36,826 bases of DNA from Thiotrichaceae bacterium (lineage in GTDB: Bacteria > Pseudomonadota > Gammaproteobacteria > Thiotrichales > Thiotrichaceae). Of the stretch, positions 1 to 36,826 are shown one piece after another; positions within the stretch are counted from its first letter, which is position 1; every line of letters begins with the position of its first letter. The notes beneath the pieces are model-generated. The model ran no database searches, had not been told where the DNA came from, and saw only the letters and a list, made by a program, of their open reading frames with translations. The position numbers and the translations under genes were made by a program. Location of the stretch: contig JALSJN010000086.1 of NCBI GenBank assembly GCA_026989335.1, forward strand, positions 1 through 36,826. Reading direction: 5' to 3'.

Positions 1-1
1 T

Positions 2-949
2 GATGCATTGACAGGAAATATAGTTTGGAAAAATACTGATAAGTTAGATTATGCTGTAGCGGGTGATATTCAAACGATGGATGTAGACCGAGATGGCTCA
101 ATAGATCGTTTATATTTTGGTGACACCGGTGGCACAATATGGCGAGCTGACTTGAATACAACTATTGTAGGTTCAAATGCAGATAATGGGTCTGTCAAGG
201 CTCGACTTAAGCCGTTTGCAAGTTTAGGTGACGTTACTTCACCTGCGACAGTTAGACGCAAGTTTTTCACTGCACCTGATATTGCTTTTTTCAGGTATAA
301 AGGAAAGTTAGTGATTACCTTAGCTGTTGGCTCAGGAGACCGTGCTATCCCGCTAGAAGAGAGTAGTGATGATCAATTCTTTGTGTTAGTTGATCAAAAC
401 CCATTAACGGTACCTGTTACTGCACCCAATGCAATAACATTTGCTGACTTAGGGGATAGGAAGTCGCCTACAAAATTTGGTTGGAAATATAACTTGACTG
501 CAATGACTGGTGAGAAAGTGTTATCCTCACCACTTATTTTTAATAATAATGTAGTTTTTAGTACCTTTGGTAAAGGCGGAACAACATTAAGTGCGGATAG
601 TTGTAGTACTGTTACTAATAATAAGTCTCGGACTTACTTAATGGATTTAATGACAGGAGCAGCCAGTCTTGATTTAAATGGTGATGGTAAGGTAAAAGAC
701 CCTGATGATTTATCTACTGAAGGGCGTTCTGGTGTTATTTTGCAAACACCACAAATTGTATTTACCAAGTTGAAGTCAGATGACCCTAATGCGACAGATC
801 AGAGTTGTAAAAAAGGCAGTTGTGTAAGAGCGTTTGAGATAGTGGATGGTACAGGTGTTTCAATTGCAAATGATACTACGAAAGGTGCTGCTAGTGGGTT
901 AGAAAAAAGCTTACCAAGAACTTATTGGTTAGAAAAGAAAACGAATTAA
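2..949 (+). CDS. pilY1: Type IV pilus assembly/tip protein PilY1, C-terminal part (5' end outside window)
   Basis: The reading frame is open from the first bases of the window, so this is the 3' end of a larger gene; about 315 residues are visible. PilY1 is the large pilus-tip and minor-pilin-associated protein of type IV pili, whose C-terminal half is a PQQ-like beta-propeller. Two calcium-loop-like patterns are visible: DVDRDGSID (about residues 25-33 counted from the TTG at 8), followed by a propeller-like YFGDTGGTIWRADL stretch, and DLNGDGKVKDPDD (about 222-234). The first matches the conserved PilY1 calcium site and the second is dockerin/EF-hand-like. pilE starts 12 bases after the stop, the usual end of a fimT-pilV-pilW-pilX-pilY1-pilE minor-pilin cluster, which supports the call. 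Residues upstream of the window cannot be judged. Confidence 0.85.
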   Translation, partial: DALTGNIVWKNTDKLDYAVAGDIQTMDVDRDGSIDRLYFGDTGGTIWRADLNTTIVGSNADNGSVKARLKPFASLGDVTSPATVRRKFFTAPDIAFFRYKGKLVITLAVGSGDRAIPLEESSDDQFFVLVDQNPLTVPVTAPNAITFADLGDRKSPTKFGWKYNLTAMTGEKVLSSPLIFNNNVVFSTFGKGGTTLSADSCSTVTNNKSRTYLMDLMTGAASLDLNGDGKVKDPDDLSTEGRSGVILQTPQIVFTKLKSDDPNATDQSCKKGSCVRAFEIVDGTGVSIANDTTKGAASGLEKSLPRTYWLEKKTN

Positions 950-973
950 TAATAACAGAAAATGGATAATAAA

Positions 974-1462
974 ATGAAAAATCAACAAGGCTTTACCTTG
1001 ATAGAACTCATGATCGTAGTCGCGATCGTGGCAATTTTAGCTGCCATAGCAATACCATCCTATACTCAATATGTCGTTAAGACTAATCGATCGGATGCTA
1101 AAATCGTTTTAATGAGATTCGCGCAATTACAGGAAAGTTATTTTGTACAAAATATGAGTTATGCACAGGATTTAACGACAGGAGCAGGTGGTTTAGGCTT
1201 AGCAGCAACTGTTCCAGCAACAGGGATACCCTCTGATGAAGGTCATTACGGTGTTACGTTAACAAAATCTCCTGCGGGTTGTGATGGTACAAATACAACG
1301 CCTTGTACGGGGTTTACGTTGGAGGCTAAGCCATTGGCCGCTGGTCGCCAAGCGAGTGATAACTTATGTAAAGGCTTTAGCATTGATCAACTCGGTATAA
1401 GAATGGGAGTGGATAATGCGAATAACACCTTTACCGTCGCGAAAGGCAAGGCTTGCTGGTAA
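974..1462 (+). CDS. pilE: Type IV minor pilin PilE
   Basis: The N-terminus carries a class III prepilin signal: short basic leader MKNQQG, then [20 protein letters not shown], cleaved by PilD after Gly6 with Phe N-methylation, and Glu at +5 of the mature protein. The hydrophobic alpha-1 helix is followed by a pilin globular domain with four cysteines. This is a PilE/ComP-like minor pilin that helps prime pilus assembly together with PilY1, whose gene lies immediately upstream. An ATG at 962 is in frame, but the ATG at 974 gives a six-residue leader typical of the family and has a GGA seven bases upstream, so I prefer it. The gene is convergent with prmC. No clear terminator lies between them, only a weak ATAAAG/CTTTAT inverted repeat. 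Confidence 0.88.
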
Positions 1463-1507
1463 GTGAATAAAGGCTTTATGTTAAAATTGTGCAAAAATCC
1501 TTTAATT

Positions 1508-2368
1508 CTATTCGTTCATAGTGAATGTAATACGAGGGTTATGATTTAAGTCTGCCATGTTCTTTGGGTTGCTAAATTGATAGTCACCCATCAGCTTTAT
1601 CACACACTCAGCTTGATCAAAGCCATGTTCAATAATTAAAAAGCCATCTTTTTTAAGGTGGCTTTTTGCATCTTGAATAAGGATTTCAATGTCTGCTAGC
1701 CCTTGATTACTAGCAGCTAAAGCGTGTAAAGGCTCAAAACGAATAGTGGTTTTTAAGTGTGGGTCTTGTGGGTCGATATAAGGGGGATTGGAGACAATTA
1801 AGTCAAAGTCTGTAGTTGTGATTTTTTCATACCAATCAGATTGTACAAATTCCACATTGTTGATTAGATCATGTTTCTTGGCATTTTGGTGTGCCACCGC
1901 TAAGGCTTTTTCAGAGGCATCACTGGCAGTAATTACTGCATCGGAACGTTCACTGGCAAGTGCTAAAGCTATTGCTCCTGAGCCAGTACCTAAGTCCAGT
2001 ATTTTAGGTTTGTTAATATGTTTGATTTTATCTAAAGCAACTTCAACTAATAATTCAGTTTCGGGTCTTGGGATTAACACATCTTCAGTAACGATTAAAT
2101 CTAAAGTCCAAAATGGTTTATGGCCTAATAAATAAGCAACAGGGTAGTCGGTTTTACGTTTTTCAATGAATAGATTAAAACAATCGAGTTGTTCTTCGCT
2201 AGGGTGTTTTTCAGGCCAAGTATGGAGGTAGGTTTGATTTTTATTCAAACAGTGCGCAAGTAATAGCTCAGCATCAAGGGCAGGGGAGTCAGAGGTTTTT
2301 TCTAATTCAAAACAAGCCTTTTTTAAAGCTTGTGAAAGGCTGATTGACGTGCTGTTAGAGTGTTGCAT
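1508..2368 (-). CDS. prmC: Peptide chain release factor N5-glutamine methyltransferase PrmC (HemK)
   Basis: This SAM-dependent methyltransferase modifies the glutamine of the GGQ motif in release factors RF1 and RF2. The 286-residue length is normal. It has an N-terminal helical release-factor-binding domain, a SAM-binding motif I (DLGTGSG, about residues 125-131) and the diagnostic NPPY motif (about 194-197). The ATG at 2368 is preceded by an AAGGTG ribosome-binding site. It lies 52 bases downstream of prfA, which encodes its substrate, within a hemA-prfA-prmC operon, a conserved gammaproteobacterial arrangement. Confidence 0.96.
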   Translation of the reverse strand: MQHSNSTSISLSQALKKACFELEKTSDSPALDAELLLAHCLNKNQTYLHTWPEKHPSEEQLDCFNLFIEKRKTDYPVAYLLGHKPFWTLDLIVTEDVLIPRPETELLVEVALDKIKHINKPKILDLGTGSGAIALALASERSDAVITASDASEKALAVAHQNAKKHDLINNVEFVQSDWYEKITTTDFDLIVSNPPYIDPQDPHLKTTIRFEPLHALAASNQGLADIEILIQDAKSHLKKDGFLIIEHGFDQAECVIKLMGDYQFSNPKNMADLNHNPRITFTMNE

Positions 2369-2420
2369 TGCACACCTTCATGTTCTTCATGCAATTCATG
2401 GCAAAATAATTTTTGACGGT

Positions 2421-3503
2421 TTAACTTTCTTCACTTAATGCTGAAAGCTGTTCAGCTTGGTATTCATTAATTAACGGTTCAATAATTTGATCTAAAGAAC
2501 CCGACATAAATTCATCTAACTTATACAAGGTTAAATTAATTCGGTGATCAGTCACTCGCCCTTGCGGAAAGTTATAAGTACGAATTCGATCAGAGCGATC
2601 ACCTGAACCTACCAGAGATTTACGCTCCTCAGCCTGTTCATTATGTTGTTCTTGGCGTTGCCCTTCTAAAATTCTCGCTGATAATACGGATAAAGCCTGT
2701 GCTTTGTTTTTGTGCTGTGAGCGTTGATCTTGGCATTCCACCACTATCCCAGAAGGTAAATGGGTAATTCGTACCGCCGAGTCTGTTTTATTAACGTGTT
2801 GACCACCAGCACCTGAGGCACGAAACGTATCAATGCGTAAATCACTACTTTTAATATCAGGTGCTTCAACCTCATCAGGCTCTGGCATAACCACGACGGT
2901 AGCGGCAGAGGTATGTACGCGACCTTGCGATTCAGTTTCAGGTACGCGTTGTACGCGGTGCGCACCAGATTCAAATTTTAATTTAGAATACACATTAGTG
3001 CCAACAATGCGGGTAATAACTTCACGGTAACCGCCTTTTTCACCCATGCTTTGGTTTATTATTTCAACTTTCCAGCCCTGTCGTTCGGCAAAACGTGAAT
3101 ACATGCGGAATAAATCCCCAGCAAAAATTCCTGCCTCATCACCACCTGTACCGGCACGAATTTCTAAAAAGGTGTTGCTGTGATCATGCGGGTCTTTAGG
3201 TAGTAGTAGTTTTTGTAAATTGCTTTCAAACGCTTCTAAAACGGGCTTTAAGGAATTGATTTCCTCTTGTCCCATTTCTTTCATTTCAGGGTCGCTGAGC
3301 ATTTCTTTTGCGGTTGCTAAATCTTCCTGTGCTTGCTGGAATTTTTGAAACTCTTGTACTAAAGGCTCTAGCTGGCTGTATTCCATTGACAACTGACGAA
3401 ATTGGTTTTGATCCGCCATTACATCAGGTTCTGCTAGCAGCCCTGCAATTTCTTCATGGCGATCTATAAATGATTCGAGCTTGGTAATTAGAGATGCTTT
3501 CAC
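2421..3503 (-). CDS. prfA: Peptide chain release factor 1 (RF1)
   Basis: RF1 terminates translation at UAA and UAG codons. The 360-residue protein has the catalytic GGQ (residues 233-235, in [15 protein letters not shown]) and a PxT codon-recognition tripeptide, here PET (about 188-190, in [15 protein letters not shown]), a known RF1 variant. The start is GTG at 3503 and overlaps the hemA stop by four bases (GTGA), so translation is probably coupled to hemA. The only protein expected to methylate Gln234, PrmC, is encoded next downstream. Confidence 0.97.
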
Positions 3504-4822
3504 GTTGGTTCGTTATCCTTATTGTTTAGCTGAGCCTTTTGCTGGCTCTTATCAATTGAAGCGTTTGATAAATTAAGTATTTTATCAGAGGCTTCTAATA
3601 ATTTATGATCCCCTGCGCGGGCGGCTTTATTCATCGCAACGGTTGCATCATGCGCCATTTTATTGCTGAGTATATGTGCTAAAAACTGCAATGCCTCTTC
3701 CGCCGTTGCGCCATTATTTAACATGCGCTTGGCTTTATGCAAGGATTCTTCTTGAATGTTTAAGACTTTACTGCGGTATTGCTTGATCAAGCCCATTTGA
3801 TCTTGAGCGCGAATCCAACCTAAAAAGGTTTCTACTTCCTCACTCACCATGACTTCTGCGTGATTAGCGGCCTCTTGGCGAGATTTTAAATTATCTTCAA
3901 TAACAGACTGTAGATCATCGACAGTATATAAAAACACATCATCCAGCTCGGCGACCTCTGGCTCTATATCGCGTGGTACGGCAATATCAACCATAAATAT
4001 GGGCTTATGTTTGCGTTGTTTAAGTGCCCATTCGACGGTGCCTTTGCCAATCACGGGTACGGGCGCGGCTGTGGAAGAAATAACAATATCAGCCTCCGGT
4101 AAATAATCACTGATTTCTTGCAATGAAACGCCAATCCCCTCTAGTTTTTTAGCCACTTTATTGGCATTATCAATGCTACGATTTGCGATAATTATTTTAC
4201 CGATGGAGGCATTTTGTAGATGTTTGCCAACCAGCTCGATAGTTTCACCCGCGCCAATTAATAAGGCGGTTTTATTTTCAAGGTTACTAAATATTTGTTT
4301 TGCCAAATTCACCGCTGCATAAGCAACTGAGACAGGGTTAGAGCCAATGCTGGTTTGGGTGCGCACTTTTTTAGCCGTTGAGAAAGCATGTTGCATCAAA
4401 TGCTTTAACAAGCTACCGGCAGTTTTTTGGTCGGTTGCAACTTTCAATGCTGTTTTTAATTGTCCGAGTATTTGTGGTTCGCCCAACACCATAGAATCTA
4501 AGCCACTAGCAACTCTTAAAACATGCTTAATCGCATCTTTGTCGGTGTGGTGATAAACGCATTTCTGTAGCTCGTTAAAGCTAATGCCATCTTGGTGTAA
4601 AAACCATTCACACACTTCATCAAATTCATAATCAGAATGGGTATAAATTTCTGTTCTATTACAGGTAGATAGGATAATGACTTCGTTTGCTTTATGGGTG
4701 TTATCGTCAACAGATTTTATTTCGTTTAGTTTGTCGATTAAGCCCTGTGGGCTGAACGCAACTTTCTCGCGAACCGCAACGGATGCTGTTTTGTGGTTGA
4801 TTCCTATGATACGTATCGACAT
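3500..4822 (-). CDS. hemA: Glutamyl-tRNA reductase
   Basis: HemA reduces glutamyl-tRNA(Glu) to glutamate-1-semialdehyde, the first committed step of C5-pathway tetrapyrrole synthesis. The 440-residue protein starts [20 protein letters not shown], has the catalytic cysteine in STCNRTEIY (Cys54), the [15 protein letters not shown] signature, a central NADPH-binding Rossmann region ([14 protein letters not shown]) and a C-terminal dimerisation helix. It is the first gene of a hemA-prfA-prmC operon and diverges from the TPR lipoprotein gene. No good Shine-Dalgarno sequence precedes the ATG, and a TATAAT -10 hexamer (4832-4837, minus strand) ends only nine bases before it, so the transcript may be leaderless or nearly so. 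Confidence 0.97.
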
Positions 4823-4831
4823 GAGATGGGG

Positions 4832-4837
4832 ATTATA
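4832..4837 (-). promoter_or_regulatory. Candidate -10 box of the hemA promoter
   Basis: A perfect TATAAT hexamer on the minus strand, nine bases upstream of the hemA ATG. The -35 region 17 bases further up is only T-rich and weak. A start site about seven bases downstream would leave a leader of only a few nucleotides. Position and hexamer are seen directly; promoter activity is inferred. Confidence 0.35.
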
Positions 4838-5025
4838 GGTTAAGTTGTGGTGAAAAAAACTAATAAATTTTTTGATACATTAGTTAAGAAATTATTTGAA
4901 AGCATATCTTTTATGCTAATCTAACCAATTAGCTGGATAATGTGGGGTTTTATTCATGCTATTAGGGTAGAAAGTGAACGTAACTTGTAGACTGCATAGA
5001 TATTATAAAAATTCAGAGTTTTTAA

Positions 5026-6333
5026 ATGATCTTTTTTCAGCGTTTAATATTATTGGTAAGTTGCTTGTTGTTGAGTGTTGCTTGCCAGAGTGATGGTGCA
5101 ACGTTACTGAGTGCAAAGAGCACGCAAAAATCTGTTGCCGATGCAGTGAACTTATCTATTGTTAATGAAAGAGCTAATGAAAATTTAGGAATTTCGGTTA
5201 CTGTTGACCCTGCAGCAACCAGCCCCGACATACGTCAACAAACACAGCACATGTATTTAGCGCTTACTGCCGAACTGTACAATCGCCTAGATGTGCCCAA
5301 ACAATCTGCGGATAACTATCAACAACTGATCAAGCAAACCGATGATGTGGCACTGGCTAAACGTGCAACCATACTTGCTGTAACGACGAATCAATCTAAA
5401 AATGCCTTATTAAATGCGCACAAGTGGGTGCAATTACAGCTAGAGGATTTAGAAGCGAATCAATATCTTGCATTACTATTATTAAGAAATGATAAAGCTA
5501 AGGCATCGGCCGTACAGCTTAGACGTATCGAACAGTTGGTGCAGAGGTCTGATTTAGAGGCAGATAAAGATAGTTTTAAAAGTTTGCGTTTCATTGGTGC
5601 CTTATTGAGTGTTGAATCGCATCATAAAAAAGCACTTAGTGTTTTTAAAGAATACCTTATGCAAACCTCGTTGAAGGATAGTAAAAATCAAGGCTTGCAG
5701 GCTCAGCAACAACTTATTTTAGCGTCATTAGCAAACCAAGCTGATAGTTATGAAGAAGTTATTTCATCGCTAAAGCAGTTGGATCGTTATGTAACACAAG
5801 AAAAAATCGAACCGAAAAGCTTTATTAAGGCTTCTTTAATGAAAGCAAAAGCACTTAAAGAAGTTAAACGTGTGAGTGCGGCTGTTGAGATATTAAAGCC
5901 GGTGGTAGATCAGTATGATGCGAGTGATTCTGTAACTTTAGAGTTGGTGCGTTTGTTAATTATGGATGAGCAGAAACAGGCTGCGTTTACTTATTTAAAG
6001 GCGTTAACCGTAAAGCACCCGCAGAATAAAGATTTATTAAAGTCTTTGATTGCTCTAGAAATAGACCAGTCAGATTTTATTAGTGCGACAAAGAACGTCC
6101 AAAAACTAAAATTATCAGCCGACTATAAAAGTGATGCAGAGTATTTTATGGCAGAGATTTTTGAAGCGCAAGGTGATAAAAAGAGTGCTTTAGAAAAATA
6201 TCAGAATGTCACTGCAGGTTCGTTGATGAAAAATGCCAGAAAAAAAGTGGCTCGTTTAAGTAAGCAGTTAGCGCAAGAAAATAAACCTCAAACGGTTAAC
6301 TTTAAAAAGAAAATAAAAATTAAAGACTTATAA
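5026..6333 (+). CDS. Tetratricopeptide-repeat lipoprotein upstream of lolB
   Basis: The N-terminus is a type II signal peptide with a lipobox (LLSVAC, Cys about residue 20), so this is a lipidated periplasmic or outer-membrane protein. The remaining ~415 residues are helical and lysine/alanine/leucine-rich, with a TPR-like pattern (for example AEYFMAEIFEAQGDKKSALE near the C-terminus), suggesting a scaffold of about ten helical hairpins. TPR lipoproteins are often encoded next to lolB in gammaproteobacteria. The partner and exact role are unknown; a part in outer-membrane assembly or lipoprotein handling is suggested only by the neighbour. The basic C-terminus (VNFKKKIKIKDL) lies outside the repeats. 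It is the first gene of the plus-strand block and diverges from hemA. Confidence 0.75.
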   Translation: MIFFQRLILLVSCLLLSVACQSDGATLLSAKSTQKSVADAVNLSIVNERANENLGISVTVDPAATSPDIRQQTQHMYLALTAELYNRLDVPKQSADNYQQLIKQTDDVALAKRATILAVTTNQSKNALLNAHKWVQLQLEDLEANQYLALLLLRNDKAKASAVQLRRIEQLVQRSDLEADKDSFKSLRFIGALLSVESHHKKALSVFKEYLMQTSLKDSKNQGLQAQQQLILASLANQADSYEEVISSLKQLDRYVTQEKIEPKSFIKASLMKAKALKEVKRVSAAVEILKPVVDQYDASDSVTLELVRLLIMDEQKQAAFTYLKALTVKHPQNKDLLKSLIALEIDQSDFISATKNVQKLKLSADYKSDAEYFMAEIFEAQGDKKSALEKYQNVTAGSLMKNARKKVARLSKQLAQENKPQTVNFKKKIKIKDL

Positions 6334-6397
6334 TATTTCTTCGGCTTAAAATTTGTTAAACTTTAGCCATTCAAAAAATTGTTAAAGGGGTTTTATA

Positions 6398-7042
6398 ATG
6401 AATAAGCGTTTACTCGTTTTACTGAGTGTTATTTCTAGTTTTTTCCTGCTTTCAGCGTGTTCTCAGAACCGTAATATCACACCCGTGAACAAACCTGTTG
6501 TTCAAACGGCTAATAAAAATATCGCATGGAAAATGCGCCAACAACAACTCGCCAAAAAACCTAGCTGGGCGTTAATGAGTAAAATCGCTTTGCGTTATCG
6601 TGACGATCACTGGAACTTTGGTTTGAATTGGAATCAAAGAAGTTTAAATAATTATCAAATGCAGATTAAAAACCCTTTAACTGGGGCGATTATTGCGAAG
6701 CTGGATAAAACACCACAGCAAGTGTCCTTGTTGTCAGGTGATGGTAAAACCACTCGTGATACTGATGAAGAGCGTTTACTGCAACATCAATCAGGTGTGA
6801 AACTACCTTTAAAAGGGATGCAGTATTGGGTGCGCGGTTTGTCATCGCCTCAGTATAAGGTGGATCAATTAATATTGGATGCACAGGGTCGCCCGCAAGC
6901 GATTTATCAAGCGGGTTGGAAAATTGCTTACTCACGTTATTTAAATAATCGTTTCGATGCGATGCCACGTAAAGTTGTGATTACGCGTGATAAAGACAGC
7001 GTCTATCTAAAAATGATTGCCAAGCAATGGAAGGGGCTTTAA
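6398..7042 (+). CDS. lolB: Outer-membrane lipoprotein insertion factor LolB
   Basis: LolB receives lipoproteins from the periplasmic carrier LolA and inserts them into the inner leaflet of the outer membrane. The protein has a lipoprotein signal with LLSAC lipobox (Cys about residue 21) and the LolB fold signatures: WALMSKIALRYRDDHWNFGLNW, then NYQMQIKNPLTGAIIAKL, and LPLKGMQYWVRGL (the usual LP...YWLRG motif). Its 214-residue length is typical. An AAAGGGG ribosome-binding site precedes the ATG. ispE starts three bases after the stop codon, a lolB-ispE arrangement conserved in gammaproteobacteria. Confidence 0.92.
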   Translation: MNKRLLVLLSVISSFFLLSACSQNRNITPVNKPVVQTANKNIAWKMRQQQLAKKPSWALMSKIALRYRDDHWNFGLNWNQRSLNNYQMQIKNPLTGAIIAKLDKTPQQVSLLSGDGKTTRDTDEERLLQHQSGVKLPLKGMQYWVRGLSSPQYKVDQLILDAQGRPQAIYQAGWKIAYSRYLNNRFDAMPRKVVITRDKDSVYLKMIAKQWKGL

Positions 7043-7045
7043 CGG

Positions 7046-7891
7046 TTGTTAAGCTTGACGCTACCAGCGCCCGCAAAACTTAATTTATTTTTGCATATTA
7101 CGGCTCGCCGTGATGATGGTTATCACTCATTGCAAACAGTTTTTCAAATTCTTGACTACAGCGATGAAATTACTTTAGAGCGCCGAGCTGATGGTGTAAT
7201 AAAAAGAATAAAAGGCTTGGAGCAAGTACCAGAAGAATCTGACCTTTGTGTGCGCGCCACGAAGCTACTTCAAGAAAAAACAGATTCGAATTATGGTGTT
7301 AATATTTCGATTCAAAAAAATCTACCTATTGGTGGTGGAATTGGTGGCGGGAGCTCTGATGCAGCAACCGTGCTTCGCGGCTTAAATAAGTTGTGGAAAT
7401 GCGGTTTAACAGTGTCTCAGCTTGCTGAATTGGGTTTGCAATTGGGAGCGGATGTGCCGCTTTTTGTTGAGGGCTATTCGGCATGGGCAGAAGGAGTGGG
7501 AGAGGCTTTAACCCCATTATCATTAGATCAGAAATGGTATCTGGTGATTCATCCTAATGTTTTTGTTTCAACGGCAGAAATTTTTGCAGATAAAGCATTG
7601 ACACGAGATAGTGAAACTATCACAATAGCGCGCTTTCTAGAAAGCAATAAGAACGATCTTGTAAATGTGTTTGAAGGTGTTGTGAAAAATAAATACCCTG
7701 AGATTGCTGATGCAATCAGCTGGTTATCACAGTTTTCAACAGCGCGTTTAACAGGAACAGGAAGTTGTATATTTGCAACTTTTGATGAAAAGAAACTAGC
7801 TCAACAAGTTTTAATTAAGTTACCTAAACAATGGCAAGGTTTTGTTGCCAAAGGTGTGAATAAATCACCTTTATTGGGTGCTTTAAGTTAG
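7046..7891 (+). CDS. ispE: 4-diphosphocytidyl-2-C-methyl-D-erythritol kinase
   Basis: IspE is the GHMP-family kinase that phosphorylates CDP-methylerythritol in the MEP pathway of isoprenoid synthesis. Signatures: N-terminal PAPAKLNLFLHI, and the glycine-rich phosphate loop LPIGGGIGGGSSDAA (about residues 93-107). The 281-residue length fits. The start is a TTG at 7046, three bases after the lolB stop, with an AGGGGC ribosome-binding site inside the last lolB codons; there is no ATG near the conserved N-terminus, so the TTG is well supported. tRNA-Gln and prs follow, as in many gammaproteobacteria. Confidence 0.95.
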   Translation: MLSLTLPAPAKLNLFLHITARRDDGYHSLQTVFQILDYSDEITLERRADGVIKRIKGLEQVPEESDLCVRATKLLQEKTDSNYGVNISIQKNLPIGGGIGGGSSDAATVLRGLNKLWKCGLTVSQLAELGLQLGADVPLFVEGYSAWAEGVGEALTPLSLDQKWYLVIHPNVFVSTAEIFADKALTRDSETITIARFLESNKNDLVNVFEGVVKNKYPEIADAISWLSQFSTARLTGTGSCIFATFDEKKLAQQVLIKLPKQWQGFVAKGVNKSPLLGALS

Positions 7892-7919
7892 TTGTATTGT
7901 TTGTGATTTAGAAAAATAT

Positions 7920-7994
7920 TGGGACGTCGCCAAGTGGTAAGGCTCTGGGTTTTGATCTCAGCATGCGTAGGTTCGAACCCTACCGTCCCAGCCA
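7920..7994 (+). tRNA. tRNA-Gln (anticodon TTG)
   Basis: A full cloverleaf can be folded: acceptor TGGGACG pairs with CGTCCCA, with G discriminator and an encoded CCA end. The anticodon stem CTGGG/CTCAG encloses the loop TTTTGAT with anticodon TTG, and the T-arm contains GTTCGAACC. The sequence resembles other bacterial tRNA-Gln(UUG) genes. The position between ispE and prs is conserved in gammaproteobacteria. Confidence 0.96.
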
Positions 7995-8094
7995 AATTTA
8001 TTGATGTATTGTGATGTTGTTTTAGAACTGTCTTAAAAGTTAGTTAAACACGCCACAGTACATCAAGCCCTTAAATCTTCTATAGAGATTGATC

Positions 8095-9063
8095 ATGTCA
8101 GAGCTCGACAGAATGATGATTTTTTCTGGAAATGCTAATCCAGATCTTTCCCGTGAAGTTGCCGAATTGCTTAATATGTCATTAGGTGATTGTACTGTTT
8201 CTCGATTCAGTGATGGTGAAGCACATATTGAAATTCTAGAAAATGTCCGAGGTAAGGATATTTTTGTGATTCAGCCGACCTGTGCGCCAACCAACGATAA
8301 TTTAATGGAATTGTTAATTATGGTCGATGCGCTTTATCGTGCATCAGCTGCCAGAATTACAGCCGTTATTCCATATTTTGGTTATGCGCGTCAAGATCGT
8401 CGTGTTCGTTCACGTCGCGTACCTATCTCAGCGAAGCTTGTGGCTGATATGTTATCAACGAGTCGTGTTGACCGGGTTTTAACGATTGATTTACATTCCG
8501 ATCAGATTCAAGGATTCTTTGATCTTCCGGTTGATAATATTTATGCGTCAGCCGTTCTACTGACCGATATTATTGAAAAAGACTACGATAATTTGACGAT
8601 TGTTTCACCGGATGTCGGTGGGGTAGTTCGTGCTCGAGCAATGACTAAAAGTTTAGGTGATCCGGGCTTGGCGATTATTGATAAGCGTCGCCCAGAGCCT
8701 AATGTATCAGCGGTGATGCATATCATTGGTGACGTGAAAGGTAAAACCTGTGTATTGATTGATGATCTTGTAGATACCGCAGGGACATTATGTCATGCGG
8801 CAGAGGCTTTAAAAGTGCATGGCGCTGAAAAAGTGATTGCCTACGCAACACACCCTGTTTTTTCTGGCCCTGCTATTGATAATATAAACAACTCCATGCT
8901 TGATGAAGTCGTTGTAACTAATTCAATCCCGTTAAGTGAAAGTGCGCAAAAGTGTGCTAAAATCCGCCAACTTTCTATCGCTGATATTTTGGCTGATACG
9001 ATTTCACGTATCAATAGGGAAGAATCAGTGAGTGAGTTATTCGCTCATGTGATAGAAGATTAG
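8095..9063 (+). CDS. prs: Ribose-phosphate pyrophosphokinase (PRPP synthetase)
   Basis: Prs makes 5-phosphoribosyl-1-pyrophosphate from ribose-5-phosphate and ATP, feeding purine, pyrimidine, histidine, tryptophan and NAD synthesis. Family motifs: [12 protein letters not shown] at the N-terminus, YARQDRR (ATP site), the [14 protein letters not shown] region with the metal-binding histidine, and the PRPP-binding loop [13 protein letters not shown]. An in-frame TTG lies at 8089, but the ATG at 8095 is preferred: it follows an AGAGA ribosome-binding site at proper spacing and gives the usual [14 protein letters not shown] start. The length is 322 residues. Placed between tRNA-Gln and rplY as expected. 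Confidence 0.96.
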
Positions 9064-9183
9064 GCTTTAATACATTGATTATTATTGCTTTTTAACGTGA
9101 AAAACTTGGTCGCGAGTTTGCACTTTTTTTATTATTAGCGTAGTTATTTAACTAATGCTTATTTGATTATCGGAGACATGATA

Positions 9184-9861
9184 ATGTCAGTAAAATATAT
9201 TTTAGAAGCAGAAATGCGCGAAGACTTGGGTAAGGGTGCGAGCCGCCGCCTGCGTCGCGTAAATAAAATCCCAGCCGTTTTATACGGTGCGGGTCGTCCT
9301 GCATGGTCGTTAACACTGAAAGAAAATCAGTTAATGCGTAACTTACAGGATGAAGCCTTTTATGCCGCAATCATTGAGCTTACACTTGATGGTAAACAGC
9401 AAAAAGTATTTTTGCGTGATTTACAACGCCACCCTGCAAAGCCTTTTATTCTGCATGTTGATTTACAGCGAGTACGTGATGATGTTGAAATGACCGTTGT
9501 ACTACCTCTTCATTACCTTAATGAAGATACGGCGCATGGTGTTAAAATGGAAGGTGGTCAACTCTTACGTAATGAAGTTGATATTGAAATCACGTGTTTA
9601 CCTGGCGTATTACCCGCGTTTATTGAAGTTGATTTGGCAGATTTGAAACTCGGTGACTCCTTGCATTTATCTAATATTAAATTACCCGAAGGTGTTGTGT
9701 CTACACAGCTTTCTTATGGTGAAGATCATGATCAGCAGATTGTTTCAATTGTCTCAGCAAAAACTGAAGAAGTAATTGAAGACACTGCTCCAGAAGCGCC
9801 TGTTACAGAAGGTGATGATGCTGAGTCAGGTGATGACAAAGCGGATGATGCATCTGAATAA
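9184..9861 (+). CDS. rplY: 50S ribosomal protein L25, long (CTC/TL5) form
   Basis: L25 binds 5S rRNA in the large subunit; the long form carries a second beta-rich C-terminal domain. The N-terminal L25 fold is visible in REDLGKGASRRLRRVNKIPAVLYGAG; the TL5 domain covers about residues 95-190; an acidic low-complexity tail (EDTAPEAPVTEGDDAESGDD) ends the protein. The start at ATG 9184 is chosen because GGAG at 9172-9175 sits eight bases upstream. The ATG at 9178 is too close to it, and the TTG at 9163 precedes it. About 225 residues. Lies between prs and pth, a conserved order. Confidence 0.94.
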   Translation: MSVKYILEAEMREDLGKGASRRLRRVNKIPAVLYGAGRPAWSLTLKENQLMRNLQDEAFYAAIIELTLDGKQQKVFLRDLQRHPAKPFILHVDLQRVRDDVEMTVVLPLHYLNEDTAHGVKMEGGQLLRNEVDIEITCLPGVLPAFIEVDLADLKLGDSLHLSNIKLPEGVVSTQLSYGEDHDQQIVSIVSAKTEEVIEDTAPEAPVTEGDDAESGDDKADDASE

Positions 9862-9882
9862 GATATTTCAGTTTGATTTATC

Positions 9883-10452
9883 ATGGCAATATTATTAATT
9901 ATTGGCTTGGGTAACCCTGGCGATAAATACACCAAAACCCGGCACAATGCCGGGTTTTGGTTTGTTGATGCACTAGCAAGAAAGTACGGGGCTAGCTTTA
10001 AAGCAGAAACTAAGTTTTCGGGTGAGGCCGCAAAAGCAAATATCGCAGGTCACTCAGTGTGGCTGTTAAAACCATCAACTTTTATGAATCGCAGTGGACT
10101 TGCAGCACATCAGCTTAGTTCCTTTTATAAAATACCTGTTGGTGAAATATTGGTGGCTTATGATGAGCTCGACCTAGATGCTGGAACTGTGCGCTTAAAA
10201 AAATCGGGCGGACACGGCGGACATAACGGATTGCGTGATTTACATGCGCAAATCACTAAGGATTATGCGCGCTTACGTTTTGGTGTTGGGCATCCAGGTG
10301 ATCGAAACAAAGTCGCCGATTATGTTTTGTCACGCCCGAGCCAAAATGATGAAATAAGCATTAATAATGCCATTGATAAAGCACTGGAAAATATTGAGTT
10401 AATTGTTCAAGGTGAAGACCAGAAGGCAATGAATTTACTGCATACAGAATAA
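9883..10452 (+). CDS. pth: Peptidyl-tRNA hydrolase
   Basis: Pth releases peptides from prematurely dissociated peptidyl-tRNA. The 189-residue protein has the catalytic region GLGNPGDKYTKTRHNAGFW (Asn11, His21), the STFMNRSG loop and the GGHGGHNGLRD motif. Start ATG 9883 lies 21 bases after the rplY stop, and ychF follows 36 bases after its own stop, giving the common rplY-pth-ychF order. Confidence 0.96.
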   Translation: MAILLIIGLGNPGDKYTKTRHNAGFWFVDALARKYGASFKAETKFSGEAAKANIAGHSVWLLKPSTFMNRSGLAAHQLSSFYKIPVGEILVAYDELDLDAGTVRLKKSGGHGGHNGLRDLHAQITKDYARLRFGVGHPGDRNKVADYVLSRPSQNDEISINNAIDKALENIELIVQGEDQKAMNLLHTE

Positions 10453-10488
10453 CGTTTCTAAATAAGTTATTCTTCAAAGGAAAAAAAT

Positions 10489-11580
10489 ATGGGTTTTAAA
10501 TGTGGAATTGTTGGTCTACCGAATGTGGGCAAGTCGACTTTATTTAATGCGCTGACCAAAGCAGGAATAGCGGCAGAAAACTATCCATTTTGTACTATCG
10601 AGCCTAACGTTGGCATTGTACCCGTACCTGACCCTCGCATGGATGCACTTGCTGAAATTGTTAACCCAGAGCGTTGCTTACCAACCACAATGGAGTTTGT
10701 TGATATAGCAGGTTTGGTAGAAGGCGCAGCATCAGGTGAAGGCTTAGGTAATAAGTTTTTATCACACATTCGTGAAACCGATGCAATCGCACAAGTCGTG
10801 CGTTGTTTTGATGATGATGATGTGGTGCATGTGGATGGTAAAATAGATCCACTTTCTGATATTGATACCATCAATACCGAGCTTGCTCTGGCTGATTTAG
10901 ATTCTGTTGAAAAAGCGATTAAACGTGCTGAAAAGAGTGCCCGTTCTGGTGATAAAGAAGCTATTGCCCAGTTAGCCTTATTTGAAAGAATTCAGGCTAA
11001 ACTCGCTGATGGTCAATCTGCGCGTTCAGCAGGAATTGAAAAAGACGACTTGCCATTGCTTAAAGAGCTTTCATTAATCACCAGCAAACCTATCCTGTTT
11101 ATAGCTAATGTGGCAGAAGACGGTTTCGAAAATAATCCCTATCTTGATTCCGTTAAAGAATTTGCGAAAAATGAAGGGGCTGAGGTTGTGGCAGTTTCGG
11201 CACAGCTTGAAGCTGAAATGTCTGCCTTAGAAGAAGATGAGCTTGAAATGTTTCTGGATGAAATGGGTTTAACTGAGCCAGGTCTTAATCGTGTCATTAA
11301 TGCTGGTTACCAATTATTAAATTTACAAACCTTCTTTACAGCAGGTGTAAAAGAGGTTCGTGCGTGGACGGTTCATGAAGGTGCGACAGCGCCAAATGGT
11401 GCAGGTAAAATTCATACTGATTTTGAGAAAGGTTTTATCCGTGCTGAGGTGGTTGCTTATAACGACTTTATCGAATGTAAAGGTGAGGCAGGCGCAAAAG
11501 ATGCGGGTAAATGGCGTTTAGAGGGAAAAGAGTATATTTTGCAGGAAGGCGATGTGGTTCACTTTAGGTTTAACGTATAA
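10489..11580 (+). CDS. ychF: Redox-regulated ATPase YchF (Obg family, OLA1-like)
   Basis: YchF is a universally conserved Obg-family P-loop protein that hydrolyses ATP in preference to GTP and associates with ribosomes; it is linked to oxidative-stress responses. The sequence has the P-loop GLPNVGKST (about residues 9-17), the [20 protein letters not shown] switch region, and a C-terminal TGS domain ([16 protein letters not shown] through [15 protein letters not shown]). The 363-residue length is typical. A GGAAA-type ribosome-binding site precedes the ATG. It is the last gene of the plus-strand block and ends before a strong terminator. Confidence 0.97.
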
Positions 11581-11620
11581 AAAGCGCAAACAATGACACC
11601 AAAAAAGATTGTAAAAAAAA

Positions 11621-11652
11621 GCCGTTAAAGAACCTTCTTTAACGGCTTTTTT
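11621..11652. terminator. Bidirectional intrinsic terminator between ychF and the lipoprotein pair
   Basis: Perfect 12-bp stem GCCGTTAAAGAA / TTCTTTAACGGC with a two-base CC spacer, followed by a T run and preceded by an A run. It can therefore terminate both the ychF transcript (+) and the convergent lipoprotein transcript (-). Confidence 0.9.
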
Positions 11653-11675
11653 ATTATTTATTTTACGGAATAAGT

Positions 11676-12257
11676 CTAATTGGTAAACTTAACCCAAGGA
11701 TACTTCTTATCGTCCTTTATTCGGCTCCAAAAAAGCGTGCCTGAATGCCGCCAAGGGTCTAGTATTATGCCTTCTTTAAAGGCTTGCCCTTTGGCGGTTA
11801 CAACTAAAGTACTATGCTCTCGCCAGTAGTCCCGTCTAAAAGCAACACCATGAGAAAACTGTAATGATTTCATCGGACGGTTAATTTGTAAGCCCATATC
11901 GCGTGTCCATTGATAGCATAAGCCACGCGGACGATAACCATAATTAACTAATACATTATGGTACAGAGGAGGGCTGGCGAGTTGATAGCGATTAGCCAGA
12001 ACTTTAGGGTAAAGCACGGCTTCTCTTGCAACAAAGCGAGCTTCTGAGGGGGCGATATTTGGCCCTAAAGTTAGTATCGCTTGGTAGAGGTTTTCTATTT
12101 TTGTGTTGTCTGCCGAGTTAATCGCAGAAACAACAGTATTACCCTGCTTACTCACCCCAACGTCTTTAAAGCCAACCGAACTGCAAGCGGTTAAAAAGAG
12201 TGTGCTAACAATTAAGGCTAAGCCTAGAGCTTTTGTTTTTCTTATTTGTAACATCAT
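11676..12257 (-). CDS. Lipoprotein with transglutaminase/papain-like Cys-His-Asp pattern (paralogue B)
   Basis: A type II signal peptide with lipobox FLTAC (Cys about 25) shows it is a lipoprotein. The 193-residue protein is clearly paralogous to its upstream neighbour over its whole mature length (shared VVSAI/TVSAI, VAREA-VLYPK-LAN, YxNVLVN, RGLCYQW, IILDPWRH and a Trp-Val-Lys end). Three conserved positions, Cys114 in GLCYQW, His148 in REHSTLVV and Asp167 in IILDPWR, have the order and surroundings of the catalytic triad in transglutaminase-like or bacterial papain-like cysteine enzymes. I do not recognise a named family. Enzymatic activity is inference; a peptidoglycan- or protein-processing envelope role is possible. 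Twelve bases separate it from the upstream paralogue. Confidence 0.65.
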   Translation of the reverse strand: MMLQIRKTKALGLALIVSTLFLTACSSVGFKDVGVSKQGNTVVSAINSADNTKIENLYQAILTLGPNIAPSEARFVAREAVLYPKVLANRYQLASPPLYHNVLVNYGYRPRGLCYQWTRDMGLQINRPMKSLQFSHGVAFRRDYWREHSTLVVTAKGQAFKEGIILDPWRHSGTLFWSRIKDDKKYPWVKFTN

Positions 12258-12268
12258 ATGATAGATTC

Positions 12269-12931
12269 TTAATTAGTTGAGTTTGCAGGGTTGTTTTTAT
12301 TAGAAATAAAAACTTTTTGGTTTTCATCGTTAACGTAATATTTTCTAGGATAATATTTAACCCACTGGTAATTAGGGTCATCTTTTGTTCTTACCCAATA
12401 GAGTAAACTAGCATGGCGCCACGGGTCTAAAATTATCGCATCTTCAACGCCTTTGCCTTTTGCGGCAACGGTTAATACGTTGTGCTCATAATTACCACCT
12501 TGATTGGCAACGGCGCGTTGTAGGGTTAATGACTTATAACTTCTACTAGCAATATGAGAGCTCATATCACGCGCCCATTCGTAGCATAATCCTTTCTCAC
12601 GTCTACCTGTATTAACCAAAACATTTTGATAGTTAGGTGGCCACATTAGTCGGTATTGATTGGCTAAGTGCTTTGGATAGAGCACACCTTCTCGAGCGAC
12701 CCAAGCGGCTTCAACGGGGTCAATAGTTTCAGGGTCTAAGGCAATAATGGCTTTTGTTAAGTCATTAATTTTCACTTGATCGCCACCATCAATCGCTGAA
12801 ACAGTGGTGATTTTTTTTGTTTCATCAAAACCAATATTGTCATAGCTGATGCTGCACCCGGTTAAAGCACTAGATGCCACTAAAAAAAGCAGGCGATATA
12901 GGGTTAATTTTACTCGATTTTTCATAGTCAT
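12269..12931 (-). CDS. Lipoprotein with transglutaminase/papain-like Cys-His-Asp pattern (paralogue A)
   Basis: The N-terminus is a lipoprotein signal (SSALTGC, Cys about 26). The 220-residue protein contains the same block as the next gene: TVSAI, WVAREGVLYPKHLAN, YQNVLVNTG, GLCYEWARDM, EHNVLTVAAKG and AIILDPWRHASLLYWV. Candidate triad residues are Cys116, His150 and Asp169. It differs from its neighbour by an Asn/Lys-rich C-terminal extension of about 25 residues. The pair probably arose by tandem duplication and is co-transcribed from upstream, perhaps with ubiG, which ends 17 bases before the start at 12931. Function is unknown; the Cys-His-Asp order is the only mechanistic hint. Confidence 0.65.
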   Translation of the reverse strand: MTMKNRVKLTLYRLLFLVASSALTGCSISYDNIGFDETKKITTVSAIDGGDQVKINDLTKAIIALDPETIDPVEAAWVAREGVLYPKHLANQYRLMWPPNYQNVLVNTGRREKGLCYEWARDMSSHIASRSYKSLTLQRAVANQGGNYEHNVLTVAAKGKGVEDAIILDPWRHASLLYWVRTKDDPNYQWVKYYPRKYYVNDENQKVFISNKNNPANSTN

Positions 12932-12948
12932 AATTCTTTGGTTAAACG

Positions 12949-13707
12949 TTAAGCGGGCTTGTGGAAGTGCATCAAATAATTCACATCTACATCAGAACCC
13001 AATTTGTATTGTTGCAACAAGGGGTTATATGTCATTCCCTTGATGTTTTCAAGCTGTAATCCTGCTGAACGTGCCCAATTTTCAAGCTCTGCGGGTTGAA
13101 TGAACTTGGCATATTCATGGGTTCCTTTAGCAAGCATGTTTAAGACATACTCGGCGCCAATGATAGCTAAAGCAAAAGATTTTGGGTTGCGGTTAATGGT
13201 TGAGAAAAACACATGCCCATCAGGTTTTACTAATTTTGCACATGCCATGATAATGGATGAGGGGTCTGGCACATGTTCAAGCATTTCCATACAAGTTACC
13301 ACATCAAACTGCTCGGACTGTTGCTCTGCAATATCCTCAACTGTTATTTTTTCATATTTGATATTATCAACACCTGATTCTAGTGCATGTAATTCTGCCA
13401 CAGAAAGGGGAGTAGCACCCATGTCTATACCTAATGTGTCAGCTCCGCGTAATGCCATACTCTCTGATAAAATGCCGCCACCACAACCCACATCAATTAC
13501 TTTTTTGCCTTTTAGCTCATGACAGTGCTGGTCAATATAGTTAAGACGCAATGGATTGATTTCATGTAAGGGCTTGAATTCGCTGTCTCTATCCCACCAG
13601 CGATGCGCTACATCTTCAAACTTTTTAATTTCATTCGCATCAACATTGGTATTTGTCTTTGCTTCTTTATCTGTTGTAGCATCATTTATTTTGGCAGTTG
13701 CTTGCAT
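12949..13707 (-). CDS. ubiG: Ubiquinone biosynthesis O-methyltransferase UbiG
   Basis: UbiG carries out both O-methylations of ubiquinone synthesis. The family start is seen in [28 protein letters not shown] (about residues 27-55), with SAM motif [13 protein letters not shown], then GIDMG, the [11 protein letters not shown] loop and [12 protein letters not shown]. The 252-residue length includes an unconserved Asp/Thr/Lys-rich N-terminal stretch of about 25 residues; the ATG at 13707 is the only clear upstream start. It precedes the lipoprotein pair on the same strand and diverges from the membrane/coiled-coil gene at 13779. Confidence 0.95.
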
Positions 13708-13778
13708 ATTTTTACTCGTACAGGAACTAAACTAATACGCTATTATATAGAATTCAGATTCAAACGTTTAAAAAAATA

Positions 13779-14342
13779 ATGTTTAGATTTTTAATAGGTA
13801 TTATTACTTTACAACTTGCGACAGTTGTATTGGTGTTCTTAGCGCCTAAAGATTTAACGGGGCTCGCTTGGTTAAGATTGATTATCCCCTTATTATTTAT
13901 TGGGGTTTTCACCGCTTTTTGGTTCTCTACAATTGCTAAGCAAAAAAGCAAAGAAGAACTTGCAGTATTACAGCAAGAACATGCACGCGAACGTGAAAAA
14001 ATACAAGTCAATGCAGAACGGGCTAAAACAAGGCTGATTAAAAAGACCCAAAAAGAAATAGCTCGAGAAGCAAAAATAACACACGGTAAAGCTAACTTTA
14101 AAGTAGGAACAGCCCTAGCAGGGGTTATGGGGTTAGGGGCATTAATGCTATTAACTCAATTCCTAACCTTAGGGATTTTCACACTTACGACAGCAGGTGG
14201 TGTTTTAGGTGGCTATTTATACCGAGGGAGAAAAGAGCAGAAGAATCGTTTTTTAGATCAACGGATATCTTCGTCATTGAGCTCAAAGACTATTGAATTG
14301 GATGCCGCAAAAAAGACACTCAAAAAATTAACTAAGAAGTAA
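13779..14342 (+). CDS. Membrane protein with two N-terminal TM helices, coiled coil and a third hydrophobic segment
   Basis: I do not recognise the family. The 187-residue protein has two hydrophobic segments at the N-terminus (about residues 3-22 and 31-50), a charged Lys/Glu/Arg-rich coiled coil (about 53-105), a Gly/Leu-rich hydrophobic stretch able to form one or two membrane passes (about 110-148), and a basic C-terminus ending in KKTLKKLTKK. The pattern resembles small inner-membrane scaffolding or stress proteins, but nothing specific can be assigned. It diverges from ubiG with a 71-base spacer and is followed by a MITE beginning 23 bases after its stop. Confidence 0.6.
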   Translation: MFRFLIGIITLQLATVVLVFLAPKDLTGLAWLRLIIPLLFIGVFTAFWFSTIAKQKSKEELAVLQQEHAREREKIQVNAERAKTRLIKKTQKEIAREAKITHGKANFKVGTALAGVMGLGALMLLTQFLTLGIFTLTTAGGVLGGYLYRGRKEQKNRFLDQRISSSLSSKTIELDAAKKTLKKLTKK

Positions 14343-14365
14343 TTGTTGAATAGATAGTTCTTTAT

Positions 14366-14676
14366 GGAATCTCTGAATAACCTAGCTGAATTCTGGCAAC
14401 GCCAAGTTTTCAAGTTCGAGGCATTGAATTTAAGCATAGTCATTCTGCCTGCGCTTTTAAGTCATTTGCAAGCAAAGCACTAAATATGGTTAAATTCAAT
14501 AACAAAGAAATTGGAAACTTGGCTAAGCCGCGCAAGCCAACAAAAGTGGCGAGCTTACAAGACATCAATTCCGTTGTTGTTATTTTTTGCGAAGGGAGCG
14601 ACCATTCTCAAAAAATACGCCTAGGACTTGATGTCTTGTAAACTCGCAGAATTCAACTAGGTTGTTCATAGATTCC
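14366..14676. mobile_element. MITE-like non-coding element, complete copy with terminal inverted repeats
   Basis: A 311-bp non-coding element bounded by about 30-bp imperfect terminal inverted repeats. The left end reads GGAATCTCTGAATAACCTAG and the right end, reverse-complemented, reads GGAATCTATGAACAACCTAG; both continue into TGAATTCTG. Flanking TTAT at 14362-14365 and 14677-14680 is a likely 4-bp target duplication. An internal inverted repeat (arms near 14550-14572 and 14631-14646, around ACAAGACATCAA / TTGATGTCTTGT) could form a long hairpin. No open frame of useful length is present. A second, truncated copy lies in opposite orientation at about 26075-26263. The ends resemble those of the IS5-like element starting at 36707, a possible source of transposase. 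Confidence 0.8.
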
Positions 14677-14730
14677 TTATATTATATTACACGATGTAAT
14701 TAATGTAGCGGAATATATTGAAGAATTTGG

Positions 14731-15414
14731 CTAAAAAGAATAACCAAACTTTAAAAGTTCGATATCAACAATGTACTTTGAGTCAGCCGTCAGCGCACCA
14801 GTACAGCCATCGTATAGATTATGCTTTCCAGTAAGATATTGTCCTACCGATAGACTTGCTCCCCAGTAGTAGGGTTTGTTTTTTGGGATAAAACGGTAGC
14901 CTGTACCGATGCCTAAGCCAAATTTAGTGCTACTTTTCTGCGGGTTGGAATAAGTAGGGGTATCAATTGGGGTGCTTTCACAGTCTGATCCACGGCAGGG
15001 TGATTTATGTAAGCCTTGCTTGTTACGCGGGAAACCATAGTCGCGTTGACGACCTTTCACATGTGCTAATTTTACGAAGCCGTTCCAGTAAACGCCATTG
15101 AGATCCTCACCTAAAAATTTACGGTAATGAAGTGCAATAGTTTGGTCTGATAATGTCCTATCTTGTTCTTTAGCATTTGCTTCGAGTTTTTCCACCAGCC
15201 AAGGAGCTGCTATTTCTGTATTGTTTTTGTGATTGAAATAAGAAAAGGATCCGCTAGCACTTTGCCAGTCATGGCTTCCTGTTAATGTAATTAGACGTGG
15301 AATATTTAACTCAATCCCGAATCTTTTATTTTCTTCTGTAGCTGTTAATCCTTGAGCAAAGCTTAAAGAGTGGCTTGTTAAAAGAAAAGGGACTATCAAT
15401 AAATATGATTTCAT
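14731..15414 (-). CDS. Putative exported outer-membrane beta-barrel protein
   Basis: A 227-residue protein with a Sec signal peptide (about residues 1-20, ending SLSFA-Q). The mature part has alternating amphipathic strands: SGSFSYFNH, LNGVYWNGFVKLAHVKG, TKFGLGIGTGYRFI, YYWGASLSVGQYLTG, and a C-terminal strand ending LLKFGYSF. A terminal Phe with alternating hydrophobics is a typical signal for BAM-dependent insertion. An eight-stranded barrel of the small OmpA/OmpW/PagP-like size is plausible. Two cysteines (PCRGSDCE) could form a disulfide in a loop, and one more lies near the C-terminus. I do not recognise the family, and the neighbours give no functional hint. The gene is monocistronic by position, between the MITE and a 338-base intergenic stretch. 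Confidence 0.6.
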   Translation of the reverse strand: MKSYLLIVPFLLTSHSLSFAQGLTATEENKRFGIELNIPRLITLTGSHDWQSASGSFSYFNHKNNTEIAAPWLVEKLEANAKEQDRTLSDQTIALHYRKFLGEDLNGVYWNGFVKLAHVKGRQRDYGFPRNKQGLHKSPCRGSDCESTPIDTPTYSNPQKSSTKFGLGIGTGYRFIPKNKPYYWGASLSVGQYLTGKHNLYDGCTGALTADSKYIVDIELLKFGYSF

Positions 15415-15752
15415 AGAGGCGTTTCCAGATTAGTAATTCTAATCAGAAGTATGTCATATACTAATTAGAAAGATCAATCCTTCGATGGTATTGCCCTAAT
15501 CCCTAGACAGAAAATATGATGATAGTGCAAGCCTTTGGTAGCATAGAAAATCCCAAAAATACTAGATTACACATTTGATTACATTAAAGCATGACGGAGT
15601 GCAGTAGCGCGTCACTAAACCTACAGGCGAAACGATTATTTAGTGAGCTAACCGTTTGTGTTTAACCGTTAATTCAATTATGCATGGCATTTTCAATGCC
15701 CTATGAAACCAAAGCCTTGTACTCTCATTTGAATTACTATCTGGAAATTGTA
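15415..15752. other. Intergenic stretch without a gene; small inverted repeats only
   Basis: No supported open frame. It should hold the promoter of the barrel gene at its left end and the 3' end of the unknown gene at its right. An inverted repeat TCACTAAA...TTTAGTGA (about 15620-15652, 17-base spacer) and a short hairpin GGCATTTTCAATGCC (about 15686-15700) are present, as is a direct repeat TAACCGTT (about 15649 and 15664). I see no T run following either hairpin in a way that makes a convincing terminator. Confidence 0.4.
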
Positions 15753-16385
15753 TTACTCTGGCTTGTCTCGCAATAAAACATGACGAGAATCTAACTCTTC
15801 TGTACCTGTGTCTTTAAGCTCTTCCTCAATTAAGCCGACAGAGTTGATGGTCTTTTTAAATAAGCCAAAAAACTCCGGCATTAAGACTTGCTGTATATAA
15901 TCTAAAGCCCATTTTTTATCTTTAGGTCCAAGCACATTAGCAATATTATTGGCAAACTCGCGTCCCATTGAAAAACCGGCTTCATCTTTTTCTTCATCCC
16001 ATTTGGTTTCAGAGTAGCCGATAAAGCGCTGGTTCAGCTTTTCTATAAAAGGTGCGCGGTAATCACCTGGGCCACTAAAATCTCGGGCGTTATCTTGCAC
16101 ATGGTCCGCAAGTTTTTTAGCATACATGCTAATTAAAACACCACGGTCTTCATCGTTAATTGTGTTGTAAACAATGCGGTCAAGTGATTGCACCATGAAC
16201 GCCATAATTTCTTCGATAACCTCAATGCGCTGTTTCTGTGTATCAATTTGAAACTCTTCGTTTTCTATTTCTAACAGAGTTTGCATGCCAATTTTCCAGC
16301 TATTAAATGCTAACACGCTAACTGCATCTTCAACAGATACCTCGCGTTCTTGTTTGCTCCACTTGGTTTTAATACGAATTCGCAT
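15753..16385 (-). CDS. Conserved-looking cytosolic helical protein of unknown function
   Basis: A 210-residue, soluble, acidic and predominantly helical protein with no signal peptide or membrane segment. It begins MRIRIKTKWSKQEREVSVEDA, contains an NTINDEDRGVLISMYAKKLADHVQDNARDF segment, and ends in an acidic/basic tail (TGTEELDSRHVLLRDKPE). Codon use and length support a real gene. I do not recognise the family. It stands alone between two non-coding stretches, diverging from the NCS2 permease, so the context says little. Confidence 0.6.
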   Translation of the reverse strand: MRIRIKTKWSKQEREVSVEDAVSVLAFNSWKIGMQTLLEIENEEFQIDTQKQRIEVIEEIMAFMVQSLDRIVYNTINDEDRGVLISMYAKKLADHVQDNARDFSGPGDYRAPFIEKLNQRFIGYSETKWDEEKDEAGFSMGREFANNIANVLGPKDKKWALDYIQQVLMPEFFGLFKKTINSVGLIEEELKDTGTEELDSRHVLLRDKPE

Positions 16386-16659
16386 ACGTTATTTGACCTT
16401 TAATTTCTGTAGTAGTTAAGGAGAGACTGATCAAGTCCGATTATATTTAGTTTGTTAAATCCCGCCCATATTTTTCTGCGCTAAACTTGAATCGACTTAA
16501 CGGCCTCTTATTTATTGATTATAAAAGCCATTCTAGCAGGATGCACATACTTAATTTTCCGTGAGGTTTTTATTGCTTAAATTCTAATCAATGAAACTAA
16601 TCCTTGCAGAAAGTAATAATTTAGACTAAAAATGTTCTTGCAACTGACTAGGAGAAACT

Positions 16660-18036
16660 ATGAGCGATCACCACACAGCAGACCCCCATAATGAATTAAT
16701 TTATCATTTAGAAGATCGTCCAGGCGTTATAGAATCAAGCTTTGCAGCGATTCAACATGTGTTGGCTAGTTTTATTGGTATTATCACACCCACACTAATT
16801 ATTGGTGGTGTACTGGGCTTAGGAGAACATATTCCTTATTTGATTAGTATGGCACTGATGGTCTCAGGTGTTGCTACCTTTATCCAAGCAGCTCGCCCTC
16901 TAGGGATTGGTTCAGGGTTACTCTGTGTGCAAGGTACTAGTTTTGCTTTTTTAAGTACGATTTTAGCGACTGGTTTTATAGCCAAGTCTAACGGTGGTGG
17001 CCCAGAAGAAATACTATCGTTAATCTTTCTAATGTGTTCTTTTGGTGCTTTTGTGGAAATATTTTTAAGTCAAATAATCACTTATCTTAAACGAGCAGTT
17101 ACCCCATTAGTTACTGGTATTGTGATTACCTTAATTGGTATGAGTCTGATTAAAGTCGGTATGACCGATCTAGCCGGTGGTTTTAAAGCCGAAGACTTAG
17201 GCAGCCCTCAAAATTTAATGCTCGGTGGTACGGTTTTATTAACGGTAATTATTCTAAATCAGTTTAATAATAAATGGATTCGTTTATCGTCAATTGCTAT
17301 CGGTTTAATTGTGGGTTATTTGTTAGCGATTGCGATGGGTAAGGTTGATGTAGATGCCTTAAAAGCACTGTTTGCAAATGGGCTCGGTGATATGACGATA
17401 CCTTTACCTTTTAAATACGGCTTTAATCTTGATGTTTTTGATTGGAGTACTTTCTTACCGATTGCATTAATTTATGTGATTACGACCATTGAAACGACTG
17501 GTGATATTACCGCCAACTCCGTTATTTCAGGCTTACCGATTCGTGGGGATGAATACCGTAAACGCGTTAAAGGTGGCGTTTTAGCTGATGGTGTTAACTC
17601 ATTGATTGCCGCTGTTTTTAATACCTTTCCTAATACGACCTTTAGTCAAAACAATGGTGTGATTCAATTAACAGGAATAGCCAGTCGTTACGTAGCTTAT
17701 TTTATTGCGTTGTTTTTAATTTTACTGGGTTTATTCCCTTTAATCGGCGAGTTGTTAAAAAGTTTACCTAAACCTGTTTTAGGTGGTGCAACCTTGGTGA
17801 TGTTTGCAACTATCGCCGCCAGTGGTATTAAAATATTAAAGCGCGTGCCAATGAATCGCCGTAATATGTTGATAATCGCCGTATCTTTTGGCTTAGGCTT
17901 GGGTGTGATGATGGTGCCTGAAGTGGTTAAACAATTACCAAAAGTCGCCCAAAACATTATGGGCAGTGCAATTACAATGGGTGGTTTAACAGCGATTATC
18001 TTAAATACCTTATTTCCAAAACGAAAAGAAAGCTAA
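16660..18036 (+). CDS. NCS2-family nucleobase permease, probably urate/xanthine type
   Basis: A 458-residue inner-membrane transporter of the nucleobase-cation symporter-2 (NAT) family, with about 12-14 hydrophobic segments. It carries the TM1 Gln-His signature (IQHVL, about residues 30-34) and the diagnostic NAT motif QNNGVIQLTG (about 329-338), plus the ETTGDITANSVISG segment with the substrate-site glutamate. Its position as first gene of a urate degradation cluster makes a urate, xanthine or purine substrate more likely than uracil. An AGGAG ribosome-binding site precedes the ATG. The deaminase gene starts 36 bases after its stop. Confidence 0.88.
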   Translation: MSDHHTADPHNELIYHLEDRPGVIESSFAAIQHVLASFIGIITPTLIIGGVLGLGEHIPYLISMALMVSGVATFIQAARPLGIGSGLLCVQGTSFAFLSTILATGFIAKSNGGGPEEILSLIFLMCSFGAFVEIFLSQIITYLKRAVTPLVTGIVITLIGMSLIKVGMTDLAGGFKAEDLGSPQNLMLGGTVLLTVIILNQFNNKWIRLSSIAIGLIVGYLLAIAMGKVDVDALKALFANGLGDMTIPLPFKYGFNLDVFDWSTFLPIALIYVITTIETTGDITANSVISGLPIRGDEYRKRVKGGVLADGVNSLIAAVFNTFPNTTFSQNNGVIQLTGIASRYVAYFIALFLILLGLFPLIGELLKSLPKPVLGGATLVMFATIAASGIKILKRVPMNRRNMLIIAVSFGLGLGVMMVPEVVKQLPKVAQNIMGSAITMGGLTAIILNTLFPKRKES

Positions 18037-18072
18037 GGCGTTATATTCGTGTTTGTAGCTGTCGAAATTTAA

Positions 18073-19440
18073 ATGAAAACGTGGATTAAGAACCCCTTAG
18101 CGATTTATCTTGATGATGATAATCAGGGTGTCCAAGGTATCCAGAATGCTAAAGGCGGCATTGTGATTGATCAAGCTAAAATTATTGAGCTTGTTGCGGG
18201 TGGAAATACTCCTGTTGCTGATTATGATGAGGTGTTTGATGCCTCCGAACATGTCGTATTACCAGGGTTAATCAATACCCATCATCACTTTTATCAAACA
18301 TTAACACGAGCCTATCCAGATGCTTTAAATAAAGAATTGTTTCCTTGGTTAAAAAGCCTGTACCCCGTATGGGCAGGTTTAACCAAGGAGATGATTCATG
18401 TGTCTACGCGCCTTGCAGCCACCGAACTATTATTATCGGGTTGCACCACGGCGGGAGATCATCATTATGTTTTTCCTGAGGCAGTGCGCGAGGCTTTGGA
18501 TATTCAAGTTGATGCCATTCAGCAAGTGGGTGTTCGTGGTGCGCTGACTCGTGGCTCCATGAGCTTGGGTGAGGATGAGGGTGGTCTACCGCCGTGCAAC
18601 ACGATTCAAACGGAAGATGCTATTTTAAGTGATTGTGAGCGTGTGATTGACCAGTTTCATGATGCTAGTGATGGCTCAATGATGACCGTCGCGCTTGCGC
18701 CATGCTCACCCTTTAGTGTGACCGAAGATTTAATGAAAAATACTGCTGTGCTAGCACGTGAAAAAGGTGTGAGATTACATACGCATCTGGCAGAAACTTT
18801 TGATGAAAATGATTTTTGTATTAAGGTATTTGGGGTACGCCCTGTGGATTATTTAGAGCGTGTAGGCTGGCTAGCCGATGATGTCTGGCTGGCACATGGA
18901 ATTCATTTTAATGATGAAGAGATTCAGCGTCTTGGAAAAGCAGGGGTAGGCATTACACATTGTCCAAGCTCCAATATGGTATTAGGTTCAGGGCAATGCC
19001 GTACGCTGGAATTAGAGCAGGCAGGCGCTGTTGTCGGGCTAGGGGTTGATGGTTCGGCATCGGCTGATTGTTCCAACCTTATCCAAGAAGCACGTCAAGC
19101 TATGTTGTTGCAACGTTTGCGCTACGGTTCGGCAAAAGTGACTCACATTGATGCTTTTCGTTGGGCAAGCAAAGGTTCCGCAGCGTGTATCGGGCGTAAT
19201 GATATTGGTGACATCGCCGTTGGCAAGCAAGCTGATTTAGCGCTATTCAAACTCGATGAATTACGTTTCTCTGGCGCAGGTGATCCACTTGCTGCTTTGT
19301 TACTGTGTGGTGCGCATACGGCTGATCGCGTTATGGTTGCGGGTGAATGGAAAGTCAAAGATGGCGAGGTGCTTGATTGCGATATTGATAGATTACTCGT
19401 TCAACATGAACAGGCAAGGCGTAAACTGGCTCTGACATAA
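18073..19440 (+). CDS. 8-oxoguanine deaminase (amidohydrolase family)
   Basis: A 455-residue amidohydrolase-superfamily metalloenzyme close to 8-oxoguanine deaminases (Pa0142 type), which convert 8-oxoguanine to urate. The metal-binding HxH is in INTHHHFYQTLTRAYPDAL (His70, His72). Further metal or catalytic residues lie in RLHTHLAETFDE (His and Glu), ITHCPSSNMVLGSG (His) and GLGVDGSASAD (Asp). The NTHHHFYQTLTRA block and the C-terminal AALLLCGAHTADRVMV are characteristic of this branch of the guanine-deaminase/chlorohydrolase relatives. Its place between a nucleobase permease and urate-degrading genes supports a urate-producing role. A plain guanine deaminase or another aminohydrolase is a less likely alternative. 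Confidence 0.82.
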   Translation: MKTWIKNPLAIYLDDDNQGVQGIQNAKGGIVIDQAKIIELVAGGNTPVADYDEVFDASEHVVLPGLINTHHHFYQTLTRAYPDALNKELFPWLKSLYPVWAGLTKEMIHVSTRLAATELLLSGCTTAGDHHYVFPEAVREALDIQVDAIQQVGVRGALTRGSMSLGEDEGGLPPCNTIQTEDAILSDCERVIDQFHDASDGSMMTVALAPCSPFSVTEDLMKNTAVLAREKGVRLHTHLAETFDENDFCIKVFGVRPVDYLERVGWLADDVWLAHGIHFNDEEIQRLGKAGVGITHCPSSNMVLGSGQCRTLELEQAGAVVGLGVDGSASADCSNLIQEARQAMLLQRLRYGSAKVTHIDAFRWASKGSAACIGRNDIGDIAVGKQADLALFKLDELRFSGAGDPLAALLLCGAHTADRVMVAGEWKVKDGEVLDCDIDRLLVQHEQARRKLALT

Positions 19441-19475
19441 GTGTCAACCCTAGTTTATAAATACAAGGTAAGATA

Positions 19476-20006
19476 GTGAAATTAAATTCATTTAATCAAT
19501 TAAGCCATCAGCAAGCTTTTGACTTGCTCATGCAATGTAATACCAGTGAAAATTGGTGTCATAAAATGGCTGAAGCCCGACCCTTTAGTCATTCAGATCA
19601 TCTATTAAAAATGGCTGATACATTTTGGCAGGCATCGACAAGCAGTGATTTGCTAGCTGCATTTGACGGTCATCCAGAAATAGGTGATGTATCAACACTG
19701 CGTGAGAAGTATCAAAATACCGGACAATCAGCAAGGCATGAACAATCTGGCGTCGATAGTGCCAATGAGGAAATTCTGCAAGCCTTAGCAAACGGTAATA
19801 AAGACTATAAAAACAAGTTTGGCTTCATTTTTATAATCTGTGCAAGCGGTAAAAGTGCTCAAGAGATGCTATTAAATTTGCAAAAACGAGTAGCGAATAC
19901 ACGCCAGCAAGAATTAGCCAACGCCGCAGGAGAGCAGCGTAAAATTACTCAAATTAGACTTAAAAAAATGCTAGCAGACGGGGGCAAAACGAATGAGCCA
20001 AACTAG
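19476..20006 (+). CDS. uraD: OHCU decarboxylase UraD
   Basis: UraD decarboxylates 2-oxo-4-hydroxy-4-carboxy-5-ureidoimidazoline (OHCU) to S-allantoin. The 176-residue protein has the catalytic region FDGHPEIGD (His66, Glu68), HEQSGVDSANEEI, NKFGFIFIICASGKS and the NTRQQELANAAGEQRKI block with substrate-binding arginine. The start is GTG at 19476 with AAGG eight bases upstream. It overlaps uraH by 14 bases, so the two are probably translationally coupled. Confidence 0.93.
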   Translation: MKLNSFNQLSHQQAFDLLMQCNTSENWCHKMAEARPFSHSDHLLKMADTFWQASTSSDLLAAFDGHPEIGDVSTLREKYQNTGQSARHEQSGVDSANEEILQALANGNKDYKNKFGFIFIICASGKSAQEMLLNLQKRVANTRQQELANAAGEQRKITQIRLKKMLADGGKTNEPN

Positions 20007-20343
20007 CCAAATAACAACTCACGTACTAGACACAGCTGTAGGAAAGCCCGCACAAGGTATTGATCTTACCCTGTCTCATTTGATAGGTGACAGCTGGGAA
20101 TTGCTCGGTGGAGGAACAACCAATAGCGATGGACGGGTCGCTGATTTATTGCCCGATAAAGTGGTTTTAGAAGCAGGTCGCTACAAAGTACTTTTTGTTA
20201 CCGAGGCTTATTTTCAGAATCAGCAGGTGAAAGCTTTTTACCCTTATGCAGAAATTGTTTTTGATATAGAAGGTGATGGGCAGCATTATCATATCCCTTT
20301 GCTTCTTTCCCCCTTTGGCTACTCAACCTACCGAGGGAGTTAA
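19993..20343 (+). CDS. uraH: 5-hydroxyisourate hydrolase (transthyretin-like)
   Basis: UraH hydrolyses 5-hydroxyisourate, the product of urate oxidation, to OHCU. The 116-residue protein has the N-terminal signature ITTHVLDTAVGKPAQGI (catalytic His10) and ends with the diagnostic YRGS tetrapeptide. The length is typical of bacterial enzymes without signal peptide. It overlaps the end of uraD, and puuD starts nine bases after its stop. Confidence 0.95.
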   Translation: MSQTSQITTHVLDTAVGKPAQGIDLTLSHLIGDSWELLGGGTTNSDGRVADLLPDKVVLEAGRYKVLFVTEAYFQNQQVKAFYPYAEIVFDIEGDGQHYHIPLLLSPFGYSTYRGS

Positions 20344-20351
20344 GCTTAGAG

Positions 20352-21539
20352 ATGGAAGCACATATAGCAGAATGGCTAAATCTACTCGTCCGCTGGATTC
20401 ACTTTATTGTTGGCGTCGCATGGATCGGTGCATCGTTTTATTTTAACTGGTTGGAAAATCACTTAAACCGTACAGGTAAACAAGAAAAAGGTATTACAGG
20501 TCACTTGTGGGCAGTTCACGGTGGCGGTTTTTATTACTTAAAAAAATTCACCAACGGCCCTGACAAGCTCCCTGAAGTCTTGCACTGGTTTAAGTGGGAA
20601 GCGTATATGACATGGGTAAGTGGCTTTACCTTGCTTACCATCGTTTATTATTACAATGCCAAGGCGATGATGATTGACCCTAGCATTATGGATTTAAGTC
20701 CTGCAATGGCAATCGCTATTGGTATTGGAAGTGGTGTCGTGAGCTGGTTTATCTATGATTTATTATGTAAATCAGCCTTAAAAAACAACCCCTTGTTACT
20801 GGGAATTATCATTTTTATCTACCTCACGCTGTTAGCTTTTGTGTTAACGCACTTGTTAAGTTCTCGTGCTGCATATATTCATGTTGGGGCTGCGATTGGT
20901 GCAATTATGGCGGCCAATGTGTTTTTTGTGATTATTCCTGCACAAAAAGAGTTGGTAAAAGCATTGGGTGAAAATCGTGTTCCTGGTGCGAGTTATGGCG
21001 AGAATGGTTTATTGCGTTCTCGGCATAATAATTACTTAACCTTGCCTGTGCTGTTTATTATGATCAGTAACCACTTTCCGAGTACCTATGGCAATCAATA
21101 TAACTGGTTAATATTAATCGCTATCTCAGCCGTTGGTTTGTTGGTGCGACATTTTTATAATATCCGACATTTAAAAAAGGCACTCTGGATGCTGCCCACT
21201 GCATTATTTGGTTTTATCATGATTGTGATGGTGACGATGCCGGCTAAACAAGCTGCGTTAGATTCAGCTAATCAGATAAGCACCGCTCAAATTATGCCTA
21301 TTATTGAGCAGCGCTGTATGAGTTGCCATCAAACCAAGCCTACCCAAGCGGGCTTTGCAAGTGCGCCAGCTGGTTTAGCTTATAATGTAGCAGGAGCGCT
21401 AGAAAATAATGCGGATAAGGTGAATAACCAAGTGATGCAAAAAATCATGCCTCTGGGAAACTTAACTCAAATGACTGAAGAAGAGCGTCAGCAAGTGAAT
21501 CGTTGGTATCGAACCTTAAAAGCGGAGCAGTCACACTAA
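20352..21539 (+). CDS. puuD: PuuD-type membrane urate hydroxylase with C-terminal cytochrome c domain
   Basis: PuuD oxidises urate to 5-hydroxyisourate at the membrane and passes electrons to a fused cytochrome c, and so avoids the hydrogen peroxide made by uricase. The 395-residue protein has about eight transmembrane helices (first at VRWIHFIVGVAWIGASFYF, with conserved His and Trp) and a periplasmic C-terminal haem c domain with CMSCH (about residues 322-326) and a likely Met ligand in KIMPLGNLTQM. The family length is about 390-410 residues, so it is complete. puuE starts inside the stop codon (TAATG). Confidence 0.93.
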   Translation: MEAHIAEWLNLLVRWIHFIVGVAWIGASFYFNWLENHLNRTGKQEKGITGHLWAVHGGGFYYLKKFTNGPDKLPEVLHWFKWEAYMTWVSGFTLLTIVYYYNAKAMMIDPSIMDLSPAMAIAIGIGSGVVSWFIYDLLCKSALKNNPLLLGIIIFIYLTLLAFVLTHLLSSRAAYIHVGAAIGAIMAANVFFVIIPAQKELVKALGENRVPGASYGENGLLRSRHNNYLTLPVLFIMISNHFPSTYGNQYNWLILIAISAVGLLVRHFYNIRHLKKALWMLPTALFGFIMIVMVTMPAKQAALDSANQISTAQIMPIIEQRCMSCHQTKPTQAGFASAPAGLAYNVAGALENNADKVNNQVMQKIMPLGNLTQMTEEERQQVNRWYRTLKAEQSH

Positions 21540-22441
21540 TGACCTACCCACGCGACATGCTCGGCTACGGCGAGAATCCTCCACATCCACAATGGCCGAA
21601 TGATGCGCGCATAGCCGTACAATTCGTTATCAACTACGAAGAAGGTGCTGAGAACTGTGTGCTGCATGGTGATGAAGCTTCCGAACGATTTCTATCTGAA
21701 ATCGTCGGGGCTGAGGCGATACAAGGTCAGCGCCATGCGAATATGGAGTCACTTTATGAATATGGTTCGCGCGCTGGTTTTTGGCGTTTACACCGGCTAT
21801 TTACTGAGCGTAATTTAGCGGTAACCGTGTTCGGTGTGGCGATGGCGTTGCAACGCAACCCCGAAGTGGTCGAAGCGATGCTAAAAGCCGATTGGGAAAT
21901 CGCCAGCCACGGTTATCGTTGGATAGATTATCAAAATATGAGCATTGAGCAAGAGCGTGACTATTTACAAAAGGCAATTGATATTCATGAGGCAGTGACA
22001 GGCTCTAAACCCACTGGGTTTTACTTAGGACGCTCAAGCCCTAATACCCATCAGTTGGTTGCTGAGCAGGATTGCTTTAGCTATCAAGCCGACAGCTATG
22101 CCGATGACTTACCTTACTGGGCAGAGATTAATGGCAAAAAGCAGTTATTTGTACCCTATACTTTGGATGCCAATGATATGCGCTTTGCCACACCGCAAGG
22201 GTTTAACAGTGGCGATCAGTTTTTTAGTTATTTAAAAGACAGCTTTGACTGTCTTTATGATGAGGGTAAAACACAGCCAAAAATGTTATCGATTGGTTTA
22301 CATTGTCGTCTTGTTGGTCGCCCTGGTCGGACTATGGCTTTAGCCCGATTTTTGGATTATATCCAAAGTAAACAGCAGGTTTGGGTCACACGGCGGATTG
22401 ATATCGCCAATCATTGGCAAGAAAACTTCCCTGCTAAATAA
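21539..22441 (+). CDS. puuE: Allantoinase PuuE (polysaccharide-deacetylase-like)
   Basis: PuuE hydrolyses allantoin to allantoate and belongs to the NodB/polysaccharide-deacetylase fold, distinct from the amidohydrolase-type allantoinase. Signatures: YPRDMLGYGENPPHPQWP at the N-terminus, VQFVINYEEGAENCVLHGD, YGSRAGFWRLHRLF, EIASHGYRWIDY, FYLGRSSPNTHQLV and LHCRLVGRPGR. The ATG at 21539 shares a base with the puuD stop and gives the family start MTYPRDMLGYG (300 residues); an upstream in-frame start at 21503 inside puuD is unlikely. Confidence 0.94.
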   Translation: MTYPRDMLGYGENPPHPQWPNDARIAVQFVINYEEGAENCVLHGDEASERFLSEIVGAEAIQGQRHANMESLYEYGSRAGFWRLHRLFTERNLAVTVFGVAMALQRNPEVVEAMLKADWEIASHGYRWIDYQNMSIEQERDYLQKAIDIHEAVTGSKPTGFYLGRSSPNTHQLVAEQDCFSYQADSYADDLPYWAEINGKKQLFVPYTLDANDMRFATPQGFNSGDQFFSYLKDSFDCLYDEGKTQPKMLSIGLHCRLVGRPGRTMALARFLDYIQSKQQVWVTRRIDIANHWQENFPAK

Positions 22442-22468
22442 CTACAATTAAAGAGCCATATAAATCGC

Positions 22469-23464
22469 ATGATCGAAAAATTTAAAAAAGAATATATCAA
22501 CCTCGCCTCCGCACGCTTAGGTGCTCAGGCAGTATTCGCAACCGATGATTTTTTTGCCGCAAAAGAACGTATGTTGCACGATACTGATCCTGTCTTTATT
22601 GATGATAAGTTTGATGATCATGGCAAGTGGATGGATGGCTGGGAGTCTCGTCGCAAGCGTGTTGCAGGGCATGATTATTGTGATGTGCGGCTTGCCCGTT
22701 CTGGGTTTATTCATGGCGTGGTGGTGGATACTTCGCATTTTACCGGAAACTATCCTCCACAATATTCTTTAGAAGCCTGTTATGTTGAAGGTAGCAATAG
22801 TTGTTTTGATGAAAGTACCATTTGGAAAACAGTTATTGATAAAACGGATTTAGAAGGTGACTCACAAAAAGCTATTCAAATTGACTATCCTGAACTCGTT
22901 ACCCATGTGCGTTTACATATTTATCCCGATGGAGGGGTTGCAAGACTCAAGATTTATGGTGAGCCTCAGTGCAACTGGGAAATGGTAGCTGATGATGAAA
23001 TCAAGGATTTGGCTTTATCATTAAATGGTGGGCGAGCTATTGCCTGTAGTGATGAACACTTTGGTCAAATGAGTAATTTATTGTTACCCGATAAGGGCAT
23101 TAACATGGGAGATGGCTGGGAGACTGCGCGCCGTCGAGGTCCTGGGCATGATTGGGTTATAATCGCATTGGGGCATCGGGGGAACTTAACAAAAATAACA
23201 GTAGATACGGCTTTTTTTAAAGGAAACTATCCTGATCGTTGTTCAATTCAAGCAGCTTGTTTGAGTGAAGTACCCGATGATATTGAGTCAACCAGCGAAA
23301 ACTGGGCAGAGCTTTTACCAGAGCAAAAATTAGAAATGGATCAAGAACATCACTTTAAAGAGCAAATAAAGAGTATTGGAGCTATCAGCCATATTCGCCT
23401 AAACATTTTCCCAGACGGCGGGGTAAGCCGTCTGCGTTTATTTGGAACCATTGCAACATGTTAG
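22469..23464 (+). CDS. alc: Allantoicase
   Basis: Allantoicase splits allantoate into ureidoglycolate and urea. The 331-residue protein has the expected two tandem jelly-roll domains, recognisable as an internal repeat: GWESRRKRVAGHDYCDVRLA with HIYPDGGVARLKIYGEP in the first half, and GWETARRRGPGHDWVIIALG with NIFPDGGVSRLRLFG in the second. It starts 27 bases after puuE and overlaps allA by seven bases. Confidence 0.96.
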   Translation: MIEKFKKEYINLASARLGAQAVFATDDFFAAKERMLHDTDPVFIDDKFDDHGKWMDGWESRRKRVAGHDYCDVRLARSGFIHGVVVDTSHFTGNYPPQYSLEACYVEGSNSCFDESTIWKTVIDKTDLEGDSQKAIQIDYPELVTHVRLHIYPDGGVARLKIYGEPQCNWEMVADDEIKDLALSLNGGRAIACSDEHFGQMSNLLLPDKGINMGDGWETARRRGPGHDWVIIALGHRGNLTKITVDTAFFKGNYPDRCSIQAACLSEVPDDIESTSENWAELLPEQKLEMDQEHHFKEQIKSIGAISHIRLNIFPDGGVSRLRLFGTIATC

Positions 23465-23994
23465 CATTAACTCCTAAAATACTTAATCCAAAACCACTTA
23501 CGCAACAAGCCTTCGAACCGTATGGTGAGGTTATTGATTTACGCAACGCTGCTAAACAGTTTGATATAAACTTCGGTCTAGCCACTCGTTATCATGATGT
23601 TGCACAGTTAGGTTTTGATTCAACCGAAGCCGATGCTGGTAAGCTAGGGTTTAGTCTTCTGACAACTCAGGCAACACCGTTACCCTTGCAGGTTAGAGTC
23701 ATGGAATACCATCCTTTAGGCTGTCAGCTTTTTTATCCTATGGATGAAACCGCCTTTTTGGTGTTGGTAGCTCCAGCAGCAGAAGAACTTGATGTAACGA
23801 AATTGGAACTATTTATTACCGATGGCAAGCAGGGGGTGAATTATCATGCAGGGACTTGGCATCATTACTTATTACCGTTACTAAAAGATAATCAAAGCAG
23901 CGCTAATTTTATTATTGTTGATAGAATTGGCAGCGACAAAAATTGCATCGAAACCAAGTTGAACGAAGGGATTGTTATCACGATCAATGAATAA
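23458..23994 (+). CDS. allA: Ureidoglycolate lyase (AllA type)
   Basis: This enzyme cleaves ureidoglycolate to glyoxylate and urea, the last step of the pathway encoded here. The 178-residue protein has the family start LNPKPLTQQAFEPYGEVIDL and the cupin-like regions VRVMEYHPLGCQLFYPM and NYHAGTWHHYLLPLL, which hold the active-site groups. It overlaps the allantoicase gene and the following unknown gene, so the run is translationally coupled. Whether the urea is used depends on a urease or urea amidolyase outside the window. Confidence 0.93.
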   Translation: MLALTPKILNPKPLTQQAFEPYGEVIDLRNAAKQFDINFGLATRYHDVAQLGFDSTEADAGKLGFSLLTTQATPLPLQVRVMEYHPLGCQLFYPMDETAFLVLVAPAAEELDVTKLELFITDGKQGVNYHAGTWHHYLLPLLKDNQSSANFIIVDRIGSDKNCIETKLNEGIVITINE

Positions 23995-25048
23995 TGAAAT
24001 AAAACAGTTTATAAAAACGGTTCAACACAACTGCCATATCGCGGATGCACGTTACGCAGGGGATTATACCTTGTGCGTGTATCTGTTAAAAATGCGTGAA
24101 ATGTACCGTTGGGAGCAGGGGTTTGATTTTAATAAAATGCTCACAACCGATGATGTGGGTGATTGGTTAACGGAACGCGAAGGGCTGTGGGATAAGCTTG
24201 AAGAGCAAGACGATCAGCCCCTAGTGATTCAGAATAAGCCTTACGATGCGTTTGATAATGATTTAATTAACACACTATTACTTGAAAATAATCTGGTTTA
24301 TAACGCAGGTTTGGGTATTCGTTGTCGTCCGCATTTCTTTGTTGCGGAGCTAGAGCAACGTATTCAACAAGATGATTATACGATTCTAATTTCAGGCAAA
24401 GAATACGCCAGAGATATGGCAGCACCTGCGGCAATGGCACAAGACAATACCATTTTTATTCGACGAGAATCATTACGCCGAGTGATTTGGGAGATTCTTG
24501 ATGATGCACGCGTGCAAGGCTTGGATAATCCTTTAACACGCGCCATGCGTTTTTATGATTTTGAATCAGCCCCTGAAGAAGCCATAAACCAAATGACTGA
24601 AGCTGAGATTGCCTATGTTACGCAACATGAGATAGGTGAAGTACAGGCAGGTAAAATTGTTGGCAAGGTTTGGGATGAGATGACAATGGCACTTGCGAGA
24701 ACGCATGCCGAAATCATGCTGCGCGCTATTCGTGATCATTTAGCAGATTCAATCACCACACTGCCATTGTTATTAAAATCGTTAAACCAACAAGCACCTG
24801 AACAAGGCTCGGCACCTTCTTTACATTTTTACTTTGGAAATATGACAGCAATGCGCAAACACTTAGCGCCCAGTTTAGTGAAGACGTATGAAGTTTGGAA
24901 TGAAACAGGTGATGTGAGTGAATTGGGCGCGTTATCTGAAACCTTAGAAAGGCACTGGACGACATTGGCAGAAAAAGTCAAACTGCAGTATCAAACCTCA
25001 CAAGACGCTGAGCCACTCGAAGAATTGATTAAAGATACTATTTTATGA
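23987..25048 (+). CDS. Unknown cytosolic protein coupled to the urate operon (possible Sfum_1244 family)
   Basis: The ATG at 23987 gives a 353-residue protein; it overlaps the end of allA by eight bases and the next gene by four (ATGA), so it is in the same operon. No signal peptide or membrane segment. Visible conserved-looking features: an N-terminal QHNCHIADARYAGDYTLC block, KMREMYRWEQGF, a central ISGKEYARDMAAPAAMAQ, a run of acidic/helical segments including YVTQHEIGEVQAG, and a C-terminal SLHFYFGNMTAMRKHL. The HEIGE sequence resembles a HExxE/metal-binding pattern, and several His/Asp residues could bind metal, but this is only suggestive. From memory it resembles proteins labelled Sfum_1244 family, of unknown function. 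I cannot assign an activity. Confidence 0.65.
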   Translation: MNNEIKQFIKTVQHNCHIADARYAGDYTLCVYLLKMREMYRWEQGFDFNKMLTTDDVGDWLTEREGLWDKLEEQDDQPLVIQNKPYDAFDNDLINTLLLENNLVYNAGLGIRCRPHFFVAELEQRIQQDDYTILISGKEYARDMAAPAAMAQDNTIFIRRESLRRVIWEILDDARVQGLDNPLTRAMRFYDFESAPEEAINQMTEAEIAYVTQHEIGEVQAGKIVGKVWDEMTMALARTHAEIMLRAIRDHLADSITTLPLLLKSLNQQAPEQGSAPSLHFYFGNMTAMRKHLAPSLVKTYEVWNETGDVSELGALSETLERHWTTLAEKVKLQYQTSQDAEPLEELIKDTIL

Positions 25049-25629
25049 ATACTAAAATAACGGAAGTAAAACCCAATAGCTTTATCTTTGAAGTAAAAGA
25101 TGCGTTACCTGATTTTCTCTGCGACGATATGGTGGCGCGGTTTGAAGCTAATGAGGCAGATCAATACGCAGGGCGTGTAGGTTCAGCAATGAATGCTAAT
25201 GATAGCTTAAAGAAAACAACAGATCTTATTGCCAGCGGCAAACAGCATTGGAAAGATGTTGATAATAACCTGTTCCGCTCGCTGGCAATGGCGTTAAATG
25301 AATTTAAACACAGTTACCCCTATTTTAGCGACATGAGCCGGTTTAAAGATATGGGCTATAATCTACAACGTTATCGTGAAGGTGAGTATTATCACTGGCA
25401 TGTGGATGCAGATAATGAAGTCCTAGCACCTCGACAGTTAGTCGCTTTATGGTATTTAAATGATGTGGAAGAGGGCGGTGAAACAGAGTTTATATTTCAA
25501 GATGCCAGCATAACCCCAGCGAAGGGGAAGTTAATACTTTTCCCACCATTTTGGACGCATGAACACCGTGCCAAAGAAGTGATCAAAGGCGTTAAATATA
25601 TTGCGACGACGTGGATTAATTTTCGCTAG
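25045..25629 (+). CDS. 2-oxoglutarate/Fe(II) oxygenase, prolyl-4-hydroxylase-like
   Basis: A 194-residue single-domain 2OG-Fe(II) dioxygenase. The iron facial triad is HxD in YHWHVDADN (His119, Asp121) and a distal His in WTHEHRA (His174), with Lys184 (GVKYIATTW) ten residues later as likely 2-oxoglutarate anchor. The VALWYLNDVEEGGETEF segment is typical of the P4H/PKHD branch. The start overlaps the previous gene by four bases (ATGA), making it the last intact gene of the urate cluster. The substrate is unknown; hydroxylation of a protein side chain or a purine-derived metabolite are both possible. Confidence 0.82.
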   Translation: MNTKITEVKPNSFIFEVKDALPDFLCDDMVARFEANEADQYAGRVGSAMNANDSLKKTTDLIASGKQHWKDVDNNLFRSLAMALNEFKHSYPYFSDMSRFKDMGYNLQRYREGEYYHWHVDADNEVLAPRQLVALWYLNDVEEGGETEFIFQDASITPAKGKLILFPPFWTHEHRAKEVIKGVKYIATTWINFR

Positions 25630-25652
25630 CTCAATTTTACCTAGGAAAAAAA

Positions 25653-26480
25653 GTGCAAATTAATAGTGATGGCTTTGAAATAAAAAGACAGTTTGTTTCA
25701 AATAGAGTAATTGAAGCCATTAAAAATGATATTAAAAAAACACTCAAGGTGATGCAAGCTACGGTGTTAGAAAGGCCAATGAAAAACTCAAAACAATAGA
25801 CGATTTAGCAAATTCTCAACAATTCATGGCTTTAGCAGAATCAGTTTTAGGTTCATCAGCAAAGATTGTGAGGATGATATATTTTGATAAAACGCCAGAG
25901 AAAAATTGGCTGGTTAGCTAGCATCAAGATAAAATCCATAGCACTTAACCATAAAATAGATGTTGCTGGCTGGGGTGTTTGGAGTATTAAAGACAATGCA
26001 CATCATGTTCAGCCATCACTAGATGTTTGAATACAATGGTAACGTTTCGTTTGCATCTTGATGATGCTGACAAGGATTGGTTATTCCCTTCATGAAAAAT
26101 CACAACAACGGAATTGATGCCTTGTAAGACCGCCTACGGGGCTTAGCCAATTTCCCAACTTCTTCGTCATTTGTTTTTACCATAGAATAACTATGCAAAA
26201 ACAAATGCCCCGAACTTGAAAACTTGGCGTTGCCAGAACTCAGCTAGGTTAATCAGAGCTTCCTTAAACGTTATTCCAAGAAGCCAACAGTTAGGTATAC
26301 TCTCGCAAGCAGAAATTACTCAAGTGGTGACTGAGTGACTGATCAAGAACCCTATTTATGTGAAGTTAAAGCAGCTGATTTACTGTTAATGAAACCTCAT
26401 CTACTACACTCTTCGAGTAAATTAATAAACCCAAAACACCGCGAGTTATACATATTGAATATAGTAACTATTCTCTACCG
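25653..26480 (+). pseudogene. Phytanoyl-CoA dioxygenase-like (PhyH) gene, degenerate, interrupted by a MITE remnant
   Basis: A GTG start with AGGAAA upstream begins a PhyH-like protein that is broken by several frameshifts and stops. Recoverable pieces in family order: GFEIKRQFVSNRVIEAI; in another frame GVRKANEKLKTIDDLANSQQ, VRMIYFDKTPEKNWLV followed by a stop and the iron-binding HQD; then DVAGWGVWSIKDNAHHVQP; TFRLHLDDAD; and, after the inserted repeat, LNVIPRSQQLGILSQAEI and VKAADLLLMKPHLLHSSSKL (distal His region). The MITE remnant lies between the LHLDDAD and NVIPRS blocks, where the family reads continuously. The gene cannot make a working enzyme. Confidence 0.85.
26075..26263. mobile_element. 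Truncated second copy of the MITE, inverted, inside the PhyH pseudogene
   Basis: Reverse-orientation relative of the 14366-14676 element: shared segments include ACAACAACGGAATTGATG, GGCTTAGCCAA, CGAACTTGAAAACTTGGCGT and the terminal CAGCTAGGTTAATCAGAGCT, with the TCC end at 26263 followed by TTAA. The opposite terminal repeat and about 80 bases are missing at the left end, and there are internal deletions, so this copy is old and probably immobile. The left boundary is approximate. Confidence 0.8.
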
Positions 26481-26518
26481 AAAATTTAGAATGGGCTTAA
26501 AAATCTTTGCTAATAAAA

Positions 26519-26842
26519 TCAACGTGTCTCTAAATCATACAAGGTCATATCACCTTCTAAATTAAGGTGCATCGCATAGGCGTTCGGTACACGCGATAAA
26601 ATATAACCTGCCATTAATGTCCCTGTTTCTTTATTGTCATTTTCGAGTGCTGTTAGTATTCGGTCAGATACGATTTGGCAACGCTGTAACTGATCTGGTT
26701 TTGCAACCCATGAGCGACTCATTTGGTAGCCTTGATCCATATCTTTGTCGATCATGTCAAAATAATCTTTAGCATCGGTGAGAATTTCATCGGGTACATT
26801 GATTTCTTGCTCATGTTCATCGACGAAGATTTTAAGTATCAT
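26519..26842 (-). CDS. Small acidic cytosolic protein of unknown function
   Basis: A 107-residue acidic protein beginning MILKIFVDEHEQEINVPDEI, with a central MDQGYQMSRSWVAKPDQLQR block, then CQIVSDRILTALENDNKET and LMAGYILSRVPNAY. The QGYQMSRSWV and ADRILTALENEN-type patterns look conserved in proteobacteria, but I cannot name a family. No membrane segment or signal. The gene is divergent from the PKHD-type dioxygenase with a 139-base spacer. Confidence 0.65.
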   Translation of the reverse strand: MILKIFVDEHEQEINVPDEILTDAKDYFDMIDKDMDQGYQMSRSWVAKPDQLQRCQIVSDRILTALENDNKETGTLMAGYILSRVPNAYAMHLNLEGDMTLYDLETR

Positions 26843-26943
26843 TTTAAGTCTATCCAGTAGGGTGTTAAAGATAAGTACATAGAGTACTAAATTATTGTAT
26901 GTATAAAAACCATTTTAATCTAAGTGATTTAATTGTAGTGGCG

Positions 26944-26949
26944 TATAAT
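26944..26949 (+). promoter_or_regulatory. Candidate -10 box of the PKHD-dioxygenase promoter
   Basis: A perfect TATAAT 32 bases before the ATG at 26982. No strong -35 element is seen 16-18 bases upstream, so an activator may be needed or the box may be fortuitous. Confidence 0.35.
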
Positions 26950-26981
26950 TGATACACGTTTGATTTAGAGAGTGTAAGACG

Positions 26982-27650
26982 ATGTTTTTAGCTATAAAAA
27001 ATGTCTTAAATGACAATCAATTAAAGGTTATTCAAACCTTATTGAAAAATGCTGAGTTCGTGGATGGTAAATTATCCGCAGGAAAAGAAGCAAAACAGGT
27101 TAAAAACAATCAAGAATTATCGCAAAATAGCCCTTTACATGATCAATTGAATCAAATGGTGATGAATGCATTGTTACAAAATAGCGAGTATCAAGATTTT
27201 GCTTTTCCTTTAAAAGTTGCAACGCCTTTTTATGCTCGGTATACCCAAGGTATGACTTACGGCTTTCATGTAGATGATCCTGTTATGGGGCCGATGCATA
27301 GCCGTTATCGTTCGGATCTTGCGACAACCATTTTTTTAAATGATGATTATGAAGGGGGAGAACTGTGTGTAAAAAACACTTTGGGAGAACAACAGATAAA
27401 ATTAGCGGCAGGTGATGCAATTGTTTACCCAGCGACAACCCTACATCAAGTGAATAAAGTGACTAAGGGCGAGCGACTGGTTGCAGTAACATGGGCGCAA
27501 AGTATGATTAAAGATCCACAAAAGCGCGAGCTGGTTTATGAATTAGGTCAAGCGCGAAATATTTTGATCGATGAGCGCGCTGATGCAAATGAAACAGCAC
27601 ATGTTAGCCATGTTTATGCCAACTTAGTACGGCGTTGGAGTGAGGTATAA
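26982..27650 (+). CDS. Fe(II)/2OG-dependent PKHD-type hydroxylase (YbiX/PiuC family)
   Basis: A 222-residue protein of the YbiX/PiuC PKHD-type hydroxylase family, usually about 225 residues. The iron ligands are HVDDPVM (His96, Asp98) and His155 in ATTLHQVNKVTKGER, with Arg165 as the likely 2-oxoglutarate anchor. The conserved blocks YGFHVDDPVMGP, RSDLATTIFLNDDYEGGEL and GDAIVYPATTLH are intact. In other bacteria piuC sits next to TonB-dependent iron receptors; none is present here, so the substrate is unknown. It is the third 2OG-Fe(II)-type gene within 2.6 kb. Confidence 0.9.
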   Translation: MFLAIKNVLNDNQLKVIQTLLKNAEFVDGKLSAGKEAKQVKNNQELSQNSPLHDQLNQMVMNALLQNSEYQDFAFPLKVATPFYARYTQGMTYGFHVDDPVMGPMHSRYRSDLATTIFLNDDYEGGELCVKNTLGEQQIKLAAGDAIVYPATTLHQVNKVTKGERLVAVTWAQSMIKDPQKRELVYELGQARNILIDERADANETAHVSHVYANLVRRWSEV

Positions 27651-27705
27651 TAATAAAAGCGTACTATTTCAATTGATGGAATGGGAGAACAGCCACAACT
27701 ACCAT

Positions 27706-28295
27706 CTAACTCTCATTTTTTAGCCAAAGAAACTCCATTTGTTTCGCTGTTTTTTCTGCTAAAGAATGGCTATGAAGTTTACTTACAAGGTGTAGGCTCA
27801 TATCAATACCTGCTGATATGCCACCCGAAGTAATAATATTACTTTCGTCCACCCAGCGAACATTTTTGATAATGGATAGTTTGGGAAACATAGTAGCTAA
27901 GTCGTCAATATCCTCCCAGTGAGTTGTTACTTTGTGGTCTTGTAATACCTTAGCTTTAGCCAATAAAAATGCACCCGTACAAACGGATGCCACTAATGAT
28001 GCAGTTTGGGATTGGGAGTTAATCCAATTAATTACATTTGTTTTTTCAAGCTCAGTTGTATGAACTCCACCAACTACAATCAAAACATCAATTTCAGGAT
28101 GATTAGCAAAACCATAGTGCGGGAGTACTTGATATCCCGCCCGTGCGGTGACGGTATTACCAGTTTCGCTGATTAGAAAAACCTCAAATGGTTTTATAGT
28201 ATCGTTACAAACTCGATTTGCTGTAGTGAATACTTCGTAGGGCCTGAAAAGTCTAAAACTTCTGCATCATTGTAGATGTATATGCCGATATTCAT
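27706..28295 (-). pseudogene. DJ-1/PfpI-family protein (isonitrile-hydratase-like), single-base frameshift
   Basis: The protein runs from MNIGIYIYNDAEVLDFSGP (ATG at 28295) through the family continuation YEVFTTANRV, but the frame breaks at the C run near 28239-28243. One extra base would restore a continuous protein of about 196 residues. The downstream part is intact: EIDVLIVVGGVHTTEL, the nucleophile elbow SVCTGAFLLAKA, THWEDIDDLATMFP and SNIITSGGISAGIDM. These are features of DJ-1/PfpI proteins related to isonitrile hydratase and the N-terminal domain of GlxA regulators; no HTH domain follows. The break lies in a short homopolymer, so a sequencing error is possible. An intact shorter start at 28083 would lack the N-terminal third. 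Confidence 0.78.
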
Positions 28296-28330
28296 TAACA
28301 AGTTACTCACAAACTATAAAATTTGACATA

Positions 28331-28357
28331 AAAAAACCACTCGAAAGTGGTTTTTTT
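28331..28357. terminator. Intrinsic terminator of the 63-residue gene (bidirectional form)
   Basis: Stem AAAAAACCACT / AGTGGTTTTTT around a CGAA loop. On the minus strand the U run lies directly downstream of the gene ending at 28378. Its symmetric A/T flanks could also stop plus-strand transcripts. Confidence 0.85.
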
Positions 28358-28377
28358 ATGAATTTATTTTTCTGAGT

Positions 28378-28569
28378 TTATTTCCAGAAATCAACTTCTT
28401 TAGAAGCAATATCGCGTACTTCGTTTGTAAGCTCTTGATAACGCTCACGGTATGCTTTCCACTCACCAACGTAATAGTCTTCGGCATTAAAATTGCCACT
28501 TTGCTCGTATTTTACAAACTTTGCCTGCATATCAAGCATTTCTTGAATTAGTTCTGATTTATTACTCAT
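28378..28569 (-). CDS. Small helical protein divergent from the DsrC-like gene
   Basis: A 63-residue, highly charged protein starting MSNKSELIQEMLDMQAKFVK and continuing YEQSGNFNAEDYYVGEWKAY, ending EVDFWK. It looks like a two-helix cytosolic protein. A GAGAACTC-type sequence (GGAGAACTCAC on the coding strand) before the ATG serves as ribosome-binding site, and a clear terminator follows, so it is a genuine single-gene unit. I do not recognise a named family. The divergent arrangement with the DsrC-family gene suggests a shared regulatory region and perhaps a related function, which is inference. Confidence 0.7.
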   Translation of the reverse strand: MSNKSELIQEMLDMQAKFVKYEQSGNFNAEDYYVGEWKAYRERYQELTNEVRDIASKEVDFWK

Positions 28570-28764
28570 GTGAGTTCTCCAGTAGCTTATCTAATTAATT
28601 TTAATGCGCGAAATATACCTGTAGTTCATCCTAAGAGGTATATCCCTAAAGGAATGTAATCCCTGTAGAAGTTTATTTACTAAGTATAGGTCGCGTGACA
28701 TTTCTATCATATTATGACATCTTTAGCTTGTCGAAGACATAAATCAAATGAGGTAGCTACTATT
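28570..28764. promoter_or_regulatory. Divergent regulatory region between the small gene and the DsrC-like gene
   Basis: An inverted repeat ATATACC...GGTATAT (about 28615-28645, 17-base spacer) is adjacent to the near-palindrome ATCCCTAAAGGAAT. Such symmetry between divergent genes fits an operator, but I cannot match it to a known regulator. The first copy lies about 45 bases from the small gene's ATG. Confidence 0.35.
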
Positions 28765-29103
28765 ATGGCAATTGAAGTAAACGGAAAAACAATCGAAACT
28801 ACTGACGCAGGTTATTTAGAGAATCTAAATGACTGGAATGAAGAGGTTTGTAAAGTAATCGCAGAAGGCGAAGGTATCGAAGTTACCGATCGGCATATGG
28901 ACGTGATTGCATTTTTACGTGATGAGTATATCAATAATGCAGGTAACCAACCGATGGAGCGCGCTATCACTAAGCATATGTCAAGTGTATGGGGTGAGAA
29001 GTTAAAAGGTAAAGATTTATACACGCTTTTCCCTGGTGCACCCAGTAAGCAAGGTTTAAAACTTGCAGGCTTACCAGCTACCACACGTAAAGGTGGCTAC
29101 TAA
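28765..29103 (+). CDS. DsrC/TusE-family protein lacking both conserved cysteines (RspA-like)
   Basis: The fold is clear: MAIEVNGKTIETTDAGYLEN, NDWNEEVCKVIAEGEGIEVTD, HMDVIAFLRDEYI, and YTLFPGAPSKQGLKLAGLP. True DsrC has two redox cysteines, one in the KQACKIAG loop and one next to last; TusE keeps only the terminal one. Here the loop reads KQGLKLAG (Leu98 at the cysteine position) and the tail ends TTRKGGY, so both are missing. The only cysteine is Cys29, outside the motif. It cannot carry the DsrC trisulfide or relay persulfide like TusE, and fits the cysteine-less group termed RspA, proposed to be regulatory. Start ATG 28765 (112 residues) is chosen by homology, with GAGG eleven bases upstream. 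It is a single-gene unit. Confidence 0.85.
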   Translation: MAIEVNGKTIETTDAGYLENLNDWNEEVCKVIAEGEGIEVTDRHMDVIAFLRDEYINNAGNQPMERAITKHMSSVWGEKLKGKDLYTLFPGAPSKQGLKLAGLPATTRKGGY

Positions 29104-29119
29104 AGCTAGATAAAAGCTT

Positions 29120-29165
29120 AGACTATAAAAAAGCCTCATTATTTAATGGGGCTTTTTTATAGTCT
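29120..29165. terminator. Bidirectional intrinsic terminator between the DsrC-like and radical SAM genes
   Basis: A long inverted repeat, AGACTATAAAAAAGCC paired with GGCTTTTTTATAGTCT, with a short CAT/ATG extension and small loop. The T runs on both strands can serve the two convergent genes. Confidence 0.9.
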
Positions 29166-29201
29166 AAATTTTTTTTAAAACCTTTGCATGAGTCAGTGAC
29201 C

Positions 29202-30722
29202 TTAACCATGTTGCTGTTGGCGTTTGTTAGCCGTTCCGATTCGCGCTTTTCTTTGTTTATTAAGTAATAAATCAAGGCTGCCGCGTTGTCCTGATTGTTC
29301 AAAATCTTTAAGGAGAGCTATTTTGACGGTTTTTTCTGCCATTTTGAAATCACTCAATAAGCTTTGATAGAGCATTTTATACAGCCGAGGTAGTGCAATT
29401 TTCCAGGTGCTGCCCGCTTCTTTATATAATGCATTGCTGAGCTGCATAAAGCGTTGAAAAGCTGAATCATTATTTTTTTTATTTCCTAACACCAAGGCTA
29501 AGGTATTTTTAAATCGCCCAGAGTTCGCGATCATATCCCAGTAGCGTGCAAAGCGTTGTACTTGTTGTAGCTCCATAAAGCTGATATCACGGGTGCTAAG
29601 TACGGTATAAGGTGGCGTTTGGCTATAATTCATCTGGTATTCTTGACTATGCCGATTAATGGGCGCACCGCGCAAACGTTTTAAAATACCCATTTGAATT
29701 TCTTGTGGATTGAGTTCTACTAATTGATCAAAACTCTTAGAAAAATTTTCTAAGGTATCGCTGGGAAGTCCAAAAATGAGATCAGTGTGTAAATGTGCTC
29801 CCGTATGCTTACGCAACCAGCGGATATTATCTTTGGTTTTTTGATTGTCTTGTTTACGGCTGATGAGCGTTTGAATATCTGGGTCAAAAGTTTGTACGCC
29901 AATTTCAAACTGTAAAGAATTTTTTGGAAAGCGTGTGAGTATGGCTTTAAGTTTATCGGGCAGATTATCAGGAATGACTTCAAAATGAAGGTATAAATCA
30001 TCCGTCATTCGTTCTAAGAAAAATTCTAAAATAGTGACGCTGTTGGCAACTTTAAGGTTAAAGGTACGATCAATAAATTTAAAGTTTCGTGCTCCGCGCT
30101 GAATTAGCTTATCCATTTCGACTAAGAAAGCACCTAATTCAAAGGGTTTAGAGGTTTTATCTAAAGAAGATAAGCAGAACTCGCACTTAAAAGGACAGCC
30201 GCGCGATGCTTCAACATAGATTAATCGGTTACGAATATCCTCATCATTATAAAAAATATAGGGTAGCTCTAATTGTTCTAAAGGAATAACCTCGCCATTA
30301 ATTACTTTATTTAGTGGTTTTCTATTGGCTAATATTTGTGTGCAAAGTTGGTAAAAGCTTGTTTCGCCCGCGCCTTGAATAATATAATCAGCATCATTAA
30401 CTACGGTGGGCTTATCCGGCAAGTGACTAACTTCTGGCCCACCTATGACCACAATTATACTCGGTGATATCTGCTTAATTAATTGTACTAACTCTGTAAT
30501 CTCACTGATATTCCAGATGTAAACACTGAGTCCAATAATCTTCGGTTTTAACAATAAAAGCTTTTCTGAAATATCAATGGGCCGTTCATGAATAGTGAAT
30601 TCAATGAGGGTGGTTTGGTGTTGCAACTCACCTAAATTGGCATACAAATAACGTAAACCAAAAGCACTGTGAATGTAACGTGCGTTGAGGGTGGTTAGGA
30701 TGATGTTAGTTTCTGAGCTAAT
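29202..30722 (-). CDS. B12-binding-domain radical SAM protein (DUF4080-type) with uncertain start
   Basis: The protein has an N-terminal cobalamin-binding Rossmann domain (KIIGLSVYIWNISEI, VIGGPEVSHLP), a radical SAM motif GCPFKCEFC (three cysteines spaced CxxxCxxC, at residues 151, 155, 158 counted from the TTG at 30647) and a C-terminal helical region of the DUF4080 kind. Such proteins are B12-dependent radical SAM enzymes of unknown substrate. The usual N-terminus, NIILTTLNARYIHSAFGLRY, is encoded in frame upstream of the first conventional start (TTG 30647) as far as a stop at 30726-30728, with no ATG, GTG or TTG. Either an ATT at 30722 (GGA eight bases upstream) is used, or an extra A near 30728 breaks a MDLTISSETN-like start. 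I extend the feature to 30722. Confidence 0.8.
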   Translation of the reverse strand: MSSETNIILTTLNARYIHSAFGLRYLYANLGELQHQTTLIEFTIHERPIDISEKLLLLKPKIIGLSVYIWNISEITELVQLIKQISPSIIVVIGGPEVSHLPDKPTVVNDADYIIQGAGETSFYQLCTQILANRKPLNKVINGEVIPLEQLELPYIFYNDEDIRNRLIYVEASRGCPFKCEFCLSSLDKTSKPFELGAFLVEMDKLIQRGARNFKFIDRTFNLKVANSVTILEFFLERMTDDLYLHFEVIPDNLPDKLKAILTRFPKNSLQFEIGVQTFDPDIQTLISRKQDNQKTKDNIRWLRKHTGAHLHTDLIFGLPSDTLENFSKSFDQLVELNPQEIQMGILKRLRGAPINRHSQEYQMNYSQTPPYTVLSTRDISFMELQQVQRFARYWDMIANSGRFKNTLALVLGNKKNNDSAFQRFMQLSNALYKEAGSTWKIALPRLYKMLYQSLLSDFKMAEKTVKIALLKDFEQSGQRGSLDLLLNKQRKARIGTANKRQQQHG

Positions 30723-30869
30723 CGTTTAAGTCCATTTTTTGATTTTTATAAACTAACATTTTGAATCATAAAAATCAGTTTAATGTTGTAAACAATAGTA
30801 TCACTAAGTTAGCTTATTATTATATAGAAATAAGCTAAATCATTGATTCATAACTCCTTTTAATTGGCC

Positions 30870-30883
30870 TTGATAAATATCAA
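30870..30883. promoter_or_regulatory. FNR/Anr box 1 (perfect TTGAT-N4-ATCAA)
   Basis: TTGATAAATATCAA matches all ten specified positions of the FNR consensus. It lies 30 bases (three helical turns, centre to centre) upstream of box 2, on the same side of the helix. Confidence 0.8.
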
Positions 30884-30899
30884 ATGTATTTTACGTGTA

Positions 30900-30913
30900 T
30901 TGATATAGATCAA
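30900..30913. promoter_or_regulatory. FNR/Anr box 2 (perfect TTGAT-N4-ATCAA) with class II promoter geometry
   Basis: TTGATATAGATCAA is a second perfect FNR consensus site. A TAAATAAT stretch at about 30933-30940 lies where the -10 element of a class II FNR promoter (box centred near -41.5) should be, giving a start near 30946 and a leader of about 70 bases before the FadL-like ATG at 31015. This predicts induction under oxygen limitation. An inverted repeat ATAGGTG (30921-30927) / CACCTAT (30953-30959) brackets the predicted -10. Confidence 0.8.
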
Positions 30914-31014
30914 TTAATAGATAGGTGTTGCTTAAATAATGATCAAAGGCATCACCTATAGACAATAAGGGTTACAAAGGATAAAGAGTAGCCTTAAACA
31001 CCAAGGAGAAAAAT

Positions 31015-32070
31015 ATGCAAAAAATGATAAAGCCCAGTTTGATCGCGGCATCAATAGTACTGGCTATCTCGGCACAACAAGCGGGTGCAACCAACGGCTA
31101 TGCTGCGCATGGTTTTGGTACGGTACAAAAAGCGATGGGGGGTACAGCAGTTGCTGGTAGTGACAATGCAATGAATATAGCTACAAATCCTGCATCCATG
31201 TCGATGGGTGAAAATAACTGGACTGGAGGATTGGAGTTATTTGTTCCTGATCGTGGTTTGGAACACTCAGGGAGAGCAGGAAATCAAAATAAACCTATTA
31301 GCGAATTTTTTCCACCGGGTACTTCTGGTAACTGGGCGCCAGGTGATACTGTTGGGGTCGACAGCGGTATTGATGGCCAGGTACTAAGAGCAAACGAAAA
31401 AAAGCAGTTTGTTTCACCCGAAGGCGCCTATCAAAAACACATCGGTAAAAAGTTTGCCATAGGTGTTGCGGTTTACGGTAACGGCGGGATGAATGCCAGT
31501 TACGATCGTCCTATCTTTTCACAAACCAATAAAACCAGCATAAACTTAGAGCAACTCTTTATCGCGCCAAGTGCTTCAATGAAGATTAACCCAAGACATA
31601 GCATAGGCGCTTCATTAAATTTGGTGTATCAACGTATTGATATTAAGGGCGTAGATGCCTTTAAACCTTTCAGTCGTAATCCGAATAGTTTATCGGATAA
31701 AGGCGTCGATAGTTCAACAGGTCTAGGTTTCTCAATTGGTTGGCAGGGTAAGGTTTTAGATCGGCTTACTTTGGGTGCAACGTATCGCAGTAAAGCGAGT
31801 ATGGGTAGATTTAAGAAATACAAAGGCTTATTTGCTGAACAAGGTAAATTTGATGTGCCAAGTATGATTACTATTGGTGCTTCGATGAAGGCTACGCCAA
31901 AAACTACAGTCGCGCTTGATATTGCACGAATCAATTATACCGATTCAAAATCTATTTCTAATAAAAACAATACTGCAGGTTTACAGCAACAATTAGTCGC
32001 ACAAAACTTCGGTGTTATTCCACCGGGTACAGCACTTCAAGGCCCCATGTTAGGAACACGGTTAAGATAA
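31015..32070 (+). pseudogene. OmpP1/FadL-family outer-membrane protein, 3' truncated at a gene-fusion junction
   Basis: A signal peptide (about residues 1-25, ending QQAGA-TNGYA) is followed by the OmpP1/FadL N-terminus HGFGTVQKAMGGTAVAGSDN and NPASMSMGENNWTGGLELF, then many barrel strands (IAPSASMKINPRHSIGASLN, TLGATYRSKASMGRFKKYKG, VALDIARINYTDSKS). The frame ends abruptly after ALQGPMLGTRLR, whereas the intact paralogue at 33554 continues with DGPGFGWDDQ and about 120 more residues of terminal strands ending in Phe. The last four to five strands are missing, so a stable barrel is unlikely. The sequence beyond about 32058 belongs to a Big_1/cytochrome gene in another frame. AGGAG precedes the ATG and two FNR boxes lie upstream. 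Confidence 0.8.
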
Positions 32071-32078
32071 CCGTTCAA

Positions 32079-33344
32079 TTGAAAGATGAAACTGGTAAGA
32101 ACCTCACTAAAGGAGGAGAGCAAGTGGTTCTTTCTTCGAGTGCCGGCTCTTTATCTAGTCTCGTCGATAATAAAGACGGCACTTATAGTGCAAATTTAAC
32201 CCATACAGAAAATAACAGCTCAGTTACAGTTTCTGCAAAAGTGGCAGGAAAAACAGTTGTTGATACCGCAAGAATTGGTTTTAAGGTAGCTCAAAATCAA
32301 CCCATGACAGCATTAGCCTCATTAGGTAAAAAAATCTTTGAAGATGAAAACCTATCCGTGCCAACTGGTCAATCTTGTGCATCCTGTCATGATTTAGATA
32401 GTGGTATAACAACGGATATCCGCGATACTAAAGAGACATCTGAAGGGGCAAGAAATGGAGTTTTCGGTGGTAGAAATACGCCTATGATTAGTTATTCAGC
32501 GCATACACCAAACCAGTTTTTTTTAGGCAAGCGTAAAGTTGGTGGACAATTCTGGGATGGTCGTACTGACTCATTAGAAGAGCAAGCACGTCAACCATTT
32601 CTTGATAAGCGTGAAATGAATAATCCCAGTAAAACTGAGGTTGTCCATAAAATTAGAAATGCCGTGTATGCGGTAGATTTTAAAACTGTTTTTGGGAATA
32701 ATGCTTTCAATGATATTGATAAAGCTTATGTACAAATATCACAAGCTATTGCCGCTTTTGAGCGTAGTGGACGTTTTTCTCCCTTTACTTCTCGATGGGA
32801 TAAAGAAATGGCTGATGGGAAAATGGACGGCGATGTGTTTACTGCTAGTGAAATGCGTGGCTTTCAAGCATTCAAAGAAGGTCGCTGCGATACTTGCCAT
32901 TTCACACCAGATAATTTATTAGGAGCTCAAGTATTCACCAATTTTGAATATGAAAATATTGGTACACCTAAAAACCCAAGCAATCCATTGTTAACTGCTG
33001 ATACCACCTTTATAGATTTTGGAGCAGGTAGCGCACCTGATGATCCTGAAAATGGGCCGCATTCGGTTAATCCTCCTAAAACAGGAAAAGGTATGTTTAA
33101 AGTACCCTCATTACGTAATATTGCTAAAACCGCACCGTATATGCATAACGGAATATTTAGTAATTTGAGCCAAGTTATTGATTTTTACAACGCAGAAACT
33201 GTTGTAGGAATTGATACAACAGCAGAAGTAGGTGATACGATTTCAGATGGTGGTCAATACTTTACGAATCTCTTTGAAACTACTCAGGAGAAAATTGATT
33301 TACGTGCATTTTTAGAAGCACTCACAGATGAAGGTTTAGAATAA
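32079..33344 (+). pseudogene. Big_1 domain plus MauG/cytochrome c peroxidase-like dihaem protein, 5' truncated
   Basis: The frame begins inside a bacterial Ig-like (Big_1/invasin) domain: TVKITVQLKDETGKNLTKGG, SSAGSLSSLVDNKDGTYSAN, and is followed by a dihaem cytochrome c peroxidase/MauG-like domain with CASCH (about residues 100-104) and CDTCH (about 270-274), plus FWDGRTDSLEEQARQPF and MFKVPSLRNIAKTAPYMHNG. The only start available is TTG 32079, within the Ig-like domain, and there is no signal peptide, so haem attachment in the periplasm would fail. In-frame codons upstream (NTVKITVQ) show that the original gene extended 5'. The 3' end looks complete. Unless a -1 frameshift joins it to the FadL-like gene, this is a non-functional remnant. 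Confidence 0.75.
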
Positions 33345-33476
33345 CTTTTGCTCACATTTCATTTGAATGTTTTTAGCACAAAAAATGAGAGAAATTATCA
33401 TATAAATAGAACAGCTGCATTAGTTATTAAGAATATTATAATTTAGTTAAATCAGTAACTTAGGGGTATATTCTTA

Positions 33477-33506
33477 TTGACACTTAACTCTTTAATAATG
33501 CATTAT
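33477..33506 (+). promoter_or_regulatory. Candidate sigma-70 promoter of the intact FadL-like gene
   Basis: A perfect -35 TTGACA (33477-33482) and a CATTAT -10 at 33501-33506 with an 18-base spacer (four of six matches). The start would be about 33513, giving a leader of about 40 bases. This suggests the second FadL gene is transcribed independently of the FNR-linked upstream locus. Confidence 0.45.
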
Positions 33507-33553
33507 TGGCTGGAAATAATCGAAGTTATGTAAATATTAAATTAGGAGTACCT

Positions 33554-35017
33554 ATGCAACACAGCTTAAAAAAGACATTTTTAGCCCTATCAATTTCAAT
33601 TTGTTTGACACCTATAGCCTATGCTACCAACGGCCTTGCACCTACGGGGTTGGGTCAAGTACATAAGGCAATGGGCGGCGCTGCTGCTGGTAATCCGCAA
33701 AATACGACGACAATGATGACAAACCCTGCCGCAGGATCTTTTGTTGATAGTGGCTTTGATGTTGGTATAGAATTATTTCGACCTAAACGTACGGCTAAAA
33801 ATAATAGTGATTTTCAGCCGTCTGGAACTAACTCTCCTTCTCCTGATGCTCAAGGAGATCCTACTAACCCTCCCCCTTACGATACGTTAAACCCTCAGGG
33901 TACCTTGACTAAAGGTACTGAATATTCGGGTGATGGGAAAAAGAACTTTTTAATTCCTGAGTTTGCCTATAACCGTAACTATGGTGGCTTTTCAGTGGGT
34001 ATTTCGGCTTACGGAAATGGTGGAATGAACACCCAATATGATAAGTCTCCTGCCTTTGCAGCTGATGCTTTGGGTACGGTTCCAGTTGGAGGGATACCCA
34101 ATGGGCAAGGTGGTACAATTCCTGCTGGAACTACTGGAATACCTGTAGAAATTGGGGCCACACCGGATCATCAGCCCGACTCTGTATTTAATTTTAACAG
34201 TACCAAAACAGGGCCAAAAGGAACAACAGGGGTTAATTTGGAACAACTCTTTATAGCGCCCACAATTTCTAAAAAACTTAATGCAAAGCACAGTGTTGGT
34301 TTATCGTTAAATTTAGTTTGGCAGCGTTTTGAAGCTAAGGGCCTTTCGGCCTTAACCGCAGGGTCAACAAACCCAACAAAGTTTACCGATAATGGTAAAT
34401 CATCGGCAACGGGTATTGGTGCAACAATCGGTTGGATGGGGCAATTCAGTGACAGGTTTACGATGGGTGCTTCATATCGTTTAAAAACCAAAATGGGTAA
34501 GTTTAAAGAATATGCTGGCTTATTTCCTGATGGTGGCGAAATGCATGTTCCAGCTGCGTTAACAGTGGGTGCTTCCGCAAAGGTTACGCCAAGTACAACG
34601 ATAGCGGCAGACATTCAACAGATTTATTATTCAGATGTTGCAGCAACGGGCAATGCATTTAAGCCTAGTGGTTTTGGGGGTAAAGATGGACCGGGTTTTG
34701 GCTGGGATGATCAAACAGTTATCAAACTTGGTGTTAAGCAACAAATGGGTCAAAAATTAGCGATGCTTGCTGGCTATAATCATGGTGCTTCACCTGTTGG
34801 GCCAGAAGATACTTTTTTTAATGCTTTAACACCGGCAGTTGTTGAGGATCATCTTTCTCTAGGTTTTGAATATAAAGTGGGTAAAAACTCTGCAATTACA
34901 GGCTCTTACACGCACACCTTTAAAAATGAAGTTAAAGGTGATGTAGCTAAAGGCCAACAGTTTGACATTAGTATGGAGCAAAATGCTGCGGGGATAGGTT
35001 TTAGTAAAAAATTCTAG
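33554..35017 (+). CDS. OmpP1/FadL-family outer-membrane transporter
   Basis: A complete 487-residue outer-membrane protein: signal peptide (about 1-24, ending PIAYA-TNGLA), the family N-terminus TGLGQVHKAMGGAAAGNPQN and NPAAGSFVDSGFDVGIELF, multiple barrel strands, the DGPGFGWDDQTVIKLGVKQQ block and a terminal strand ending AGIGFSKKF. FadL-type barrels admit long-chain fatty acids and other hydrophobic compounds; the ligand here is unknown. It is a paralogue of the truncated gene at 31015, with an additional loop insertion rich in Pro, Gly and Thr (about 90-130 and 180-220). An AGGAG five bases before the ATG at 33554 decides the start over an upstream frame extension. A terminator follows. 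Confidence 0.85.
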   Translation: MQHSLKKTFLALSISICLTPIAYATNGLAPTGLGQVHKAMGGAAAGNPQNTTTMMTNPAAGSFVDSGFDVGIELFRPKRTAKNNSDFQPSGTNSPSPDAQGDPTNPPPYDTLNPQGTLTKGTEYSGDGKKNFLIPEFAYNRNYGGFSVGISAYGNGGMNTQYDKSPAFAADALGTVPVGGIPNGQGGTIPAGTTGIPVEIGATPDHQPDSVFNFNSTKTGPKGTTGVNLEQLFIAPTISKKLNAKHSVGLSLNLVWQRFEAKGLSALTAGSTNPTKFTDNGKSSATGIGATIGWMGQFSDRFTMGASYRLKTKMGKFKEYAGLFPDGGEMHVPAALTVGASAKVTPSTTIAADIQQIYYSDVAATGNAFKPSGFGGKDGPGFGWDDQTVIKLGVKQQMGQKLAMLAGYNHGASPVGPEDTFFNALTPAVVEDHLSLGFEYKVGKNSAITGSYTHTFKNEVKGDVAKGQQFDISMEQNAAGIGFSKKF

Positions 35018-35040
35018 TCAACGGAGTTATTATTTTTGTT

Positions 35041-35077
35041 AAAAAACCAGTATCATCTAATGATTGCTGGTTTTTTT
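35041..35077 (+). terminator. Intrinsic terminator after the FadL-like gene
   Basis: Stem AAAAAACCAG / CTGGTTTTTT with an inner ATCAT/ATGAT extension and CTA loop, followed by a T run. It ends 24 bases after the FadL-like stop and isolates argC. Confidence 0.85.
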
Positions 35078-35161
35078 ATGGGAGACTGTTTAATTATATA
35101 GAGCTATCCATGGTTTCACGTTATTATTCTGAGACTTTAAAACTAACAGTAAATAGATAAC

Positions 35162-36202
35162 GTGAAGAAAAAAATAGGCATAGTAGGCGCAACGGGCTAC
35201 ACCGGCGTTGAATTATTAAGGATTTTAGCAACGCATCCTGAGGTTGAGATTAGTTATGTTACGTCTCGTTCTAACGCAGGTTCGCGTGTGGATGCGATGT
35301 TTCCTAATCTACGTGGGTTTATTGATCTTGAATTTAGTGACCCGTCTACAGATGCATTGGCTAAATGTGATTTAGTCTTTTTTGCAACGCCTAATGGTGT
35401 GGCGATGAACCATGTGCCTGCGTTATTAGAAGCAGGTACAAAAGTCATTGATCTCGCCGCTGATTTTAGAATTAAGGATATTGACCTTTGGAGTCAGTGG
35501 TACAGCATGGATCATGCCTGTCCTGAGATAGTTGCAGAAGCGGTTTATGGCTTGCCTGAGATTAATCGAGATAAGCTTAAAACCGCCCGTATCGTTGCTA
35601 ACCCAGGTTGCTACCCAACGGCAGTTACTTTGGGTTTGTTGCCTTTGATTGAAAACAAGCTGATTGATTTAGAGAATATTATTGCGGATACCAAATCTGG
35701 GGTAAGTGGAGCAGGTAAGGGCGCGAATGTGGCGACTTTGTTTAGTGAGATGGGTGAGAGTTTTAAAGCCTATAACGTCGGTGGGCATCGCCATCAACCA
35801 GAAATTGCGCAGACGTTAGGCTTAGTTGCGGGTTTATCTAAACCTGTTGAACTTACTTTTGTGCCCCATTTGTTGCCCATCATTCGTGGTATTCATGCAA
35901 CTTTGTATGCAAAAACGAAAACCAATCAAGTAGAGCTACAGAAGCTGTATGAATCTCGCTATGCGGATGAGCCGTTTGTAGATGTGTTGCCAACGGGCTC
36001 ACACCCTGAAACTCGGTTTGTTAAAGCGTCTAATATTTGTCAAATCGCCCTGCATAAAAAAGAGACTAGCTCACAGTTGGTTGTGTTATCCGTGATTGAT
36101 AATTTAGTTAAAGGTGCTGCTGGGCAAGCGGTGCAAAATATGAATATTATGCTAGGCTTAGATGAAACGTTAGCCTTATCACAACCAGCGCTATTACCTT
36201 AG
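35162..36202 (+). CDS. argC: N-acetyl-gamma-glutamyl-phosphate reductase
   Basis: ArgC reduces N-acetylglutamyl-phosphate to the semialdehyde in arginine biosynthesis. The 346-residue protein has the NADP-binding start [16 protein letters not shown], the catalytic cysteine in [16 protein letters not shown] (Cys150), and the [11 protein letters not shown] and [19 protein letters not shown] regions. The start is GTG at 35162. It precedes the bactofilin gene by 46 bases, a pairing seen in gammaproteobacteria. Confidence 0.96.
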
Positions 36203-36248
36203 AATCATGAGTTTAAAAGCTTCCTGAAAGTTAATTTGGAAAAGTTGA

Positions 36249-36629
36249 ATGTTTGGATCAAAAAAGAAACAAGGTAAAGAGCGTTTAAGAACGCAAATTA
36301 ACACATTGATTGGTGAGGGTACAACCGTTACAGGTGTTGTTCAGTTTGAGGGTGGCTTGCATGTGGTCGGTACGATCAAAGGTGGTGCTAAGTCAGAAGA
36401 TAGCAGCTCAGTACTAATAGTGAGTGAAGATGCTTTGGTAACGGGTGATATTCACGTTAATCATTTGATAGTTAATGGCCAAGTAGATGGCAATATCTAC
36501 GCAACGGGAAAAGTCGAGTTATTTGATAAAGCACGCATCAATGGTGATGTGCATTATGATGTTCTAGAGTTACCTGCAGGAGCTGAGGTGAATGGTAAAC
36601 TGATTCGCCAAACGGATGATACCGCTTAG
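36249..36629 (+). CDS. Bactofilin (polymer-forming cytoskeletal protein)
   Basis: A 126-residue protein with the bactofilin beta-helix core: TLIGEGTTVTGVVQFEGGLHV, GTIKGG, SEDALVTGDIHVNHLIVNGQ, VDGNIYATGKVELFDKARIN and a short basic N-terminus (MFGSKKKQGKERLR) that may touch the membrane. Bactofilins polymerise without nucleotide and organise cell-envelope processes. In gammaproteobacteria the gene often lies between argC and erpA; here the next element is an insertion sequence. Confidence 0.93.
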   Translation: MFGSKKKQGKERLRTQINTLIGEGTTVTGVVQFEGGLHVVGTIKGGAKSEDSSSVLIVSEDALVTGDIHVNHLIVNGQVDGNIYATGKVELFDKARINGDVHYDVLELPAGAEVNGKLIRQTDDTA

Positions 36630-36690
36630 AGAATACCTTTTCTTTGTGGTGTTTCTCTTTAGTTCTCTATGTATAGTGCCTTGGCTTTTG

Positions 36691-36718
36691 ATCAGTCATT
36701 CCTTAAGGAATGACTGAT
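36691..36718. repeat. Perfect palindrome around TTAA at the IS boundary
   Basis: ATCAGTCATTCC (36691-36702), TTAA (36703-36706) and GGAATGACTGAT (36707-36718) form a perfect 12-bp inverted repeat. The right arm is the presumptive left end of the IS. The left arm would be its mirror image, as if another IS end were abutted at the TTAA target. Confidence 0.7.
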
Positions 36719-36826
36719 TAAGTCCTAGGATCATGAGAAAATAGCATAATCCAAAGAAAGGAGTTATTCAATGAAACAACAAAGCTTTGCCAGCCTAGCC
36801 TATGATAAAAAGAAAATCACCACGAA
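36707..36826 (+). mobile_element. Left end of an IS5-like insertion sequence (runs off the window)
   Basis: The presumed terminal repeat starts GGAATGACTGATTAAGTCCT after a TTAA likely to be the target duplication, and a transposase frame begins 64 bases inside. The other end is beyond the window. The end sequence resembles the terminal repeats of the MITE copies at 14366 and 26263 (GGAAT...CTGA.TAA...CCTAG). Confidence 0.6.
36771..36826 (+). CDS. IS5-family transposase, N-terminal fragment
   Basis: Eighteen codons are visible, MKQQSFASLAYDKKKITT, the characteristic beginning of IS5-group DDE transposases (MKQxxFAxxxYxxKKKxTRRE). An AAAGGAG ribosome-binding site lies seven bases upstream. 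The rest, including the catalytic residues, is outside the window. Confidence 0.65.
   Translation, partial: MKQQSFASLAYDKKKITT

Follow-up and report, generated by a model that had tools for sequence, protein, structure and literature searches.

Two perfect FNR boxes are found in tandem upstream of fadL1, a FadL-type gene of a Thiotrichaceae bacterium that is truncated in the assembly (GCA_026989335.1). The window, i.e. the entire 36,826 nt stretch of DNA analyzed (contig JALSJN010000086.1), has two perfect matches to the FNR consensus in total, and these are the two boxes. The preferred reading, to which we assign a probability of roughly 0.6, is that the boxes constitute a rightward FNR-dependent promoter and that the fadL1 gene behind it was truncated, most likely by a deletion in this lineage that also removed the 5′ part of a MauG-like gene. 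This kind of promoter is already well known; here it appears to be an ordinary FNR promoter that is specific to the lineage and is located before a truncated gene.

The distal box, TTGATAAATATCAA (a palindrome, counted once), is at nt positions 30870–30883 with its centre at 30876.5, and the proximal box, TTGATATAGATCAA, is at positions 30900–30913 with its centre at 30906.5. Both display the full palindromic FNR-type consensus TTGATNNNNATCAA (TTGATN4ATCAA) without a mismatch. The centres are 30 bp apart, which is about three helical turns. A sequence-only reading of this DNA had proposed two perfect boxes at this spacing, and both the sites and the distance are confirmed. Weak box-like sites mean little here, since imperfect matches are in excess in the window (71 sites with two or fewer mismatches compared with 37 expected).

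The genome is represented by an assembly of 2.46 Mb in 86 contigs, which is 94.86% complete and 4.22% contaminated. It has 15 perfect sites, compared with three for a reversed control pattern. Five of these are inside open reading frames and ten are outside (the one at the ccoP start is counted as outside), a distribution with P of about 8e-6 at an assumed non-coding fraction of 15%. Among the sites outside of open reading frames are those that precede coxB, a PPi-phosphofructokinase gene and a thioredoxin-like gene, one at the ccoP start region and one between a cytochrome c gene and engB.

Tandem perfect boxes, 10–40 bases apart, are present at 12 places in 10 of the 63 genomes of the family, and the reversed tandem pattern at none in the 63. 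At seven of the 12 places the boxes adjoin nirK (copper nitrite reductase), nirS (cytochrome cd1), a norC-like gene (a label that is our own reading of a Pfam cytochrome c match), ccoN or napC/napF. The other five places are the window itself, a molybdopterin oxidoreductase, a CysJ-like flavoprotein, an unassigned one in genome G082, and one within an open reading frame of genome G014, which is probably due to chance. The spacing of the boxes at nirS in genome G007 is identical to that of the window pair. In keeping with the proposed link of the boxes to low-oxygen control, tandem boxes in the family mostly adjoin genes of low-oxygen and nitrogen-oxide respiration. In Thiotrichaceae, tandem perfect FNR boxes are a clean marker for promoters of nitrogen-oxide and cbb3 respiration, the reversed pattern being absent from the 63 genomes.

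These counts also bear on whether the boxes are chance palindromes in AT-rich intergenic DNA. The stretch is 33% G+C and the boxes are not conserved, but the absence of the reversed tandem pattern from the 63 genomes argues against this, as do the shuffles, and chance is highly improbable. Perfect boxes occur at a mean of 0.1 per shuffle of the whole window (100 shuffles). With dinucleotide shuffles of the 298-bp intergenic region, at least one box is found in 38 of 20,000 and two boxes in none of the 20,000, and 15 sites placed at random in the genome are expected to give 0.005 pairs within 60 bp. The two boxes are a genuine tandem FNR site with promoter-like spacing, specific to this lineage.

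An FNR regulator is encoded in the genome, which has eight HTH_Crp_2 matches. The FNR-type regulator L001 (contig C17) aligns over 228 residues to a solved FNR, 5cvr, which is its best PDB match (E-value = 2e-51). All four cluster cysteines (three N-terminal and the fourth) and the sequence VET.SR of the E..SR helix are aligned in register with 5cvr; we take these cysteines and the recognition helix to be the residues that matter for FNR identity. The NCBIfam Fnr score of L001 is 226.7 bits, just below the cut-off of 228. A search of the genome for fnr had been suggested as a check on the promoter, and L001, with the four cysteines and the helix, is a positive answer.

The boxes might instead be read mainly by another CRP/FNR-family protein, DNR-like or FixK-like, and the signal would then be nitric oxide or another one, not oxygen. 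The eight HTH_Crp_2 matches are in keeping with this, and in Cocleimonas flava (G003; L120/L130) and in G007 (L123/L131) a DNR-like gene is flanked by two tandem-box promoters, those of nir and norC-like genes. The G003 copy of the DNR-like protein, which is the copy compared, has DNR (3dkw) as its best PDB match (E-value = 1e-33). However, the best match to the C. flava protein in the window's genome is 24% identical with a score of 28.9 bits, thus no clear DNR orthologue was found, and L001, the FNR-like protein, carries the complete set of cysteines. Control mainly by another member of the family appears unlikely.

The best candidate −10 hexamer is AATAAT at positions 30935–30940 of the forward strand. 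It matches TATAAT at five of six positions and sits within TAAATAAT, the element named in the sequence-only reading. The first base of the hexamer is 28.5 bp from the centre of the proximal box, which places this box at about −40.5; the distal box is at about −70.5 and the predicted start is near 30947. A sequence that resembles a ribosome-binding site, AAGGAGA, is at positions 31003–31009 of the same strand. FNR is centred at −41.5 ± 4 in 19 of 23 directly activated E. coli promoters with a known start, and at −40.5 in some (PMC3688515).

The −10 element alone is weak, since about 6% of shuffles have a five-of-six match at one of the four class II offsets. At offsets 27.5–31.5, a −10 match of at least 4/6 is present in ten of the 17 box-gene pairs, and when the 17 pairs are pooled the mean match by offset has no peak at the class II offsets. 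A family-wide rule of class II geometry is rejected on this ground, and the missing peak also weighs against the preferred reading. Because of the 6% chance level and the flat pooled profile, class II geometry for the proximal box, with its predicted start, is considered plausible only.

We infer that at low oxygen an FNR dimer with an iron-sulfur cluster would bind the proximal box, some 40 bp upstream of the start, and activate RNA polymerase. The distal box, further upstream, may add to or tune this activation.

The direction of the promoter has to be considered, as a B12-binding radical SAM gene (DUF4080) is divergently oriented at positions 29202–30716 of the reverse strand. DNA homology to G001, the closest relative found, reaches 30716, and the 5′ end of the gene is approximate. 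The boxes are palindromic and about 150–200 bp from this 5′ end, and could conceivably serve the radical SAM gene. However, the distance fits neither class II nor a class I position of −61.5, the −10 element and the ribosome-binding-site-like sequence face fadL1, and the same gene in G001 is without boxes. Service to the radical SAM gene is very unlikely.

An imperfect inverted repeat at positions 30921–30959 flanks the −10 element. The arms, ATAGGTGTTGC (30921–30931) and GCATCACCTAT (30949–30959), pair at 10 of 11 positions and correspond to ATAGGTG/CACCTAT, which had been read as the site of a second regulator or as an RNA hairpin. Neither reading is upheld. When the region is shuffled 300 times, 84 of the shuffles contain at least one equally good repeat, and the pattern with 7-base arms occurs at five places in the 63 genomes compared with 12 for the reversed control. 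As a second operator the repeat is thus at chance level and is not enriched in the family. As a hairpin it is rejected because the first arm precedes the start predicted near 30947 and would stay untranscribed. The repeat is probably due to chance. A perfect 10-base inverted repeat, TTAGCTTATT/AATAAGCTAA, is located upstream of the boxes at window positions 30809–30838; shuffled sequences often contain repeats this good.

The fadL1 open reading frame is at positions 31015–32070 of the forward strand and has a translated sequence of 351 aa, compared with 418–486 aa for the orthologues. The Toluene_X domain is covered to position 284 of 421. The aa sequence matches the orthologues up to G347 and is followed by four more residues to its end. 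The orthologues have about 130 further residues, which take them up to the closing strand (comparison with the G005 orthologue), and fadL1 does not encode a complete barrel to the C-terminal strand.

A MauG-like di-haem cytochrome frame is at positions 32070–33344 of the forward strand (CCP_MauG, E-value = 6e-35) and displays two CXXCH haem motifs, CASCH (32376) and CDTCH (32886). Its scores for NCBIfam MbnH and MauG are below the cut-offs. The frame lacks a start codon, an export signal and the initial part of an Ig-like domain, and it extends into the fadL1 DNA. The homologue in genome G031 (517 aa, with an Ig-like domain, and with an N-terminus that is lipoprotein-like as judged by eye) aligns only from its residue 84, at window position 32052. 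Of the 98 positions of the Invasin_D3 (Ig-like) profile, the window frame is matched only from position 29 onward, compared with position 4 in G031. Because the fadL1 homology stops and these alignments start late, the break is placed at 32055–32067: FadL homology extends to 32055 and MauG homology begins at 32055–32067. A further MauG-like homologue in the genome (L119, G000:C78:30465–31505) has one TAG inside the matched stretch.

A FadL-MauG fusion or a frameshift is rejected, as the two sequences are in different frames, joined at the break, and the FadL homology simply stops where the MauG homology starts. No other stop or frameshift was noticed in either frame up to the break. The break is a deletion or an assembly join, of which a deletion in this lineage is most likely. 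It may be an assembly error in view of the completeness and contamination of the assembly. If so, there would be an intact fadL1 and a separate intact gene for the MauG-like lipoprotein, and the promoter would control a working FadL-type transporter. The incomplete assembly in 86 contigs and the two frames, which are otherwise open up to the break, are consistent with a join. However, the missing halves of both genes are found on no other contig among the 86, the only match to the FadL tail in the window is the intact fadL2, and the two homologies overlap by at most about a dozen bases. An overlap of this length is too short for the usual k-mer join. An assembly join is considered less likely.

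We infer that the break is biological. The 3′ end of fadL1 and the 5′ end of the MauG-like lipoprotein gene would have been lost together, most likely by deletion in this lineage, and as a consequence the promoter would now feed a truncated outer-membrane barrel. The switch may control little, since both fadL1 and the cytochrome gene that follows are cut short in the assembly. The intact fadL2 is at positions 33554–35017 of the forward strand and has a 92% identical orthologue in G001, a genome of the same genus; the 209 bp preceding fadL2 has no box up to one mismatch. The earlier view, that the boxes place a FadL/MauG-like cytochrome locus under oxygen control, is thus partly supported. The promoter part of it holds. 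The gene part does not in the sequence as assembled: fadL1 is cut short, start and export signal are missing from the MauG-like frame, and the intact fadL2 is without a box.

In G001 the radical SAM gene directly adjoins the fadL2 orthologue; the interval that separates the two genes contains no fadL1, no MauG frame and no boxes. A search with an alignment found five fadL1-type loci, where a scan with fadL1 alone found none. The loci are in G003 (C. flava DSM 24830), G005, G007, G020 and G070, the first three of which belong to the genus of the window; relatives include an uncultured Cocleimonas and Thiotrichaceae metagenome-assembled genomes. No box, up to one mismatch, precedes any of the four fadL1-type genes counted (G003, G007, G020 and G070); the G005 gene has 23 bp of upstream DNA and was left out of the count. 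The box is thus not kept before orthologues. Its absence from all four and from the G001 interval weighs against the preferred reading.

The same is seen with other fadL genes. At the 28 of 30 fadL2-type loci that gave a start there is no perfect box, and a single one-mismatch box is present in three; three of the 28 had less than 400 bp of upstream DNA. No box was found before the G006 fadL, one of the two loci outside the 28, or the G079 copy (135 bp read). That other genomes of the family have a copy of the promoter is rejected: a DNA search gave only matches of 25–67 bases in five of the 62 other genomes, and none of these was at a fadL place identified there, except for one match at a distance of about 7 kb on the contig of the G001 fadL2. 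Among the best-ranked open-licence literature, no study of fadL regulation by FNR in Thiotrichaceae was found.

In G003, G007 and G020 the fadL1-type gene is located between tgt and folD. In the window's genome tgt, a 175-aa gene and folD are present at this place with no match to fadL, thus a fadL1 remnant there is rejected. A 660-bp gap at this place has a single perfect FNR box (L163, G000:C75:36000–48000). A tentative and rather doubtful scenario is that, in this one lineage of the Cocleimonas group, the fadL paralogue absent from tgt-folD moved behind a newly acquired tandem FNR promoter of the denitrification type and was later lost or mis-assembled. If true, uptake of hydrophobic compounds would have come under oxygen control in a family of sulfur oxidisers, before the fadL gene was lost again or mis-assembled. 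The window would be a rare case of a tandem FNR promoter before an outer-membrane transporter gene.

The E. coli class II FNR promoters narG, dmsA, yfiD and focA-pflB are similar in having a perfect or near-perfect TTGATN4ATCAA at about −40.5 to −41.5 (PMC3688515). Unlike these, the window has a predicted start, two perfect boxes 30 bp apart and a truncated gene. E. coli ompW also encodes an outer-membrane barrel and has two FNR sites, at both of which FNR acts (PMC4886647); however, its activating site is at −81.5 and its repressing site at −126.5, and OmpW is not a FadL protein. Also close are the tandem-box promoters of nirK, nirS, norC-like, ccoN and nap genes in Thiotrichaceae, which have two perfect boxes 10–40 bases apart, with the identical spacing at nirS. 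They differ in that they drive respiratory genes, with a DNR-like gene adjoining in G003 and G007.

In G031 the intact MauG-like homologue is followed by an AhpC/TSA-like gene, and some 200 bp upstream of the latter is a box identical to TTGATATAGATCAA (contig C38, L076 positions 3469–3482).
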